From assembly GCF_001518015.1 (NCBI RefSeq), contig NZ_LPUY01000064.1, positions 1-64,000 on the forward strand: a stretch of 64,000 nucleotides of DNA, written 5' to 3'. A program made the translations under genes and the position numbers. How positions within the stretch are numbered: the first letter of the stretch is position 1; each line of letters begins with the position of its first letter. Source of the stretch: Tritonibacter horizontis (GTDB taxonomy: Bacteria; Pseudomonadota; Alphaproteobacteria; Rhodobacterales; Rhodobacteraceae). The notes beneath the pieces are model-generated. The model was not told the origin of the DNA. It worked only from the letters and a program-made list of their open reading frames with translations, and did no database searches. This document shows, in pieces, positions 1 through 64,000 of the stretch.

Positions 1-4
1 CGGT

Positions 5-27
5 CGCCTCGGGCAAAGCCCGAGGCG
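5..27. terminator. Perfect 10-bp hairpin at the left edge, possible terminator
   Basis: Positions 5-14 and 18-27 are perfect inverted complements around a 3-base AAA loop. It lies 32 bases beyond the stop of the class V aminotransferase gene. On the plus strand the stem is followed by a modest T-rich run (36-40); on the minus strand there is no T tract. It may end a plus-strand gene lying left of the window, or act in both directions. Confidence 0.5.
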
Positions 28-59
28 AAACACCTCTTTTCCCGAAAGGTCGCCCTGGA

Positions 60-1484
60 TCAGGCCGCGCGGGGCTGGAAACGCGCCGTAGCCGGATCCA
101 CCTCATAAGCGGTGGCAAGCTCCTCGGCCCGTGCAACCAGATCGGCCACGCTTGCCAGAATGTAATCCACCGTTTCCTCTGCCATAAGGTAGGAAAAATT
201 GAGCCGCACCCAGCCCGGTTTTTGCAGCTCCTGCCCCGCCAGGAGATCCCCGAGCAAGGCCTGCGAGTGGTCGCGATCAATCGCAAGCAGCCGGTGCGCA
301 TAAGACCCCGCGCAGGCACAGCCCCCACGCGCCTGAATGCCGTAGACATCGCTCAGCATCCGGGTGAAGAGCTGCTGATGCACCGGCTGACCGGACGCTC
401 CCCGCACGGTGAACGAAAAGATCGGCAGGCGATGGGCGCTTTGGTGCCCCAGCAGGGTCAGCCCCGGCACCTGCGACCAGACCGCGCGCGCCTTGGCGGC
501 ATAATGCGCCTCGCGGGCCTCGACCTCCGCCTGTCCCACGGCCTCCTTGACCAGAAAGGCGAGGGCCGCGCGGATGTCGCCGATCACATTCGGGGTGCCA
601 GCTTCCTCGCGCGCGGCGAGACAGTCAGAATAGCGATGCGACCAGGGCGACACGAAACTGACGGTGCCGCCGCCCGGCCAGGAGGGCACCGTCGCCCGCA
701 CCGCCGCGCGCCGCAGGATCAGTACGCCGGACCCACCGGGGCCGCCGGCAAACTTGTGCGGCGAGACCACCACCGCGTCTTTCGGCGCGGCGCCCTGCCC
801 GCCCATGTCGATCGGCACATAGGGCCCGGCCCCGGCATAGTCCCAGACCGCGCGCGCGCCATGTGCCCGCAACAGCCGCGTCACCGGGTCGGGGTCAGTC
901 AGAATGCCAGTGACATTGGAGGCCGCAGAAAAGCTGCCGATCTTCAGGTCCGCGTCCTGATGGGCGACCAGCGCTGCCTCCAGCGCGGCAAGATCGACGC
1001 CCCCCCCGGCGGCTTCCGGGATTTCGACCACCTCCGCCCGGCTTTCCCGCCAGGGCAGGATGTTGGAATGATGTTCATAGGGGCCGATAAAGACCACCGG
1101 GCGCTCTGCTTCCGGCACCCCCAGAAGCGTCACCAGCCGATTGAGCCCGGCCGTTGCACCGGAACCGGCAAAGATCACTTCGCAGTCGTCGCCCGCACCG
1201 GTCAGCCGGGCGATTTCAGCCCGGGCCGCGCGGCGCAGGCGGGTGATGTACTGGCCACAATAGGAGGCTTCTGTGTGGGAGTTGGCATAGTAAGGCAGCA
1301 CCTTGGTCGCGATGAAATCCTCGACCTGCTGCAGCGCCCGCCCCGAGGCGACATAATCCGCGTAGACCAGAGGCACATCGCCGTAGAGACCGGGGATCAT
1401 CAGCCCTTCGCCAATCAGACCCTGAACAAGCGTGCCCTGGTTGGCGGCCTCGGTGAGTGATGTTCTGAAGTCGTCGAGGATCAT
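60..1484 (-). CDS. Class V PLP-dependent aminotransferase (cysteine desulfurase-like)
   Basis: A 474-residue member of the class V aminotransferase family (cysteine desulfurase / selenocysteine lyase fold). The internal motif VVVSPHKFAGGPGGSG holds the expected PLP-binding lysine in the usual S-x-HK context, and GGCACAGSYAHR near the C-terminus supplies the cysteines seen in this family. The open frame continues upstream, but ATG at 1484 gives a normal N-terminus (MILDDFRTSL). The gene diverges from an Lrp/AsnC regulator, a common arrangement in which the regulator controls an amino-acid enzyme. There is no suf or isc gene beside it, so a catabolic role on a sulfur or selenium amino acid is as likely as Fe-S assembly. 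The substrate cannot be told from sequence. Confidence 0.85.
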   Translation of the reverse strand: MILDDFRTSLTEAANQGTLVQGLIGEGLMIPGLYGDVPLVYADYVASGRALQQVEDFIATKVLPYYANSHTEASYCGQYITRLRRAARAEIARLTGAGDDCEVIFAGSGATAGLNRLVTLLGVPEAERPVVFIGPYEHHSNILPWRESRAEVVEIPEAAGGGVDLAALEAALVAHQDADLKIGSFSAASNVTGILTDPDPVTRLLRAHGARAVWDYAGAGPYVPIDMGGQGAAPKDAVVVSPHKFAGGPGGSGVLILRRAAVRATVPSWPGGGTVSFVSPWSHRYSDCLAAREEAGTPNVIGDIRAALAFLVKEAVGQAEVEAREAHYAAKARAVWSQVPGLTLLGHQSAHRLPIFSFTVRGASGQPVHQQLFTRMLSDVYGIQARGGCACAGSYAHRLLAIDRDHSQALLGDLLAGQELQKPGWVRLNFSYLMAEETVDYILASVADLVARAEELATAYEVDPATARFQPRAA

Positions 1485-1590
1485 AATTGCGCCCTTTTTG
1501 GTTGTCTCAGGCAAGGTACCTGATGAAACGCGCGATTTTCCTCTGATTTCATAGGGTGACAGGCCCATTGTGCTATCATATGATCGCACA

Positions 1591-2052
1591 ATGAGAGCAG
1601 GGATAGATCAAATCGACCGCGACATCCTGCACGTCCTGCAACGGGATGGCAGCCTGTCGCAGCGGGACCTGGCAGAGCGAGTCGGCCTGTCGCAGAATGC
1701 CTGCTGGCGGCGCCTGAAGGCGCTGCAGGACAAGGGCATCCTGCGCGGCACCCGCGCCGATGTGGATCGCGATCAGCTTGATCTGGGGCTTGTGGTCTTT
1801 GTCATGCTGCGCACGCGGCATCATTCCAGCGAGTGGCTGGCGCAGTTCCGGCGCCATGTGCTGACCATTCCCGAGGTCGTGGATTTTCACCGCATCGGCG
1901 GCGACTATGACTATCAGCTGAAGGTCGTCACCCGCGACATGACCAGCTATGACAAGGTCTATCAGCGGCTGATCGCCGGGGTAGAGCTGGATAGCGTCAC
2001 CTCGTATTTCGCGATGGAGGCGATTGCCGAAGGGCGGCCCCTGCCGGTCTAG
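1591..2052 (+). CDS. Lrp/AsnC family transcriptional regulator
   Basis: A 153-residue Lrp/AsnC-type regulator. Residues 3-60 form the N-terminal winged helix (IDRDILHVLQRDGSLSQRDL, then a recognition helix around SQNACWRRLKAL). The rest is the RAM/ligand-binding domain with the usual GDYDYQLKVV strand. The frame extends seven codons upstream, but the ATG at 1591 aligns with the family start. It is transcribed away from the class V aminotransferase across about 106 bases, so it probably regulates that gene and itself. The effector is unknown. Confidence 0.9.
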   Translation: MRAGIDQIDRDILHVLQRDGSLSQRDLAERVGLSQNACWRRLKALQDKGILRGTRADVDRDQLDLGLVVFVMLRTRHHSSEWLAQFRRHVLTIPEVVDFHRIGGDYDYQLKVVTRDMTSYDKVYQRLIAGVELDSVTSYFAMEAIAEGRPLPV

Positions 2053-2100
2053 CCGGCGGGGCGGCCAAGACCGGGTCAGAGGCTCCGGGAGGCGGTCAGC

Positions 2101-2673
2101 CTAGTGCCCGAATGCCGCGTCGGGCATCCATTTCGGGCGTTTGCCCTTGGGCCCGGCCCGCATATGCAGACAGGCGGTATTGGTCCGCTGGAACCACAGC
2201 GCCTGAAGCGGATACCATCCTGCGCTTGGCACCTCGACCTCCACCGCGAAGGTCTCTTCGCAGGCCTGACGGCCGTCGAACTCTCCGACCAGCTGGCCGC
2301 CGACCACGGCGTGCAGCCCGTCATTGGTAAGGAAGTCGATGGTATAGATCCCCGGCTTGTCGAACCGCACGTAGCCGCTGATGTCAGCGACCACCCGCTC
2401 TGCCCGTTCCGAGGTCAGCACCGCCTGGCCCAGCTCGGTGTCGCGATAGTCAAGTCCGCTCAGGGGCGGGCCCGGGATACGCTTGTAATTCAAGGCACTG
2501 CGGGCCGCACCGAGGCTTTTGACGTCGGAGGGATAGGCATAGTAGACCGACAGGCCGGGTTTCAGCCCGGTCGGTTGCGGATCGGCGGGTTGCAACGCCA
2601 GCGGCGCGGCGACGGACGCAACCACGCCGCCACACAAAAACCCGAAGGCAAGGACGAAGGTTCTGATCGACAT
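2101..2673 (-). CDS. Secreted PA14-like domain protein
   Basis: A 190-residue protein with a clear signal peptide (MSIRTFVLAFGFLCGG, ending near VAA at residues 20-22), so it is exported. The mature part reads like a single PA14 beta-barrel: GYVRFDKPGIYTIDFLTNDG followed by a GQLVGEF turn, matching the pattern of a strand, a DDG-like turn and a displayed loop. PA14 domains usually bind carbohydrate and sit inside larger enzymes or adhesins; here the domain stands alone. The gene is monocistronic and convergent with the Lrp gene. Function is unknown, and the domain call is by eye. Confidence 0.7.
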   Translation of the reverse strand: MSIRTFVLAFGFLCGGVVASVAAPLALQPADPQPTGLKPGLSVYYAYPSDVKSLGAARSALNYKRIPGPPLSGLDYRDTELGQAVLTSERAERVVADISGYVRFDKPGIYTIDFLTNDGLHAVVGGQLVGEFDGRQACEETFAVEVEVPSAGWYPLQALWFQRTNTACLHMRAGPKGKRPKWMPDAAFGH

Positions 2674-2819
2674 GATGTTCTCCCGAAGTATCCGCCCCTG
2701 TGGGCCGCGCGGCCAAAGGCCGAGATGTTGCCGACAGCTTAGTCCCTAAACCACCCTGTGCCCAAGAGATTCCTGTCGCCGCCCGCACCTGCCCCGCCCT
2801 TTTGCAAGCTGCAAAATGG

Positions 2820-2853
2820 AAAAAGCCGCCCCCAATCCCGGGAGCGGCTTTCC
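2820..2853 (-). terminator. Rho-independent terminator of rpsD
   Basis: Positions 2822-2829 (AAAGCCGC) pair with 2844-2851 (GCGGCTTT). Read on the minus strand, the stem is followed by a run of T. It lies about 40 bases past the rpsD stop and fits an intrinsic terminator. Confidence 0.8.
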
Positions 2854-2889
2854 ATGTGGTCCAATCCGGCCCCCCGAAGGGCGGCGGGA

Positions 2890-3510
2890 TTAGTTTTTGG
2901 CGTAGAATTCGACCACGAGGTTCGGTTCCATGATGACCGGGTACGGCACATCGGCGAGCGAGGGCGCGCGCACGAAGGTGGCGGTCAGTTTGGAGTGGTC
3001 AACTTCGATGTAGTCAGGCACGTCGCGCTCGGCCAGCTGAACGGCTTCGAGAATGACAGCAAGCTGCTTGGACTTCTCGCGCACTTCGATCAGGTCGCCT
3101 TCCTTGACACGGTAGGACGGGATGTTGACGCGCTGGCCGTTGACCAGAACGTGGCCGTGGTTGACGAACTGACGGGCCGCAAAGACGGTCGGCACGAATT
3201 TCGCACGGTAGACGACGGCGTCCAGGCGGCTTTCGAGCAGGCCGATCAGGTTTTCACCGGTGTCGCCTTTGACACGCTCGGCTTCGCCATAGATGCGACG
3301 GAATTGTTTTTCGGTCAGGTCGCCGTAGTAGCCCTTGAGCTTCTGCTTGGCGCGCAGCTGGATACCGAAGTCGGAGAGTTTGCCCTTGCGGCGCTGGCCG
3401 TGCTGGCCGGGGCCGTATTCACGGCGGTTCACCGGGGATTTGGCGCGGCCCCAGATGTTTTCGCCCATGCGGCGGTCAATTTTGTACTTGGCAGACGTGC
3501 GTTTGGTCAC
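2890..3510 (-). CDS. rpsD: 30S ribosomal protein S4
   Basis: A 206-residue ribosomal protein S4, of usual length. It opens with [20 protein letters not shown], carries the basic N-terminal domain ([15 protein letters not shown]), and has the S4 RNA-binding domain at about residues 95-155 ([20 protein letters not shown], then [16 protein letters not shown]). S4 binds 16S rRNA early in small-subunit assembly. It stands alone with its own terminator, as is common in Rhodobacteraceae, rather than in the alpha operon. Confidence 0.98.
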
Positions 3511-3720
3511 GGCTGATCTCCTTCGTTGGATCGAGGCCAGGCTTGGCCACTATGAAGGGCGTTGTCCTCTTGAGGTTGAACCATCCGGTCCGCCCCCATG
3601 ACAGGCATCCCCTTGCAGGGGCCACCAACACCAATGAAGCCGGGCGTATATAGCAACCGCGCGTGGTGTCAATGGGGCATGATCCAATCCCGCGCAGCTT
3701 GATCGCCGCGCCGCGGCAAA

Positions 3721-4119
3721 TCACCCGGCGGGCGGCACGACCGGTCCCCCCGCCTTGACCCAGCCGGAGAACCCGTCCCGCAGGTGCGCCGCCGCGAATC
3801 CCATGTCCTGCAACAGCGCCACCGACAGCGCCGAGCGCCAGCCAGAGGCGCAATGAAAGATGAATGTCTTGTCCTGAGCGGCGAAGACCTCTTTGAAATA
3901 GGGGCTGTCGGGGTCAACCCAGAATTCCAGCATGCCACGGGGGCAGTGAAAACTGCGCGGAATAAACCCCATGCGCTCGCGTTCACGCACATCGCGCAGG
4001 TCGACAAATACCACCGAAGGGTCGTCGACGCGAGCAATCGCAGTGGCGCTGTCCAATTCCTCGATGCGGGCGCGCGCCTGCGCCACCATCTGCGCCGATG
4101 TTACCTTGAGCGGGGCCAT
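3721..4119 (-). CDS. Rhodanese-like domain protein
   Basis: A 132-residue single-domain rhodanese. Residues about 30-45 carry the VFVDLRDVRERERMGFIPRS strand and helix, and the active-site loop is FHCASGWRS, with the catalytic cysteine in the HCxxGxR pattern. The ATG at 4119 follows a good ribosome site (GGAG, nine bases upstream). The same frame stays open far upstream, but that part is antisense to the FAD oxidoreductase and has no protein character. The likely role is sulfur transfer from thiosulfate or a persulfide. The acceptor is unknown. Confidence 0.9.
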   Translation of the reverse strand: MAPLKVTSAQMVAQARARIEELDSATAIARVDDPSVVFVDLRDVRERERMGFIPRSFHCPRGMLEFWVDPDSPYFKEVFAAQDKTFIFHCASGWRSALSVALLQDMGFAAAHLRDGFSGWVKAGGPVVPPAG

Positions 4120-4281
4120 GGCTTGTCTCCTTCTCCGCAAACTCGACCGCCAGTCTAGGCAAAGAATTCGGCGCCGACCACGCCGGATTGACAGCTGCGC
4201 GGGCCTGCCGCAGTGTCGCCCGTGGCATGGCCGGACGGTTCCCGGTTCGCCCCCAACATCCAACAGCATGAGGCCCGCCCG

Positions 4282-5580
4282 GTGACCGCAGATCCGTCCA
4301 TTTCCCCCCGCCTGTCGGCGTCTCTCTCGCTCTGGGACCGGTCGTCGGACGAATCGGATCAGTCGCAACCGCTGTCCGGGGACAGGCAGGCGGATGTGGC
4401 CATCGTGGGCGGCGGTTTCACCGGCCTGTCCACCGCGCTGCATGGGGCGCAGAAGGGGCTGGCCTGTCATGTGCTGGAGGCGGAGACCATCGGCCATGGC
4501 GGATCCGGGCGCAATGTCGGTCTGGTCAACGCAGGTCTCTGGTTGCCACCGCAGGAGGTTCGCGCGCTTCTGGGCAATGAGATCGGCGGACGCCTTGTGG
4601 CCGAACTTGGCCGCACACCGGACTATGTCTTTTCCCTGATCGAACAGCATCAGATCCGCTGCGAGGCCACCCGGACGGGGACGCTGCACGCGGCCCACGC
4701 CCCATCGGGCCTGCGCGATCTGGAGCGCCGCGCCGCCGCGTGGCAGGCTCTGGGCGCGCCGGTCCGGTTGCTCAACGCGGCCGAGGTCGCCGAGAAAACC
4801 GGCAGCGCAAAGTTTCACGGTGGCTTGCTGGATGCCCGCGCCGGCACGATCAACCCGATGGGATATGTGCGCGGCCTGGCCCGTGCCGCCCGTGCCGCCG
4901 GGGCGGAGATCTCCACCGGGACAAAGGTGCGGGCGCTGGTCCGCGACGGGACCCTCTGGCGGGTGGAGACCAATCGCGGCATGGTCACCGCCCCGCATGT
5001 GGTGATCGCCACCAATGCCTATACTGCGGACCTCTGGCCGGGCCTGGCGCAAAGCTTCACCCCGATCCGGTTCTTTCAGATCGCCACCCAGCCGCTGGGC
5101 GACGACGCGGCCCATATCCTGCCCGAAGGACAGGGATTGTGGGACACCGGCAAGATCATGCTGTCCCTGCGCCGGGATCAGACCGGGCGTTTGATCATTG
5201 GCTCCATGGGATCGGTCTTTGGTGGCACCGAGGGGCTGACCCGCCGCTGGGCGGACCGCAAGCTGCACCGCCTGTTTCCAGAGCTTGGCCCGCTGCGGTT
5301 CGAGGATGCCTGGCATGGCGACATCGCCTTTACCCCCGACCATCTGTTCCGCATTCACCGGCTGGCGGCCGGGCTATATGCGCCAATTGGCTATAACGGG
5401 CGGGGCATCACCACCGGCACGCTGTTTGGGCGCGCGCTGGCGGATCTGTTTGCCGGTGCCTCCGAGGACAGCCTGCCGGTGCCGGTCAGCGATCTGGTGC
5501 CGGACCGGGGCCGCGGGCTGAAAATGCAGGCCTACCGCACGGCGTTCTTTGCCAAACAGGCCGCCGAAAGCCTGATCTGA
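4282..5580 (+). CDS. FAD-dependent oxidoreductase of the DAO family
   Basis: About 432 residues from the GTG at 4282. The frame could start at the GTG at 4213, but the shorter start has a GAGG 8 bases upstream. A dinucleotide-binding motif, VAIVGGGFTGLSTALHG, begins near residue 40, and the C-terminal FAD contact YNGRGITTGTLFGRALADL is typical of the DAO (glycine/D-amino acid oxidase) family. Such enzymes oxidise amino acids or N-methylated amines, passing electrons to oxygen or the respiratory chain. The neighbouring IclR regulator is convergent with this gene, so any joint regulation is unproven. The substrate is not predictable. Confidence 0.85.
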   Translation: MTADPSISPRLSASLSLWDRSSDESDQSQPLSGDRQADVAIVGGGFTGLSTALHGAQKGLACHVLEAETIGHGGSGRNVGLVNAGLWLPPQEVRALLGNEIGGRLVAELGRTPDYVFSLIEQHQIRCEATRTGTLHAAHAPSGLRDLERRAAAWQALGAPVRLLNAAEVAEKTGSAKFHGGLLDARAGTINPMGYVRGLARAARAAGAEISTGTKVRALVRDGTLWRVETNRGMVTAPHVVIATNAYTADLWPGLAQSFTPIRFFQIATQPLGDDAAHILPEGQGLWDTGKIMLSLRRDQTGRLIIGSMGSVFGGTEGLTRRWADRKLHRLFPELGPLRFEDAWHGDIAFTPDHLFRIHRLAAGLYAPIGYNGRGITTGTLFGRALADLFAGASEDSLPVPVSDLVPDRGRGLKMQAYRTAFFAKQAAESLI

Positions 5581-5634
5581 CCGGCACGGCGGCGGGCAGT
5601 ACGAAAGCCAGGCACGCCCCTGGAAGGCGAGAGG

Positions 5635-6444
5635 TTAGCTGTCCCAGACCTGTTCCAGCTGGGCATTGATATCCGCCGCAGCCGCCTGAAGCGCCGCCAG
5701 ATGCTGCGCCGCGAAGGCCGCCACCGGTTTGTAGGTCCGCAGCCAGAGCACCGACAGGCCGCCGACCACCTGCCCCCGCACGGTGATCGCCACCGCGATG
5801 GCATAGAGGTCGGTGTCCCATTCGCGGTCGCCCAGATAGGCGGGCGAGCGTTCGGCATAGCCCTGGGCCCGGATCACATTGATCCGTCGCATCAGCGCCG
5901 CCAGATCAAGGCCAAAGCTGACCGGCCCCCAGTGCAGATCCGATTTCAACGCCTCATAGGTGGCGGCGATCTCGCGATCAGGCAGCGCCGCCAGACAGGC
6001 CAGCCCGGTGGCAGAGCCGAAATGGCTGACGCGCCGGTTGATCTGACCTTGTTCCACATGGAAATGACTGGCCTTGCGGGTGCTGTCGATGATCCGCATG
6101 GCGCGGGCCTCGCGGATGTGGATATCCGACGGCCAGCCGATGGTTTCGGTCAGGGCCAGCGTGCGCGGGATTGCCGCATCGGCCACCTGCAACATTCCCT
6201 TGGGCATCACATCGCCCGAAATATCCGGAAACACCACCAACGTGCGATAGAGCTGATCCGCCAGCGACCGCCGCACGATCTTGCGCGCGATCAGGGTTTG
6301 CAACAACCGCCGCAACGTGCTCTTGGGCAGGCCAGTGGCCCGGTGCAGATCCGCCAGCGACATCGCCCCCTCGCGCGCGAGGGTTTCCAGGATTTCAATG
6401 CCACGGTCGAGGGAACGATTTTCCTTGAGCATGGCGCAAGTCAT
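5635..6444 (-). CDS. IclR family transcriptional regulator
   Basis: A 269-residue IclR-type regulator. The N-terminal winged helix spans about residues 8-70 (LDRGIEILETLAREG, ATGLPKSTLRRLLQTL), followed by the GAF-like effector domain ending with ITVRGQVVGGLSVLWL. An in-frame ATG four codons downstream is an alternative start. It is divergent from the sulfatase gene with an 86-base gap that must carry both promoters. The simplest reading is control of sulfatase expression by a degradation product. Confidence 0.92.
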   Translation of the reverse strand: MTCAMLKENRSLDRGIEILETLAREGAMSLADLHRATGLPKSTLRRLLQTLIARKIVRRSLADQLYRTLVVFPDISGDVMPKGMLQVADAAIPRTLALTETIGWPSDIHIREARAMRIIDSTRKASHFHVEQGQINRRVSHFGSATGLACLAALPDREIAATYEALKSDLHWGPVSFGLDLAALMRRINVIRAQGYAERSPAYLGDREWDTDLYAIAVAITVRGQVVGGLSVLWLRTYKPVAAFAAQHLAALQAAAADINAQLEQVWDS

Positions 6445-6530
6445 GCCACTCTACGGCACGATTTGACAAAGGTTTTCTGCGCGCCCACGGCTTTCTTAGG
6501 TTTTGGGCAGAGACCTCGGGGAGGCTGGCG

Positions 6531-8159
6531 ATGAATATTCTCTTTATCATGTTTGATCAGTTGCGGTTCGACTACCTGAGCTGCAGCGGCCATCCGCATC
6601 TTGAGACACCCCATATCGACCGGCTGGCAGCGCAGGGGGTGCGCTTTACCCAGGCCTATGTGCAATCCCCGATCTGCGGCGCCGCCCGGATGAGCTGCTA
6701 CACCGGGCGCTATGCCTCGAGCCACGGAGCGCAGTGGAATGGCTCTCCGTTGCGGGTGGGGGAATGGACCATGGGCGACCACCTGCGTCAGGCCGGCATG
6801 GCGTGCTGGCTGATCGGCAAGACCCATATGAACGCCGATGTGGAAGGCATGGCGCGCCTCGGCCTGGCCCCCGACAGTGTCATCGGCGCCCGGCAGGCCG
6901 AATGTGGCTTTGACGTATGGATCCGCGATGATGGCCTCTGGGCTGAGGGGCCGGACGGGTTCTACGACACCAAACGCAGCCCCTATAATGCCTATCTGAA
7001 ATCAAAGGGCTACGCCGGGACCAACCCCTGGCACGATTTTGCCAATGCCGGGCTGGACGGAGTCGACATGGCCTCTGGCTGGTTCATGGCCAATGCCGGC
7101 AAGCCTGCAAACATCGCCGAAGACGACAGCGAAACGCCATGGCTGACCAGCAGGACGATTGATTTCATCGAACAGGCCAGCGCGCCCTGGTGCGCCCATG
7201 TCAGCTATATCAAACCCCATTGGCCCTATATCGTGCCCGCGCCCTACCACGATATGTACGGTCCCGAACATGTGCTGCCGGCGGTCAAGGATCCGCGCGA
7301 ACGTGTGGATCCGCACCCGGTTTACGGCGCCTTCATGGGCAATGCGATTGGCCAGGCCTTTTCGCGCGAAGAGGTCCGCGCCGCCGCCATTCCGGCCTAT
7401 ATGGGGCTGATCAAACAATGCGACGACCAGATGGGACGGCTGTTTGCCTATCTCGAGGACACCGGACGGATGCAGGACACGATGATCGTGATCACCTCGG
7501 ATCACGGTGATTATCTGGGCGATCACTGGCTGGGCGAAAAGGACCTGTTTCACGACCCTTCGGTCAAGGTGCCGATGATCATCTGCGATCCCCGACCAGA
7601 GGCCGACGGGACCCGTGGCACCACGGTGGACGCGCTGGTGGAAAACATCGACCTGCTGCCGACCTTTGTCGAGGCGGCAGGGGGCACGGTGGCCGATCAT
7701 ATCCTAGAGGGGCGTTCGCTGACCCCCTGGCTGCATGGCCAGAAGCCGCAGACCTGGCGCGAATACGCGATCAGTGAATATGACTACAGTGCGACACCGA
7801 TGGCGGTGAAACTTGGGATCGCACCACGCGATGCCCGATTGTTCATGGTGGCCGACGGGCGCTGGAAATTCATGCATGCCGAAGGCGGCCTGCCACCGAT
7901 GCTGTTCGATCTGGAGCAGGACCCGCAGGAATTCAACGACCTCGGCCGCAGCCCGGACCATCAAGCCATCCGCGACCGGATGTATGACCGGCTTGGCCAA
8001 TGGGGGCGGCGGATGTCGCAGCGGGTGACCCGGTCGGATGCGCAGATCGAGGCCGGGCGTGGCGCCTCTCGCCGCAAGGGGATTTTGCTCGGTCTATACG
8101 AGGAAAGCGACACGGATCCGGAGCTGGCAGCGAAATACGTCGGCCCCGCGCCGCGCTGA
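6531..8159 (+). CDS. Sulfatase / phosphonate monoester hydrolase-type enzyme
   Basis: A 542-residue alkaline-phosphatase-superfamily hydrolase. Metal-binding Asp9 lies in MNILFIMFDQLRFDYLSC. The catalytic core C49-G-A-A-R53 fits the C-x-(A/P)-x-R signature whose cysteine becomes formylglycine, so an anaerobic or FGE-type maturase is required elsewhere. ITSDHGDYLGDHWLGEKD supplies the second metal site. No signal peptide is visible, so the substrate is probably cleaved in the cytoplasm. The gene is divergent from the IclR regulator. Choline-sulfate, aryl sulfate or phosphonate/phosphate esters are all possible substrates. Confidence 0.88.
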   Translation: MNILFIMFDQLRFDYLSCSGHPHLETPHIDRLAAQGVRFTQAYVQSPICGAARMSCYTGRYASSHGAQWNGSPLRVGEWTMGDHLRQAGMACWLIGKTHMNADVEGMARLGLAPDSVIGARQAECGFDVWIRDDGLWAEGPDGFYDTKRSPYNAYLKSKGYAGTNPWHDFANAGLDGVDMASGWFMANAGKPANIAEDDSETPWLTSRTIDFIEQASAPWCAHVSYIKPHWPYIVPAPYHDMYGPEHVLPAVKDPRERVDPHPVYGAFMGNAIGQAFSREEVRAAAIPAYMGLIKQCDDQMGRLFAYLEDTGRMQDTMIVITSDHGDYLGDHWLGEKDLFHDPSVKVPMIICDPRPEADGTRGTTVDALVENIDLLPTFVEAAGGTVADHILEGRSLTPWLHGQKPQTWREYAISEYDYSATPMAVKLGIAPRDARLFMVADGRWKFMHAEGGLPPMLFDLEQDPQEFNDLGRSPDHQAIRDRMYDRLGQWGRRMSQRVTRSDAQIEAGRGASRRKGILLGLYEESDTDPELAAKYVGPAPR

Positions 8160-8169
8160 CGTCGCCGCC

Positions 8170-9120
8170 TCAGGTTACCTCGTAATCCAGCGCCTCTATG
8201 GCCTGTTGCAGCGCCTTGACGAACAGCCGCTCCAATGGCGCCGGAGCCGCGTCCTGACGTTGCATCAAGCCCACCGGCCCCTTGGTCAGCGTGGTGTCAA
8301 AGGGCAGCCGGACCAGCCGGCCGTCGCCCAGCTCCTGGCGCACCACCCCTTGCGAGATCATCCAGATTGCATCGGTGTCCCGGGCATAGACCCGCGCGAA
8401 GGCGCCAGAGACCGTCTCGATCCGCTGCGGCGGCTCCGACAGGCCATGGCTGACCAGCCACCGCTCCACCAAGGGGCGGATCGCGGCGCTGGTCGGCGGA
8501 AAGATCACCGGCCAGCGCGCCAGATCGCTCAGGTCCGGCGCACCCAGACAGGGGTGTTCGGGCCGGACAACGCAGACCACCTCTTCGGTATAAAGCTGTG
8601 TGAAGGAGACCCCCTGCATGCTCGCCGGATCGCCCATGCGCCCGATCACCATGTTGACGGCCCCGCTGCGCAACAGATCCATCAGCATGCCGTGCGGTCC
8701 ATCCGACAGTCGCAACACCGCCACGGGGGCGAGACGCCGAAAGCCCTCGGCCACCTTTGGCAGCAACCCCGCCGCAACGCTGGGCAGGGCCCCGACCGTG
8801 ACCTCCTGTTGCAAGAACCCGCCGCGGGACCGATCCACGCCCTCCAGCCCATGATCCAGCGCCGCAAGGCTCATGCGGGCAAAATGCGAAAACACCTCGC
8901 CGGCCTCGGTCAGCTCGACCCCGGCGCGACTGCGCAGCAACAGCCGGGTGCCAAGGATCTCTTCCAGCTCTTTCAGCGTGCGTGACATCGCCGGCTGTGT
9001 CAGCCCCAGATGGTCCCCTGCCCCCTTGAGACTGCCGCGCGCGACCACCTCGGACAGGCACTGCAGATGGCGAATTTTGACTTGTCGGCTCAGTTTATAG
9101 TTACCCATATCGGTATTCAT
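8170..9120 (-). CDS. pcaQ: LysR-type regulator of protocatechuate catabolism
   Basis: A 316-residue LysR-family regulator. The helix-turn-helix lies at about residues 18-75 (KIRHLQCLSEVVARGSLKG, LTQPAMSRTLKELEEILG), and the rest is the periplasmic-binding-protein-like effector domain. It is divergent from pobA-pcaDCHGB, which is the standard position of PcaQ, the activator responding to 3-carboxymuconate or carboxymuconolactone in alphaproteobacteria. An internal ATG at 9108 is an alternative start. The symbol rests on family plus position. Confidence 0.88.
   Translation of the reverse strand: MNTDMGNYKLSRQVKIRHLQCLSEVVARGSLKGAGDHLGLTQPAMSRTLKELEEILGTRLLLRSRAGVELTEAGEVFSHFARMSLAALDHGLEGVDRSRGGFLQQEVTVGALPSVAAGLLPKVAEGFRRLAPVAVLRLSDGPHGMLMDLLRSGAVNMVIGRMGDPASMQGVSFTQLYTEEVVCVVRPEHPCLGAPDLSDLARWPVIFPPTSAAIRPLVERWLVSHGLSEPPQRIETVSGAFARVYARDTDAIWMISQGVVRQELGDGRLVRLPFDTTLTKGPVGLMQRQDAAPAPLERLFVKALQQAIEALDYEVT
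9098..9118. promoter_or_regulatory. Candidate PcaQ-binding dyad
   Basis: Around GTTACC (9100-9105) and GGTATT (9112-9117) there is an imperfect inverted repeat with a six-base spacer, resembling the ATAACC / GGTTAT-type arms known for PcaQ sites in rhizobia. It overlaps the first codons of the pcaQ frame as annotated, which would fit autoregulation but also lowers confidence. Confidence 0.3.
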
Positions 9121-9187
9121 AATGGGATATTTCTCATTTTTGAATACGCAAACTGCATGTTACGGTGTCTTCAACGAGGAGAGCGAG

Positions 9188-10357
9188 ATGCGAAAACAGG
9201 TGGTGATCATTGGTGGCGGGCCGTCCGGCATGCTGCTCGGGCAGTTGCTGCACCTAGCCGGGATTGACACGGTGGTCCTGGAGCGCCGCAACAAGGCCCA
9301 TGTCCTCAGCCGGATCCGCGCCGGCATTCTGGAGCAGGGCATGGTGGAGCTGATGCACAAGGCCGGTGTCGGCGCGCGGCTGGAGCAGGAAAGCTATCTG
9401 CACAACGGCACGCTGATTTCCCACAATCACGAGATGTTCGGAATAGATTTCCAGCAGCTGATCGGCAAATCCGTTGTGCTTTATGGCCAGACCGAAGTGA
9501 CCCGCGATCTTTATGCCGCGCGCGAAAAGGTGGGCGGCGATGTCCTGTTCGACGTCGAGGATGCGGAAATCCACGATGCCGAGCGCGACCATCCCTATGT
9601 GACCTTTCGCAGAAATGGCAGGACAGAGCGGATCGATTGCGATTTCATTGCCGGTTGCGACGGGTTCCACGGTGTCAGCCGGCGCAGCATCCCGGCCTCG
9701 GTGCGCCGCGAATACGAAAAGGTCTATCCCTTTGGCTGGCTTGGCATTCTCTCCGAGACCCCACCGGTGAACGATGAGCTGATCTATGCCAATTCTCCGG
9801 ATGGATTTGCGCTTTGCTCCATGCGCAATGCCAATCTCAGCCGGTACTACGTGCAATGCAGTCTTGGCGATGATGTCGGCGACTGGACCGACACCCGGTT
9901 CTGGGACACGCTGCGGCACCGATTGCCGCCCGAAGTGGGCGAGGCGCTGGTCACTGGTCCCTCCATTGAAAAATCCATTGCGCCGCTGCGGTCATTTGTC
10001 AGCGAACCGATGCGCTGGGGGCGGTTGTTCCTTTGTGGCGATGCCGCCCATATCGTGCCGCCGACCGGCGCCAAGGGGCTGAACACCGCGGCGTCGGATG
10101 TGCATTATCTCTATACCGGACTGACCCAGTTTTATCAGGACAAGGACAGCGACGGCATCGACCGCTATTCCGAAAAAGCCCTGGCGCGGGTCTGGAAAGC
10201 GGAACGGTTCAGCTGGTGGATGACCTCGCTGCTGCACCGGTTCCCGGATCAGAGCCCCTTTGATCTGCGGATGCAGGGCGCTGAAATGGCCTTTCTGCGC
10301 GACAACGAAGACGCCCAGCGCGTGCTTGCAACCAACTATGTCGGGCTACCCTACTGA
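9188..10357 (+). CDS. pobA: 4-Hydroxybenzoate 3-monooxygenase
   Basis: A 389-residue flavoprotein hydroxylase converting 4-hydroxybenzoate to protocatechuate with NAD(P)H and oxygen. The FAD motif VVIIGGGPSGMLLGQLL is at the N-terminus, and the second FAD/NADPH motif GDAAHIVPPTGAKGLNTA is near residue 280. The ATG at 9188 lies 7 bases after GAGGAG and gives the usual family length; the longer frame adds an unlikely leader. The stop overlaps the pcaD start (TGATG), so the two are translationally coupled. Confidence 0.95.
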   Translation: MRKQVVIIGGGPSGMLLGQLLHLAGIDTVVLERRNKAHVLSRIRAGILEQGMVELMHKAGVGARLEQESYLHNGTLISHNHEMFGIDFQQLIGKSVVLYGQTEVTRDLYAAREKVGGDVLFDVEDAEIHDAERDHPYVTFRRNGRTERIDCDFIAGCDGFHGVSRRSIPASVRREYEKVYPFGWLGILSETPPVNDELIYANSPDGFALCSMRNANLSRYYVQCSLGDDVGDWTDTRFWDTLRHRLPPEVGEALVTGPSIEKSIAPLRSFVSEPMRWGRLFLCGDAAHIVPPTGAKGLNTAASDVHYLYTGLTQFYQDKDSDGIDRYSEKALARVWKAERFSWWMTSLLHRFPDQSPFDLRMQGAEMAFLRDNEDAQRVLATNYVGLPY

Positions 10358-11145
10358 TGCGGATGGCAAAACTGAAACACACGGCGCTGCATTGGCGCGA
10401 GGATGGCGCGGCGGATGGGCCGGTCGTGGTGTTCGCCAATTCGCTGGGCACCGATCTGAGGCTTTGGGACGCGGTGGTCGACCGGCTCCCCAAACATCTG
10501 CGGCTGATCCGCTTTGACAAACGCGGCCACGGGCTGTCTGCCTGCCCGCCCGGTCCCTATAGCATCGACGACCTCGCAGCGGACACGCTGGAGCTGCTGG
10601 ACCATGCGGCGGTGGCGCAATGCACCTTTGTCGGGCTGTCCATTGGCGGCATGATCGCCCAGGCGCTGGCGGCCCAGGCGCCAGAGCGCATCACGGCGCT
10701 GGTGCTGTCCAATACGGCCGCCCGGATGGGCGATCCTGCCATGTGGCAGCAGCGGATTGACGCGATCAACGCGGGCGGCATCCAAGCGCTGTCGGATGCC
10801 GTGATGGAGCGCTGGTTCGCGCCTGGCTTTCTGGCTTCGCAGGCCCATCTGCCCTGGCGGCACATGTTGGAACGCACCCCGCGCGCCGGTTACATCGGCT
10901 GCTGTCAGGCCCTCGCCGGCGCCGATCTGACCGCAACGACACAGCAGCTCTCCCAGCCGACACTGGGGATTGCGGGCAGCCTTGACGGGGCCAGCCCGCC
11001 GGCGCTGGTCGAGGCGACGATAGATCTGATCGCCGACAGTCGTTTCACTTTGATCGAAGACACGGGCCACCTGCCCTGTGTCGAAGCGCCCGACGCCTTT
11101 GCCGGTGCGCTGACCGACTTCCTGAAGGAGCTAGGCCATGTCTAA
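10357..11145 (+). CDS. pcaD: 3-Oxoadipate enol-lactonase
   Basis: A 262-residue alpha/beta hydrolase that opens the enol-lactone ring to give 3-oxoadipate. FVGLSIGGMIAQALA contains the nucleophile elbow G-L-S-I-G, and the catalytic histidine lies in TLIEDTGHLPCVEAP near the C-terminus. It starts within the pobA stop codon and ends 8 bases inside pcaC, so it sits in the middle of a tightly packed operon. A second ATG two codons in is also possible. Confidence 0.93.
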   Translation: MRMAKLKHTALHWREDGAADGPVVVFANSLGTDLRLWDAVVDRLPKHLRLIRFDKRGHGLSACPPGPYSIDDLAADTLELLDHAAVAQCTFVGLSIGGMIAQALAAQAPERITALVLSNTAARMGDPAMWQQRIDAINAGGIQALSDAVMERWFAPGFLASQAHLPWRHMLERTPRAGYIGCCQALAGADLTATTQQLSQPTLGIAGSLDGASPPALVEATIDLIADSRFTLIEDTGHLPCVEAPDAFAGALTDFLKELGHV

Positions 11146-11542
11146 ACAGCCGCCCACCGACCGCTACATCACCGGCATGACAGTCCGCCGCAAGATACTG
11201 GGCGAAGCCCATGTGGCGCGGGCCGAACTCAAGAAAACCGCCTTTGACGAGCCCTTTCAGACATTGATCACCGAAGCCGCCTGGGGCAACCTCTGGGCCA
11301 GTGACGGGATCAGCGACCGGGAACGCTCCATGCTGACGCTGGCATTGCTGGCGGCGCTTGGCAATTTTGACGAGATCCCGATGCATATTCGCGCCACCGC
11401 CCGCACCGGTGCCAGCAAGACCGATGTATTGGAAGCCTTTCAGCATGTCGCGATCTATGCCGGGGTGCCACGGGCCAATCACGCGCTGAAGCTGGCCAAG
11501 GACACCTATGCCGAGATGGAAGAAGAGGAACGATCCGCATGA
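11138..11542 (+). CDS. pcaC: 4-Carboxymuconolactone decarboxylase
   Basis: A 134-residue protein of the carboxymuconolactone decarboxylase family, with the typical region from [20 protein letters not shown] to [17 protein letters not shown] and the [15 protein letters not shown] helix near the C-terminus. It removes the carboxyl group from 4-carboxymuconolactone, giving the substrate of PcaD. It overlaps pcaD by 8 bases and pcaH by 4. PcaD and PcaC are separate proteins here, not the PcaL fusion found in some actinobacteria. Confidence 0.95.
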
Positions 11543-12261
11543 CCAATGGCTTTGTGAACCGCGACCGGCGCTGGCATCCGGCGGCGGTGACCCCGGACTA
11601 CAAGACATCCGTCGCGCGTGGCCCACGTCTGGCACCGCTGTCCTTTCCCACCACCCTGGGCGAGGAAACCGGGCCGGTCTTTGGGCACGACATGCTGGGC
11701 GCGCTGGACAATGACCTGATCCTGAATTTCGGCCCCCAGGGCGAAATGGCGATCGGCCCACGCATCATCGTCCATGGGCAGCTGCGTGACGAATTCGGGC
11801 GTGGCGTGCCCAATACGCTGATCGAGGTCTGGCAGGCCAATGCGGGCGGCCGGTATCGCCACAAGAAGGAAAGCTATCTGGCGCCGCTGGATCCGAATTT
11901 CGGCGGCTGTGGCCGCTGCATGACCGACGCGCAGGGGTTTTACGAATTTCGCACCATCATGCCCGGCCCCTACCCCTGGCCCAACACCATGAACGACTGG
12001 CGGCCCGCGCATATCCATTTTTCGATTTTCGGACAGGCCTTTGCCCAGCGTCTGATCACCCAGATGTACTTTGAGGGCGACCCGCTGATCTGGCATTGCC
12101 CCATCGTTGACACCATCCCCACCCGTGAGGGGATCGAAAGCCTTGTCGCGCCGCTGGATATGGCGCGGACGGTGCCGATGGATGCGCGGGCCTACAAGTT
12201 CGACATCACCCTGCGCGGCCGCCGCCAGACCTTGTTTGAAAACCGCATGGAGGGGCTCTGA
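11539..12261 (+). CDS. pcaH: Protocatechuate 3,4-dioxygenase beta subunit
   Basis: A 240-residue intradiol dioxygenase subunit. The beta subunit binds the catalytic non-haem Fe(III) through two tyrosines and two histidines; here the tyrosine in [13 protein letters not shown] and the pair in [11 protein letters not shown] fit the ligand positions. The fold is supported by [20 protein letters not shown]. The start ATG overlaps the pcaC stop (ATGA), and pcaG follows after 3 bases, as expected for a 1:1 heterodimer. Confidence 0.97.
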
Positions 12262-12264
12262 GCC

Positions 12265-12882
12265 ATGGTCCAGCCGCTGAACCACCTGAAGGAATCCCCG
12301 TCGCAGACCGCCGGGCCCTATGTCCATATCGGCTGCACGCCGAATTTCGCCGAGATCACCGGCGTCTACCCGCATGACCTTGGTCAACAGATGATCACCG
12401 GTGACGTGGCTGGCCCGCGCATCCGCATCACCGGGCGGGTGATCGACGGCACCGGCACCCCGCTGCGCGATGCGATGATCGAAATCTGGCAGGCCGATGC
12501 CGCCGGCCTGTTCAACAGCCCCAGCGAGACGCGCGGGCAAGCGGACCCCGATTTCACCGGTTGGGGGCGCGCGCCGTCGGACATGACCACCGGCACGTTT
12601 ACCTTCGACACGGTCAAACCCGGCGCGGTGCCGTTCGTGGATGGTCGCCTGCAAGCGCCCCATGTGACGCTCTGGGTCGTGGCGCGGGGGATCAACCTCG
12701 GCCTGCACACGCGGATGTATTTCCCGGACGAGGCAGAGGCCAACGCCGCCGACCCGATCCTGTCGCGGATCGAGCATCAGAACCGGGTCAACACCCTGAT
12801 CGCCACGGCCGAGGGCGACGGTCACTACCATTTCGACATTCACCTGCAGGGCGAGACCGAGACGATCTTTTTCGATATCTGA
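12265..12882 (+). CDS. pcaG: Protocatechuate 3,4-dioxygenase alpha subunit
   Basis: A 205-residue alpha subunit, homologous to PcaH but without its full iron-ligand set. SQTAGPYVHIGCTP and LRDAMIEIWQADAAGLFNSP are typical family segments. Alpha helps to form the substrate pocket of the dimer. It is directly behind pcaH, and a hairpin with a short T tract follows, before pcaB. Confidence 0.96.
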   Translation: MVQPLNHLKESPSQTAGPYVHIGCTPNFAEITGVYPHDLGQQMITGDVAGPRIRITGRVIDGTGTPLRDAMIEIWQADAAGLFNSPSETRGQADPDFTGWGRAPSDMTTGTFTFDTVKPGAVPFVDGRLQAPHVTLWVVARGINLGLHTRMYFPDEAEANAADPILSRIEHQNRVNTLIATAEGDGHYHFDIHLQGETETIFFDI

Positions 12883-12887
12883 TGCCT

Positions 12888-12916
12888 CCGGGGGCGCGCG
12901 CCCAGCCCCCGGTTTT
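12888..12916 (+). terminator. Terminator-like hairpin between pcaG and pcaB
   Basis: CCGGGGGC at 12888-12895 pairs perfectly with GCCCCCGG at 12905-12912, followed directly by TTTT at 12913-12916. This is an intrinsic-terminator shape, but the T run is short. It lies six bases after the pcaG stop and about 70 bases before pcaB, so it may lower pcaB transcription rather than end the operon. Confidence 0.65.
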
Positions 12917-12985
12917 GATTTGCCGCGCCACGGGCACCGCCATAGGCTCTGACACATCCGCGACCCTGCATGAAAGACCGCTACC

Positions 12986-14059
12986 GTGAACCCATTGACC
13001 GCGACCAACCCGTTCTTTTCCGGCCTTTTTGCGGACGAAGAGATCACGGATCTTTTTTCGCAGCAGGCAACGGCACGGGCGTTTCTGGCCTTTGAAATCG
13101 CGCTGAGCCAATCGGCAGGCGCGGCCGGGTTGATCGCGCCGGAACTGGCCGACCGTGCGGCCGCAGCCATGGCGGATTTCAAACCCGATATCGCCGCCCT
13201 GCTCCCTGATCTCAGCACCGATGGCATGGCGGTGCCGGGCTATGTGCGGCAACTCAAGGCCCATGTGGGCAAGGATCTGGCGGTAGCCGTGCATCCCGGA
13301 GCCACCAGCCAAGACCTGATCGACACCGCCCTGGCGCTGTCGATCCGGGCCGCAAACGACATTTTCCAGCACCGCCTTGCGGCGCTGCTGTTGGCGCTGG
13401 ATGATCTGGCGACGACGCAGGCGGGCCATCGGCTGATGGGGCGCACCCGGATGCAGGCCGCCCTGCCCATCGACGCGGCGCATAGAATTGCAACCTGGCG
13501 AGCGCCCTGCGCGCGGGCGCAATCCCGTCTCGCGGCGCTCAGACCGGAAGTGGAGCAACTGCAGTTCGGTGGCCCGGTGGGCGACCGCCAGCGCAGCGCG
13601 CCGGTTGCGGATGCGCTGGCGACGCGGCTCGCCCGGCATCTGGACCTGCAGTGCCCCCCAGCCAGCTGGCATACGGAGCGCGACGGGCTGGCCCTTTATG
13701 CCGGATGGCTCTCTTCCCTGACGGGCAGCCTGGGCAAGATGGGCCAGGACATTTGCCTGATGGTGCAGCAAGGCGTCGATGACCTGGCCCAAAGCGGTGG
13801 CGGCACCAGTTCCGCCATGGCCCATAAACAGAACCCGGTAACGGCGGAACTGTTGGTGACACTGGCCCGGTTCAACGCCGCCCAATTGCCGCTGATGCAC
13901 CAGGCGCTGGTCCACGAACAGGAACGCTCTGGCGCCATGTGGACGCTGGAATGGATGGTATTGCCGACGATGATGACATGCACCGGCGCCGCCCTGACCC
14001 GCGCGACACAGCAGGTCCGCGCCATCACCCGCATCGGCGAGACACCTGACGCCGGCTGA
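12986..14059 (+). CDS. pcaB: 3-Carboxy-cis,cis-muconate cycloisomerase
   Basis: A 357-residue member of the fumarase/aspartase superfamily, short compared with the roughly 450 residues of gammaproteobacterial PcaB but usual for alphaproteobacteria. The superfamily signature is GGTSSAMAHKQNPV, and the N-terminal contact is VAVHPGATSQDLIDTAL. It lactonises 3-carboxymuconate. It starts with GTG at 12986, 103 bases after pcaG, with a hairpin between them, so it is the least tightly coupled gene of the operon. Confidence 0.93.
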   Translation: MNPLTATNPFFSGLFADEEITDLFSQQATARAFLAFEIALSQSAGAAGLIAPELADRAAAAMADFKPDIAALLPDLSTDGMAVPGYVRQLKAHVGKDLAVAVHPGATSQDLIDTALALSIRAANDIFQHRLAALLLALDDLATTQAGHRLMGRTRMQAALPIDAAHRIATWRAPCARAQSRLAALRPEVEQLQFGGPVGDRQRSAPVADALATRLARHLDLQCPPASWHTERDGLALYAGWLSSLTGSLGKMGQDICLMVQQGVDDLAQSGGGTSSAMAHKQNPVTAELLVTLARFNAAQLPLMHQALVHEQERSGAMWTLEWMVLPTMMTCTGAALTRATQQVRAITRIGETPDAG

Positions 14060-14186
14060 ACGGCATCTCAAAAGAAAACGGAAAAAAGTTTCAGGCGCTG
14101 CATCCAAATGCGGCCCTGGCGGAGTCTTCCTATTAGACGGCGTGCGGATGGTCCGCGCCTCCCGTCTGACAGCGAGGAGCTATTTC

Positions 14187-14987
14187 ATGCATTTTCTCAA
14201 GACCGCATTTGCCACCGTTTCCCTGATCGCCACCGCACAGGTCGCACCGGCCTCCGGCACCGCCAGCCTGCAGGCCATTGGTCTGAGCGGCGACAACATG
14301 CTGCATGTGATCAATACCGAAACCGCCACGGTCACCGCCTCCATGCCGGTCAAGGGCGTCGACAGGCTTCTTGGCATTGACCTGCGGCCTGCCACCGGCC
14401 AGCTGATCGGCGTCACCTCGACCTTTGATATTGTCGAGATCGACATCGCAACCGGCGACGCCACCGTGATCTCCACCATGGACAAGGAACTGCCGGTCAC
14501 CGACGGGGCGCCCGTTATCGTCGACTTCAATCCTATGGCAAACAAGCTGCGGTTCATGAGCGGCACCACCAATCACCGCGTCGATATCGAAAGCGGAGCA
14601 GTGACCGTGGATGGCAGCCTTGCCTTTGAGGGGGCCGACATGCATGCCGGCGAAGCCCCGGCAATCGCGGCGGCGGCCTACATCAACTCCTACGGGACAC
14701 CGGACAAGACGGCGATGTTCGATATCGATTCCACCATCGTTGCGCTGATCCAGCAGACCTCGCCCAACGATGGCACCCTCGCCGCCATCGGCAAGCTCGG
14801 GATCGAGGCCAGCGAGACCTATGCCTTTGACATTGCCACCGACGCCGAGGGCACCAACACCGCATGGCTCGCCACTGGCGGCACCCTGAATACCGTCTCG
14901 CTGGAAACCGGCAAGATCATGGAAAGCTGGGAGATTTCCGGCGCCGAGGCGGCCTTGCGCGATATCACAATCCTGACCGCCAAGTAA
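14187..14987 (+). CDS. Exported DUF4394 domain protein
   Basis: A 266-residue protein with a signal peptide (MHFLKTAFATVSLIATAQVA, cleavage near residue 22), followed by a DUF4394-like body with repeated short blades: ASLQAIGLSGDNMLHVINTE and GIDLRPATGQLIGVTSTFDI are characteristic. The ATG at 14187 has a good site (GAGGAG) and aligns with the signal peptide. It is followed by an ECF sigma and anti-sigma pair, a recurrent neighbourhood for DUF4394 genes. Its extracytoplasmic role is unknown; a beta-propeller-like fold is inferred from the repeats. Confidence 0.82.
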   Translation: MHFLKTAFATVSLIATAQVAPASGTASLQAIGLSGDNMLHVINTETATVTASMPVKGVDRLLGIDLRPATGQLIGVTSTFDIVEIDIATGDATVISTMDKELPVTDGAPVIVDFNPMANKLRFMSGTTNHRVDIESGAVTVDGSLAFEGADMHAGEAPAIAAAAYINSYGTPDKTAMFDIDSTIVALIQQTSPNDGTLAAIGKLGIEASETYAFDIATDAEGTNTAWLATGGTLNTVSLETGKIMESWEISGAEAALRDITILTAK

Positions 14988-15003
14988 CCAACCAAGGCGC
15001 GTC

Positions 15004-15037
15004 GCAGGCTGCAAGCCACCACAGTGCTGCAGCCTGC
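15004..15037. repeat. Perfect 10-bp inverted repeat after the DUF4394 gene
   Basis: Positions 15004-15013 and 15028-15037 are exact inverted complements around a 14-base loop. No T tract follows. It lies 17 bases past the DUF4394 stop and just before a second, terminator-type hairpin. Confidence 0.6.
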
Positions 15038-15047
15038 ACGTCTCTCT

Positions 15048-15083
15048 GCCCCCCGAGGGAAACGCCCCGGGGGGCCTTGTTTC
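15048..15083 (+). terminator. Intrinsic terminator of the DUF4394 gene
   Basis: GCCCCCCG (15048-15055) pairs with CGGGGGGC (15068-15075), with an inner GGG/CCC extension, followed by the T-rich CTTGTTTCT. It separates the DUF4394 gene from the sigma factor gene. Confidence 0.7.
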
Positions 15084-15269
15084 TCCGGGGAAGCCCAGCG
15101 GACCATGCAGGTTTCCCCGCCCCCATCCCAAAGAAATGGCGACAGTCCGTTGACCGGTTATTCCGACACCCATAGCATTCCCGCCACACGCGCCGCTTGT
15201 GCAGCACCGGGGTCGCCCGGGCGCGCGGCCAGGGCCGCGGAGAACGCGCGCGGGAATGAGGACAGGCAA

Positions 15270-15800
15270 TTGAGCGAACTTGCGCAACGACTTGGGGAGT
15301 GTGCGGCCGGGGACACCTCTGCGCTGCGGCGCTTGCTGGACAGTGAAGGACCGCGCCTGTTGGGGATCGCGCGCCGGATGCTGCGGCGGCAGGATCTGGC
15401 CGAGGATGCCGTGCAGGAATGCATTCTGACCATCTGGCGCAAAGCCAGACAATATGACCCCGCCAGAGGCAGCGCGCAGGGCTGGGTCACCACGATCCTG
15501 CGCAATCAATGCCTGACCATGCTCCGCAAGGAAAGTTGGGAAATTGCCACCGACGCCGACAGCCTCGACCGTCGACAGGATGAGACAATCGTGATGGACG
15601 CCTACAATCGACTGGATATCAACAGCGACCTGCGGCGCTGCCTGGACCGGCTCGATGCGCCCAAGCGGGTGGCGATCCTGCAGGCCTATGTGCTGGGCTA
15701 TACCCATGGCGAGATTTCCGGTCGTCTCCAAGCCCCCCTCGGATCGGTAAAATCCTGGGTGCGGCGTGGCCTGAGCAGCCTGCGGGAGTGCCTGTCATGA
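15270..15800 (+). CDS. ECF-family RNA polymerase sigma factor
   Basis: A 176-residue ECF sigma factor from a TTG at 15270; the longer frame would add an 82-residue leader with no sigma character. Region 2 is ARRMLRRQDLAEDAVQECIL with TIWRKARQYDP, and region 4 is AYVLGYTHGEISGRLQAPLG with VKSWVRRGLSSL. A GAGGAC ribosome site lies six bases before the TTG. The stop overlaps the anti-sigma gene start (ATGA). Together with the downstream gene it forms a SigK/RskA-type unit sensing an envelope or redox signal; the target genes probably include the DUF4394 gene. Confidence 0.88.
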   Translation: MSELAQRLGECAAGDTSALRRLLDSEGPRLLGIARRMLRRQDLAEDAVQECILTIWRKARQYDPARGSAQGWVTTILRNQCLTMLRKESWEIATDADSLDRRQDETIVMDAYNRLDINSDLRRCLDRLDAPKRVAILQAYVLGYTHGEISGRLQAPLGSVKSWVRRGLSSLRECLS

Positions 15801-16552
15801 CAGAGGAACGCACGCTTCAGGATCGGGCGATGGAATTGGCGCTTGGCCTGGCCGAAGACGCTGAGGTGGCAGAACTTGAAGCCCGCGCCCAACGCGAGCC
15901 CGAGGTCGCCGCCGCGCTGGAGCACGCCCGGGCCCGGCTGTCCGAACTCGACGATACGGCGACGGATCTGGCGCTCCCGGCCGGGCTGTGGGACCGCATT
16001 TCCGCACGGTTGGACGCGGCGGCAGCCGAGGCAGACGAAACGATTGTCCTCGGGCCGGAATTCGATGCGGAAACCCATGCGGTCGTGCCGACGGCGGACC
16101 CAGCGGTCAGCGTGCCCTTTGGCCCGCGCCACTGGTTTCTGGCGGCCTGTACCGGGCTTGCGGCATCGCTGGTGCTGGCCGTGGCGCTTGGCTGGGCCAT
16201 GTTGACCCGCCCCGACCCCAGCGTGATCGCGGTCCTGATCAACGACATGGGCGAAGCTGTGGCACTGATCGAAGGCACCGAGGAGAACTACACCCGCGTG
16301 ACCCTGCTCGGCCCCGCCCCGGTTCCCGACGGTCAGGTCATGCAGGTCTGGACCAAACCCCAAGCAGACGGGCCGCCGGTGTCACTGGGCCTGCTGGCGG
16401 ACAATCGCGGCACCGCGCTGGATGTCAACGGCCTGCCCCCGCCGGGTCCGATGCAGCTCTACGAGATCACCTTTGAACAGGATGGAGGATCGCCCAGCGG
16501 GCTTCCCACCGGGCCGATCCATGGCAAGGGACTGGCGAAAATCCCGCTGTGA
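15797..16552 (+). CDS. RskA-like anti-sigma factor, membrane-anchored
   Basis: A 251-residue anti-sigma-K-type protein. The cytoplasmic N-terminal part (residues 1-110) is helical and acidic and would hold the sigma factor. One transmembrane segment, ACTGLAASLVLAVALGWAML, lies at about residues 115-135. The periplasmic RskA domain includes PDGQVMQVWTKPQADG and GPMQLYEITFEQDGGSP. No zinc-binding ZAS motif is seen. The start overlaps the sigma gene stop, which fits 1:1 translation. A bidirectional terminator follows. Confidence 0.87.
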   Translation: MTEERTLQDRAMELALGLAEDAEVAELEARAQREPEVAAALEHARARLSELDDTATDLALPAGLWDRISARLDAAAAEADETIVLGPEFDAETHAVVPTADPAVSVPFGPRHWFLAACTGLAASLVLAVALGWAMLTRPDPSVIAVLINDMGEAVALIEGTEENYTRVTLLGPAPVPDGQVMQVWTKPQADGPPVSLGLLADNRGTALDVNGLPPPGPMQLYEITFEQDGGSPSGLPTGPIHGKGLAKIPL

Positions 16553-16611
16553 GCGGGGCTGGTGCCGTGACGCCGAAAAAAACCTGTGCCGCGAAGACCC
16601 TCGTGCAAACG

Positions 16612-16642
16612 AAAAAGGGAGCGCCAAGACGCTCCCCTTTTC
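16612..16642. terminator. Bidirectional terminator between rskA-like gene and ask
   Basis: GGGAGCG (16617-16623) pairs with CGCTCCC (16630-16636), flanked by A-rich sequence on the left and TTTT on the right. It serves the convergent anti-sigma and aspartokinase genes. Confidence 0.8.
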
Positions 16643-16675
16643 TCACCTTGTCCCTGTCAGACTGCGGCGATCGGA

Positions 16676-18115
16676 TCAGGCTGCCGCTTTGATCGGCTTG
16701 GCCTGGGTGGGCGCCTGGCGCCCCTCAACAAGCTGCTTGTGCAGCGCGCTGATAACCGGTTTCAGGTCTTCTCTTTCGACGATGAACTGCACATCGACGC
16801 TGCGCGGCCCCTGCGACGCGCCGAGGCTGGCAAGCCCCACATCCGCGATGGCCTGAAGACCCCGTGTCAGCACCGAAAGCCCTTTGAGATCGCGCCCGAT
16901 GGCCGAGGCCATGGACAACAACCGCGCCGAGATTTCCGCATTGGGATAGATCCGCGCCAGATCTTTTTCCACCCGCTTCATCACCGTCAGTGAGGTATCG
17001 AGATAGTGGGTGATGGTGTTGGCGTTGGAGGTCTTGGAGACGATCCGCACATCATGGCGGGTCAGAACCTCCAGGATCGACGCATCATAGCCCTTCACCC
17101 CGACCATGTCCTGCTCGAAGAGTTCCAGCGCGATGATGTCCAGACCGGTGATCATTTCCACCGCAGGCGTATCGGCCGGCTTGTCGTCGATCAGCGTCCC
17201 CGGATCGTCAGGCTCAAAGGCGTTGGTCACGCGCAGCGGCACATCCGCCTGGCGCAATGTCTTGGCCGCCTTGGGGTGGATCGCCTCCATCCCCATGTTC
17301 GACATCTGGTCGGCCACATCATAGTTGGTATGGCCCAGCTTGCGCGCAACACCTTCGCCCACCAGTTTCGGGTCGGCAGAGGACAGGTGGAATTCCTTGT
17401 GAATGATCGCCTCCGACGCGCCGGTAAGGGCGGCCAGGCAGGAAAACGTCACCTCGGAATAACCCCGGTCAAATTCCCGCATCAGGCCTTCTGCACATTG
17501 CGCATAACCCGTGACAATCGGCATCTCGGTGGTGGTATCGACATCTTCCAAGGCTTGGGAAATGCGCTGTTCCAGCGTCACATCGCCCTCGTCCCGCCAC
17601 CCGGAGAGATCGACAAACCGCGCATTGACGCCGGATCGCTGCAACAACAGCGCGGTCACAAAGGCGGAATGCGCCTCCCCGAGACCGGAAAGCAGCTCGC
17701 GGATCTGCAGCATATGTTCGGCCAGCCGGAAGTGGCCGTAGCTGCACAGCCGCTGCAAGTCGATCAGGCAGTTGCGGGCGCCCTCGATCCGTTCGGCCAC
17801 AAAGGCATCCGCCTGGGCCACATCGCCGGCATTGTCCAGCACCGCCTTATGCGCGCTGCGCATTTCCTCGCCAACGCGGGACAGCGCGTCATGCCAGCCA
17901 TGGTCGGTATCCGCATCAGCAAAGCGGCCATAGACGCCCGGCTCGCCGGTTTTCTTGTGTTCCAGCAAGAGGTTGGTGATGCCACCAAAGGCGGACACCA
18001 CAAAGACGCGACCGTAGAGATCCTTGCCCTTGCGGTCGCTGACGAACAGCGCATCCACCAGTTCATTCACGCGGGACATCGAGGTCCCGCCAATTTTTTC
18101 AACGGTATGTGTCAT
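16676..18115 (-). CDS. ask: Aspartate kinase of the ectoine cluster
   Basis: A 479-residue aspartate kinase. The substrate/ATP motif is HTVEKIGGTSMSRVNELV at the N-terminus, and C-terminal ACT-type regulatory domains start near residue 330 (QDMVGVKGYDASILEVLTRH). The enzyme phosphorylates L-aspartate towards aspartate semialdehyde, the precursor of diaminobutyrate. Being the last gene of ectA-ectB-ectC-ask marks it as the specialised Ask_Ect isoform, thought to be less feedback-inhibited so that flux to ectoine can continue under salt stress. Confidence 0.93.
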   Translation of the reverse strand: MTHTVEKIGGTSMSRVNELVDALFVSDRKGKDLYGRVFVVSAFGGITNLLLEHKKTGEPGVYGRFADADTDHGWHDALSRVGEEMRSAHKAVLDNAGDVAQADAFVAERIEGARNCLIDLQRLCSYGHFRLAEHMLQIRELLSGLGEAHSAFVTALLLQRSGVNARFVDLSGWRDEGDVTLEQRISQALEDVDTTTEMPIVTGYAQCAEGLMREFDRGYSEVTFSCLAALTGASEAIIHKEFHLSSADPKLVGEGVARKLGHTNYDVADQMSNMGMEAIHPKAAKTLRQADVPLRVTNAFEPDDPGTLIDDKPADTPAVEMITGLDIIALELFEQDMVGVKGYDASILEVLTRHDVRIVSKTSNANTITHYLDTSLTVMKRVEKDLARIYPNAEISARLLSMASAIGRDLKGLSVLTRGLQAIADVGLASLGASQGPRSVDVQFIVEREDLKPVISALHKQLVEGRQAPTQAKPIKAAA

Positions 18116-18129
18116 GTTTCACCTAGACC

Positions 18130-18522
18130 TCAGGCCAGTTCCTCCGCCGGGGCATAGGAGCCATCCTCGCGGTGGACCTCCGTGCCCGTCACCGGCGGAT
18201 TGAAGCAGCAGGCCATGTGCAGCTCTTCTTCGGCGCGCAGGATATGCTTGTCATGCAGGTTCAGCGCATACATGACGCCGGGCTTGATCTCGTGCGTCTC
18301 GCCCGTGGCGATATCGGTGATCGAGCCTTTGCCTTTCATGCAATAGACGCTTTCGAAGTGGTGCTTGTAGTGGAACTGATGCTCCGAGCCCGCTTCCAGC
18401 ACGGTGATGTGGAACGAGAACCCCATCCCATCGTCTGCAAGCAGCATGCGGGTCGAGGTCCAGCGCGCATCGGCAACGGTGCGGTCGGTTTTCATCAGTT
18501 CATTGAAATCGCGTACGATCAT
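18130..18522 (-). CDS. ectC: L-Ectoine synthase
   Basis: A 130-residue cupin-fold enzyme that cyclises N-gamma-acetyl-diaminobutyrate to ectoine with loss of water. It shows the expected MIVRDFNELMKTDRTVADAR start, the HYKHHFESVYCMKGKGSITD strand region, and the PGVMYALNLHDKHILRA metal-site region. Length is normal. It follows ectB after 24 bases and precedes ask by 14. No ectD hydroxylase gene is next to it. Confidence 0.98.
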   Translation of the reverse strand: MIVRDFNELMKTDRTVADARWTSTRMLLADDGMGFSFHITVLEAGSEHQFHYKHHFESVYCMKGKGSITDIATGETHEIKPGVMYALNLHDKHILRAEEELHMACCFNPPVTGTEVHREDGSYAPAEELA

Positions 18523-18546
18523 GGGTCTAAAACTCCGGTCTTCGAA

Positions 18547-19833
18547 TTATTGTGCTGCGAACTTGGTGCGCGCGGCCACGTCGCGGGCAGCGGCACTCAG
18601 GATTGCGAACCCTTCGCAGAAAACGGCTTCGGTCGTTGTGATCGGAGCCAGGATCTTGACCACCTCGTCGCGCGGGCCGGAGGTTTCGACAACCAGACCC
18701 AGCTCGTAGGCGCGGGCACAGATCTCGCCTGCCAGCTCGCCAGAGCCGACATCGACGCCCTGCATCAGGCCCCGGCCCTTGAGGGTCGCTCCGGGGATAT
18801 GGCTGGCGACTTCCTGCAGTGCACTGGTCACCAGTTCTGCCTTGCGGGTCAGCTCGGTCTGGAACGCGTCATCGGCCCAGAATTTCTCGATCGCAACGCG
18901 GGCGGTCACAAAGGCATGGGTGTTGCCCCGGAATGTGCCGTTGTGCTCGGCCGGGCCAAAGATGTCATGCTCGGGACGGACCAGAACCAAGGCCATCGGC
19001 AGGCCGAAGCCGGACACCGATTTCGCCATCGTCACCAGATCCGGTGTGACGCCCATTTCCTCGAAGGAGAAAAAGGTCCCCGTGCGGCCACACCCAGCCT
19101 GGATATCGTCGATGATCAGCAGCGCGCCGTGATCCCGGGCGATTTTTTCGATCTTCTTGACCCAGGTGGCGGAGGCGGCGTTGAGACCGCCCTCGCCCTG
19201 AACGGTTTCAAACATGATCGCCGCAGGGGCGTCGATGCCACCCGACGGGTCCGACAGCATCTTGTCCAGCAAGGCGGCGCTGTCCAGGCCTTCGGCATAG
19301 CCGTCAAATGGCATGCGGGTGACGCCCGCCTTGTCCATCCCGGCGCCGCCCCGGTGGTAGCCATTCCCCGTTGCCGCCAGCGCCCCCATGGTCACGCCAT
19401 GGAACCCGTTGGTGAAGGAAATGATATTGGTGCGCCCCGTGACCTTGCGCGCGATTTTCATCGCCGCTTCCACCGCGTTGGCACCGGTCGGGCCGGTAAA
19501 CATGACCCGATGGTCCATGTTGCGCGGGGCCAGGATCAGATCGTTGAACGCATGCAGGAACGCCTCTTTCGCCTCGGTGTGAAAGTCGAGCCCATGGGTG
19601 ATGCCATCCTTCAGGATATGCTCCACCAGAGCGTCTTTCATGTCCGGGTCGTTGTGGCCGTAGTTCAGCGACGAACAGCCAGCCAGAAAGTCGATGTAGC
19701 GGGTGCCGTCGTCAGTGAACAGCTCGGAGCCGCGCGCCGTATCAAAGGAGGCGGTGAACGAACGGCAGTAGGAGCGTGCATTGCTTTCGCGGCGCTCATA
19801 AATTGATGTCTCTTTTGCCATGTCTTTGGGCAT
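18547..19833 (-). CDS. ectB: L-2,4-Diaminobutyrate 2-oxoglutarate aminotransferase
   Basis: A 428-residue class III aminotransferase that makes L-2,4-diaminobutyrate from aspartate semialdehyde and glutamate. SIYERRESNARSYCRSF is the diagnostic EctB N-terminus, and the PLP lysine is in DLVTMAKSVSGFGLPMA. The ATG at 19833 is preceded by AAAGGA at a 7-base spacing and adds an MPKD leader that also starts ectA. It lies 50 bases after ectA. Confidence 0.97.
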   Translation of the reverse strand: MPKDMAKETSIYERRESNARSYCRSFTASFDTARGSELFTDDGTRYIDFLAGCSSLNYGHNDPDMKDALVEHILKDGITHGLDFHTEAKEAFLHAFNDLILAPRNMDHRVMFTGPTGANAVEAAMKIARKVTGRTNIISFTNGFHGVTMGALAATGNGYHRGGAGMDKAGVTRMPFDGYAEGLDSAALLDKMLSDPSGGIDAPAAIMFETVQGEGGLNAASATWVKKIEKIARDHGALLIIDDIQAGCGRTGTFFSFEEMGVTPDLVTMAKSVSGFGLPMALVLVRPEHDIFGPAEHNGTFRGNTHAFVTARVAIEKFWADDAFQTELTRKAELVTSALQEVASHIPGATLKGRGLMQGVDVGSGELAGEICARAYELGLVVETSGPRDEVVKILAPITTTEAVFCEGFAILSAAARDVAARTKFAAQ

Positions 19834-19883
19834 GGGGAAATCCTTTCCGGATTGGAAAACTTTGAATGGGGGGAAGGGGGAGA

Positions 19884-20435
19884 TCAGGCCGCGCGTTGCA
19901 TCGCCTTGACGTTTCCGTCGAGGGTGATCGTCACCATGTGTTCCGTGTCATGCGCGCCGTCGAAATGGGTCTCTTTTTCGAAATGCGGCTCATCGCGCAA
20001 TTCGCCACCGATATCACGGGCGAAGCTGCGAAAGAGACCCCAGGAGGCCGCATTGTCTTTGGTGATGGTTGTCTTCAGCAGGGCGGCGTCACGCACCTCT
20101 TTGCGCGCCGTCAGCGCGGACAGCATACGCTTGCCCAAGCCAAGGCCGCGCGCGGCTTCACCCACCGCAACCTGCCAGACAAAAAACGCGTCATCACCTG
20201 GAATCATATGGCCAGAGATCCAGCCCACGATTTCATCGTCGAGTTCCGCGACAATACAGGTGTCGCGGAAATGATCCGCCTGGATCAAATTAGCATACAT
20301 GGAGTTACGGTCGAGCGGCTCGCTGGCCTTGACAAGCTCCCAGATTGCGGCCCCGTCCGTCGCATTTGGTTTGCGCAGAAAGGGCTGACGCGTTCGGGGT
20401 TTAGATGTCTCGGTCTGCATGATGTCTTTGGGCAT
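19884..20435 (-). CDS. ectA: L-2,4-Diaminobutyrate N-gamma-acetyltransferase
   Basis: A 183-residue GNAT-fold acetyltransferase, the first dedicated ectoine step after EctB. RKPNATDGAAIWELVKAS opens the domain, and the acetyl-CoA loop is VGEAARGLGLGKRMLSAL. First gene of the ect operon, about 210 bases from divergent ectR. A second ATG five codons in is possible, but GGAG lies 10 bases before the first one. Confidence 0.97.
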   Translation of the reverse strand: MPKDIMQTETSKPRTRQPFLRKPNATDGAAIWELVKASEPLDRNSMYANLIQADHFRDTCIVAELDDEIVGWISGHMIPGDDAFFVWQVAVGEAARGLGLGKRMLSALTARKEVRDAALLKTTITKDNAASWGLFRSFARDIGGELRDEPHFEKETHFDGAHDTEHMVTITLDGNVKAMQRAA

Positions 20436-20469
20436 CGCTCTGTGTCTCCAAGTTTCGTTCGCCTTTCTA

Positions 20470-20496
20470 AGTATAGTACAGATGTAAAAACTTCAA
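20470..20496 (-). promoter_or_regulatory. Candidate ectA promoter
   Basis: On the minus strand, TTGAAG (20491-20496) and TATACT (20470-20475) resemble sigma-70 -35 and -10 boxes, but with a short 15-base spacer. The surrounding 20460-20640 region is clearly more AT-rich than its neighbours and separates ectA from ectR, so operators for EctR are expected here. The exact boxes are uncertain. Confidence 0.35.
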
Positions 20497-20645
20497 GAAC
20501 CTGAGCAATATTATTCCCCGATCAGGTAGTATTTTATATTCTAACAACTTTTTCCATTCGCAAGCCGAATTATCAAGGGTGATCTATTCTTCACATCCTG
20601 CGCATATCGCCCCGTTACTTAGCCCATTGAAGGATTTGGGGTTTC

Positions 20646-21167
20646 GTGGCATTTTACACCGCCATGACTGATCAACCGCGTGACCGAACAGATGACAGCC
20701 TGATCGCGCTCAGACGTATTCTGCGCGCAACAGAGCTGTATTCCCGCAACCTGGCGCAGGCCTCCGGCCTGACGCCGGCGCAGTTGCGCGTGCTTCAGAT
20801 TCTGGCGTCACAGGGCGGCAGCGCAACACCCAAGGCGCTGGCGCAACGGATGGGGGTCGCGCAGGCGACGGTCACATCACTCGTGGACAAGATTGTCTCG
20901 CGGGGGATGGCCACCCGCATGCGGTCCGAAGCGGATCGGCGACAGACCAATGTGGTCCTAAACCCCAGCGGCCAGGAAGCGGTCATCGCCGCGCCGGATG
21001 CGCTGCAACAGCGCTATGTCCGCGCCTTTGAAAAACTGAAGGATTGGGAGCAGGCTCAGCTTTTGGCATCGCTGGAGCGTGTCGCCGCGATGCTGGACGC
21101 GGATGACATTGACGCCGCACCGGTTTTGACCACCGGCGAGATCAAGATGGGCGACCGTCTGACGTAA
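20646..21167 (+). CDS. ectR: MarR-type regulator of the ectoine operon
   Basis: A 173-residue MarR-family regulator with the winged helix spanning LTPAQLRVLQILASQGGSAT, ALAQRMGVAQATVTSLVDKI and the wing RMRSEADRRQTNVVLNPSG. It is divergent from ectABC-ask, the position of EctR1, which represses ect transcription at low osmolarity in methylotrophs. GTG at 20646 is preceded by GAAGGA; an ATG six codons in is also possible. The symbol is by family and position. Confidence 0.85.
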   Translation: MAFYTAMTDQPRDRTDDSLIALRRILRATELYSRNLAQASGLTPAQLRVLQILASQGGSATPKALAQRMGVAQATVTSLVDKIVSRGMATRMRSEADRRQTNVVLNPSGQEAVIAAPDALQQRYVRAFEKLKDWEQAQLLASLERVAAMLDADDIDAAPVLTTGEIKMGDRLT

Positions 21168-21384
21168 TTACGCGCCAAGGGCCGCAACCGGGAAGCGCCT
21201 GCCAGCAAGTGCTGTCACCCCTGCCGTTGCGCGCCCTGCCCCGCCACTCAGCCCTGCTGCGACCAAGCACACCGCCTCCCGCGATCAATCACGACGACCT
21301 GTGACCCACTTCGCAGCGATGCCGCAAGCGCCCTGTGCGCGCACCAAGGCCTGAACGACGACAAACAAAGGGCGTCAAACAAAA

Positions 21385-21406
21385 AGAGCACCCCGAAAGG
21401 TGCTCT
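21385..21406 (-). terminator. Terminator of the cold-shock gene
   Basis: AGAGCACC (21385-21392) pairs with GGTGCTCT (21399-21406) around a short loop; on the minus strand it is followed by TTTTT (21381-21385 complement). It lies about 30 bases after the cold-shock stop codon. Confidence 0.85.
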
Positions 21407-21436
21407 CCGAATTCTTACGCAAAAACCGGTAAGGGC

Positions 21437-21643
21437 TTATGCCAGTGCGAGGTTGCTCGCGGATTCACGTCCGTCACGGCCGCTTTCGATGTCGAAAGTG
21501 ACAGCTTGACCATCGTCGAGCTGCTGGATGCCAGCGCGCTCAAGAGCAGAGATGTGGACGAAAACGTCGCGCGATCCATGCTCGGGTGCGATAAAACCAA
21601 AACCTTTTTGGGAATTGAACCATTTCACGGTGCCATTAGCCAT
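21437..21643 (-). CDS. Cold-shock domain protein
   Basis: A 68-residue CspA-type OB-fold protein. [17 protein letters not shown] is RNP-1 and DVFVHISAL is RNP-2. ATG at 21643 (MANGTVKWF) is the family start; the longer frame would add ten residues. It binds single-stranded RNA and DNA as an RNA chaperone. A long untranslated leader probably precedes it in the 21644-22312 gap. Confidence 0.96.
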
Positions 21644-22312
21644 CGTGTCGTCTCCTAGAAAAATGCTACCCACACAACGCGATAGCCCGGCCTAGTGTCA
21701 TCATAGGAACAACTGGGCCGTGAGGAAACAGAAGGTCGTAAGAAGAAGCTTAGCCCCCCCTAGATGGGCCGTATGCAGGCAAAACACAAGCCCCAAAACC
21801 GGATCTTCGGTTATTTCTCCGCGAATTCGTACTGGGACGGTGTCCGGGACAGGGTGTTGGCCCTGCCCTCGGCACACCCATTCAGGCCGCAGCGAGACCG
21901 GCATAACAATCTGAAACAAAGTACTAAATTCCGATTTTACTCAGGAGGATCCCCACCATTGCCCCGTCGCCAAGCTCGGGACGCCTGGTATCATCGGCGC
22001 AGCGGCACAGCCACGCCCCCTTTTGTCCTGTCGCCCTGATTTCCCGGCGCACACAGGTCGCGAGGCCACAACTTCTGACTGAAAACCAGCCCCCCAGCCC
22101 CGTGATCCGGCCCCCACGGCCTCGACGGGGCGCGCCAACGCACCAAGGGCAGGATGGTTCCATACCACCCCGGCAAGCGGCGGATTTTTGCCAACCAGAA
22201 TCAAGAGACTTGGCAGGCACACGTTCTTGAAACAAAGTTTCGGAAAATCACAAAATCACGGACAGTTGAGATCGCTTTGCAAAATTTTAGACGAATTTTT
22301 CGCCGGAAGCCC
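21644..22312. other. Intergenic stretch of about 670 bases without a convincing gene
   Basis: Between the cold-shock gene and the CHAP lipoprotein gene. Several short frames cross it, but none shows family motifs. The right end (about 22195-22300) is AT-rich and includes the palindrome GAAACAAAGTTTC (22229-22241), so it probably carries the promoter of the lipoprotein gene. The left end should contain the cold-shock mRNA leader. Confidence 0.6.
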
Positions 22313-22819
22313 ATGCTGAGCGGGCTTATGCTGTGTGCAGTTCTGGGCCTGACGGCCTGCGGCGAAATGCCGAACGGCAACGAGAGCGCCATTGATCCCC
22401 ACCGCCGTGCCTTTGCCGTCAGCGAAGCGCAGAACCTTCAGGCGCGCGGGGCACGGGTCTGGTGCGTCCCATTCGCACGCAACCTGTCCGGTGTCGAAAT
22501 TCGCGGCAACGCCAAAACCTGGTGGGGCAAGGCGCAGGATGAATTTCAGGTCAGCAAGACCCCCACTGTCGGCGCCGTGATGGCCTTTAGCGCCACGTCC
22601 TCGATGCCACTTGGCCATGTGGCCGTAGTCTCCGAGCTGGTGTCAGACCGCATGATGCGCGTCGATCACGCCAATTGGCACCGCAACAAGGTTTCACTCG
22701 GCATGAATGTTATTGATGTCTCGGCCGAGAATGACTGGTCGAAAGTGCGCCTGGAAAGCAATCCCGGTGCCTATGGAAGCGTTTATCCCATCACCGGGTT
22801 CATTCGTCCAAACGCCTGA
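22313..22819 (+). CDS. CHAP-domain lipoprotein (putative peptidoglycan amidase)
   Basis: A 168-residue lipoprotein. The signal MLSGLMLCAVLGLTACGEM has an LTAC lipobox, so Cys16 would be acylated and the protein placed in a membrane. The body resembles a CHAP amidase/peptidase: ARVWCVPFARNLSGVEIRGN with the presumed nucleophile Cys, WWGKAQDEF, VGAVMAFSA, and LGHVAVVSELVSDR with the presumed catalytic His. CHAP enzymes cut peptidoglycan cross-links. The frame is open 53 codons further upstream, but only ATG 22313 puts the lipobox at the right distance. Confidence 0.82.
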   Translation: MLSGLMLCAVLGLTACGEMPNGNESAIDPHRRAFAVSEAQNLQARGARVWCVPFARNLSGVEIRGNAKTWWGKAQDEFQVSKTPTVGAVMAFSATSSMPLGHVAVVSELVSDRMMRVDHANWHRNKVSLGMNVIDVSAENDWSKVRLESNPGAYGSVYPITGFIRPNA

Positions 22820-23068
22820 TCATAAGGCCGAAACTTGCAAGTGCCGCCAGCCCCCTTGGCGGTTCATTGCCCGCACGGGTCGGAGCTTCCCTGCCCGGCG
22901 TCCCCCCCCCGGCCCGGTGCACATATGGGTAACAAAGTCGGCTCTTTATGGCTGCAACTTTCCTCTACGTGCGGTAAATCACATTCATGTGAGGATCCTC
23001 CCGCTATATCGGCAGCGAGGCAGGGCGTGTCTTTCGCCCGGAGAAGGCAGGTTGGAGGTCGAAGGGCA

Positions 23069-23773
23069 ATGAAGAACAACATTCTGATCGTCGAAGATGA
23101 CGCGGCACTGGCCGGCCTGCTCGCACAGGTGCTGCGAGACAATGGACTGGACGTTCGAATAGCCGCCGATGGCCGCGAGATGGACGCCCACCTGCGGGCC
23201 GCCCCCGCCGATCTGATCATTCTGGATATCATGCTGCCCGGCGAGGATGGGTTCAGCCTCTGCCGTCGGCTACGGGCAGAGACCACGGTGCCGATCATCA
23301 TCCTCTCCGCGCTGGGAGAAGAGACCGACCGGATCGTTGGTCTGGAGATTGGCGCCGACGATTATGTGACCAAGCCATTCAGCCCGCGTGAGGTTCTGGC
23401 CCGGGTCCGCAGCCTGATGCGCAGGACGTCCTATGGCGTGGTTCCAGGGTCGTCGGGGCCCTTGCGCTTTGATGGCTGGCGCGTTGATCCGGTCCGCAGG
23501 CAGGTCCATGGCCCGGATCATGCACGGGTTTCCATGACAACTGCGGAGTTTGATCTGTTGCTTGGGTTCTGCCGCAATCCCGGACGCATTCTGTCGCGAG
23601 AAGAGCTGCTGTCGCTCACCCATGCCGGGTTGGCAGGCCCGGTCGCCCGCAGTGTCGACGTGCATGTCAGCCGCCTGCGTCAGAAGATCGAAGACAATCC
23701 GAAAGACCCGAAATACGTGCTGACGGTGCGGTTGGGCGGCTATCTCTTCACCCCGGCCGTCAGCGCGACATGA
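23069..23773 (+). CDS. OmpR-family response regulator
   Basis: A 234-residue two-component regulator. The receiver domain (residues 1-120) begins NNILIVEDDAALAGLL, with the phosphorylation Asp in DLIILDIMLPGEDGF and the conserved Lys in YVTKPFSPREVL. The C-terminal winged helix ends with RSVDVHVSRLRQKIEDNP. ATG at 23069 follows GGAGG. The stop overlaps the histidine kinase start by 4 bases. Confidence 0.94.
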   Translation: MKNNILIVEDDAALAGLLAQVLRDNGLDVRIAADGREMDAHLRAAPADLIILDIMLPGEDGFSLCRRLRAETTVPIIILSALGEETDRIVGLEIGADDYVTKPFSPREVLARVRSLMRRTSYGVVPGSSGPLRFDGWRVDPVRRQVHGPDHARVSMTTAEFDLLLGFCRNPGRILSREELLSLTHAGLAGPVARSVDVHVSRLRQKIEDNPKDPKYVLTVRLGGYLFTPAVSAT

Positions 23774-25089
23774 GGGTTCTAAACCTGATCTGGCCGCATT
23801 CCATCCGTCGCCAGATGATGGCGATTATTCTTTGTGCGGTGGTGTTTGCTTCCCTTGCCGGCGATTTTACGGCAAACGCGCTCAAGAACATGCATATGGG
23901 GCCGATGGGGGTGGAGGATTACACCTTCGCGATGACCTCCGTGGCGCGCATGGTCGAGTCGCTGCCGACGCAGGCGCGTGCGGAAAACCTCGAAAAATGG
24001 CGCGAGATCGGAATAGATGTAACGCTGATTTCGGCCAAGGAAGCCATCGAAATGGCACGCGCGCCGACCCTCTGGGCCCGGCTGAGTGCATGGCTGCGAC
24101 AAGTGCCTGAAACGCTCTCGCCCGGATTTGATATCGTTCAGACCCACGACGCGACGGTGCTGACCTATCCCATCAGTGACCAGCAAGTGCTCGTTTTCGC
24201 TCCCCCGGTGCATTCCCTGCTGGATGACGGCACCATCCATTACCTGGCCGCCGCCAGTGCCTTGGTGCTCGGGTTCTCCGTTTTGGCTGTGCGAGGGATC
24301 GCGGCGCCGGTGCGGCATATGGCCGGGGTAATGAAGGCGACTGACAGTTTTTTGGCGAGCGATCAACCGATCCCGGAAAACGGCCCCCGCGAGATTCGTG
24401 AACTGGCGCGGGGCATGAACGACCTGCGTGGCCGCATCCGGGCGTTGCTCGAAGCGCGCACCGCGATGTTGCGCAATGTCAGCCACGATCTGCGCACCCC
24501 ATTGACCCGCCTGCGCCTGCGTCTTGACCGGATCGAAGACCCGAGCCTGCGCAACTCAGCGTTGCAGGACCTGCGGCAAATCGACGATATGATCGACACG
24601 ACGCTGGAGTACCTGCGGGTCGGTCCCGCCCCATCCTGTTTCGAGCGCAGCGACATTGCCAGCCTGCTGCAAACAATCTGCGCTGACTTTGCCGATACCG
24701 GCGCGATCATCCACTACACAGGCCCCCGGCACCTTGTCGCGGAGTGTTCCGTGAACGACCTGACGCGGGCGATCAACAACTTTTGCGAAAACGGGTTGAA
24801 ATTCGGCACTTCGGTCCGCGTCACGGCGGCCTTGCAGGGGGCAGAGGTCCTCATCGACATCGCCGATGATGGTCCCGGCATTCCCGTCGATCTGCGCGAG
24901 GACATGCTGCAGCCCTTTGTCAAAATGGATCTGGCGCGCGGCTCTGCCGGTTTTGGCCTCGGGCTGTCCATCGCCGCCGAAATCATCGCGCGGCACAACG
25001 GGGTGCTGGAGCTTTTGCAGAACGAGCCAAAAGGCCTTTTGGTGCGTGTCCGCCTGCCGCAAACACAATCACCGGCTAGAATGGCGTGA
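23770..25089 (+). CDS. EnvZ-type sensor histidine kinase
   Basis: A 439-residue membrane kinase. TM1 is near residues 13-33 (QMMAIILCAVVFASLAG), a periplasmic loop follows, and TM2 is around residues 155-175 (YLAAASALVLGFSVLAV). Then comes HAMP, the phospho-acceptor H-box RNVSHDLRTPLTRLRLRLD, and the ATPase boxes DDGPGIPVDLRED and SAGFGLGLSIAAEI. It is co-translated with the preceding response regulator. The signal is unknown. MipA/OmpV is convergent, not co-transcribed. Confidence 0.92.
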   Translation: MRVLNLIWPHSIRRQMMAIILCAVVFASLAGDFTANALKNMHMGPMGVEDYTFAMTSVARMVESLPTQARAENLEKWREIGIDVTLISAKEAIEMARAPTLWARLSAWLRQVPETLSPGFDIVQTHDATVLTYPISDQQVLVFAPPVHSLLDDGTIHYLAAASALVLGFSVLAVRGIAAPVRHMAGVMKATDSFLASDQPIPENGPREIRELARGMNDLRGRIRALLEARTAMLRNVSHDLRTPLTRLRLRLDRIEDPSLRNSALQDLRQIDDMIDTTLEYLRVGPAPSCFERSDIASLLQTICADFADTGAIIHYTGPRHLVAECSVNDLTRAINNFCENGLKFGTSVRVTAALQGAEVLIDIADDGPGIPVDLREDMLQPFVKMDLARGSAGFGLGLSIAAEIIARHNGVLELLQNEPKGLLVRVRLPQTQSPARMA

Positions 25090-25119
25090 TCAGCGCACCC
25101 GAGGATCAGGCCGACACGA

Positions 25120-25140
25120 GGGGGCGCCCGCGACGCCCCC
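25120..25140. terminator. Hairpin between convergent kinase and mipA-like genes
   Basis: GGGGGCG (25120-25126) pairs exactly with CGCCCCC (25134-25140). There is no T tract on either side, but its place between two converging genes suggests a termination role. Confidence 0.5.
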
Positions 25141-25154
25141 TGCCACACAAGATC

Positions 25155-25952
25155 CTAGAACCGGTAGCCGACAGCGACCACCACACTCGGCTGGACATCA
25201 TCCAGAACGATAGGGCTGTCGGCAGCGTCGCCGAGCAGCTTTCCAACGGCCATCTCGCCCCGCAGCAACCAATGATCGCCCAGCAGATAGGTGGCTCCCA
25301 GACCGATATCGACACGGTGCAGGCCCGCGCCCGCTTCATACACGCTATAGCCACTCGCCGCCGCATCCGCCGCCGAGATCCCGAAATAGGCCCCCATGTA
25401 TTTGCTGTCCGACACCGTCGCGGCGGCACTGGCATGGATCGAGAAACGCGCGTTGAGATGTTTCCTGGTGCGAAGACCCAGCTCCAGTGTGGTGCCGTCA
25501 GAGCCACCTAGGGAGTGTTCCAGCTCCGCAAAGGCAGCAACCTCGCCCAGCGAAAACGCCCCCAGGTCATAGTCAAAATTTGCACCAATCCGAGCCGCGC
25601 CTTCAATTGTCGCCAGCCCGTCCAGCATACCGGAATCGATATCCTCCGGATCGCGCCCGCCGTCATAGCCCAACGTCAGCCCAAGCGCGGCCGAAGGCCC
25701 GCGCCACAGCTGGTACTCCAACGCCTCCGGGCCAAACCGGAACCGGCCATACTGCAACATGACAAACGGCACCGGCACAACTTCGGTTTCATCGCTGCCT
25801 TCATACCTCGGCTGATAGATGGCGCCGCCCCCCAGGACCACCCGCCATTCCGGGGATGCCCCTGCCGTGGGGGTTTCGTCAGATTGCGCCTCGGCATATC
25901 CGGTGGTCAGCGCGAGGGCTGCAAATGCTGCGGTTCTGTTCAACATGTTCAT
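25155..25952 (-). CDS. MipA/OmpV family outer-membrane protein
   Basis: A 265-residue protein with a signal peptide (NRTAAFAALALTTGYAEAQ). The body alternates short beta strands and ends in an aromatic residue (VVAVGYRF), typical for outer-membrane beta barrels; GGGAIYQPRYEGSDETEVVP matches the MipA/OmpV family entry strand. These proteins have been linked to murein-synthesis scaffolding and antibiotic sensitivity, but the role here is unknown. It is convergent with the two-component pair. Confidence 0.87.
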   Translation of the reverse strand: MNMLNRTAAFAALALTTGYAEAQSDETPTAGASPEWRVVLGGGAIYQPRYEGSDETEVVPVPFVMLQYGRFRFGPEALEYQLWRGPSAALGLTLGYDGGRDPEDIDSGMLDGLATIEGAARIGANFDYDLGAFSLGEVAAFAELEHSLGGSDGTTLELGLRTRKHLNARFSIHASAAATVSDSKYMGAYFGISAADAAASGYSVYEAGAGLHRVDIGLGATYLLGDHWLLRGEMAVGKLLGDAADSPIVLDDVQPSVVVAVGYRF

Positions 25953-26055
25953 TTCAAACTCTATCAGTAGGTCCGTCCCGTCCCTGTCTTCCCACAGCGC
26001 GATGTCATCGAATGTGTGGGTGTGATAAGAAATGTTTCAACCTGAGCGGTCGGCG

Positions 26056-26088
26056 AAAAGACGCCCGCGCAGGGGATGCGCGGGCGTC
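26056..26088 (-). terminator. Strong terminator of the arabinoside ABC operon
   Basis: GACGCCCGCGC (26060-26070) and GCGCGGGCGTC (26078-26088) form a perfect 11-bp stem with a 7-base loop. Read on the minus strand, TTTT follows directly (26056-26059). It lies about 50 bases beyond the last permease gene. Confidence 0.9.
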
Positions 26089-26139
26089 CATCGTTTTGAG
26101 GATCAGAAAATGCGCCGGGCGGGCCCGACCGGAGGCAGG

Positions 26140-26964
26140 CTAGCCTTTGACACCGGCCGAGATCATCACCGCCTCTGTCACGCGTTTCTGGAACAGCAGA
26201 TACCCGATGATCACCGGTGCGGCGGCCAGCAGCGCCAGTGCCATCATTCTTGCATAGGCCACCCCGAAGTTGTCGTTCACCTGGGTGATCCCCACCGGGA
26301 TTGTCATCATGTCTTCGCTGGTCACAACGAGGAAGGGCCAGAAGAAATTGTTCCACGCCGAAATGAAGGTGATGATGGCCAGGGCCGCCGTAATGCCCCA
26401 GTTGAGCGGGAGGTAGAGTTTGAACAGCAGCACAAATTCGCCGCCACCATCCAGCAGGACTGCCTCGCGCATTTCCTTGGGGATGGCGTCAAAGAACTGC
26501 TTGTAGACGATGACGACCACCGGCACGATCAGCTGCGGCAGAATGATCCCCCACCAGGTGTTCACCAGGTTCATGTCGCTCATCAGGATAAACTGCGCCA
26601 CGTAGAGCGCCGGAACCGGCACCATGAAACTGGCCACCACCAGAAGATACAACGCCCGGCGGCCGGGAAAGCTCAGCTGGGACAGCGCATAGGCACACAT
26701 CATGCCGATGACCAGCACGATGGCCGTGATGATCAGCGAGGTGCCGACAGAATTCAGATACCACATCGGCAGTTTGGAATTCGACAGGACGGCAGCGTAG
26801 GCAGAGAAATTCAGCTCGTCGAGCAGGATACCAGTGTTGGCAATAATGCGGTTTTCGCTGCGCAGCGACGTGGTCAGCGCCCAGTAGAGCGGAAAGATCC
26901 AGATCGCACCGGCAATCAGAACGATGCCGGAAAAGGCGATATTGCGGGCGTGTTTCGCGGTCAT
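26140..26964 (-). CDS. ABC sugar importer permease, MalG type
   Basis: A 274-residue inner-membrane permease with about six transmembrane segments. The cytoplasmic EAA loop, which docks to the ATPase, is DAIPKEMREAVLLDGGGEF. The N-terminus KHARNIAFSGIVLIAGAIWI is the first transmembrane helix. Its ATG overlaps the upstream permease stop by 4 bases. It pairs with that MalF-type partner in a carbohydrate-uptake type 1 transporter. Confidence 0.93.
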   Translation of the reverse strand: MTAKHARNIAFSGIVLIAGAIWIFPLYWALTTSLRSENRIIANTGILLDELNFSAYAAVLSNSKLPMWYLNSVGTSLIITAIVLVIGMMCAYALSQLSFPGRRALYLLVVASFMVPVPALYVAQFILMSDMNLVNTWWGIILPQLIVPVVVIVYKQFFDAIPKEMREAVLLDGGGEFVLLFKLYLPLNWGITAALAIITFISAWNNFFWPFLVVTSEDMMTIPVGITQVNDNFGVAYARMMALALLAAAPVIIGYLLFQKRVTEAVMISAGVKG

Positions 26965-27845
26965 TTGCGGCCTCCCATGCGCAGCAGCTGGAATTGCAGC
27001 ACCGAAACGATGACAATGACCAGGAACAGGACCATCGCAATCGCAGAGGCATAGCCACCGTGATTGAGCTGGAACGCCTCGCGGTACATCTGCATCAGCA
27101 CCACATAGGACTGGTTGAACGGGCCACCGTTGGACAGCAGATAGACCTGGTCAAACAGTTTGAGTTGCAGGATCAGCTGTAGCGTCAGCACCAATGCCGT
27201 CACCGGCCAGAGCAAGGGCCAGGTGATCCGCCAGAACCGCTGCCAGGGCGTGGCCCCGTCCAGCGCTGCCGCCTCGTATAGATCGGGCGAGATATTGCGC
27301 AGGCCGGCAATCAGCAACAGCACGTTGAACCCATTGGTCCACCAGATTGTCACCACCGCGATCATCGGCATCACCCAATGCGGGTTCTTGAAGACAGGAA
27401 CCGCCTTGCCGGTCACCGCCATGATCAAGGGCTGCAGGACACCGAACTGGAAATCCAGCATCCAGGACCAGATCATCGTCACCACCGACACCGGCAGCAC
27501 ATATGGCAGAAAGAACAGCGTCAGAGCCAGAGCCTGCATACGGCCCCTAAGCTTGCTGACAGTCAGCGCGATCAGCAGCGCGATCACCGTCGTCGGAATC
27601 ACGGTCAGCAAGACAAAGTAGAGGTTGTTCCAAAGCGAGGTGAAAAACAGCTTGTCGCTCAGCAACTTGGTATAATTTGCAAGCCCCACCCAGTCGCCTT
27701 CGCCGATCAATGGCGCATTGGTGAAACTGAGGGCTACAACCTTGTAGGTTGGGTAGAGAAAGAACACCGCAAAGACGATCACAAATGGGGCGATCAACAG
27801 GATCGCAGCCCTCAATTCGCGACGGCGGCGGTTCGCTATAGACAT
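26961..27845 (-). CDS. ABC sugar importer permease, MalF type
   Basis: A 294-residue permease from ATG 27845 (preceded by GGGAGG); the open frame upstream adds 16 residues crossing a hairpin. Transmembrane helices include AAILLIAPFVIVFAVFFLYP, and the EAA loop is SPDLYEAAALDGATPWQRF. It forms the membrane channel with the downstream MalG-type protein. Substrate is probably an arabinose-containing oligosaccharide, judging by the adjacent GH51 gene. Confidence 0.93.
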   Translation of the reverse strand: MSIANRRRRELRAAILLIAPFVIVFAVFFLYPTYKVVALSFTNAPLIGEGDWVGLANYTKLLSDKLFFTSLWNNLYFVLLTVIPTTVIALLIALTVSKLRGRMQALALTLFFLPYVLPVSVVTMIWSWMLDFQFGVLQPLIMAVTGKAVPVFKNPHWVMPMIAVVTIWWTNGFNVLLLIAGLRNISPDLYEAAALDGATPWQRFWRITWPLLWPVTALVLTLQLILQLKLFDQVYLLSNGGPFNQSYVVLMQMYREAFQLNHGGYASAIAMVLFLVIVIVSVLQFQLLRMGGRK

Positions 27846-27873
27846 GACGGCCTCCCGGACCCATCGGTGTGGT

Positions 27874-27902
27874 GCCGGAGGTATGACAGGCATACCCCCG
27901 GC
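27874..27902 (-). promoter_or_regulatory. Intercistronic hairpin between binding-protein and permease genes
   Basis: Positions 27874-27885 pair with 27891-27902 at 11 of 12 positions around a 5-base loop. No T tract follows. Such stems after sugar-binding-protein genes commonly protect the upstream mRNA and limit downstream expression, giving excess binding protein. Confidence 0.6.
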
Positions 27903-27912
27903 CAGGACATGA

Positions 27913-29190
27913 TCAATCCAGCAGGGACTGAAGTTGATCCTTCATCTGTCCAGCGGCCTCTTCCGGGCTGAGGAAGCCATGAACCGCAGGCGCGATCAGG
28001 TTGTCGACCGCATCGTAGATGGGCGAGCCAACGCCGGCAATTTTCGACCGGGGGTCAAAGGCTGCGTTGTTCGCCAGCGACGCATAGGTCGCGTTGGGTT
28101 GCAGGGTTGCGTATTCCGAACTGTCCACGGTCGGCTTATAAGCCGGAATATGACCCGCACCGGCCCAGGCGAGGGAGTGTTTCTCCATCCAGCCGATGAT
28201 CGTCAGCACCGCGTCGCGGGTTTCCTGGCTCATATCGTCATCGTTCGGGATCGCAAAGGCGTGGGAATCCGCCCAGGTGGCCGGGCTGTCGAGCAGCTGC
28301 GGCACTTCGTTGGCGAACCATTCATAGCCAAGCGTGTCTGCCTCGGCGCTGTCTTTGAAGGTGGGAACTTCCCAGACGCCATTGATGTGCAACACCGACC
28401 GCTTGCCCGAGAACAGACCCACCGAAGCCTCATAGGACGCCTGTTCGGGGATCAACCCGGCGGCGCGCCAATCGGCGAGAACCTGAATTGATTTGACAGC
28501 CTTGTCCATGTTGTCGCCGGCCAGAACCTCACCATCGGTGAGCATCTCGCCGCCCTGCTGCCGCAGCAGCGTATAGAACATGCGCCAGGTGCCACCGCCC
28601 CCTTCGGACTGAAAGCTCAACGGATCAGAGAAACCGTTGTCCTTGGCCCAGGTCAGCAACCCGGTCATATCCTCGACCGAACTGAGATTGGTCAGGTTGC
28701 CGTCGGCATCAATCCATTCCGTGCCTTCCAGCGCGGTGCGGTTGTAGTAAGTCACCACCGCGTGGATGTCGAAAGGGATTGCCATCAGCGCGCCATCATC
28801 GGTGGAGGCTGCGGTGATCGTTGCCTCGAAGAAATCGCTGGTCGACAGGCCTGCGGTTTCCAGATCTTCGGCCGTGATGGGTGACAACACGCCCTCTTCC
28901 AGCGCCAGCGGCAGGCGGGACAGATGGTAGGTCATGATGTCAGGCCCCTGCCCGACCGCAACCGCCGTCCGCACCTTGGTGTAGAAGGGCAGACCCCATT
29001 CCAGCGTCGTGGCGCTGATCTGGATGTCGGGGTGTTCGTCATTGAACTGTTCGATCAGGGCTTTCATCCGCACCCCGTCGCCGCCGCCGAGAAAGTCCCA
29101 CCACTCCACGTCGACCTGGGCCCATGTCGGGCCGGCAAGCACAGTGGCCAATGCGGTTGCAGCGGCTAGTTTTCCGATTTTATGTTTCAT
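27913..29190 (-). CDS. ABC sugar importer substrate-binding protein
   Basis: A 425-residue periplasmic binding protein of the MalE/UgpB type. The Sec signal is KIGKLAAATALATVLAGP, cleaving near TWAQ. The mature start VDVEWWDFLGGGDGVRMKAL is typical for cluster 1 binding proteins. It is the most upstream transporter component except the ATPase gene. Ligand is inferred to be an arabinoside from the neighbouring glycosidase. Confidence 0.92.
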   Translation of the reverse strand: MKHKIGKLAAATALATVLAGPTWAQVDVEWWDFLGGGDGVRMKALIEQFNDEHPDIQISATTLEWGLPFYTKVRTAVAVGQGPDIMTYHLSRLPLALEEGVLSPITAEDLETAGLSTSDFFEATITAASTDDGALMAIPFDIHAVVTYYNRTALEGTEWIDADGNLTNLSSVEDMTGLLTWAKDNGFSDPLSFQSEGGGGTWRMFYTLLRQQGGEMLTDGEVLAGDNMDKAVKSIQVLADWRAAGLIPEQASYEASVGLFSGKRSVLHINGVWEVPTFKDSAEADTLGYEWFANEVPQLLDSPATWADSHAFAIPNDDDMSQETRDAVLTIIGWMEKHSLAWAGAGHIPAYKPTVDSSEYATLQPNATYASLANNAAFDPRSKIAGVGSPIYDAVDNLIAPAVHGFLSPEEAAGQMKDQLQSLLD

Positions 29191-29220
29191 TTTCAGTCCT
29201 CCTCCTGGTGTCGTAATCTG

Positions 29221-30306
29221 TTAGCGGATGCGCGCGCCGTCGGCGCTGAACACAAAGATGCGCCCCGGCTCCGGCATGACGGTCTGAACCGTCCCATGCA
29301 TGCCGTGCCGCGCTCCGGCCTGTTGAAAAATCACTGCGTCTCCCCCCTCGAGCGTGCCATGTTGGTAGGAGACCCCGCCGAGCTCTTCGGCCACGTCCAC
29401 GGTGACCCGCAGGCCGTTGGATGCCGTCACGTTCAGATGTTCCGGCCTTATCCCCAACACGATGCGGGTGCCGGTTTCAGGGCGATCTGACACCGGCACC
29501 TCCAGCACCAGATCCGGCTGACCATCGAGCTGCGCCACAACAGCGGCGGCACTGTGATCGACCACGGTCGCGTCGAAGAAATTCATCGACGGGGAGCCGA
29601 TAAATCCCGCCACGAAGCGGTTCGACGGGTCATCATAGAGGTCAAGCGGCGCGCCGCTTTGCTGGACGTAGCCCCCCTGCAACACAAAGATCGTATCGGC
29701 GAGGGTCATCGCCTCGACCTGATCATGGGTTACGTAGATCATCGTCGCGCCGAGCGCCTTGTGCAGGCGGGCCAGCTCGAGCCGCATCTGGACCCGCAAT
29801 TCCGCATCAAGGTTCGACAGGGGTTCATCAAACAGGAACACATCCGGGGCCCGCACGATGGCCCGCCCGATGGCGACCCGCTGGCGCTGGCCGCCCGACA
29901 GCTGCGCGGGTTTCTTGTCCAGGTGGTCGACCAGTTGCAGGATCCCCGCCGCAGCGCGGACTTTTTCGGTAATCTCGGCCTTTGGTCTCTTGGCCAGTCG
30001 CAGGCTGAAGGCCATGTTCTCGAAGACCGATAAATGCGGATAGAGCGCGTAGGACTGAAACACCATGGCGACGCCCCGGTCGGCCGGGTCAGCATGGGTT
30101 ACATCGCGACCGCTGATTTCGATCTTGCCCTCGGTGGTATCTTCGAGTCCGGCAATCATCCGCAGCAATGTTGATTTGCCGCAGCCCGACGGGCCGACAA
30201 AGACCGCAAACTGGCCTTTGCCGACATCCAGATCCACCCCTCGGATCACATCGATGGCGCCAAATTTCTTTTTGACCCCTCTCAGATGCACGCCAGTGTC
30301 CTCCAT
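29221..30306 (-). CDS. ABC sugar importer ATPase, MsmK/UgpC type
   Basis: A 361-residue ATPase. Walker A is VGPSGCGKSTLLRM, the signature is LSGGQRQRVAIGRAI, Walker B is PDVFLFDEPLSNLD, and the H-loop is YVTHDQVEA. The C-terminal TOBE/regulatory part (from about residue 240) is present. ATG at 30306 follows GGGGGAG; an upstream in-frame ATG at 30327 would add seven residues. It sits between the GH51 gene and the binding-protein gene. Confidence 0.94.
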   Translation of the reverse strand: MEDTGVHLRGVKKKFGAIDVIRGVDLDVGKGQFAVFVGPSGCGKSTLLRMIAGLEDTTEGKIEISGRDVTHADPADRGVAMVFQSYALYPHLSVFENMAFSLRLAKRPKAEITEKVRAAAGILQLVDHLDKKPAQLSGGQRQRVAIGRAIVRAPDVFLFDEPLSNLDAELRVQMRLELARLHKALGATMIYVTHDQVEAMTLADTIFVLQGGYVQQSGAPLDLYDDPSNRFVAGFIGSPSMNFFDATVVDHSAAAVVAQLDGQPDLVLEVPVSDRPETGTRIVLGIRPEHLNVTASNGLRVTVDVAEELGGVSYQHGTLEGGDAVIFQQAGARHGMHGTVQTVMPEPGRIFVFSADGARIR

Positions 30307-30352
30307 GGCGGCTCCCCCCTTGTTCATTTCAACCCCGCCGGTGAGATGTGTT

Positions 30353-31870
30353 TCACGCGACCGACAGCCGGATCAGGCTGTAGGAGAAGGCCGGCAATTC
30401 GCCCGCCACCGCACCATCAACAACACCGAGCTTTTCCCCGGCACGCGGGACAATGCGATTGGGGGCGTCGTGGGTATTGGCGATGCGCGCTTCGCTGGCG
30501 TCCCCGCCCATGACCTTGTGTTCGATCAGCTGCACGTTTTCGAACCCGGTGAGGCTCAGATTGAACTCCATCGTCTCGTCCGGGCTGCGGTTGATCGCAA
30601 AGACGGTGATGGATTTCCCATCCGGCGCCAGCACCCCGGCCACATCGAGATAGTTCACATCCTGCGCGGCATCCTCGCTGTAGCGCGGGCAGTCCACCGC
30701 CACATTCAACGCCGTGCCGCGCCCATAAAGGCTGGCGAATTGATAGGGATAATAGATCGACGTCGCCCAGGCGCTGCCGCCGGCCTTGGTCCGGATCGGG
30801 GCAATGACGTTCACAAGCTGCGCAATACAGGCAATCTTGACCCGATCAGACTGGCGAATGAACTCGTTCAGCAGCCCACCGACAAAGATCGCATCCTCGA
30901 GGTTGTAATCCTCTTCCAGCAGCGCCGGCGCCTCGGGCCAGTCCCATTCGTGCCAGTTCTTGCTGTCCTGCTCGCGGTTATGGTACCAGACGTTCCACTC
31001 GTCAAAGCAGATATAGACGTCGTTCTTTGCCCGTTTCTTGGCTTTGACATAGTCGATCACGCCGCCGATGGCCTGAATATAGCGCCCGGTTTCCTCGATC
31101 TTGGAGAAATAGTTCAGGCTGTTGCGACTGCTGTTGCCAAAGTATTTGTGCAGCGAGATGTATTCGACGTTCTCGTAGCATTCCTCCAGCACCTGCCGTT
31201 CCCAGTCAGGATAGGTCGGCATCTGGTCATTTGACGACCCGCAGACAACGGTTTCAATGCCTTTGCCAAAGGCTTTGACCGCTTTTGAGGTCTCATCCGC
31301 GAGGCGGCCGTATTCCTTGGCCTCCATGTGGCCGATCTGCCAGGGGCCATCCATCTCGTTGCCAAGACACCACATATTCACGCCATAGGGGTCTTCGACC
31401 CCGTGACTGCGGCGCAGATCGCTCCAATAGGTGCCCGAGGGATGATTGCAGTACTCGACGAAGTTGCGCGCCTCCTCGATGCCGCGCGTGCCGAGATTGA
31501 CCGCCAGCATCATTTCGATGTCGGCATCCTTCGCCCAGCGGGCAAATTCGTTGATGCCGACCTGGTTGGTCTCTTTCGACCGCCAGGCCAGATCAAGACG
31601 CACCGGACGCTCTGCCTGTGGCCCGATGCCATCCTCCCATTTATAGGCGGAAACAAAATTGCCGCCGGGATAACGGATCGCCGGGATTTTAAGCCCGCGC
31701 ACCAGTTCCAGAACATCCTTGCGGAATCCATCCGCATTGGCTGTGGGATGATCCGGCTCGTAGATGCCGCTGTAAATCGCCCGCCCCATATGCTCGATAA
31801 ACGCCGAGTAGAGGCGGTTGTCGATCTGCGCGACCGTAAAATCCCGATGTATCGCTGCGTTGCCCTTCAT
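30353..31870 (-). CDS. abfA: GH51 alpha-L-arabinofuranosidase
   Basis: A 505-residue intracellular glycoside hydrolase family 51 enzyme. The acid/base is Glu172 in MWCLGNEMDGPW, and the nucleophile is Glu291 in YICFDEWNVWY. The N-terminal IPAIRYPGGNFVSAYKWEDG is a family hallmark. No signal peptide is present, so arabinofuranosyl oligomers must be imported first; the importer genes lie directly downstream on the same strand. An operator-like dyad lies about 70 bases upstream. Confidence 0.95.
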   Translation of the reverse strand: MKGNAAIHRDFTVAQIDNRLYSAFIEHMGRAIYSGIYEPDHPTANADGFRKDVLELVRGLKIPAIRYPGGNFVSAYKWEDGIGPQAERPVRLDLAWRSKETNQVGINEFARWAKDADIEMMLAVNLGTRGIEEARNFVEYCNHPSGTYWSDLRRSHGVEDPYGVNMWCLGNEMDGPWQIGHMEAKEYGRLADETSKAVKAFGKGIETVVCGSSNDQMPTYPDWERQVLEECYENVEYISLHKYFGNSSRNSLNYFSKIEETGRYIQAIGGVIDYVKAKKRAKNDVYICFDEWNVWYHNREQDSKNWHEWDWPEAPALLEEDYNLEDAIFVGGLLNEFIRQSDRVKIACIAQLVNVIAPIRTKAGGSAWATSIYYPYQFASLYGRGTALNVAVDCPRYSEDAAQDVNYLDVAGVLAPDGKSITVFAINRSPDETMEFNLSLTGFENVQLIEHKVMGGDASEARIANTHDAPNRIVPRAGEKLGVVDGAVAGELPAFSYSLIRLSVA

Positions 31871-31941
31871 GTCCCCTCCGAGGCGTCATTCCATGTCTGG
31901 AGTGACCCTAGGCGGGCGAAAGGTTATCAATCAATTTACAT

Positions 31942-31971
31942 TTACCTCTATCGCGTTGATAGCATTGGTAA
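31942..31971. promoter_or_regulatory. Dyad operator candidate upstream of abfA
   Basis: Two nested inverted repeats share one centre: TTACC (31942-31946) with GGTAA (31967-31971), and CTATC (31948-31952) with GATAG (31958-31962). The site lies between the LysR gene and abfA, 72 to 101 bases before the abfA start, in an AT-rich patch. It is a likely binding site for the LysR-type regulator or another sugar regulator. Confidence 0.5.
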
Positions 31972-31991
31972 CGAAAGGGGCAAAGGCGTTC

Positions 31992-32927
31992 TCAATTAGC
32001 CCGTTGACGCAACCTGTCCCGGACCAAGCCCACCAGGCGTTCTGCGGCTGCAGGCATCAGCCGGTCGCGAGGACGCAGGATGTGATAGGGCTCGATCGTG
32101 ATCGGGCGCAGGGTGTCAAGCAGAACCAGATCCGCGCAGTACGGTGGCGACAGCAACAGGTCAGCGACCTCTTGGGTCACCACGGCAATGACGTCGGATT
32201 CCCGCAAGAGGGCCATGATCGCGACCACTGACGCCGTCTTGATCAGGTTTCTCGGCAGATCCGTTCCTTCTTCGTGAAAGGCGATCTCCAGCGCATGGCG
32301 GATAGGGGCACCCCGATCCTGCATGGTCCAGAGATAGTCTCCGAGATCGGCAAGCGTCACCTGACCGGCTGCCGCCATCGGATGATCGCGCCGCACCATC
32401 AGCAGGACAACCTCATCCTGTGCCGGTTGGATGTCGAAATCGCGGGAATAATCGTGGGGACCGACCCGGCTGAGGGTGAAATCATAATCCCCCCGCTCCA
32501 ACCCCCACATCAGGCTCGACGAGGATGACACATCAAGCGAGACATCGACCCCAGGGGCCTGGCGTTTGAGTTCCAGGATCGCGGGGATCAAGGCGGCCAG
32601 TGCGCCCCCGGTGACCGCCCCGACCCGGACCGCGCCGCCCTTGCCGTCCAGATGGGACGCAAATTCCAGCGACATCTGGTCGATATCATGCACCAGCTTC
32701 TGCGCATGTCGGGCCAGAACCTGTCCCGCAGGGGTGGTGACCATGCCTTTTGGTGTGCGCTCAAACAGTTCCGACCCGATCTGCTCTTCCATATCCGCCA
32801 ACATCCGCGATGCGGCGGGTGTGGTCATTGCGCAGGCATCCGCCGCCAGGCGAAGTTTGCCATGGCGCGCGATGGCGGTGATCAGCCGCAACTGCACCGG
32901 ACGAAGAGAGCGAAGATAGAGGTTCAC
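31992..32927 (-). CDS. LysR-family regulator of the arabinoside cluster
   Basis: About 311 residues from GTG at 32927. The frame runs farther upstream to 33137, but that extension has no LysR character. The helix-turn-helix covers LRPVQLRLITAIARHGKLRL and MTTPAASRMLADMEEQIGSE, followed by the effector domain. The best resemblance is to GbpR-type sugar regulators. It lies upstream of and parallel to abfA and the transporter. The start is uncertain because no strong ribosome site is seen. Confidence 0.8.
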   Translation of the reverse strand: MNLYLRSLRPVQLRLITAIARHGKLRLAADACAMTTPAASRMLADMEEQIGSELFERTPKGMVTTPAGQVLARHAQKLVHDIDQMSLEFASHLDGKGGAVRVGAVTGGALAALIPAILELKRQAPGVDVSLDVSSSSSLMWGLERGDYDFTLSRVGPHDYSRDFDIQPAQDEVVLLMVRRDHPMAAAGQVTLADLGDYLWTMQDRGAPIRHALEIAFHEEGTDLPRNLIKTASVVAIMALLRESDVIAVVTQEVADLLLSPPYCADLVLLDTLRPITIEPYHILRPRDRLMPAAAERLVGLVRDRLRQRAN

Positions 32928-33137
32928 GGGGCGGATCTTCTCGCAAGGGGATGGGATCTGAAGGTCTGGATGGACGTTCGGGGCTACATTCACGCTGAGA
33001 AGACCGGGCATCAACCCCTTTTCGGGACCATTCCGCGCGCCCGCCGATGCCTCTCCGGGCCACATGATCACGTATTTTCGGGAACGATTTGCGATCTCAA
33101 AGCGTTCATGTGTCAACAACATCCAAGGAGACGACAC

Positions 33138-33317
33138 ATGGAATATGGCATTTTCGGCCTACTGGTACTGGTCGCGGACATCTATGCAATTTTGAAGACA
33201 TGGAGCAGTGGCGCGAGTACCGGCGCAAAGATCTTGTGGACTTTGCTGATTCTGGTTCTGCCGCTGCTCGGGTTTATCATCTGGTTCTTCGCGGGGCCGA
33301 AGGGGCGCGCAGTCTGA
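33138..33317 (+). CDS. PLDc_N-like small membrane protein
   Basis: A 59-residue protein with two hydrophobic helices (about residues 3-20 and 33-52) separated by a short polar stretch. The layout YGIFGLLVLVADIYAILKTW, then KILWTLLILVLPLLGFIIWF, fits the two-helix PLDc_N family often found as stand-alone small proteins, sometimes linked to cell-envelope stress. ATG follows AAGGAG at good spacing. The longer frame upstream is not credible. Confidence 0.8.
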   Translation: MEYGIFGLLVLVADIYAILKTWSSGASTGAKILWTLLILVLPLLGFIIWFFAGPKGRAV

Positions 33318-33373
33318 GGCCCGCAGCGTGCAGCGCACCATGGCAACCACCACCGGTCTCAAACCACAGGCCT

Positions 33374-33401
33374 CAAACCTCTGGCGCCAAACCTCTGGCG
33401 C
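33374..33401. repeat. Tandem 14-bp direct repeat
   Basis: Two exact, adjacent copies of a 14-bp unit at 33374-33387 and 33388-33401, in the gene-free 240-base gap between the PLDc_N-like gene and the tRNA gene. No function is evident. Confidence 0.7.
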
Positions 33402-33555
33402 GCCTGCCGCGTCACTGACGTCAGAGGTCACGACGGCGGGGCCGACTCTGGTGCACCAGCCCTTTGTGCGCGAAAAAAATGAACAAGGCATGGCGAACGT
33501 CTCAAAGACCTCGCCCTGCCCGAAGGCAACACTTTGAAAGATAAAAAGAAGTGTA

Positions 33556-33633
33556 TGGCGAGCCGTGGAGGACTCGAACCCCCGACCTGAGAATTAGAAG
33601 TTCCCTGCTCTAATCCAGCTGAGCTAACGGCCC
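33556..33633 (-). tRNA. tRNA-Arg (anticodon TCT)
   Basis: On the minus strand the sequence folds as a complete cloverleaf. The 7-bp acceptor stem starts GGGCCGT and ends ACGGCTC, with one G-T pair. The D arm is GCTC...GAGC. The anticodon stem GGGAA/TTCTC encloses the loop CTTCTAA with anticodon TCT. The T arm contains GGTTCGAGTCC, and CCA is encoded. It reads AGA and AGG codons, which are rare in this GC-rich genome. Confidence 0.93.
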
Positions 33634-33750
33634 GTCCTATCCCGCTGTATCGGTCAATTCCTTCTGCCATGTCAACGTGGTAGTTGACCATAGTCTCAGC
33701 CATGCGCAACGGGGGCGATTGCAACCCGGCACCGGTGAGGCCGCGCAGGG

Positions 33751-34071
33751 TCAGTCGTCTTTCGCATCCGGCGTGCCATCCGTCAGCAATGGCGGCGCAA
33801 AAGGGTCAAACGCGACACCATCCAACACTTCCTCCTGACGTGCCGCGAGAAACGTCGCGGTCTCGGCGGGAAATCTGTTGTGGATTCGCAGAAATATCAC
33901 CTGTGCTTCGCGCAACAGGCGGCTCGCCGTGGAAAACGCAGCCTGATCACCGCGCGCCTGCGCGTGTTTCAAAGCCAGCGCCTGTTTTTCCATATTGTCG
34001 AATGCCTGTGCGAGGGCTTCGGCGTTCGAAGGAAATCGATCCGCCGGAGGACCTGGATAAGCGTCACTCAT
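33751..34071 (-). CDS. Small hypothetical protein
   Basis: A 106-residue soluble protein of unknown function. Residues 15-75 are predicted mostly helical (SNAEALAQAFDNMEKQALAL, then TASRLLREAQVIFLRIHNRF), with a proline-rich, acidic tail. There are no cysteines, signal peptide or membrane segment. Reading frame and codon use look genuine. It is downstream, on the opposite side of the tRNA, and has no obvious operon partner. Confidence 0.6.
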   Translation of the reverse strand: MSDAYPGPPADRFPSNAEALAQAFDNMEKQALALKHAQARGDQAAFSTASRLLREAQVIFLRIHNRFPAETATFLAARQEEVLDGVAFDPFAPPLLTDGTPDAKDD

Positions 34072-34546
34072 ACTCTTTCCGCCACCACACAGTCACTCTA
34101 CTCCAGACCGCCAACCGCGTCGGAATAGCGGCCTCGGTCCCATCACCCGGGGGAAACAAAACACTCTTTAACAAGATGATCTCCTCCCGCTGACAGCAGG
34201 GAGGGGGTCGGCGACCCCCAACTAAAGGGGACAGGGGATCGCCGACTTAGCGCCACCCTGCGAGCCTGATGTACACCAACCACACCAAACACCGCATTTT
34301 CGGGTCACGCCTGTTTGCGGAACACTCAAATACTCGGTTAAAAAGATGACATTCTTAAAGAAATTTTCACTCAACATTCTCCCGCACTCACTCCGTGATC
34401 ATCGCATTGGTTGGCGCTGAGTGCACCTGCAGCACTGTGATGAATGCGTGAAAACTTCGCGATTGAGGACATTGAATGCGCCGTTTGCCTGGGCTCTGGG
34501 CAGGACTTTTGACAGGCCGATACCTAAGGCCCTGCAGCGCCAGCCC
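34072..34546. other. Gene-free stretch of 475 bases with one perfect hairpin
   Basis: No credible gene is seen between the hypothetical protein and the S8 protease. At 34203-34219 GGGGGTC and GACCCCC form a perfect 7-bp stem around GGC. The stretch is less GC-rich around 34310-34380 (TTAAAAAGATG, AAGAAATTTTC), unlike the coding neighbours. It may hold a small RNA or a promoter, but nothing decisive is visible. Confidence 0.5.
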
Positions 34547-36616
34547 TCAACCGGGCTCCTCCGTGGCCACCGCCGCCCCGACCGGGTCTGGCGCAGCAAT
34601 CCCCCCAAGGCCTGCACGGTCCTGCGGGCGATAGGGGCCGCGACTGATCAGATCATCGATTGGGGCAAATCCTGCCGGATCGTCCTGCGCTGACTGGTGC
34701 CACGAGGACAGGGCGATCGCCAACTGGCGAGAAACAATCGGCGCGGCAACGCTGGTGCCGGACATGCGTACGACCGATCCCGCGCGCGCCCCCGCTGCCC
34801 GCCGACCTGGGTTTACCGCAGCGTCATCGGCGCAGGCATGTAAGGTCACGTTCGCGCCCTCAGCCAGCGGGCCACCCGGACCCGCGGCGGAGTAATTGGA
34901 CAACGCCTGCCGATTTCCGACCGCCGCCGCCACTGTGACGATATCACGCCCACCGCAAAGCGCGTTCAGCGTTCCCGCCCGGCTGACCGCACAGCCCGCT
35001 GATTCCAGTTCGACCGACATATGACCGTCAGCCGCATAAGTCACATAGGCGCTGTCTTCGAGCCAGGACCGCTGACGGACCGGGTTGATCTGGTTGGGCA
35101 CATCGTTTCGCAACACCCGCAGCTCAATGTCCCGCAGCTGCCTCTCTCCCGGGGCGAGAGAGACTTCGACGGTCCAGTCGCCACAGGGCGGCAGCGGACG
35201 ATAGGGGTCTTTGGCGGCATTTGGTGGCAAGGCCACGGTAACAATTTCCACCCCATCGCCCGGTGCGGTGTCGCCCTCTGGTGCAAAATCGCGCTGGAAC
35301 CCGTAGTAGATCCCGAATTGCGCCAACCCGTTGGCGCCATTGTTGTCGGTCTGTTCGACCAGCTGCAAGGCGCTGTCCAGTGCCATCGGCCCTTGTGGCA
35401 AGGCCGGAGGATAAAGCCCCGCCCCCGTTGGCGGGGTAACCTTGACCAGAAGGGACGCATGTGTCGGCTTTTGTGCCCGCCGCGCCACGGCAATTTCCAG
35501 ATAGGTCGAGCCTCTGTTCTCCGGCGCAACCCGCAAGGTTGCCCGGTGCGGCGCACCGGGTGCAATTTCAGCACGCGCCACGAGGCGGGATTGCAGCGTG
35601 TTCCCCGCAGGCAGCACCACCCTCATCGGCGCCCCATGGGTCTGGTGCCAATAGTCCATCGCCTGCTCGAGCGCCGCGGCAATCAGATGGCCGCCGTTTT
35701 TGCCAATCCCGCCAAGGCCGAAACTGAGGTTCAGCACCAAGGGAAACGCCTGTCCCGCCGTAGCCATCATCGTTTCGGTCCGCCGCATGATATCCTGCAC
35801 CCCGAGGATCATGGCCCCCGCCATGAAGGTGGCCCCGGTATCGCTGACCAGTGCCGTCGGCAGGTTGACCGCAAGGATCGGAAATTTCTCCGGATCGGTG
35901 TCGATGGCGTCGCCGCGCCCGGCCCCTGCCGCAAGATCGGCAACATGCGTCCCATGCAGACGGCGGTGACGAAACGGGCTGTGCCCGGCCTGTCCGATCA
36001 CGGGCAAGGCCTGATAAAACCGGTCCTCGTCGAAATCCGCCCGGGCCAGCCGTTCTTCGATCTCCGTCCGCCCGAAAACATGGCCAAAAGGCACATCGGA
36101 CGTCGTGCCCCGCAGACATTGTGCATCTTGCTGCCAGACCGAGGCAAACCGACTTCGCCGCCCCTGCCCCATGCGAAAGTTGGGATGTGCGAAGGCAATA
36201 CCGTCGTCAATAACACCAATGACCGTGCTGTCCGACGGCACGGCAGGAAGCTCCAGCGGCGGCGTCGTTCCAAGCGGGGCACACCCGCATTGCGCCGCTT
36301 TCGGCAGGATCGGGGCAAACAGTGTCCGGTCGCGCAGCCCGTCCCGAACCCGCTCCAGCAGGGCGGCCAGAGGGTCGGCCTGATCCGGGATCGCGCCCCC
36401 GCGATGCAGCGCCTGCGCCTGTTCCGGCGACATCAGAATGGGACGGGCGGGCGCCGCTTCGTTGCTGTCCTCCAGGTCCAGCGCCAGCAGGCTCGCAGCC
36501 TCCCCCTGTCCCACGGCTTGAGCTTCGTCTTGCAAGGTATACCACCAATGCGCTGCCGGGTGGCGCGGCAGCGGGTTGGTTGGGCCTGCCGTTTCAGTAC
36601 GCCAGTACAGGGGCAT
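34547..36616 (-). CDS. Subtilisin-family (S8) serine protease
   Basis: A 689-residue serine protease. The catalytic Asp is about residue 137 in VIGVIDDGIAFAHP, the His is about residue 221 in RRLHGTHVADLAAG, and the Ser is about residue 622 in RMSGTSVAAPIVSRQ. An N-terminal region of about 120 residues has no Sec signal, and a beta-rich insert lies between His and Ser. ATG 36616 follows AGGAG; the longer frame starts inside the upstream gene. It begins two bases after the stop of the PAP2/GHT-repeat gene, so the pair is co-translated. Location and substrate are unknown. Confidence 0.9.
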   Translation of the reverse strand: MPLYWRTETAGPTNPLPRHPAAHWWYTLQDEAQAVGQGEAASLLALDLEDSNEAAPARPILMSPEQAQALHRGGAIPDQADPLAALLERVRDGLRDRTLFAPILPKAAQCGCAPLGTTPPLELPAVPSDSTVIGVIDDGIAFAHPNFRMGQGRRSRFASVWQQDAQCLRGTTSDVPFGHVFGRTEIEERLARADFDEDRFYQALPVIGQAGHSPFRHRRLHGTHVADLAAGAGRGDAIDTDPEKFPILAVNLPTALVSDTGATFMAGAMILGVQDIMRRTETMMATAGQAFPLVLNLSFGLGGIGKNGGHLIAAALEQAMDYWHQTHGAPMRVVLPAGNTLQSRLVARAEIAPGAPHRATLRVAPENRGSTYLEIAVARRAQKPTHASLLVKVTPPTGAGLYPPALPQGPMALDSALQLVEQTDNNGANGLAQFGIYYGFQRDFAPEGDTAPGDGVEIVTVALPPNAAKDPYRPLPPCGDWTVEVSLAPGERQLRDIELRVLRNDVPNQINPVRQRSWLEDSAYVTYAADGHMSVELESAGCAVSRAGTLNALCGGRDIVTVAAAVGNRQALSNYSAAGPGGPLAEGANVTLHACADDAAVNPGRRAAGARAGSVVRMSGTSVAAPIVSRQLAIALSSWHQSAQDDPAGFAPIDDLISRGPYRPQDRAGLGGIAAPDPVGAAVATEEPG

Positions 36617-36618
36617 GC

Positions 36619-37890
36619 TCAGCTCTCCTGTTCCGGGGCACCGCGCCGCAGCTCCGCACGACAGGCAGACCAAAGCCAATTCAGCTGCGGGCTATAGCGC
36701 AGGGGCAGCTCGCCTGTGGTCACGGTCGTGACGGTCTGACCGTTGATCGCCCCGCCATCGCGGAGTGATGCCATTGTATCCACAGTGTAATCCGCCGCAC
36801 CAAAGGCAGACATATCGGCATCCAACTTGCGCCAGGGCACCGGCGTTTCCGCGGCTGGATCCCCCGGCGCGGGGGCTTTTACCCGCGCAAGGACATATCG
36901 GGCAAGCGTATCGCCCAGCACCGCCCCTGCCGCACTGTCGACGGGGAAATGGACCCCCGCCACTGTCCGGCTGGCCGCGATGCGCACCGCGAGACGGTCA
37001 CATTGAGTGTTGAACTGCTGCAGCCAGGCCGCCCGCTCTCCCTCAAGACCCTGGGAGAGTTCCTCTGCCAGCGCCTTGAACAGTGTTGCGAGAAAGATCG
37101 CCTCGGTCGCGTGACCGCTTGGCAGCGATCCATGTGCAGGCGTCTGGATCATTGGCTGGATCTGCGGCGACAGGCAGGAGGGCCGTGGACAGCCAAACCC
37201 ATGTTTGATGCGGAATTGAACCATCGCGCAAAACCGCAGGGCCGCCTGAATAAACGCCAGCGTGGCCTTGTTCCGAGCCGGGTGAATATGCGCCAGAGCG
37301 GCAAAAAAGGACGTCAGATCCGTAAGCTGAACATCAATTTCTTCCATGCGATCGGCACGCAGATCCGCGTAGTGGTGGAGGTAGTCCAGTTGCTGCGCAA
37401 AGACATCTGGGCCCGGCGCCGCCAGCCGCATCAGTTCGACCAATGGTCCTGGGTGCAGGGCGTCCGAGTGGCACAGATATGCCACCCCTCGCAGCGGGCC
37501 ATCCTCGGGAACGACCTGTTCGAAATCAATGAACAACGGAGCCATCAGTTCATAGTCGATTACCGCCGTCTGCGGCGGACCGGAAAGATGGCCAAGATCG
37601 GGGCTGTCGATCACGCTGCGGGCCGTGACCTCTGGCGGTTGCCAGCTGCCGGTGATCCCTTCGCGGGCCAGCATCAGGGCCGTCATCATCGCCGCGCTAT
37701 GACCCGATCCGGAAAACGAGGCGCCTGTATGGCCTGTGTGCCCAGTATGACCCGTGTGTCCGGTATGACCCGTGTGTCCGGTGTGACCTGTGTGCCCAGT
37801 ATGGCCCGTGTGTCCGGTGTGACCTGTGTGGCCCGTATGCCCAGTATGACCCGTGTGTCCGGTATGACCCGTGTGCCCAAATCTCGCCAT
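36619..37890 (-). CDS. PAP2/vanadium haloperoxidase-family protein with (Gly-His-Thr)17 N-terminus
   Basis: A 423-residue protein. Residues 5-55 are 17 uninterrupted Gly-His-Thr triplets directly after MARF. The C-terminal half carries the full vanadate/phosphate-pocket signature: K229-x6-R236-P, P257-S-G-H260, and S307-R-x5-H314-x3-D318. These occur in bacterial acid phosphatases and vanadium haloperoxidases. No signal peptide is seen. ATG 37890 has AAAGGA upstream; a TTG at 37953 would add 21 residues. The S8 protease gene follows after two bases. Haloperoxidase is favoured over PAP2 lipid phosphatase because no transmembrane helices are visible. Confidence 0.85.
   Translation of the reverse strand: MARFGHTGHTGHTGHTGHTGHTGHTGHTGHTGHTGHTGHTGHTGHTGHTGHTGHTGASFSGSGHSAAMMTALMLAREGITGSWQPPEVTARSVIDSPDLGHLSGPPQTAVIDYELMAPLFIDFEQVVPEDGPLRGVAYLCHSDALHPGPLVELMRLAAPGPDVFAQQLDYLHHYADLRADRMEEIDVQLTDLTSFFAALAHIHPARNKATLAFIQAALRFCAMVQFRIKHGFGCPRPSCLSPQIQPMIQTPAHGSLPSGHATEAIFLATLFKALAEELSQGLEGERAAWLQQFNTQCDRLAVRIAASRTVAGVHFPVDSAAGAVLGDTLARYVLARVKAPAPGDPAAETPVPWRKLDADMSAFGAADYTVDTMASLRDGGAINGQTVTTVTTGELPLRYSPQLNWLWSACRAELRRGAPEQES
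37726..37878 (-). repeat. In-frame 9-bp minisatellite, 17 units
   Basis: Seventeen tandem 9-bp units, all coding for Gly-His-Thr on the minus strand, fill 153 bases exactly. Units differ only at synonymous third positions. Longer internal copies exist: units 3-6 (in plus-strand order) equal units 14-17 at 35 of 36 bases. The pattern fits expansion by slippage and unequal exchange under selection for the peptide. Confidence 0.97.
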
Positions 37891-38013
37891 TGTCCCCAGT
37901 CCTTTGAGTTTGAAATTCTGCCATGCATCGAAAATGGTTTCGCCGAGGAGCAAACCAGCGAGACCTCAACAGCCTTCGTGAAAAATTCGTGAAATCCGAC
38001 AGTTGCAGGTCGG

Positions 38014-39594
38014 TCAGGCAAGGCCGGCGCGGCGCAGATTGCCTGAAGGATACTCCGGCTCCGCAAGGTCCTTGATCTCGAACCCCGGTTCCAGATCGCG
38101 GATCTTTTCAACCAGCTGCTCCATCGCATCGCCATCACCACGCTGATGTTCCAGCGCCGCAAGATAGCGCAGCGGTGGGCGAAAACTTGGGACCAACGAA
38201 TGCGCCATGCGGCTGTGGACCCGGGCCTCTTCAAAATTCCCGGCAAGCGCGGCCGATACACCCGCCTGCATTTCCCACCAATGCCGAGAGCGCGAGAAAC
38301 GCCCGATCTGCAGGGCCCGGCGCGAAAACCCGACCGAGGCCTCGATCTGGCCCGCCGCGATTTCGGCATTCGCCCGCGACGCCCAGGCCAAGGGATTGGC
38401 CGGGTTCAGCGCCGTGGCATCGCGCGCCAGCTCGCCGGCGGCCAGAAAATCCTGGCCCGTCAACAGGAACACATGCGACGCGGCCGCCTTGAGCGCGGCA
38501 TTCTCCGGCTCTTCCTGCAAGGCGCGCCGCGCGAGGTTCGCGGCCAGATCCGCCTGATAGCCGGGATCCAGATCAGTGTTCTCGACAATCAGGTTTGCCT
38601 GAATGAACGCCCGCCAGGCCAGAAACACGCCTTTTGGCACAAGCTCATAAGCGGCCTGCAAATCTGCATTCGCCTGTTCCAGATCCGGCTGATCCATGCT
38701 GAATATATTTCGCAACGCCCGAAACCCAAGGAGGCTGGCGTTGATCCGGGACTTGCGGCTTTCACTCAGTGTCAGCGCGTCAACTGCCGCCTCCTGAGCG
38801 CGATAGGCGAGTTGCAGCAGCTCCTCGGTGTCGCAGCCCAAAAGCAGCTCCTGCTTTCCACGCCAATGTGCCGACCAGTTGTGCTGCCCTGCGCCGCTGC
38901 CCGGCATCACCACCCGCAACAGCGTTTCTTGCCCTGCCTCGAGGATCTGCGATTTGATCAGCGTGTGGCTGGCGGCATCGGCGTCCGTTGGTGCGGTTCG
39001 TATGTCCAATGGCGCCAGATCCGACAGGCCTTTCTCGATCCGGTTCTGGAACACCTCGCTCGCAACAGAAAGCGCCAGTTCGTCAGAGGAGATCCGATTG
39101 AAAAAAACGATCGGTTCCCCGGTTCCGGTCGACGTTGCGCGTCCCGCAACATCGTCACGATTTGGGGCGGCAAGGATCCGATCCGGCGGGTCGCGCTGTT
39201 CGGTCAGCCAGCTGTCAAAGGGCGCCGGGAGCTCCAGCCCCTCGAGAAAATCCCCTGCACAAGCATCCTTCGGCGGACATGCGGCATTGCTTGTCACAAG
39301 GGCGCCGTTCAGGCTCAGCATGCCATGTTCAGACAAGACCACATCCGGGTGATCAAAGGCTTTGCGGATCAGACGCAGCTCCTGGCGCAGACTAGCAGAG
39401 GCCTGCGTTTTCCCGCGCCCCTGCCAGAGCAGGTTCTGCAGCCAATCCCGCGTGCGCTGCCCCTTGCGCCCGGTGGCAAGCGCCGCGATCAGCGCCTTTC
39501 CGCGTTTGCTTGGAACATGCACGACTGTGCCATCCGACGCCGTGACTTCGAACGGGCCGTACAAATTGACGTGAAATGTATGTGTCTCCGTCAC
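38014..39594 (-). CDS. SARP-like transcriptional activator with TPR-like repeats
   Basis: A 526-residue regulator. The N-terminal domain (residues about 6-95) resembles the OmpR-type winged helix of SARP/BTAD activators: HVNLYGPFEVTASDGTVVHV, then KRGKALIAALATGRKGQRTR and ASASLRQELRLIRKAFDHPD. A middle region resembles the partner-binding part of adenylate-cyclase-like regulators. TPR-like helical pairs run from about residue 330 to the end (NPANPLAWASRANAEIAAGQ). It is encoded just upstream of, and parallel to, the PAP2/GHT and S8 protease genes (123-base gap), so it may control them. Confidence 0.78.
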   Translation of the reverse strand: MTETHTFHVNLYGPFEVTASDGTVVHVPSKRGKALIAALATGRKGQRTRDWLQNLLWQGRGKTQASASLRQELRLIRKAFDHPDVVLSEHGMLSLNGALVTSNAACPPKDACAGDFLEGLELPAPFDSWLTEQRDPPDRILAAPNRDDVAGRATSTGTGEPIVFFNRISSDELALSVASEVFQNRIEKGLSDLAPLDIRTAPTDADAASHTLIKSQILEAGQETLLRVVMPGSGAGQHNWSAHWRGKQELLLGCDTEELLQLAYRAQEAAVDALTLSESRKSRINASLLGFRALRNIFSMDQPDLEQANADLQAAYELVPKGVFLAWRAFIQANLIVENTDLDPGYQADLAANLARRALQEEPENAALKAAASHVFLLTGQDFLAAGELARDATALNPANPLAWASRANAEIAAGQIEASVGFSRRALQIGRFSRSRHWWEMQAGVSAALAGNFEEARVHSRMAHSLVPSFRPPLRYLAALEHQRGDGDAMEQLVEKIRDLEPGFEIKDLAEPEYPSGNLRRAGLA

Positions 39595-39675
39595 CCGTTT
39601 CGCTCGCAGTCCATCCCAGATCCCGTGGCGAGTATCAGGAGATCAGCGCCCGTCTGTCAATGCATCATAAAATTT

Positions 39676-39705
39676 GAATGACGCCGTGATGCAGAGACCA
39701 CGGCG
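39676..39705 (-). terminator. Candidate terminator of the VHL-like gene
   Basis: CGCCGTG (39682-39688) and CACGGCG (39699-39705) form a 7-bp stem with a 10-base loop. On the minus strand a T/A-rich tail follows. It lies 18 bases beyond the gene's stop. Confidence 0.45.
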
Positions 39706-39722
39706 ATCGCCGGAACCGGAAT

Positions 39723-40370
39723 TTACCCGGATTTGCGCAGGATCCATCTGTCGCTGGACCAGATATTCTGATGGCGGATGTCGCCTGGCAACAGGGTGAC
39801 AAAGCGGTGTCGCCCGCCCCCCGCGTCGATCCAGCACAAATCGACAGGGGCGTCGCTGGTGTTCTGCACCGTGAGCGTTCTGGGGGTCGCACCTGGGCGG
39901 ATGGGCGGTGCCACCGGCATCGACGCGTCCTCAAGCCGCGCCTTGGCCCGCGCCTCGGGTTTCGCCGCAGCCAGGGGCGGCATTCGAGGCTCCGTCCCGT
40001 CCCCGGCAAGGAGCGCAGCGTCGGTTTGGTTCGGCTCAGCTGGCCTGATCTGTTCTGCAGCCGACGGATCGGGATCAGCCCCATCGGTTTCACCATAGCG
40101 CCGTCCGTCGACCGCGATGAGAGAGGTGAAAAAAGCAAGCTGCGTCAAGGCGCCGAAACAGGCCTGTCGCCCCTGTGCGCCATCTTCGCCAACCAGAAAC
40201 CATCGCGCCCCGTTCCAGATGGACAGGGTGCAGGTGCGTGGGTTTATGCTGATCTCAAATTTAGCGGGCAACTGGCTGAAATCCAGCACATGCCCCGCGC
40301 AATCCTCGACAATCGAAGACCAGAACGTCGCATCGTCATAGGTGGTGTCTGTTACGACATAGGTGGCCAT
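39723..40370 (-). CDS. Protein with von Hippel-Lindau beta-domain-like C-terminus
   Basis: A 215-residue protein from ATG 40370. Residues 1-90 are a globular domain of unknown type (ATFWSSIVEDCAGHVLDFSQ, FEISINPRTCTLSIWNGARW), followed by an Ala/Pro-rich linker (about 95-160). Residues 160-212 resemble the VHL beta domain: TVQNTSDAPVDLCWIDAGGG, then a hydrophobic strand, a LLPGDIRHQN turn and WSSDRWIL. In bacteria such domains are rare and of unknown use. No signal peptide. It precedes the SARP-like gene on the same strand, but a terminator-like stem lies between. Confidence 0.6.
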   Translation of the reverse strand: MATYVVTDTTYDDATFWSSIVEDCAGHVLDFSQLPAKFEISINPRTCTLSIWNGARWFLVGEDGAQGRQACFGALTQLAFFTSLIAVDGRRYGETDGADPDPSAAEQIRPAEPNQTDAALLAGDGTEPRMPPLAAAKPEARAKARLEDASMPVAPPIRPGATPRTLTVQNTSDAPVDLCWIDAGGGRHRFVTLLPGDIRHQNIWSSDRWILRKSG

Positions 40371-40522
40371 GTTCCGCTCTGACGTGCCTCTGGGGGATGC
40401 GCCCGGACCATCCGGGCAGCAAGTGCCCGGACAGTGCCACAAGAGATGTTAACAGCCCGGAAAAGTAGCGTTAAATCAGTCGCGAAAGCGAAGGCCAGCC
40501 CGCGCCCGCGACCTGAGATGTG

Positions 40523-40564
40523 AAAAAACATGACCCGCCCGAACCAATGCACGGTTCGAACGGG
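40523..40564 (-). terminator. Terminator of the doeB-asnC-doeC-doeD operon
   Basis: On the minus strand CCCG-TT-CGAACC pairs with GGTTCG-GG-CGGG around a 7-base loop (one 2-base mismatch), then three bases and a run of six T (40523-40528). It lies about 30 bases after the doeD stop. Confidence 0.8.
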
Positions 40565-40596
40565 CCACTTGCAGGTCGCGTTGCGGCAGGACGCGC

Positions 40597-41970
40597 TTAG
40601 CCCAGGACCGCCTTGACCGCCCGCAGCGTGCCGGCCACCACCTGATCCGCCTCTTCGCGGCTCAGGCAGAACGGCGGAGCAAAGCCCAGAATATCCCCCT
40701 GCGGCATGGCACGGGCAATGATCTTGTCCTGTTCCAACAATTTGGCCGAGACCTGCGGCCCGATCTTGTCGGCCGCGTCAAAAAAGGTCCGGCTGTCACG
40801 ATCTTTTACGAATTCGACCGCACAGAGCATACCATCGCCGCGAATGTCACCGACATGCGGATGGTCGCCCAGCGCCTCGGCCATTGTTTTATTGAGGTAG
40901 GCGCCAACCTCACCGGCGTTGCTGACGAGGTTCAGTTCCTCCAGCAGCTTCAGGTTGGCGACACCCGCCGCCGCGCCAATGGGGTGCGCAGAATAAGTCC
41001 AGCCGTGGCCGATGGGACCGTTCTCATCAGTGCCCTGTTCCAGAACGCGCCAGACCTTGTCGCCAATAATAGAGCCGGAAAGCGGCGCATAGGCAGAGGT
41101 GAGACCCTTGGCGATGGTGATGATATCCGGCTCGATCCCGTAGTGGTCGGAGCCAAACATCGTGCCCAGACGGCCAAACCCGGTGACAACCTCATCCGCG
41201 ACCAGCAGAATATCATGCTTTTTCAGCACCGCCTGAATGGCGGCCCAATAGCCAGCGGGCGGCGGGACAATGCCGCCGGTGCCGAGGATCGGCTCGCCGA
41301 TGAAGGCCGCAATGGTGTCCGCGCCTTCCCGCTCGATCAGCGCCTCCAGTTCGGCGGCGCAATGGGCGACGAACTGCTCTTCCGTCTGGTTCAGATCCTC
41401 GCGGCGATAGTAATAGGGCGCTTCGGTGTGAATGACCTGCTCGACCGGCAGATCGAACTTCTTGTGAAACAACTCCAACCCGGTCAGCGATCCCGTCACC
41501 AGACCCGAGCCGTGATAGCCCCGCCAGCGCGAGATGATCTTTTTCTTCTGCGGGCGGCCCAGGATGTTGTTGTAATACCAGATCAGCTTGACGTTGGTTT
41601 CATTCGCGTCCGACCCGCCGAGGCCGAAATAGACCTTCGACATGGTCTTGGGCGCGCGGTCCAGGATCATTTTGGCCAGCGTGATGGATGCCTCGGTGCC
41701 ATGGCCCACATAAGAGTGATAATAGGCCAGTTCGCGGGCCTGATCGGCGATCGCTTCGGCGATTTCCTGTCGGCCATAGCCAACGTTGACACAGTAAAGC
41801 CCGGCAAAGGCATCCAGAAGTTTGTTGCCGTCGCGGTCTTCGATGAAAACACCAGAGGCGGTCTTGATCACCCGGCTTGGGCTTTCGCCACGGGCGTGCT
41901 GCGCCAGATGGGTCGAGGGGTGAAAGAAGGTATCGCGATCCCATTGGTCCAGTTGATCGTTCTTCAGCAT
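40597..41970 (-). CDS. doeD: Class III aminotransferase, ectoine-degradation type
   Basis: A 457-residue PLP-dependent aminotransferase. The PLP lysine is in DIITIAKGLTSAYAPLSGSI, and VADEVVTGFGRLGTMFGSDH supplies the cofactor-binding Asp. In ectoine catabolism DoeD (Atf) removes the gamma-amino group of diaminobutyrate to give aspartate semialdehyde. The assignment rests on gene order with doeB, asnC and doeC; on its own it could be a beta-alanine, taurine or putrescine aminotransferase. Confidence 0.78.
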   Translation of the reverse strand: MLKNDQLDQWDRDTFFHPSTHLAQHARGESPSRVIKTASGVFIEDRDGNKLLDAFAGLYCVNVGYGRQEIAEAIADQARELAYYHSYVGHGTEASITLAKMILDRAPKTMSKVYFGLGGSDANETNVKLIWYYNNILGRPQKKKIISRWRGYHGSGLVTGSLTGLELFHKKFDLPVEQVIHTEAPYYYRREDLNQTEEQFVAHCAAELEALIEREGADTIAAFIGEPILGTGGIVPPPAGYWAAIQAVLKKHDILLVADEVVTGFGRLGTMFGSDHYGIEPDIITIAKGLTSAYAPLSGSIIGDKVWRVLEQGTDENGPIGHGWTYSAHPIGAAAGVANLKLLEELNLVSNAGEVGAYLNKTMAEALGDHPHVGDIRGDGMLCAVEFVKDRDSRTFFDAADKIGPQVSAKLLEQDKIIARAMPQGDILGFAPPFCLSREEADQVVAGTLRAVKAVLG

Positions 41971-42076
41971 GTCATGTCCTTACTTGGTATTCTGTCCAGC
42001 GCGGCCAAACGGCGGCGCGGCGAGCGTGATTTTGATGTCAGGGCGCTTTGGTCGGCCTGCCCGGGTCCCCGGTACC

Positions 42077-43552
42077 TTATCCCCAGTCGCGGCAGACATA
42101 TTTGACGTCCGTGAATTCTTCCATGCCGAGACGCGCGCCTTCGCGCCCCAGCCCGGATTGCTTGGTGCCGCCAAAGGGGATCGGCGCGCCGGTGACTTTG
42201 GTGCGGTTCACCGCCACCATACCGAATTGCAACGCACGGCTAAGTCGATAGATCCGGCGCGGATCATGGCTGTGCACATAGGCGACCAGACCGTATTCGC
42301 TGTCATTGGCCCGTTCGATCACCTCGTCCTCGCTGTCAAACGGCACAATCGCGGCCACGGGCCCAAAGGTTTCTTCGGCAAGGATCAGGGCCCCGGCCGG
42401 CACATCCGTCAGAACGGTCGGCTGATAAAACAGGGGTCCCAGCGCATGCCGCTCGCCGCCGCAGGCCAGCGTTGCGCCCTTGGCCAGTGCATCGGCGACG
42501 TGTTCTTCTTGTTTCAACACAGCCTTTTCGTTCATCAGCGGGCCAATATCCGGGTCGTCCATCCCTTTGCCGATCGTCAGCGCCTTTGTCGCCTCAACGA
42601 ACCGATCACAAAAGACCTGATAGATTTCGCGTTCGACAAAAATCCGGTTGGCGCCAAGGCAATCCTGACCGGAGGTGGCGAATTTTGCCTTGATTGTTTC
42701 CACCACGGCGCGGTCGAGGTCGCAATCCTTGAACACGATCACTGGCGCATGTCCGCCCAGTTCCATCACCAGCCGTTTGACCGTATCGGCAGATTGCCGA
42801 TAGAGCAATTTTCCGATTTCGGTGGAGCCGGTGAAGGACAGCGCCCGCACCCGTGCATCCCGTGTCCAGGGCTCGACCACGGTGGGCGCATGGCCGGTGA
42901 CCACGTTGAACACGCCCTTGGGGATGCCGGCGCGTTCCGCCAACTCCGCCAAGGCCAGCGCGCTGAACGGGGTTTCGCCGGAAGGATGTGCCACCACGGT
43001 GCAGCCCGCCGCCAGCGCCGCCGCCGCCTTGCGGGTCAGCATGGCCGCAGGAAAATTCCACGGGGTGATCAGCGCGGCGACGCCGACAGGTTCGCGCCAC
43101 AGCTCCACCTCGGCATCCGGCAGATGGCTGGTGACGCCTTCGATGTTCGGCCGTTTGGCCTCCTCGGCATAAAATTCGACAAAGGCCGCGCCATAGTCGA
43201 TTTCGCCGCGCGCCTCTGACAGGGGTTTGCCTTGTTCCAGCACCATCAGCCGGGCGAGATCTTCCTTGTGTTCGATCATCAGATCGAACCACCGGCGCAG
43301 GATGCGGCTGCGCTCTTGCGGCAAAATACCGGCCCAATCGGCAAATGCGGCCTGGGCTGCATCAACAGCGGCGGTGGAATCCTCGGCCGTCATGGCTGTG
43401 ACATCGCCGATGACATCCCCCGTCGCGGGGTCCGTTACCGAGATGACCTTGCCCGTGGAGGATGCGCACCATTTTCCATTCACGTAGGAAAAGGACCGCA
43501 CCAGCGATTTATCACGGATCTCCGCGCGGGCGGAAAGAGCAGATACCGACAT
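42077..43552 (-). CDS. doeC: NAD(P)-dependent aldehyde dehydrogenase (DoeC/Ssd type)
   Basis: A 491-residue aldehyde dehydrogenase. VMELGGHAPVIVFKDCDLDR contains the conserved Glu, and FATSGQDCLGANRIFVER the catalytic Cys region. ATG 43552 has a perfect AAAGGAGG ribosome site; the longer frame runs into the regulator gene. In the ectoine pathway it oxidises aspartate semialdehyde to aspartate. Sequence alone equally fits succinate-semialdehyde dehydrogenase; context with doeB/asnC/doeD favours the ectoine role. Confidence 0.82.
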   Translation of the reverse strand: MSVSALSARAEIRDKSLVRSFSYVNGKWCASSTGKVISVTDPATGDVIGDVTAMTAEDSTAAVDAAQAAFADWAGILPQERSRILRRWFDLMIEHKEDLARLMVLEQGKPLSEARGEIDYGAAFVEFYAEEAKRPNIEGVTSHLPDAEVELWREPVGVAALITPWNFPAAMLTRKAAAALAAGCTVVAHPSGETPFSALALAELAERAGIPKGVFNVVTGHAPTVVEPWTRDARVRALSFTGSTEIGKLLYRQSADTVKRLVMELGGHAPVIVFKDCDLDRAVVETIKAKFATSGQDCLGANRIFVEREIYQVFCDRFVEATKALTIGKGMDDPDIGPLMNEKAVLKQEEHVADALAKGATLACGGERHALGPLFYQPTVLTDVPAGALILAEETFGPVAAIVPFDSEDEVIERANDSEYGLVAYVHSHDPRRIYRLSRALQFGMVAVNRTKVTGAPIPFGGTKQSGLGREGARLGMEEFTDVKYVCRDWG

Positions 43553-43635
43553 GTCGAAGCCTCCTTTGAACATGCCGCGAGTCTGCACCTGTGAAACAGA
43601 AGATGTGACTGAACATCCCCGTCCCGGCAGAGGAT

Positions 43636-44115
43636 TCACCCTGTACCGAGCAAGATTTCAAACGGAGGCGCGCCCAAACCCTTGACCGGCTTGGTCACGA
43701 TATAGGTGAAATAGCGGCTCAACCCGATCCGGGCATCCAGCATCGCGTCAATCAGACGTTGGTAGGCGTCGATGTCACAGGTCACAATCTGTAGCAGGTA
43801 ATCGAAGCCGCCGCCCAACGCCCAGCAGGCTGTTACCTCGTCGTAGCGCTGCATGCCGGCCTCGAAAGCCCGAAAACTGGCAGCCGTGTGATCCGCCAGT
43901 TCCGCGGCGACAAAAACCGTCACATGGGGGCCAAGTTTCTTGAGGTTGATCCGGGCGCTGTACCCTTCGATCAGGCCTGCTTTTTCCAGCTTTTTCAGGC
44001 GTTCCCAGCACGGTGTCGGCGACAGGCCCACCTTGTCTGCCAGCGCCGCCTTGGTGATGCGGCCATCATGAGACAGAACGCGCAGAATTTCCAGGTCGCG
44101 CTGATCCAAAAGCAT
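43636..44115 (-). CDS. asnC: Lrp/AsnC regulator of ectoine catabolism
   Basis: A 159-residue Lrp/AsnC regulator. The winged helix is LDQRDLEILRVLSHDGRITK and KVGLSPTPCWERLKKLEKAG, followed by the RAM domain with GGGFDYLLQIVTCDID. ATG 44115 lies one base after the doeB stop. It corresponds to DoeX/AsnC, which in Halomonas and Ruegeria binds the ect-degradation promoter and senses a diaminobutyrate intermediate. Placing it between doeB and doeC is characteristic of that operon. Confidence 0.87.
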   Translation of the reverse strand: MLLDQRDLEILRVLSHDGRITKAALADKVGLSPTPCWERLKKLEKAGLIEGYSARINLKKLGPHVTVFVAAELADHTAASFRAFEAGMQRYDEVTACWALGGGFDYLLQIVTCDIDAYQRLIDAMLDARIGLSRYFTYIVTKPVKGLGAPPFEILLGTG

Positions 44116-44116
44116 A

Positions 44117-45109
44117 TCAGTCCTCAACCACGCCGATCACGGCCACGCAGTCGCCGGATTTTATCAGTCCGGGGAAATGGCGGCTGATCAGAATCCCGCT
44201 GCGACGGGCATAATACCCGGTCGGCGCAACACCGGTCCGATCCTGTGGCCAGACCCGTGCGATCAGCGCACCAGCCTCGACCGTCTCTCCCAGATCCACC
44301 ATGATCTCGAACAACCCATCGCCTTCGGCAAAGAGAAAACAATCGCCATCCGGCATATCGAGGTTGACGGTCGGCGCGATCTGCATCTCTCCGGCGAGGA
44401 TACCGGCATGGATCAGCACGTTGCGCAGCCCTTTACGGGCAATTGCATTGCTGCGCGCGGACGAGCTGCCGCCGCCGCCCAGTTCTGTGGTCACCAGCAC
44501 CTTGCCCATGTCCTCGACCGCAGTGTCATACATGCCCGCGCTGTCGATCTCCAACAACTGCACCGAATAGGGCGCGTTGAAGGCTTTCATTGCGGCGTAG
44601 CAGGCCACTTGCAGGGGCTTGTCGTCAAGAATATGCGCGGCTGCGAAAGGGACAAAATCCAGCGTCTTGCCGCCCGAGTGGAAATCCACGGCGATATCCG
44701 CCAACGGCAACAGGGTGCGTTGGAAATAATCCGCGATCTTCTCCGTGACCGTGCCGTCTGGCCGCCCTGGAAAGGACCGGTTGAGGTTCCCCCGATCAAT
44801 GGGCGAGGTCCGGGTCCCGGCGCGAAACGCCGGAGCATTGAAATAGGGCACGATGATCAGGCGGCCTGTCACATCCTCGGCGCGGGTGGTCTGCGCCAGT
44901 TCCTGCAGGGCGACCGGACCCTCGTACTCATCGCCATGATTGGCCCCGGTCAACAGCGCCGTCTTGCCCTCGCCATTCTGGATCACCGTCAGCGGGATCA
45001 TCACCGACCCCCAGGCGCTGTCGTCACGGCTGTAGGGCAGCTTCAGAAAGCCATGATGCACGCCGTCCTGATCCAGCGGAATGGTCGGAGAGATCGGATT
45101 CGCCTTCAT
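44117..45109 (-). CDS. doeB: N-acetyl-diaminobutyrate deacetylase (DoeB/EutE)
   Basis: A 330-residue zinc deacylase of the AstE/AspA (M14-like) family. TGANHGDEYEGPVALQEL holds the H-x-x-E zinc pair, and IAVDFHSGGKTLDFVPF holds the third ligand. ATG 45109 follows AAAGGA. DoeB/EutE removes the acetyl group from N-alpha-acetyl-diaminobutyrate produced by ectoine hydrolase. Its neighbours asnC, doeC and doeD support this reading over succinylglutamate desuccinylase. The hydrolase (doeA/eutD) and uptake genes are missing from the window. Confidence 0.85.
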   Translation of the reverse strand: MKANPISPTIPLDQDGVHHGFLKLPYSRDDSAWGSVMIPLTVIQNGEGKTALLTGANHGDEYEGPVALQELAQTTRAEDVTGRLIIVPYFNAPAFRAGTRTSPIDRGNLNRSFPGRPDGTVTEKIADYFQRTLLPLADIAVDFHSGGKTLDFVPFAAAHILDDKPLQVACYAAMKAFNAPYSVQLLEIDSAGMYDTAVEDMGKVLVTTELGGGGSSSARSNAIARKGLRNVLIHAGILAGEMQIAPTVNLDMPDGDCFLFAEGDGLFEIMVDLGETVEAGALIARVWPQDRTGVAPTGYYARRSGILISRHFPGLIKSGDCVAVIGVVED

Positions 45110-45318
45110 GTCGTCGTCCTTTGCCAGCCCTGTCATGAGAACCGGTTCAGCAACCGGTCAGCTGCCAGCAATACGGCGACTGCGCGCGAATTCAACCCCT
45201 GTGCCGGTTTTGCCTGCCCGACAGACGCGCCGACGCCCCATGTGGATGCAAGCCGGGCCGCCGCTAGGGGCTGACGGTGGCCCCAGATCGCAACGCCCCG
45301 CCCCCTGTCAAAGCGCCG

Positions 45319-45783
45319 TCAGGCCGTGCTGCGCTTTTTACGGGCGACCGGCCCCGTGTCGGGCGCAGGATCAGGGCCAGGCTGCAACGGGCTGATATCG
45401 GCTTCTGGTTGCGGTGCCTCCTCCGCCGGCAGCTCCGTCAACCCTGGCGCAGGCGGTTGCAACGCCTCGATATCAAACGAAAAATCCATCGCATAGACGC
45501 GCTGACCATAATCCTTCAGCGCCGACAGAAACGCAGGATCTCCCCGGTAGACTTTTCGCTTGCTCAGGGCAAACTGCGGCAAATCCGGATCGGTCGGGAT
45601 TTCCTTCAGGATCACGTAACTGCGCGCGTTCAGCTCCGCCACTTCCGCCGCGATATAGGCCTCCTGACCGCTCGCAGGGGTGGTGATGTCGATGTGACCC
45701 GCCGCGTCGATGGTGCCAGTTCCCAATGCAACCCGACGCCCGTCGTCAAACAGATAGGTGATCTCGATAGAAGTTGTTGTCAT
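45319..45783 (-). CDS. Hypothetical protein downstream of the giant helical protein
   Basis: A 154-residue protein. Residues 1-105 look like one globular domain (IEITYLFDDGRRVALGTGTI, AALKD-like helix LSALKDYGQRVYAMDFSFDI), followed by a Pro/Glu-rich disordered tail ending in RKKRSTA. No signal peptide or known motif. It starts 37 bases after the 1607-residue gene and probably shares its transcript, which suggests a joint function. Confidence 0.65.
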   Translation of the reverse strand: MTTTSIEITYLFDDGRRVALGTGTIDAAGHIDITTPASGQEAYIAAEVAELNARSYVILKEIPTDPDLPQFALSKRKVYRGDPAFLSALKDYGQRVYAMDFSFDIEALQPPAPGLTELPAEEAPQPEADISPLQPGPDPAPDTGPVARKKRSTA

Positions 45784-45820
45784 AACAGCTTTCCTTCGTT
45801 CATTTTGCTCGGCAACCGCG

Positions 45821-48800
45821 TCAAACGGTCGGGGCTTGCTTCAGCGCTTTTTGCACATCTCCACCGGTCTTCCAGGCGTGTTCCTCAAGCGGCTGTTTCA
45901 GGTAGCAATCCCTGTCTTCCTTGCCGACCACATATCCGTAGGGATCGGAGTTGGCGGCAAACATCAGCGCCTGTTTGTATTCGGGGTCGCCCGGCAGGAT
46001 CAGCCCTTCTTGCAACCGCTGCACCAGATAGTCCTGATAGTTGTGGGCGTTTTCATGCACGATGGTGTCAATCGTATCGAAGAAGTCATCGAACGTCGCC
46101 TCTTCGTGGGTATTGATATTGATCACATTGGTCGACGGGTTGAACGACCCAAGATCGCCCGGTGGCTCCGAAAAGGTCTGAACCGTTGGCACCGGCATTC
46201 CGTAGATCTCGCATTCCGCCTTTAACGTCTTGGTCAGCAACGCGACCTTGCGCTCGGCGGAAATCATCGTGCCGGGATCGGTATCTGCCCAATTGGCGCG
46301 CGCCGCCTGCAGTTCCTGATCGTCGCGGATCGCCTCCTTCAGCTTGTCGCGCCGTTCATCATCCACCTTGATGAAATCCGGATCGAGTTCCATCGACATA
46401 TAGACCTTGATCTGCAATTCGCGCTGCTTCTGGGTCAGGCTCTTTTTCTGACCGCGAAGCGCGTTCAGCAAGTCGATTTTTTCTTCCGTCGTCTTTGTTT
46501 TCAGATCGGCCGGGTCGATGGCATCAAGCTGGGTTTCGGCCACGGTCGCCTTTTGCGCGGCTGCCAGATCCGCCGCCGCATGATCGGTTTCCTTTGCAAC
46601 CAGCGCATTTGCGGCCTTGCCGACATCGGCAACAAAGATCAGCGCCGCGTCATAGTCGTGACCGAAAAAGGCCTTGCGATAGAGCCCCATGACCTCGTCG
46701 AACCGGGCAACCAATTTTTCCAGCTCAGGCGTCAGGGGACGCATCGCATTCGCTTTGGTATAGGTCGCACTGATCTTCGCCCACTCGGCCGCAACCGCAT
46801 CGCGTTTCGGTTTGAGCAGATCGTGCTGCGCCTTCACCGTCAAAAGCTCTGCGAGGGCGGTTTTCAGGGCTGCGAAAGCGGCGCGGGCTTTGGTGTATTC
46901 CTTGGCCTGAAAGAGACCAACTGCGGCTGAGAGGCTGGCGCGAAACACCGTGATTTTATCCTCTGTTTCACGGTCAACCGGCTCCATTGCATCTGCGAGA
47001 TCCCGATCGGTCTTCAGCGCCGTCCATTCATCCGAGAACCATTTTCTGTCCGCGACCAGCCTGTCATGATCCGCCTTCAATCCTTCCAGCTTCACCAGAA
47101 CCGGTTCCAGTGCCGCGAATTTTTCAAGGCCAAGTACGAAATTGTCTTTTACATCAGCGTCATCACACTCATCCGAGAGGTCATCGACCTGTTTTTTCAG
47201 GTCTTTGATCTCATCATTGATGTCACTGAACTGGAGCACTGCTGCCACACGCGCGACAAACACATCGTTGTATTTCGCTTCGAATTCGGTTTCACGCAGA
47301 CCCTTTGCCGCTTGTGCCCCCGCGACAGCGGCCTGTGTCTCCGCAGAAATCACCGCTAGCTCGTCTAGGACGGCAACCGCTTCGAGATATCGTTCATCGG
47401 CCAGCAAGTCTTCGTATCGCACCCACTTGTCATTCAGTCGCCTGTCGAACGTGTCAAGATCCGGGGCATTGTCCGCGGTCTCATCCAACGCATCATCGAC
47501 ATCCGGCTCGACCACCAGAACCCGGTCCGCGCAGGCCTGCCGCGCCGCCGCTTTTGCCTTGTCGCTCTCCGCCTTTTCCGCCAGCACCGCATCGGCCTTC
47601 GCCACGGCATCTGTCAGCGCATCCATTGCACCAGGCGCGGCCGTTTTATCCGCAGCGAGCAACACATCCCATGCCGCCGTGAAGGCAGCAAAAAGCCCCA
47701 TCATCTTGTCGGTATAGGGTTTGACCGCATGGGCGTCGTTCAGCTTGGCTTGCACCTTGGCGTATTCATCACGCATCAGGCGGCGGTCCGCCTGAGCTTG
47801 TTGATCTGCCGCGTCCAGACCCGTCAGTTCCTGCGCCAGCGTTTCCAGTTCGCCTACCAGTGCGACGCATTTGGCCACATCCCCGGCGGTGTTATAGGCC
47901 TCGACAAAGCTTGCGATTTTCGCGTTCATCGACGCGACACAGGCCAAAAAGTCAGGTGTCGCCCCGGTTCTGCTTCGTGTCGCATCGGTCCCGTCGCGGA
48001 CTGCGACAAAGCGCTGCAATGCGTCGTCCCGATCCGCCTGCAAGGCGGCGCAGGTGTCTTTCAGGTCGATCAGGCGCTGCGCGTCGATCAGCCCCTGACT
48101 GATCTGGGCGTCTACCGTTGGCCAGTCATTCACTTTCGCGGCTTCTTCTGCCGCCTTGGCTGCCGCTTCGGTGTCCTTGAACAACTGGGCAGCCTCGGTG
48201 GTGTTCTCCAAAGTCAGCTGGGCCTCGGCGTATTTGACGGCAAACTCACCAGACTTGGCTAGGACTGTCTTGCGCAAGGCCACAAGCACATCGAATTCCG
48301 CTTTTCGAGCCAACAGCTTGGCCGTTGCCCGCCGCAGGACGTCAATCGCCGCAAGTGCCCGGCCATACTCTTTTCCGTTCAGGCGCAGACCCGCAATCGA
48401 ATCGGCGTTCTGGAAGGCGGTTACATCCGCTTTGAACTCCGCCGAGACCTCGTAGATCGTGCGGGCCACATCCAGGTCGCCCTTCAGCGCCCCATGCTCG
48501 CGCAGCGCTTGCTCCTTCAGTGCTGCGGCCTTGGTGATCTCAGCCTCTTCAGCCTGCAGTTGCGTGATGGTCGCAAGCAGCGATTTCAGCATCGCCTCTG
48601 CGGGCTTGAGCTTCTCGGCCCCGGTCAGCTTGTCGATCTGGGCGGACTGGAACACAAGCGCGCGCTGCAATTTCAGGGCAAGTTTGGTGTCCCCCGGAAG
48701 CGCTTTCAACTGGTCGATCTCTGCGGATTTGGCGTCGCGATCCGCCACCACCTTGGCCAGTGCCGCGCGCAGTGCTGCCCGCGCCTGTGCCGGCGCAATC

Positions 48801-50644
48801 AGCTGGTCAAAGGCCCGCAACGCATCCGTTGCCCGGCCAAAATCTTCGGACGTTGGCGCGACAGCGGCCAGCGCCTCGGTGACTTTCGTGCGCTGCGCTT
48901 CGAATGCGGCAGCTTCGTCCTCCGTCGCGCCCTCGGGCGTTGTCAGTTTCGCAAGTGACTCCAATAGGTTCTTCTTGCGTTTCTCGATGACGGTCTTTTC
49001 GAACTCGATCTCGGCAAGAAGCGTCGCATAAGCGGTGACTTTTGCCTTTGCACCGGTCAGGTCATCTGTGCGCGATGCGGCCGTTGCATCGGTATAAAGC
49101 GTCGCAGCATCGCCCGATTTATAGGGCATGAATGGCAGGGCAAGATCCATTCGGACCTTGTAGGCCTCCAGCTCCGCGCGCAGTGCCGCGGCATCCTCCA
49201 ACGCCGCGATGGTCTTGGCCATCTCCGCGCCTGCGGCCGCCGCATCCTGCTGATCGGAGGTGTCTGCCGCGGCCGCCGCGGCCGCCAGCTCCCGCACCTT
49301 TTCAAACGACGCCAGGGCCGCTGCGTACTCCTCGTTTTCCAGCTTCCCCTGGGCAAAGGCAAAGGCCGCGCGCAAGCCATCCAGATCGCCTGTGCCCTTT
49401 TCAATCGCCGCATCAAAGAGTTTGCTGACCTCGATCAACTCGTCTGCCGCCCGCTGGCGCAGCCGCGCCGCCTCTGCGATCAGCAGCTCAACCTTGGTCA
49501 GCGTGACCCGCGCCAGATCCAGATCATTGCTGGAAACCGCCGACTGAATTTCACCGGCAAAGCCTTTGGCCTCGTTCAGCTTTTCAGGTAAAACCTTGAT
49601 CGCCGCCTTGAGGTCCGGGCCAAGGGATTTCAACGCCGCCAGGATTTCCTTGCCAGTCTGCAATTCTTTTTTGCGGGTTTCGACGGTGCCCTCGCGCGCG
49701 CCCTCGGGGGCTGCGCTCTCGGCCTCGCGCAGCAGCTTGTTCACTTCCGCCGCAGCCTTGATCGCGACCGCAAATTTGTTGCCGTCAGCCTGTTCCAGCG
49801 CGTAGCCCCAAACCGCGCGGATCTTTGATACGTCACCGGCGTTGCGCTTCAGGGCCGCAGCAACTTCGCCCTCCAGTTTGGACTTGATCGCCAGCCATTT
49901 CGCCGCGTTCGGATCTGCTTCTCCGTCGCCCGCTGGTGGGCCGTCCGGCGGCGGCGGCGCCCCGGCCCCTGCCGAGGCGACAATCTTGTCCAGGGCGGCG
50001 CTGACCTTGGCCAGGCCCGCTTCCAGTTTCTCGACCTCTTTGGCCTTCAGCATCTCCACAAGTTGGGTATAGGGTTTGGTGAAGGGTTTGCGGGCATCCG
50101 CATCAAGCCCCTGCACCCGCGCGCCCAGCGCCTTCAGATCGCCCTTCATCCGAACCAGAACATCGCCCTCGGCCAGCGGCTCAGGGCTGACTGCTGCAGG
50201 CGGGGTCGGCGCTGTTTCGGGTCCGACCGGCGCTTCGGTCGGCGCCACAGCAGGCGGGGCTTCAGCCAAATCAGGATCGTCGGGCAGCCCCTCCTCGACA
50301 TCGCTGTCGAGGATACTGCCATCCGGGCCGAGGATCTGGATATTCAGGTTTACCTTTTGGGATTTCAGATATTTCTTCAGCTTCTTGGCCATCGAAGGAA
50401 GCTCTTTGTCGCAGGTCAGCGACATCAGCTTGCCTTCGACAGTGACCGTGCCAAACGCGGCTTTTTTGCCGACACCTTCGTCTTTGGCAGCTTTCCCGAC
50501 CACCTTGGCCGGTTTGCGCAGGTCGAGGCCGAAATAGTCATCGGCGGGTCCGCTGCCGGGGTTGTACCCAAAGGCCAGCGGTTTCTTCCGTGCCATTTTA
50601 ATAAGGCTTTTTAGTTCTCCACCCTTAACGTCAAACGTCCCCAT
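45821..50644 (-). CDS. Giant helical-repeat protein with C-terminal HExxH peptidase-like domain
   Basis: A 1607-residue protein I do not recognise as a named family. Residues 1-115 form a small alpha/beta domain (GGELKSLIKMARKKPLAFGY, FGTVTVEGKLMSLTCDKELP). A Pro/Ala-rich acidic linker covers 116-165. Residues about 165-1440 are an extended Ala/Lys/Glu/Asp-rich helical array with imperfect repeats of roughly 95 residues. The last 130 residues change character and contain HENAHNYQ at 1530-1537, an HExxH zinc motif, with LEEHAW about 55 residues later as a possible third ligand. There is no signal peptide. A 154-residue gene follows. Confidence 0.85.
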   Translation of the reverse strand: MGTFDVKGGELKSLIKMARKKPLAFGYNPGSGPADDYFGLDLRKPAKVVGKAAKDEGVGKKAAFGTVTVEGKLMSLTCDKELPSMAKKLKKYLKSQKVNLNIQILGPDGSILDSDVEEGLPDDPDLAEAPPAVAPTEAPVGPETAPTPPAAVSPEPLAEGDVLVRMKGDLKALGARVQGLDADARKPFTKPYTQLVEMLKAKEVEKLEAGLAKVSAALDKIVASAGAGAPPPPDGPPAGDGEADPNAAKWLAIKSKLEGEVAAALKRNAGDVSKIRAVWGYALEQADGNKFAVAIKAAAEVNKLLREAESAAPEGAREGTVETRKKELQTGKEILAALKSLGPDLKAAIKVLPEKLNEAKGFAGEIQSAVSSNDLDLARVTLTKVELLIAEAARLRQRAADELIEVSKLFDAAIEKGTGDLDGLRAAFAFAQGKLENEEYAAALASFEKVRELAAAAAAADTSDQQDAAAAGAEMAKTIAALEDAAALRAELEAYKVRMDLALPFMPYKSGDAATLYTDATAASRTDDLTGAKAKVTAYATLLAEIEFEKTVIEKRKKNLLESLAKLTTPEGATEDEAAAFEAQRTKVTEALAAVAPTSEDFGRATDALRAFDQLIAPAQARAALRAALAKVVADRDAKSAEIDQLKALPGDTKLALKLQRALVFQSAQIDKLTGAEKLKPAEAMLKSLLATITQLQAEEAEITKAAALKEQALREHGALKGDLDVARTIYEVSAEFKADVTAFQNADSIAGLRLNGKEYGRALAAIDVLRRATAKLLARKAEFDVLVALRKTVLAKSGEFAVKYAEAQLTLENTTEAAQLFKDTEAAAKAAEEAAKVNDWPTVDAQISQGLIDAQRLIDLKDTCAALQADRDDALQRFVAVRDGTDATRSRTGATPDFLACVASMNAKIASFVEAYNTAGDVAKCVALVGELETLAQELTGLDAADQQAQADRRLMRDEYAKVQAKLNDAHAVKPYTDKMMGLFAAFTAAWDVLLAADKTAAPGAMDALTDAVAKADAVLAEKAESDKAKAAARQACADRVLVVEPDVDDALDETADNAPDLDTFDRRLNDKWVRYEDLLADERYLEAVAVLDELAVISAETQAAVAGAQAAKGLRETEFEAKYNDVFVARVAAVLQFSDINDEIKDLKKQVDDLSDECDDADVKDNFVLGLEKFAALEPVLVKLEGLKADHDRLVADRKWFSDEWTALKTDRDLADAMEPVDRETEDKITVFRASLSAAVGLFQAKEYTKARAAFAALKTALAELLTVKAQHDLLKPKRDAVAAEWAKISATYTKANAMRPLTPELEKLVARFDEVMGLYRKAFFGHDYDAALIFVADVGKAANALVAKETDHAAADLAAAQKATVAETQLDAIDPADLKTKTTEEKIDLLNALRGQKKSLTQKQRELQIKVYMSMELDPDFIKVDDERRDKLKEAIRDDQELQAARANWADTDPGTMISAERKVALLTKTLKAECEIYGMPVPTVQTFSEPPGDLGSFNPSTNVININTHEEATFDDFFDTIDTIVHENAHNYQDYLVQRLQEGLILPGDPEYKQALMFAANSDPYGYVVGKEDRDCYLKQPLEEHAWKTGGDVQKALKQAPTV

Positions 50645-50773
50645 GGCGCAGTCTCCCCAAAATGCAAAAAATCGTAGTCGCTCAAACGTATTGAGCTAAC
50701 GCTACGACACCTGGGGCGCTTGGGGGAAGAAATTTAACGAAGTGTTAGAAACAATCTGCTTCTGGCGCAGGCG

Positions 50774-50818
50774 CATGGCGGGCAGCAGTCGACACAGGTT
50801 GCCTGCTGCCTCGCCATG
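50774..50818. terminator. Long imperfect hairpin after the FAH-family gene
   Basis: CATGGCG (50774-50780) pairs with CGCCATG (50812-50818), and GCAGCAG (50782-50788) with CTGCTGC (50803-50809). No T tract on either strand. It lies 17 bases beyond the end of the deoxysugar operon and probably caps the mRNA. Confidence 0.55.
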
Positions 50819-50834
50819 TTCCGATCTGTCAGGG

Positions 50835-51677
50835 TCAGTCCGCAATCACGTCCTGACGCTGCGTGCCCAATCCCTCGATACCAAGCTCGACCACGTCGCC
50901 GGCCTTGAGGTATTGCGGCGGCTTCATGCCAAGCCCGACGCCCGGAGGCGTACCGGTGGAAATGACATCGCCGGGGTGCAAGGTCATGAACTGGCTCAGG
51001 TAATGCACCAGATGCGCAACGCCGTAGACCATCGTGCTGGTGGAGCCGTCCTGCATCTTTTCGCCATTGACGGTCAGCCACATGCTGAGGTTCTGCGGAT
51101 CGCCAACCTCGTCCGGTGTCACCAGCCAGGGACCAAGCTGACCAAAGTTGTCGCAGCTCTTGCCCTTGGTCCACTGCCCGGCCCGCTCGATCTGGAAGGC
51201 GCGTTCGGAGACATCGTTGGTGACTGCATAGCCCGCGACATAGTCCATTGCCTCCGCTTCGGAGACGTATTTGGCGGGCTTGCCGATAATCACCGCCAGT
51301 TCGACCTCCCAATCGGTCTTTTCAGATCCCCGCGGGATGATGATTGGATCGTTCGGGCCGCAAATGGCGGAGCTGGCCTTCATGAAGATCACCGGCTCTG
51401 GCGGAACCTCAAGGCCGCTTTCGGCGGCGTGATCCGCGTAGTTCAGACCGATGCAGATGAATTTGCCCGTCTGGCCAACCACCGGACCAAGGCGCGGCTC
51501 GCCCGGCACGATCGGCAGCGCGTCTGCATCGGCATCGGCCACCGCTTTCAGACGCTCCGGCGCCAGGTTCGCGCCAGACAGATCATCAATCAGACCGGAC
51601 AGGTCGCGGATGGTGCCATCCGTGTGCAAGAGGCCGGGTTTTTCTGCGCCCGGAGCGCCATAACGAAGCAGTTTCAT
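50835..51677 (-). CDS. FAH-family diketo-deoxy sugar acid hydrolase
   Basis: A 280-residue fumarylacetoacetate hydrolase-family protein. The family start of the catalytic domain is FICIGLNYADHAAESGLEVP, with metal ligands expected in EKTDWEVELAVIIGK and the TGTPPGVGLGMKPPQYLKAG loop near the C-terminus. In non-phosphorylating L-rhamnose and L-fucose pathways this family splits 2,4-diketo-3-deoxy acids into pyruvate and lactate. Its place after an SDR and a UxaA-type dehydratase supports that. Last gene of the seven-gene minus-strand operon. Confidence 0.87.
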   Translation of the reverse strand: MKLLRYGAPGAEKPGLLHTDGTIRDLSGLIDDLSGANLAPERLKAVADADADALPIVPGEPRLGPVVGQTGKFICIGLNYADHAAESGLEVPPEPVIFMKASSAICGPNDPIIIPRGSEKTDWEVELAVIIGKPAKYVSEAEAMDYVAGYAVTNDVSERAFQIERAGQWTKGKSCDNFGQLGPWLVTPDEVGDPQNLSMWLTVNGEKMQDGSTSTMVYGVAHLVHYLSQFMTLHPGDVISTGTPPGVGLGMKPPQYLKAGDVVELGIEGLGTQRQDVIAD

Positions 51678-51696
51678 AGTCTTGTCCCCAAATTAA

Positions 51697-52428
51697 TCAG
51701 ATGGTCCATCCGCCATCTATGCAATAGGCTTGGCCCGTTGTGTAGGTCGCACCGGCCAGATAGACGGCGAGATCGGCGATTTCCTGCGCCTGTGCGATGC
51801 GCCCCATCGGCTGGCGCGCCACAAAATCTGCACGGGCGGCGTCGTAGTCCCCGGTTGCCGCCAGACGTTCATCCAGCGAGGGCGATTGTACCGTTCCGGG
51901 ACAGATCGCATTGCACCGGATGCCCTCGGCCACATAGTCCGCGGCGATTGACTTGGTCAGCCCCAGAACCGCCGCCTTTGTCGTGGTGTAGACAAACCTG
52001 TTCGGCACGCCCTTGATCGAGGACGCCACCGAGGACATGTTGATGATCGCGCCGGATTTACGCTCTCGCATGCCCGGCAGCACCGCCCGCACCATCCGCA
52101 CCATCGCCTTGACGTTCAGGTCATAGGCCAGATCAAGTTCCGCGTCGGTGCACTCCAGAACCGTGCCGCCATGCACCACCCCGGCGCAGTTGAACAGCAC
52201 ATCAATCCGCCCGTAGGCCTCGCAGACCTCGGCCACGGACGTCGCGTCCAGCACGTCGAGCCGCGCCGTGGTGCAGCCCGCCAATGTCGCCAGGCCCTCG
52301 GCGTTGATGTCGGTGGCCAGCACCTCGGCCCCCGCCTGCACAAACGCCTCGGCGCTGGCGCGGCCAATGCCCTGCGCCGCCGCCGTGACAAGGACCCTCT
52401 GGCCCGTCAGATCGACCGTCATCTTCAT
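51697..52428 (-). CDS. Short-chain dehydrogenase (keto-deoxy sugar acid 4-dehydrogenase type)
   Basis: A 243-residue SDR. The cofactor motif is RVLVTAAAQGIGRASAEAF, the NNAG-equivalent is DVLFNCAGVVHGG, and the catalytic Tyr/Lys lie in FVYTTTKAAVLGLTKSIA. The ending AVYLAGATYTTGQAYCIDGG is typical. In the L-fucose/L-rhamnose routes this enzyme oxidises 2-keto-3-deoxy acid to the 2,4-diketo acid used by the next protein. It lies 19 bases upstream of the FAH gene. Confidence 0.87.
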   Translation of the reverse strand: MKMTVDLTGQRVLVTAAAQGIGRASAEAFVQAGAEVLATDINAEGLATLAGCTTARLDVLDATSVAEVCEAYGRIDVLFNCAGVVHGGTVLECTDAELDLAYDLNVKAMVRMVRAVLPGMRERKSGAIINMSSVASSIKGVPNRFVYTTTKAAVLGLTKSIAADYVAEGIRCNAICPGTVQSPSLDERLAATGDYDAARADFVARQPMGRIAQAQEIADLAVYLAGATYTTGQAYCIDGGWTI

Positions 52429-52446
52429 TCTCCTTCTAGGCAGCTC

Positions 52447-53964
52447 TTACATCACCGCGCCGATTTGCCAGGGCACGAACTCCACCGCGCCAAAGCCTTG
52501 CGCCTCGCTCTTGGTCTGCGCACCAGACGCCACCTTGAGCATCAGATCAAAGATCTCCTGCCCTTTTGCCTCAAGGCTCACCCCCTCCAGAATATCGCCG
52601 CAGTTCACGTCCATATCCGGTTCCATCCGCCGCCAGAGATCTGGGTTGGAGGCCAGTTTCAGCGAGGGCACGGGCTGGTACCCCGAAACGCTGCCGCGCC
52701 CGGTGGTAAAGGCGATCAAATTCGCACCAGAGGCGATTTGCCCGGTCACCGAACAGGGATCGTAGCCAGGACTGTCCATAAAGACAAAGCCGGGCTGGTC
52801 GATCGGTTCGGCAAACTTATAGACCCCGGCCAACGGCGCGCTACCGCCCTTGGCCACTGCCCCAAGCGATTTTTCCAGGATCGTGGTCAGACCGCCGCGC
52901 TTGTTCCCCGGCGAGGGATTGTTGTCCATCTCGCCGAAATTGCGGGCTGTGTAGTCTTCCCACCAGTCGATCAGATCGACAATCTTGCGCCCCGTTGGTT
53001 CATCCACCGCCCGCCGGGTCAGCAAATGCTCTGCGCCGTAAATCTCTGACGTTTCCGACAGGATCGAAGTGCCGCCATGGCGCACCAGCAGATCCGAGGC
53101 CACCCCAAGCGCGGGGTTCGCCGTAATCCCGGAATAGCCGTCGGATCCGCCACATTGCATCCCCAGCACCAAATGGGCAGCCGCGGCAGGTTCGCGCACC
53201 GCCTTGTTCGCTTCGGCGGCCAACTCGCGCAGGATGGCGCGCCCCTTGTCAATCGTGGCACGGGTGCCGCCCTGCTGCTGGATGGTCATATATCTGAACC
53301 GCGCGCTGTCCTTCAACGCCTTGCGGTCCACCAGATCCGGGATCTGCATCACCTCGCAGCCAAGCCCGATCATCAAGATCGCGCCGAAATTTGCACTATG
53401 GCCGTATCCGGCAAGGGTCCGGAACAAGGTTTCATAGCCTTCGCCCTTCCCCGACATGCCGCAGCCAGAGCCGTGCACGATGGGCACGATACCATCGACG
53501 TTGGGAAACTCATCCAGCAGGTTTTCCCGCGCCACCGCCTCCGCGATGAAGCGCGCGACGGAACCGGCGCAGTTCACCGAGGTCAGAATGCCGATATAAT
53601 TCCGCGTCCCGACACGTCCCGAAGGGCGATGGAAGCCGAGAAACTCGGCACGCCCCTCCGGGTCCGGCAGAGCCACCGCCGCCGCCCCGAACTGATAGTC
53701 CTGCTTGTGCGCGCCCATCCCGAGGTTGTGAACATGAACATGCGCCCCCGGCGCGATATCCACGAGGGCCGTCCCGATAATCTGGCCATATTTCAGGATG
53801 TTTTCGCCAGCGGAGATCGCGCGCAATGCGATCTTATGTCCGGCGGGCACCGCCTCTCGTGCGGTGACGTTGCCGGGCAGCGCCGTCCCGTCGGGCACGG
53901 TGCGAAGGGCAACAAGAACGTTGTCTGCGTCATGCAGGCACAGGGCAAAAGGCTGGTCAGTCAT
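52447..53964 (-). CDS. UxaA/altronate dehydratase-family protein
   Basis: A 505-residue member of the UxaA/GarD dehydratase family. The small N-terminal SAF-like domain spans about residues 10-90 (LCLHDADNVLVALRTVPDGT), and the catalytic domain opens GFHRPSGRVGTRNYIGILTS. Family members dehydrate sugar acids to 2-keto-3-deoxy acids using Fe(II). A GTG at 53979 overlapping the upstream stop is an alternative start. In this operon it would take the place usually held by an enolase-type L-fuconate dehydratase; D-altronate remains a fair alternative substrate. Confidence 0.85.
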   Translation of the reverse strand: MTDQPFALCLHDADNVLVALRTVPDGTALPGNVTAREAVPAGHKIALRAISAGENILKYGQIIGTALVDIAPGAHVHVHNLGMGAHKQDYQFGAAAVALPDPEGRAEFLGFHRPSGRVGTRNYIGILTSVNCAGSVARFIAEAVARENLLDEFPNVDGIVPIVHGSGCGMSGKGEGYETLFRTLAGYGHSANFGAILMIGLGCEVMQIPDLVDRKALKDSARFRYMTIQQQGGTRATIDKGRAILRELAAEANKAVREPAAAAHLVLGMQCGGSDGYSGITANPALGVASDLLVRHGGTSILSETSEIYGAEHLLTRRAVDEPTGRKIVDLIDWWEDYTARNFGEMDNNPSPGNKRGGLTTILEKSLGAVAKGGSAPLAGVYKFAEPIDQPGFVFMDSPGYDPCSVTGQIASGANLIAFTTGRGSVSGYQPVPSLKLASNPDLWRRMEPDMDVNCGDILEGVSLEAKGQEIFDLMLKVASGAQTKSEAQGFGAVEFVPWQIGAVM

Positions 53965-53975
53965 GGGCGTGTCTT

Positions 53976-54986
53976 TCACGGTGTCACAAGCACCTTGATC
54001 AGGTGGTCGCGGGAAGCGGCGAGTTCACCAAACCGGTCTGGCAAGACCGAGAGCGGCAGCACATCCGAGGCAATCGCATCGGTCGGAATCAACCCCTGGC
54101 GGATGGCGTCCATGACCTGGTCAAAATCCGCCTTCAGCGCATTCCGGCTGCCAATGATCCGGGTCTCCCGCTTGTGGAACTCCGCGTCGGCAAAGGTGAT
54201 GTTTTCCTTCACCACACTCACAAGCACGCTACTGCCGCCATGCGCCACCAGAGGGAACCCGGCTTCGATCGCCTGGGCATTTCCGGTCGCATCAAAAACC
54301 AGATCGAACCCTTCGGCAAGGTCTCCGGTCAGAATGTCATCCCCGACCAGATGGGTCTGGTCAAACCCAAACAGGGACGTGGCCGCCGCCAGTCGCTGGG
54401 CGCTGAGGTCCATCAAATGCACCTCTGCCCCGGCGATCCGTGCAAAAAGCGCGGTCCCCAGCCCGATCGGCCCGGCGCCGGTGACCAGCACCTGATCCCC
54501 TGCCCCGCAGCCCGAGCGCGACACCGCATGGGCGCCAATGGCCAGAAATTCGACCATCGCGGCCTGCACGGCGGTCAGCCCCGTCGCCGGGTAAAGGTTG
54601 CTTTCGGGCACCGCGATCCGGGCGCACATGCCGCCATCGGTGTGCACCCCCAGAACCGCAATGGCGCTGCAGCAGTTGGGCTTGCCGCGCCGACAGGCCC
54701 GGCAGGTGCCACAGGAAAGATAGGGGTTTATCACGACCAGCTGCCCAGCATCAGGGCCGTCCACCAGATGGCCGGACAGCTCATGGCCGATCATGCGCGG
54801 GTAATTCAGAAACGGGTGTTTGCCTTCAAAGATGTGATAATCCGTGCCGCAGATCCCAATCGCGGCGATATCCACCAGACGCGCACCATCCGGCGCCCGC
54901 TGCGGCTTGGGCCGTTCCTCCAGCGCAAAGCTGCCCGGTTCGACACACACACCGCATGTCATGATGTCCTGGGCAAGATCCTTCAT
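53976..54986 (-). CDS. Zinc-dependent alcohol/sugar acid dehydrogenase
   Basis: A 336-residue medium-chain dehydrogenase. Catalytic zinc ligands fit GICGTDYH and MIGHELSGHLV, structural zinc the four cysteines of CGTCRACRRGKPNCC, and the NAD loop is VLVTGAGPIGLGTALFA. ATG 54986 has a GGAGG site and is chosen over two other in-frame ATGs. Relatives oxidise L-galactonate, L-gulonate or threonine. Its place in the operon suggests a sugar-acid or secondary-alcohol substrate. Confidence 0.87.
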   Translation of the reverse strand: MKDLAQDIMTCGVCVEPGSFALEERPKPQRAPDGARLVDIAAIGICGTDYHIFEGKHPFLNYPRMIGHELSGHLVDGPDAGQLVVINPYLSCGTCRACRRGKPNCCSAIAVLGVHTDGGMCARIAVPESNLYPATGLTAVQAAMVEFLAIGAHAVSRSGCGAGDQVLVTGAGPIGLGTALFARIAGAEVHLMDLSAQRLAAATSLFGFDQTHLVGDDILTGDLAEGFDLVFDATGNAQAIEAGFPLVAHGGSSVLVSVVKENITFADAEFHKRETRIIGSRNALKADFDQVMDAIRQGLIPTDAIASDVLPLSVLPDRFGELAASRDHLIKVLVTP

Positions 54987-55759
54987 TGTGCCACCTCCAG
55001 ATTGCGGGCGGACCAATCGGTCGGCAGTTCGCCTTTGACGATCAGGCTCAGCACGTCGTCCTTGGTCACCTCGTCAATGCCATGCGCGCCAACCAGACGC
55101 CCCTTGTTCATCACCACGATCCGATCACACAGGTCGAACACATCGTGCATATCGTGGCTGACCAGCAGGATCCCGATCCCTTCGGCCTGCAACTGACGAA
55201 TGAGATCCGCAACCATGGCCGTCTCTGACGGCCCCAGCGCTGCGGTTGGTTCGTCCATGATCAGCACGCGGGTGTCAAAATAGATCGCCCGCGCGATGGC
55301 GATCACCTGCCGCTGGCCCCCCGACAGCGACGAGACCGGATCGGACAGGTTCTTGAAATTCGGATTGAGCCGCGCCAGCACCTTGCGGGATTCCTCCAAC
55401 ATGCGGGCATCGTCCAGATTGCCAAAACGGGTTTTCAGTTCGCGGCCCAGAAACAGGTTCGACGGGGCGTCCAGATGGTCCGCAAGCGCCAGCGTTTGAT
55501 AGATCGTCTCGATCCCGGCATCGCGGGCATCGTTGGGGTCCTCAAAACTGACGGTCTGGCCATTGACGCGGATTTCGCCCGCGCTTGGCGTCATGGCCCC
55601 GGCCAGAATGCGCATCAGACAGGATTTCCCGGCGCCATTGTGCCCCAGCACACCAACCACCTCGCCCGGATAAAGATCGAGCGAGACCCTGTCGACGGCC
55701 CGCACCCCACCAAAGTGTTTTTCGATACCGGTCATCTCGACCAAGGGTGTTTGCGACAT
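54983..55759 (-). CDS. Sugar ABC importer ATPase, single-domain
   Basis: A 258-residue ATPase. Walker A is VLGHNGAGKSCLMRILAG, the signature SSLSGGQRQVIAIARAI, Walker B RVLIMDEPTAALG, and the H-loop LLVSHDMHDV. It has one nucleotide-binding domain, as in FrcA-type fructose importers, not the double RbsA form. ATG 55759 follows GAAAGG. It overlaps the Zn-dehydrogenase start by 4 bases. Confidence 0.93.
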   Translation of the reverse strand: MSQTPLVEMTGIEKHFGGVRAVDRVSLDLYPGEVVGVLGHNGAGKSCLMRILAGAMTPSAGEIRVNGQTVSFEDPNDARDAGIETIYQTLALADHLDAPSNLFLGRELKTRFGNLDDARMLEESRKVLARLNPNFKNLSDPVSSLSGGQRQVIAIARAIYFDTRVLIMDEPTAALGPSETAMVADLIRQLQAEGIGILLVSHDMHDVFDLCDRIVVMNKGRLVGAHGIDEVTKDDVLSLIVKGELPTDWSARNLEVAQ

Positions 55760-55835
55760 GAGCTGCCTTTCTGCCGTATTGGGTCTGCACATCAATGGGA
55801 CGAGGGCGTTCATCGAACGCCCTCGCTGTTCGGGC

Positions 55836-56774
55836 TCAGTACAGAACGTTCTGTGCCTTGTCGGTGTCGATGTTTTCCTGATCGACCAACACCACGCCGG
55901 TGTTGATAAAGCTGTCAACCTTCTCGCCTGCGAGAATGTCGATGACCGCGTTCACACCCAATTCCCCCATGGCGAAAGACCCCTGGACCGCTGTGGCCTC
56001 CATCAGGCCCTCGCGGACAAACTGCTGCAGGTCCTCGTTGCCGTCAAAGCCCAGCGCCACCAGCTCGCCGGCTTTACCGGCCTGCATGATTGCGCGGCCC
56101 ATGCCGACTGCGGTTGGTTCGTTCGCCCCGAAAATACCGACCAGATCCGGGTTGGAGGCCAGGATGTCGGTGGTCTGGTTGAGCGCCAGCGCCATCTGGC
56201 TCTGCGAGTAGTAGGGCCCGACGATCTCCAGGTTGGAATTCGCCGCCAGATACTCGGAGAAACAGCCAACCCGGCCAATTTCAGAGCCAACACCCGCAAC
56301 ATAGGACATCACGGCGACTTTGCCTTCGGTGCCTGCCTCGGCAATCATCCGCTTTGCGACTTCTTCGCCGGCCGCGCAGTTATCGGTCGACAGGAACGCC
56401 TGATAGGTGCCTTTGGCGCTGTCGGTCAGGGCGCTGTCGATGATCACAACCGGGATCCCGCTTTCGAACGCGCGCTTGACAGCCGGGGCAAGTGCCTCGG
56501 GGTCCGACGGCGCCAGCACGATGCCGGAAACGCCACGGTTGATCGCGTTTTCGACCATGTTGACCTGATCGGCCACCGCGCTTTCGGTCGCGGGACCGTC
56601 AAAGGTAAAGCTGTGCTCGGACTGGGCTTCAATGGCCGCTTGCGCGCCTTTGTTGACGTTCTGCCAGAAATTCGAGCTCGTGGTCTTGACGATAACCGCG
56701 ATTTCACCGGCCTGGGCCAGCCCTGCGGACAGGGCCATGACCGACGCAAACATTCCAAGTTTAAGGGACCGCAT
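55836..56774 (-). CDS. Sugar ABC importer substrate-binding protein (ribose type)
   Basis: A 312-residue periplasmic-binding-protein of the RbsB/FrcB type. The Sec signal is LKLGMFASVMALSAGLAQAG. The mature start EIAVIVKTTSSNFWQNVNKG is the typical first strand and helix, and GIVLAPSDPEALAPAVKRAF follows. The ligand is probably a monosaccharide related to fucose or rhamnose, given the operon's enzymes. Confidence 0.92.
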   Translation of the reverse strand: MRSLKLGMFASVMALSAGLAQAGEIAVIVKTTSSNFWQNVNKGAQAAIEAQSEHSFTFDGPATESAVADQVNMVENAINRGVSGIVLAPSDPEALAPAVKRAFESGIPVVIIDSALTDSAKGTYQAFLSTDNCAAGEEVAKRMIAEAGTEGKVAVMSYVAGVGSEIGRVGCFSEYLAANSNLEIVGPYYSQSQMALALNQTTDILASNPDLVGIFGANEPTAVGMGRAIMQAGKAGELVALGFDGNEDLQQFVREGLMEATAVQGSFAMGELGVNAVIDILAGEKVDSFINTGVVLVDQENIDTDKAQNVLY

Positions 56775-56864
56775 CTCATTTCCTCCTCTGAAGAGATATT
56801 GGTTAATCTTGTCTTCTCGTTGACCGGCGCCGCCCTCCGTCTGCGGCGCCGATTTCGTTTTGCG

Positions 56865-57899
56865 TCAGGGTCGATTGCGGATCTGGTCGATCCAGACCGC
56901 CCCAATCACCACTGCGCCAATCACGATCTGCTGGATAAAGGCCGACACCCCGGCCATGTTCAGGCCATTGCGCAGGATGCCGATGATGAACGCGCCAATC
57001 ATGGTGCCGGACACGGTGCCAACACCGCCCGACAGGGACGCCCCGCCGATGACCGCCGCCGCAATCGCGTCGAGTTCGTACATCACGCCTTCGCTCGGTT
57101 GGGCCGTCACCAGACGCGACATCAGGACATTGCCCGCCAGACCTGCCAGCGCCCCCGACATAACGTAAGCGTAGAGCTTGACCTGATCGACCCGGACCCC
57201 TGACAAACGCGCCGCTTCCTGGTGCGAGCCGGTGGCATAGATATGACGCCCGATCTGACGACGCGACAACATGTAGGCCGCCGCGATTGCAACCAAAAGC
57301 AACAGGATCGCCGGATAGGGAATGCCGGGAAAGATCACTTTGGGGAACCCGTTCGGCTGCATCTCGACGACACGGAACAGGGCGCCATTGCCGAGCCGAC
57401 CAAAGGCCTCGCCCAGTTGCGAAATCGGGGCCGCCCCTGTCAGTTGCAAGGCAAGGCCCCGCGCCATAAGCATCATGCCCAGCGTTGCCACAAAGGGCGG
57501 GATCTTGAGCCGCGTCACCACCAATCCGTTGACCGCCCCGCAGGCAGCCCCGACGACGACTCCGATCGCCATTGCCGGCGCGACCGGCAGGCCGGCCTTG
57601 ACCGTCATTGCCGTCGCCACGCCCGAAAGCGCCAGAACGGACCCCACCGACAGATCAATGCCGCCGGTGATGATGACCATGGTCATCCCGATCCCCAAAA
57701 GACCGATCACCGAGGTCTGCAACAGGATTGTCAGCCCGTTATTGACGGAAAAGAATGCCTGGCTCGCCAGAGAGAACCCAGCGATCAACAGCAACAACGT
57801 CAGAAGCGCGGACAAGCGGTGGATTTTGGTTGCATCCGGCATCAGGCCTGCAAGCGGCGTGCTCGTGCGACCCTGAGCAGGTTTTACGGCTTGTGACAT
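56865..57899 (-). CDS. Sugar ABC importer permease (RbsC type)
   Basis: A 344-residue permease with eight to ten hydrophobic segments, e.g. LSALLTLLLLIAGFSLASQA. The characteristic loop is GSHQEAARLSGVRVDQVKLY. First gene of the minus-strand operon and divergent from gntR over 133 bases that contain a shared regulatory motif. Confidence 0.92.
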   Translation of the reverse strand: MSQAVKPAQGRTSTPLAGLMPDATKIHRLSALLTLLLLIAGFSLASQAFFSVNNGLTILLQTSVIGLLGIGMTMVIITGGIDLSVGSVLALSGVATAMTVKAGLPVAPAMAIGVVVGAACGAVNGLVVTRLKIPPFVATLGMMLMARGLALQLTGAAPISQLGEAFGRLGNGALFRVVEMQPNGFPKVIFPGIPYPAILLLLVAIAAAYMLSRRQIGRHIYATGSHQEAARLSGVRVDQVKLYAYVMSGALAGLAGNVLMSRLVTAQPSEGVMYELDAIAAAVIGGASLSGGVGTVSGTMIGAFIIGILRNGLNMAGVSAFIQQIVIGAVVIGAVWIDQIRNRP

Positions 57900-57927
57900 A
57901 CGCCCCCCTTTCGCATGTTTGCATTTA

Positions 57928-57942
57928 ATTATTTAAAACATA
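57928..57942. promoter_or_regulatory. Candidate operator of the GntR-type regulator, copy 1
   Basis: A 15-bp AT-rich motif, ATTATTTAAAACATA, in the permease/gntR intergenic space. It contains the small palindrome ATTTA-N5-TAAAT (57931-57945). The same motif is found at 61030-61044 with one difference. A weaker inverted relative lies at 57969-57982. Confidence 0.6.
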
Positions 57943-58032
57943 AATAGGGGTAGCGCGATTCCTGTCAATGGTTTTTAATAATTCCGTACAAAAACAGAGT
58001 CAGCGCCCAATGACGCTCAGGAAGGCAGGCCC

Positions 58033-58935
58033 ATGGCACGCAGCGACACCAGATACCGGGAAGCCTACAATCGGCTCCTTGCCTATTGCGAAACGCTCCC
58101 GGTGGAGGCCACGATCCCCTCGGAATCCCGCCTGGCAGAAATCGCCGGCGTCAGCAGAACGGTCATTCGCCGCTGCCTCAGCCGCCTTGAAGGTCTGGAG
58201 CTGATTTCCTGGGAAGGGCGCGAGAAACGCCTGTTGCGCGCCCCGCGCGCCGAGGACCGGATCGCCCAGCCAGACGCCAGCCCGGACCGAAGCGATCTGG
58301 AACAGCGGTTCCTGGACTGGGTGTTGCGATTCGACGTCCCCGCGAACACGCCGCTTTCCGTGGCGGAACTCTCCCGGACGTTTGAGGTGCCGCAGCACGA
58401 TCTCAAGGAGTTCCTCGCCGGCCTCAGCCGCTTTGGGCTGGTGCAGCGTCGCCCACAAGGGGGGTGGATTCTCCTCGGCTTCACCAAGGATTTCGCGATT
58501 GAACTGTCCGATTTCAGATCGGTGCTAGAGGTCAACGCCGTAACCCAGGTCACCGAAGCGCCGGTCGATCACCCGGTCTGGTCCGACATCCGCCAGTTGC
58601 GGGCGGACCATCACGCGCTAAAGGACGCCATTGATACGGATTTCCACGAATTCTCAAAACTCGACGAACGCTTTCATCAGACCATCAATTCGGTGGTGCG
58701 AAACCGCTTTATCGCCGAGTTTCAAAAGGTGATCTCGCTGATCTTTCACTACCACTACATGTGGGACAAGACCGAGGAGAAGATCCGCAACGCCGCCGCG
58801 ATAGACGAACATTTGCAGATCATTGATGCGCTCGAAGCCCGCGATGTGGAGGCCGCCCGCGCGGCGACCCAGCGCCACTTGCGGACCTCCAAAACAACGC
58901 TTTTGTCCTCACTGCGCCATCACGATCTGGGCTGA
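58033..58935 (+). CDS. GntR-family regulator with two winged helices and an FCD domain
   Basis: A 300-residue regulator. The first winged helix covers about residues 5-68 (PSESRLAEIAGVSRTVIRRC), a second helix-turn-helix-like region about 88-150 (LSVAELSRTFEVPQHDLKEF), and a C-terminal FCD-like effector domain with LDERFHQTINSVVRNRFIAE, whose histidines can bind a metal. It is divergent from the permease operon and central to the regulon, so it is the likely repressor of all three transcription units. The inducer is probably a sugar acid. Confidence 0.85.
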   Translation: MARSDTRYREAYNRLLAYCETLPVEATIPSESRLAEIAGVSRTVIRRCLSRLEGLELISWEGREKRLLRAPRAEDRIAQPDASPDRSDLEQRFLDWVLRFDVPANTPLSVAELSRTFEVPQHDLKEFLAGLSRFGLVQRRPQGGWILLGFTKDFAIELSDFRSVLEVNAVTQVTEAPVDHPVWSDIRQLRADHHALKDAIDTDFHEFSKLDERFHQTINSVVRNRFIAEFQKVISLIFHYHYMWDKTEEKIRNAAAIDEHLQIIDALEARDVEAARAATQRHLRTSKTTLLSSLRHHDLG

Positions 58936-58940
58936 TCGCC

Positions 58941-59909
58941 TCAGCGCCACAGCGCGGCGGCCGCCTCGGGCACCGGCTGCGCCAGCGCCTCCAGATTGCG
59001 CAGCAAGGAGGCAGGCTTCGCCGTCCCCAACAGCACCGAGGCCACCGCCGGATGCTGGCGTGCAAACTGAAGCGCCGCCGTTGCCAGTGAAAGGCCATGC
59101 TCTGCCGCCTGCGCCTCCAACGCGCCGACCCGGTCGAGGATCTCGCGCGGTGCCGGGCCGTAGTCGTAGGTCGCCCCCGGGGTCGGGCCGGTCGCCAGGA
59201 TGCCGGAGTTGAAAACACCCCCCAGCACCAGACTGCACCCGGCGGCGCGGCAGGCAGGCACCAGCTCTGCTTCGGCAGACCGATCCAGCAGCGTCAGGCG
59301 GCCGGCCAGCAGGATCACATCCAGCGGCCCGGCCTCACGCATCACGTCCAGGCAGACCTCGCACTCATTGACGCCCAGCCCAAAGGCCCGAATGCGCCCC
59401 GCGTCGCGCAACCGCCGCAGCTGCGCATAGCCCGACCCCAGGAAATCCTCCATATGGGCCTTGTTTGCCTCGGCCCCATGGGTATAGGCGCCGATATCGT
59501 GGACATAGAGAATATCCACATCAGAGCGCCCCAGACGGGCGCAGCTTTGCTCGAAACTCTCCGCGATTCCATCGGCGGAATAGTCATAGCGCACATCATT
59601 CTGGGCAGGATTGACATAGCTGTCCGCCTCCGCGATTGGCGCCTTGGCCGGGGACAGGACGCGCCCCACCTTGGTCGAGATCCGCGCCTCCGGATGGCGG
59701 GTCAGGAACGCGCCCAGCCGTTGTTCCGACAGGCCGCGCCCATAGTGCGGCGCGGTGTCAAAATACCGTATCCCCCCGTCCCAGGCGGCATCCAGAACGG
59801 CTGCGGCCTGCACGTCGCTGACCTCCCGATAGAGGTTTCCGATACTGGCACAGCCAAAGGCAACCTCGGTCACCGAAAGCCCGGTCTGTCCGATCTGGCG
59901 TGTCTTCAT
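58941..59909 (-). CDS. Aldo/keto reductase, aldose 1-dehydrogenase type
   Basis: A 322-residue aldo/keto reductase. FDTAPHYGRGLSEQRLG carries the catalytic Asp and Tyr, ARISTKVGRVLSPAKAP the Lys, and DVDILYVHDIGAYTHG the His. The class is that of L-fucose/D-threo-aldose 1-dehydrogenase and pyridoxal dehydrogenase. It would oxidise the sugar to its lactone, the substrate of the amidohydrolase at 61065. It overlaps the UxaB-like gene by 4 bases. Confidence 0.9.
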   Translation of the reverse strand: MKTRQIGQTGLSVTEVAFGCASIGNLYREVSDVQAAAVLDAAWDGGIRYFDTAPHYGRGLSEQRLGAFLTRHPEARISTKVGRVLSPAKAPIAEADSYVNPAQNDVRYDYSADGIAESFEQSCARLGRSDVDILYVHDIGAYTHGAEANKAHMEDFLGSGYAQLRRLRDAGRIRAFGLGVNECEVCLDVMREAGPLDVILLAGRLTLLDRSAEAELVPACRAAGCSLVLGGVFNSGILATGPTPGATYDYGPAPREILDRVGALEAQAAEHGLSLATAALQFARQHPAVASVLLGTAKPASLLRNLEALAQPVPEAAAALWR

Positions 59910-61003
59910 GATCCATTCCTTTCAAGCGCCGCCTGCAGCATCGGCTTGTCGCCGGTATCGCCCTGCGCCCGGGCCCAATCGACAAAAGCCGCGATGCGAC
60001 GGTTCAATTTTTCGCTGTGGTTTTGCGCAATATCTTCCAGCTTGTGATCCAGGAACGGGTTGGCGAACCGTTCGCATGTGGCGGCGATATAGGCGGCGAT
60101 TCCGTCGGCCTCACCCGCCGCCACAAACCCGGGCGCAACTTCGTTGGCGTAGAGGTCGCGCAGCCGGTCTGCGGGTTCCCGGTCTGCCATGACATCGCGC
60201 ACATAGGTGGCACCGGATCGCCCGCGCGCCATCCAGTCCGAAACCATCCAGGTGTGGCCAAGGTTCAGGACAAACAGCTTTTGCCGCTCAACCGGACCAA
60301 GGTCGGAAACCACCTGGATCGAGGGATGTTCGCAGGGCAGCTTCAGCCCCGGCTGATCCTCGATCGCCCAGAGCGCATAGGGCTCCGCAATGGCACCGGC
60401 GGGGTGCAGCGGCTCCGACACGATGCGGTCGACCAGGGAATTGACCCAGATCACCTCTGTCATCAGCCATTCGCGATAGGCTGGCTCCATTCCTTTCGCG
60501 ACCTCCAGCACCAGATCGCGCAGCACGGTGCCATTGTTGCGGACCAGCTCCGTGGGAATCACCTGCACCCCGGCCCCGCCCGCCGCATAGCGCAGTCGCA
60601 ACAAATGCGCGAGCTTTGCCGGGTAGGACATGCCCAGATCAAAGGTCGCGGCATGGTCCACCGGCTGCGGGCGGAACCCGGCATCGGCTGTGTTTGACAG
60701 GATTATCTCGGCCTCATGCGCCACCAGATGCTCCACTTCGGCCAGATCCGCCCCCAGGGACAGGCCGCGATGGATCGCATTGACCCGCCGCAGCTCGTCA
60801 ATGCGGCGTCCGTCCAGAAGCCCGCGAATCTTGACGTCATACCCCGCCGCAAGCGCCGCCACGCGCCCCGCCCGAGAGGGGTCGCCGCTGGTCTGCACGA
60901 CAGTCACCGGCCGGGCCTCCGGCGCGGCTTCGGACAAAAACAGGTCCACATGCGCCTGCAGAAAGCGGCTTGTTCCAAATTGCAAAACAGATGGAATTGG
61001 CAT
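59906..61003 (-). CDS. Mannitol dehydrogenase-family (UxaB/UxuB-like) oxidoreductase
   Basis: A 365-residue polyol/uronate dehydrogenase, shorter than the roughly 480 residues of classical UxaB. The family start is SVLQFGTSRFLQAHVDLFLS, with the active-site region VIPTELVRNNGTVLRDLVLE and VWVNSLVDRIVSEP-like strand EVIWVNSLVDRIVSEP. Relatives reduce tagaturonate or fructuronate, or oxidise polyols. It is divergent from the lactonase gene across 61 bases containing a copy of the shared motif, and is first in a two-gene operon with the aldo/keto reductase. Confidence 0.86.
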   Translation of the reverse strand: MPIPSVLQFGTSRFLQAHVDLFLSEAAPEARPVTVVQTSGDPSRAGRVAALAAGYDVKIRGLLDGRRIDELRRVNAIHRGLSLGADLAEVEHLVAHEAEIILSNTADAGFRPQPVDHAATFDLGMSYPAKLAHLLRLRYAAGGAGVQVIPTELVRNNGTVLRDLVLEVAKGMEPAYREWLMTEVIWVNSLVDRIVSEPLHPAGAIAEPYALWAIEDQPGLKLPCEHPSIQVVSDLGPVERQKLFVLNLGHTWMVSDWMARGRSGATYVRDVMADREPADRLRDLYANEVAPGFVAAGEADGIAAYIAATCERFANPFLDHKLEDIAQNHSEKLNRRIAAFVDWARAQGDTGDKPMLQAALERNGS

Positions 61004-61029
61004 TGACGATCCTCCCAGTTTGGTTTGTT

Positions 61030-61044
61030 ATTATTTAGAACATA
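61030..61044. promoter_or_regulatory. Candidate operator of the GntR-type regulator, copy 2
   Basis: ATTATTTAGAACATA, matching the site at 57928-57942 at 14 of 15 positions in the same orientation. It lies in the short divergent promoter region between the UxaB-like gene and the lactonase gene, so one regulator could control both directions. Confidence 0.6.
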
Positions 61045-61064
61045 TCTGCATGCAAGGAAAATCC

Positions 61065-61907
61065 GTGATCATCGACGCACATCAGCATTTTTGGCGGATC
61101 GACCGGGGGGACTACACCTGGATGGACGACAGCGTGGCCGCCATCCGCCGCGACATCCTGCCGACGGAGCTTTTGCCGCTGGCCACCACAGCGGGCGTCG
61201 TGGGCACTGTCGCGGTCCAGGCGGCCCCGACCCTGGCCGAGACGGAATTCCTGCTGGCCCTGTGCCGCGACACGCCCCTGATAAAGGGGGTCGTTGGCTG
61301 GATTGATCTGACCGGCGACGTGCCCGCGCAACTGGCGCGCCTGTCCCATCCGATGCTACGCGGTGTGCGGCCGATGCTCCAGGACATCCCGGAAACGGAC
61401 TGGGTGCTGCGCCCGGACGTTGTGGCCGGTCTGGCCGCAGTTGCCGCAGCGGGGCTGCGGATGGACGCGCTGATCACGCCCCGTCATCTGAACACCATTG
61501 ACCGGCTGGCACAGCACCTGCCAGAGTTGGCGATCATCGTCGATCATTGCGCCAAGCCGGTGTTTGACGGCACCGACCCCGGCAGCGACTGGCGCAACGG
61601 AATAGAGAGACTGGCCCGGCATCCGCAAATCAGCTGCAAACTGTCCGGCTTGGCCAATGAATTTGGCCCAGGCTGGTCCCCAGAGGCGTTGCAGCCAACC
61701 TTCGACCATGTGCTGCGCTGCTTTGGCCCGGAGCGGTTGATGTGGGGCAGCGACTGGCCGGTACTGGAGCTGGCCGGGGACTATCCCTCCTGGCTCGACA
61801 CCGCGCAGAACCTTTGCGCGCCGCTGACGCCAACCGAACGCGAGGCGCTGTTTGGCGGCACCGCCCGACGCCTCTATGACCTAGACCCGAAAGGAACGCA
61901 GCCATGA
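61065..61907 (+). CDS. Amidohydrolase-2 family sugar lactonase
   Basis: A 280-residue TIM-barrel hydrolase. VIIDAHQHFWRIDRGDYTWM provides the HxH metal pair, LAIIVDHCAKPVFDGTDPG the next His, and LMWGSDWPVLELAG the final Asp. GTG 61065 follows AAGGA at five bases and matches the family start; an ATG at 61050 has no ribosome site. Family members include L-fuconolactonase and L-rhamnonolactonase. It overlaps the mutarotase gene by 4 bases. Confidence 0.9.
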   Translation: MIIDAHQHFWRIDRGDYTWMDDSVAAIRRDILPTELLPLATTAGVVGTVAVQAAPTLAETEFLLALCRDTPLIKGVVGWIDLTGDVPAQLARLSHPMLRGVRPMLQDIPETDWVLRPDVVAGLAAVAAAGLRMDALITPRHLNTIDRLAQHLPELAIIVDHCAKPVFDGTDPGSDWRNGIERLARHPQISCKLSGLANEFGPGWSPEALQPTFDHVLRCFGPERLMWGSDWPVLELAGDYPSWLDTAQNLCAPLTPTEREALFGGTARRLYDLDPKGTQP

Positions 61908-62233
61908 AACGCATGGGCCATGTCATCGGACTGAAAGCCGACCATCTGGAAGAATACAAACGCCTGCATGCCGCCGTTTGGCCCGAGGTGCTGGACCGCC
62001 TGCGCCAGTCGCATATCACCAATTATTCGATCTTCCTGCGAGAACCCGAATTGCTGATGTTCAGCTATTGGGAATATACGGGTTCGGATTTCGACGCCGA
62101 CGCCGCCGCGATCGCGGCGGATCCGGTTACCCAGAAATGGTGGGCCCTCTGTGGCCCGATGCAACAGCCGCTGGACAGTCGCAGCGATGGCGAATGGTGG
62201 GCGGGGATGGAGGAGGTTTTTCACCTCCCCTAA
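61904..62233 (+). CDS. L-Rhamnose mutarotase family protein
   Basis: A 109-residue protein of the RhaM family. KRMGHVIGLKADHLEEYKRL is the conserved start, HAAVWPEVLDRLRQSHITNY carries the proposed catalytic His, and EPELLMFSYWEYTGSDF is typical. It interconverts alpha and beta anomers of a 6-deoxyhexose so that the aldose dehydrogenase gets the right form. Fucose mutarotase (FucU) is a different, longer family. It strengthens the deoxysugar reading of the cluster. Confidence 0.92.
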   Translation: MKRMGHVIGLKADHLEEYKRLHAAVWPEVLDRLRQSHITNYSIFLREPELLMFSYWEYTGSDFDADAAAIAADPVTQKWWALCGPMQQPLDSRSDGEWWAGMEEVFHLP

Positions 62234-62269
62234 GCGTCACATCTGCACCCCGCCCCGCCGCACGCGCCG

Positions 62270-63352
62270 TTATTCCGGCAGCGCCGGAAGCGCCAGGGTA
62301 AACACCGACCCCACGCCCACCTCGGAGCGACAATAAAGACTGCCATTGTGCCGCTCTGCGATCTTCTTGCAGGTGGCCAATCCCAGCCCTGTTCCGTCAA
62401 ACTCCTGATCCCGGTGCAACCTGTGAAACGGATCAAAGATGCGGTTCAGGGAGTTCGCCTCGATCCCGATCCCATTGTCGGAAAACTCAATCAGCCAATG
62501 GGTTTCCGTCTGCCGCGCCGAAATGCGAACTTCCGGCACCTCCGACCGGTTGTATTTGATCCCGTTGCTGACAATGTTCTGGATCAGCTGACCGATTTGC
62601 GGCGCGCTGCAATAGATTGTCGGCAATTCGCCAGAAGAAACCAACCGCGCGTTCTGCGCCTTCAGATCCACCATCAGGTTGGCCCGCACCGCGTCAACTT
62701 GTAGATTGAGATCAACCACGGCAAAGCGGTTCTGCTCGCCGTCGACCTGGGTGTAGCCTTCAAGCGCGACAATCAGACTGTCGACCCGCTCGGCACCATC
62801 AAGAACGAAATCCAGGATTTCGGAATTGTCGGTCAAGACCTCGCCCGGCAAATCCTCGATCAGCCCGTCGATGGCGGTGCGGATCGAACGAAGCGGCGAT
62901 CTGAGATCATGCACAAGCACATGGGCGAAGGATTGCAGGCTCTCCTGTTGCTCGCGTATCTTGCGCCGCATTTCGGTGCGCTCCGTCGCGTTGACAATCG
63001 CGCGCTGCAGGTTGTCTGCAGTGATCATACTCTTTGACAGGTAATCCTGGGCGCCCAGCTTCATCGCCTCAACCGCGATATGTTCGCTTCCGTAGCCTGT
63101 GATCATCACCACGGCCAGATCCGGGTTGATCGAAAAAATGCCCGACAGCGCCTTGAGACCATCCCGTCCGGGCAGCGAATAATCGAGCAACACACAATTG
63201 ATATGCCGCAATTCGTGAAGCCGCATCAGGCAGCTGGCCTCATCAGAGGCCTCATAGGTTGCGATTTCCTCCCCCGGGAACTCCGCCAGGGTTCTGCGAA
63301 GCACTTCGCGATCTTCAGGACTGTCGTCCACGATAAGAATGCTGACCGACAT
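62270..63352 (-). CDS. Receiver-histidine kinase hybrid protein
   Basis: A 360-residue soluble protein. The N-terminal receiver domain spans about residues 1-125 (SVSILIVDDSPEDREVLRRT, with the acceptor Asp in CVLLDYSLPGRDGL and Lys in DYLSKSMITADNL). A coiled linker follows, then the H-box FAHVLVHDLRSPLRSIRTAI, and an ATPase domain with FSDNGIGIEANSLNRIFDPF and DGTGLGLATCKKIAERHNGS. ATG 63352 precedes the end of the upstream gene by a few bases. It has no membrane segment, so it works inside the cell, probably receiving phosphate from the neighbouring partners. Confidence 0.92.
   Translation of the reverse strand: MSVSILIVDDSPEDREVLRRTLAEFPGEEIATYEASDEASCLMRLHELRHINCVLLDYSLPGRDGLKALSGIFSINPDLAVVMITGYGSEHIAVEAMKLGAQDYLSKSMITADNLQRAIVNATERTEMRRKIREQQESLQSFAHVLVHDLRSPLRSIRTAIDGLIEDLPGEVLTDNSEILDFVLDGAERVDSLIVALEGYTQVDGEQNRFAVVDLNLQVDAVRANLMVDLKAQNARLVSSGELPTIYCSAPQIGQLIQNIVSNGIKYNRSEVPEVRISARQTETHWLIEFSDNGIGIEANSLNRIFDPFHRLHRDQEFDGTGLGLATCKKIAERHNGSLYCRSEVGVGSVFTLALPALPE
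62273..62289. terminator. Perfect hairpin at the end of the hybrid kinase gene
   Basis: TTCCGGC (62273-62279) pairs with GCCGGAA (62283-62289) around AGC. It overlaps the stop region of the kinase gene and faces the convergent mutarotase gene. No T tract, so only a weak terminator candidate. Confidence 0.35.
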
Positions 63353-63357
63353 TTTTC

Positions 63358-63816
63358 TCACCGCTCCTTTGGCAAAAGCGCAAATTGAAACCAATATTCC
63401 TGAAGCCGTGTCATGGCTTCGGTAAATTCAGTCCAGGAAACGGGTTTTTGCACATAGGTATTTGCACCGGCGCGATAGCACCCTTCGACATCCTCCTGCT
63501 CGGAAGAGGTTGTCATGACCACAACAGGAATTTTCTTCAGGTCATCCTGTCCCTTGATCCGTTTCAACAGTTTCAACCCGTCCAGCCCCGGCATATTCAG
63601 ATCGAGCAGGATCAAACCCGGCAAGGCCCGCAGGTTCAACCCTGAAAACGGCTCCTCCCCCCGCAGATATGCCCAGGCCTCCAACCCGTCCCGGCATCGC
63701 TGGATGGGGTTCGCGAGGGTAGTGTTTTTCGAAAGCGCCCGCTCCGTTGCTTCAAAATCGTCCTCATTGTCCTCAATGATCAAAATATCCTGCACAGCTG
63801 CGTAATCAGACAACAT
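63358..63816 (-). CDS. Single-domain response regulator, Rcp1 type
   Basis: A 152-residue stand-alone receiver. The acidic pocket is ILIIEDNEDDFEATERAL, the acceptor Asp is in ALPGLILLDLNMPGLDGLKL, and the Lys is in NTYVQKPVSWTEFTEAM. This long form with an extended loop before the Asp resembles Rcp1 regulators, which act with phytochrome kinases. The gene overlaps the partial kinase upstream by 11 bases and is followed closely by the hybrid kinase. Confidence 0.92.
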   Translation of the reverse strand: MLSDYAAVQDILIIEDNEDDFEATERALSKNTTLANPIQRCRDGLEAWAYLRGEEPFSGLNLRALPGLILLDLNMPGLDGLKLLKRIKGQDDLKKIPVVVMTTSSEQEDVEGCYRAGANTYVQKPVSWTEFTEAMTRLQEYWFQFALLPKER

Positions 63817-64000
63817 GGGTCTCCCGAAAAATCAGGCTTTCGGCGGCCGTTTTGGCCTCTCCCCTGCCCGTGAATGTGAAATAAAAGGTGCTGCCCTGCC
63901 CTGGCGCCGACACCACCTGGATGACGCCACCGTTGCTTTCGATGACCTTCTTGACAAATGCCAGTCCGGCCCCCGTGCTGGTGCCATAGGCCTCCCGTTG
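63806..64000 (-). CDS. Sensor histidine kinase, C-terminal end (cut by window edge)
   Basis: The last 64 residues of a kinase, reading in from the right edge. GTSTGAGLAFVKKVIESNGG is the G2 box and helix of the ATPase domain, followed by VVSAPGQGSTFYFTFTG, and a 20-residue tail ends at the TGA (63806-63808). The stop lies inside the next gene, an 11-base overlap, so the three are translationally coupled. The sensor part is outside the window; a photosensory or phytochrome-type kinase is possible from the Rcp1-like partner but not shown. Confidence 0.85.
   Translation of the reverse strand, partial: QREAYGTSTGAGLAFVKKVIESNGGVIQVVSAPGQGSTFYFTFTGRGEAKTAAESLIFRETHVV

Follow-up and report, generated by a model that had tools for sequence, protein, structure and literature searches.

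Internally uniform N-terminal peptide arrays of freely varying sequence on a PAP2/vanadium-haloperoxidase-like enzyme whose gene usually neighbours those of a protease and a regulator

Why an enzyme should begin with 17 uninterrupted Gly-His-Thr (GHT) triplets is the question raised by a locus of Tritonibacter horizontis. The window, i.e. the whole stretch of 64 000 nucleotides that was analysed (contig NZ_LPUY01000064.1), contains the following features around this array.

36619..37890 (-): array-bearing PAP2/vanadium-haloperoxidase-like protein, 423 aa from the MARF start (ORF and Pfam)
37726..37878 (-): (Gly-His-Thr)17 array, residues 5-55 counted from MARF
36949..37206 (-): vanadate/phosphate pocket, K173...R180, P201-S-G-H204 and R252...H258 (core numbering), with H197
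34547..36679 (-): S8 subtilase, 710-aa ORF, start uncertain, overlapping the 3' end of the enzyme gene (Pfam Peptidase_S8, E 1e-10)
38014..39594 (-): regulator, 526 aa, SARP-like N-terminus by eye, a conserved neighbour with weak C-terminal TPR matches

The ORF at 36619-37953 (-) encodes MARF(GHT)17G followed by the core. An alternative TTG start at 37953 is possible for this ORF; the MARF start is conserved in loci L031-L034. Counting from the sequence gave exactly the 17 perfect units (residues 5-55, 37726-37878) that a sequence-only reading of the window had reported. The base differences between units were 100% synonymous, as that reading had also claimed, and the 17 tripeptides were written with 10 distinct 9-base words. 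Gly was encoded by six GGT, four GGG, four GGA and three GGC codons; for His, both codons were used, and for Thr all four. Nine neighbouring ORFs showed a less even codon use (GGC 49%, ACC 49%). TRF reported 70-78% matches on the array DNA. A 38-base exact DNA repeat inside the array is a sign of some segmental duplication. A pattern of three consecutive GHT triplets was matched 15 times in the T. horizontis genome, in 15/15 cases within the window array. AlphaFold prediction of the full-length protein (5 sequences) was uninformative (mean pLDDT 34).

A search for GHT triplets and a comparison of copy number between strains had been proposed as a check. Four relatives with GHT arrays, with core identities to the window protein of 71-84%, were obtained from the genome-collection scan. 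Units were counted with a script: 19 in Phaeobacter sp. B1627, 19 in the MedPE-SWcel metagenome bin, 12 in an uncultured Rhodobacteraceae bin and 3 + 2 around the sequence GQSGVAWPS in Tritonibacter mobilis. These arrays come from other assemblies, which rules out an assembly artefact or a single-strain oddity.

A search of 295 genomes of the family yielded matches in 108. The locus set was made of 100 of the places listed, with matches of about E 1e-10 or stronger, and 16 plasmid loci. Near-identical loci were removed before counting (L035, L096-L100 and L108 for the 115 homologues; L032, L035, L042, L096-L100, L104 and L108 for the 132 arrays). The 115 homologues include locus L146, which the set of 141 enzymes does not; L185 was retained. 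Three or more perfect units in tandem were present at the N-terminus of 111 of the 115 core homologues (seven near-duplicates removed). Core relatives that all lack the repeat had been named beforehand as a refuting outcome; the opposite was observed. With a stricter rule (four units and 12 residues) the count was 109/115, L034 and L068 having three units. The array-less homologues were L074, L123, L137 and L119, the last one being cut by a contig end. In 116 of the 123 cases where a Met was found upstream, the array started at most 12 residues from the nearest one, and in 51 of these 123 the distance was 4 residues.

Class- and phylum-level samples gave matches at E<=1e-15 in 20/385 and 29/398 genomes, respectively. 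All 32 ORFs above 85 bits in these samples contained repeats by eye (seven were already known loci), including L184 with three units and L185 with an imperfect GL tract in which 12 of 37 units deviate. Inspection by eye of the first 150 residues of 12 ORFs below 75 bits in the profile searches revealed no array. Locus L146 was odd, with a TH array away from the N-terminus and a Tat-like signal by eye. Modules were found in alpha- and betaproteobacteria, some of them on plasmids; named members are Caballeronia and Paraburkholderia (Betaproteobacteria), Rhizobium, Roseibium, Terrarubrum, Phaeobacter and Paracoccus. As a control, the other ORFs of at least 150 aa in the fetched loci were scanned, giving 3 array matches in 3315, all at one place of L066. 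A second control on neighbouring ORFs of at least 250 aa gave 6 matches in 1267. Judged by their coordinates, three of these ORFs run antisense to arrays, two are the second enzyme gene of L053, counted double, and one is at the L066 place. At this place (L066:12247-14905), a different ORF carries (DPV)17 in mid-protein; it is the only other such array place in the 3315-ORF scan. On the Parasedimentitalea marina plasmid pW43B (L109:3132-5545), the array enzyme is broken, and the annotation shows hypothetical proteins at this place.

The sequence of the unit was highly variable. Up to rotation, 95 distinct units were found among 132 arrays, the commonest (GGA) in only 7. Units seen were NVG, GNA, NSF, GAY, NAY, SAY, GGF, TGW, TAM, MAS and GKM, and further GRS, NAE, EAV, DAR, GQ, SR, GGAH, GGGA, HGGT, GGGAG, AGI, GWE and GS. 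The period was 3 residues in 98 arrays, 4 in 23, 2 in 9 and 5 in 2, and 115/132 arrays were internally perfect. His was present in the unit of 29/132 arrays, Pro in 4/132 and Cys in 0/132; Gly was absent from 34/132. Compared with the cores, the arrays were rich in Gly (33.5% versus 7.8%), Asn (8.9% versus 2.6%) and His (6.9% versus 2.9%). Two functions suggested for the GHT tract failed at this point. A His-rich strip for binding metal, vanadate or polyphosphate would fit only the 29/132 units with His, and a collagen-like Gly-X-Y rod is at odds with the 34/132 units without Gly and the 34/132 arrays of period 2, 4 or 5. Both are ruled out as a general function by unit composition across the 132 arrays.

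Pairs of homologues sharing a unit were counted with one sequence per 90% cluster. At a core identity of at least 70%, the unit was shared in 5/6 pairs, all five inside the GHT clade at 70-83%, the sixth pair being GGF versus the NSF of the broken gene in L109. Sharing then concerned 8/23 pairs at 60-70%, 5/73 at 50-60%, 11/447 at 40-50% and 28/3692 at 30-40%. The value of 37/38 obtained at 70% or more without clustering is due to the inclusion of near-identical strains. Since sharing at this level rests on pairs of the GHT clade, no general identity threshold is stated. Two species of one genus with a core identity of 69% had AGV x16 and TGV x14. Unit characters followed the tree, with 154 changes versus 196 ± 4 with shuffled labels. 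By eye, neighbouring clades often differed at one unit position throughout the array, as in the groups G-x-H, G-x-[QE], [GNSA]-[AGS]-[YF] and GG[LIV]. Copy number varied among Phaeobacter strains (NSF x5, x6 and x7, L095-L100). Module pairs of the same genome shared a unit in 0/18 cases, and chance alone would give few. Selection is thus on the uniformity of the peptide, without a given sequence being fixed.

At the DNA level, the units were far from uniform. Identical DNA units throughout were found in 0/112 arrays, and both six-fold codon blocks occurred in one array at 26/45 Ser/Arg/Leu positions (for these two tests only identical array DNA was removed, so that near-duplicate strains remain in the counts). 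Two codon blocks in one array are not what simple amplification of a seed with later silent drift would produce. After removal of arrays with fewer than 4 units (128 arrays left), adjacent units shared a codon in 885 of 3199 comparisons, versus 1192 ± 23 expected when codons are permuted among the units at each array position, and 1375 ± 29 when they are taken from core usage. The observed value lies 13 SD under the permutation value. The longest exact DNA repeat averaged 16.2 versus 16.1 expected; as it was not shorter than expected, codon avoidance acts on neighbours. Between adjacent units, pN was 0.030 (biased low, because arrays were detected as perfect runs) and pS 0.93. Peptide repetition is kept and DNA repetition is avoided. 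These uniform units with scrambled codons agree with the earlier proposal that the peptide is selected and not the DNA alone.

The core behind the array contains the pocket motifs of the VHPO/PAP2 superfamily (K-x6-RP, PSGH and SR-x3-GxH-x3-D), and Pfam PAP2 matched the window enzyme with 53.9 bits (cut-off 27.2). The complete phosphate/vanadate pocket announced by the sequence-only reading was retrieved: K173, R180, H197, S202, H204, R252, H258 and D262 were invariant in 28/28 aligned diverse cores. H197 lies seven residues ahead of H204, at the position of the second His typical of bromoperoxidases (-7 from the acid-base His). Haloperoxidase chemistry is a plausible candidate activity. The best PDB sequence match of the core was acid phosphatase 7f17 (E 4e-7). 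When viral PAP2 sequences were used to predict the core with AlphaFold, the fold was partial (pLDDT 50), and the top fold matches of this low-confidence model were a PAP2 membrane phosphatase and acid phosphatases. The Pfam Collagen match of the window enzyme (E 1e-9) falls on its Gly-every-third array, as do the PHROG tail-fibre matches. No NCBIfam model matched above its own cut-off. PAP2/haloperoxidase-like proteins are also encoded on viral contigs (L206-L243). The pocket residues were invariant in the 13 viral proteins aligned with the window core, and no array was seen in the first 60 residues of the 26 proteins inspected among these 38 loci.

A protease was encoded near 110 of the 115 homologues (103 subtilases and 7 papain-like proteases). 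A strict motif search caught S8 in 48/115 only, and a profile was used instead (97/115); the other subtilases (L144, L145, L147 and L135, L139, L141) were found with Pfam. The Asp/His/Ser triad is present in the window subtilase (triad columns of the alignment). It was complete in 94/97 profile subtilases, L109, L132 and L137 being gapped at one or all columns. Among the papain-like proteases, that of L136 was above the Pfam cut-off, those of L138 and L148 were just below it and those of L142, L143, L149 and L150 were recognized by motif only. As these seven modules form one clade, a non-homologous protease fills the slot there; all of them (7/7) have 4-residue units. No protease was seen at L088, L092, L130, L134 and L146; for all of these but L146, the stretch stops within about 3 kb on the downstream side. 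The regulator was at most 5 kb away in 111/115 homologues. Five regulators were scanned with Pfam. A Trans_reg_C winged helix and TPR were found in L095, and a class III cyclase and TPR in L101 (Roseibium); the others had an N-terminus with a weak or no Pfam assignment, followed by TPR matches of varying strength, those of the window regulator being below the cut-off. With PADLOC models, the enzyme and the regulator gave no match and S8 gave only weak IetS matches. A hydropathy scan found a hydrophobic N-terminus in 4/141 enzymes, whose own units are partly hydrophobic, and in 0/97 S8 ORFs. As hydrophobic N-termini are nearly absent, the module is probably cytoplasmic. A second regulator homologue of the T. 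horizontis genome (C52) had no array enzyme in the 18 kb retrieved; judged by eye, its neighbours resemble acyl-CoA and branched-chain amino-acid transport genes.

Whether the unit follows the protease was examined with distances in the 86 loci possessing a core, S8, a regulator and at least 4 units. Unit distance was correlated with S8 distance after removal of core and regulator (partial Mantel, partial r 0.24, 0/300 permutations); the residual partial r was 0.00 for the regulator and -0.05 for the core. The unit-S8 value was 0.32 with ML distances and 0.07-0.12 within period-3 arrays. In one period-3 subset, the partial r of the regulator was above that of S8 (0.097 versus 0.085), and in another the two were about equal (0.083 versus 0.089). 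False positives are a known weakness of partial Mantel tests. By parsimony of the unit characters, the gene trees could not be told apart (S8 149, core 154 and regulator 154 changes; 156.0, 154.2 and 154.8, respectively, with 300 resampled columns). The closer agreement of unit distance with protease than with core distance in the partial Mantel test is taken as suggestive.

The explanation that we tentatively prefer starts from the observed arrays, with their uniformity, unit turnover between lineages, scrambled codons and conserved neighbours, and from the intact catalytic residues of most subtilases and of the 28 aligned enzymes. The three genes would form a cytoplasmic module made of a TPR-containing regulator (DNA-binding or cyclase), an enzyme of VHPO/PAP2 fold and a protease. 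The N-terminal array would be a disordered, multivalent tail offering one short motif per unit to a single partner. This partner would most likely be the module's own protease, which might dock on the array or cut it and so switch, release or turn over the enzyme. Units would be kept identical because one reader reads all of them; if the preference of the reader drifts in a lineage, all units would be rewritten, and any small, flexible unit would suffice if all are alike. Scrambled codons would prevent collapse of the array by slippage. Against reading by the protease, Gly-rich units (GS, GQ, GGA, GGGA) look like poor subtilase sites, and an array is lacking in L074 and L123, although both lie near a regulator and a subtilase with full triad. 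Slightly more doubtful is the wider idea that the array may be a rewritable peptide barcode, in which a perfect repeat of 2-5 residues is required, almost any sequence will do and the units are made to change jointly by a reader, which would probably be the adjacent protease. Each module would then be a private lock and key, enzyme tail and protease, repeatedly reinvented, and this would be a case of concerted evolution at the protein level without DNA homogenization.

The main rival to a protease-read tail is self-association, which we regard as unlikely. The tails of enzyme copies would pair in any register, as a condensate, a polyproline/polyglycine-II or a cross-beta stack. As a single gene supplies every copy in a cell, any uniform unit would work, which would account for a free choice of unit with forced uniformity. 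The enrichment in Gly, Asn and His, the absence of Cys from 132 units and the 0/18 same-genome pairs sharing a unit (though chance gives few) are consistent with it. Such an assembly would leave the frequent protease and regulator unexplained; the units are also widely spread in charge and hydrophobicity (DAR, SR, GKM, AGI, TGW), and no structure could be predicted for the array protein. It is improbable that the array is a multi-copy peptide precursor from which the protease would free peptides, to be sensed by the TPR of the regulator while the enzyme modifies them or responds to them. This follows the logic of RRNPP/Phr systems, would give a role to all three genes and agrees with the TPR matches, of varying strength, in the five regulators scanned; multi-copy peptide precursors are known to combine perfect units with scrambled codons. 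However, the hydropathy scan found no secretion signal on the enzyme or the protease, dipeptide and Gly/Ala-only units hold little information, and regulator distance added nothing to unit prediction in the full set. GHT is moreover kept across its clade, whereas pherotypes vary within a species.

Next in likelihood, and also improbable, comes a shield against ATP-dependent or neighbouring proteases, to which a simple N-terminus would give no grip, as does the Gly-Ala repeat of EBNA1. Any low-complexity unit would therefore work and impurities would be selected out. The protease nearby in 110/115 homologues, the conservation of simplicity rather than identity and the rank of GGA as commonest unit (7/132) fit such a shield, but aromatic or charged units (GWE, NSF, SAY, DAR, SR) should offer grip. 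Lower again we place an inert flexible leader or a non-classical targeting tail of nearly irrelevant sequence. It would agree with the Gly/Asn-rich composition and with the closeness of the array to a Met (at most 12 residues in 116/123), but its perfection would decay, whereas 115/132 arrays are perfect and pN is far below pS even if biased low, and codons alternate beyond chance. Least of all can the arrays be a product of DNA slippage, a phase-variable locus or an assembly artefact, although NSF copy number varies from x5 to x7 among Phaeobacter strains and the window array holds its 38-base exact repeat. The lack of identical DNA units throughout any of the 112 arrays, the two codon blocks at 26/45 positions, the avoidance of identical adjacent codons and the agreement of other assemblies all stand against it; a slippage product or phase-variable simple repeat is ruled out by the scrambled codons and by units made of whole codons.

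The array enzymes were compared with known systems. The Lys/Arg/Ser-Gly-His/Arg/His pocket is common to them and to vanadium-dependent haloperoxidases (Ascophyllum bromoperoxidase 1qi9, bacterial iodoperoxidase 4usz/4cit), to which the core has a weak sequence match (1qi9, E 3e-4) and weak fold matches. Array enzymes differ from these by their smaller size, their N-terminal array and their better sequence and fold matches to phosphatases of the superfamily. Class A acid phosphatases/PAP2 (7f17, PhoN) gave the best PDB sequence match and the top fold matches, but 7f17 has Gly where the array family has H197. Class A acid phosphatases are secreted with an N-terminal signal peptide. By contrast, the array of the window enzyme starts at residue 5, and the simple hydropathy scan gave a hydrophobic N-terminus in only 4/141 enzymes of the array family. 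Of the 12 PAP2 matches below 75 bits, in which no array was seen, 9 contain a hydrophobic stretch above 1.6 within their first 130 residues. Collagen-like proteins (Scl, phage tail-fibre collagen) have Gly at every third residue like the window array, which is without Pro; the array family has unit lengths of 2-5, no Gly in 34/132 units and Pro in 4/132. Multi-copy precursors and RRNPP systems (Rap/Phr, PlcR/PapR) combine a TPR regulator, short identical peptides and a subtilase. The array module resembles them in short identical units, a subtilase and TPR matches of varying strength in the five regulators scanned, but here the array is fused to an enzyme, an export signal was not found and the units are very simple. 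The Ser-Asp repeat adhesins of staphylococci (Sdr, Clf) are described with a short peptide repeat, variable codons and length variation (PMC3324548). These are surface adhesins with one fixed unit, whereas array enzymes lack a signal peptide and their unit differs between lineages.

No description of such arrays or of the module was found among the open-access literature matches listed, and NCBIfam, PADLOC and PHROGs gave no family name beyond composition or weak matches, in line with the earlier remark that no family of this layout is described. Usual protein families keep or lose a sequence; here the sequence is free and internal uniformity is enforced. This makes testable the concerted switching of units, the existence of a tract reader and the role of a haloperoxidase-like enzyme that lacks a signal peptide beside a subtilase and a TPR regulator. 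The set of 132 arrays could also serve as a collection of simple repeat peptides when disorder, condensation or protease specificity is studied.

Some further observations were made on the surroundings of the modules. The Terrarubrum module subtilase (L107:4373-6472) is annotated as hypothetical, yet Pfam S8 matches it. In Paracoccus zhejiangensis (L106:1-719), the module lies near the type VI secretion gene tssH. In the window, a 239-aa protein without Pfam family is encoded just past the regulator (39723-40442, -). A 1607-aa protein without Pfam or NCBIfam family is encoded at 45821-50644 (-) and has a C-terminal HENAH motif (HExxH-type) by eye.
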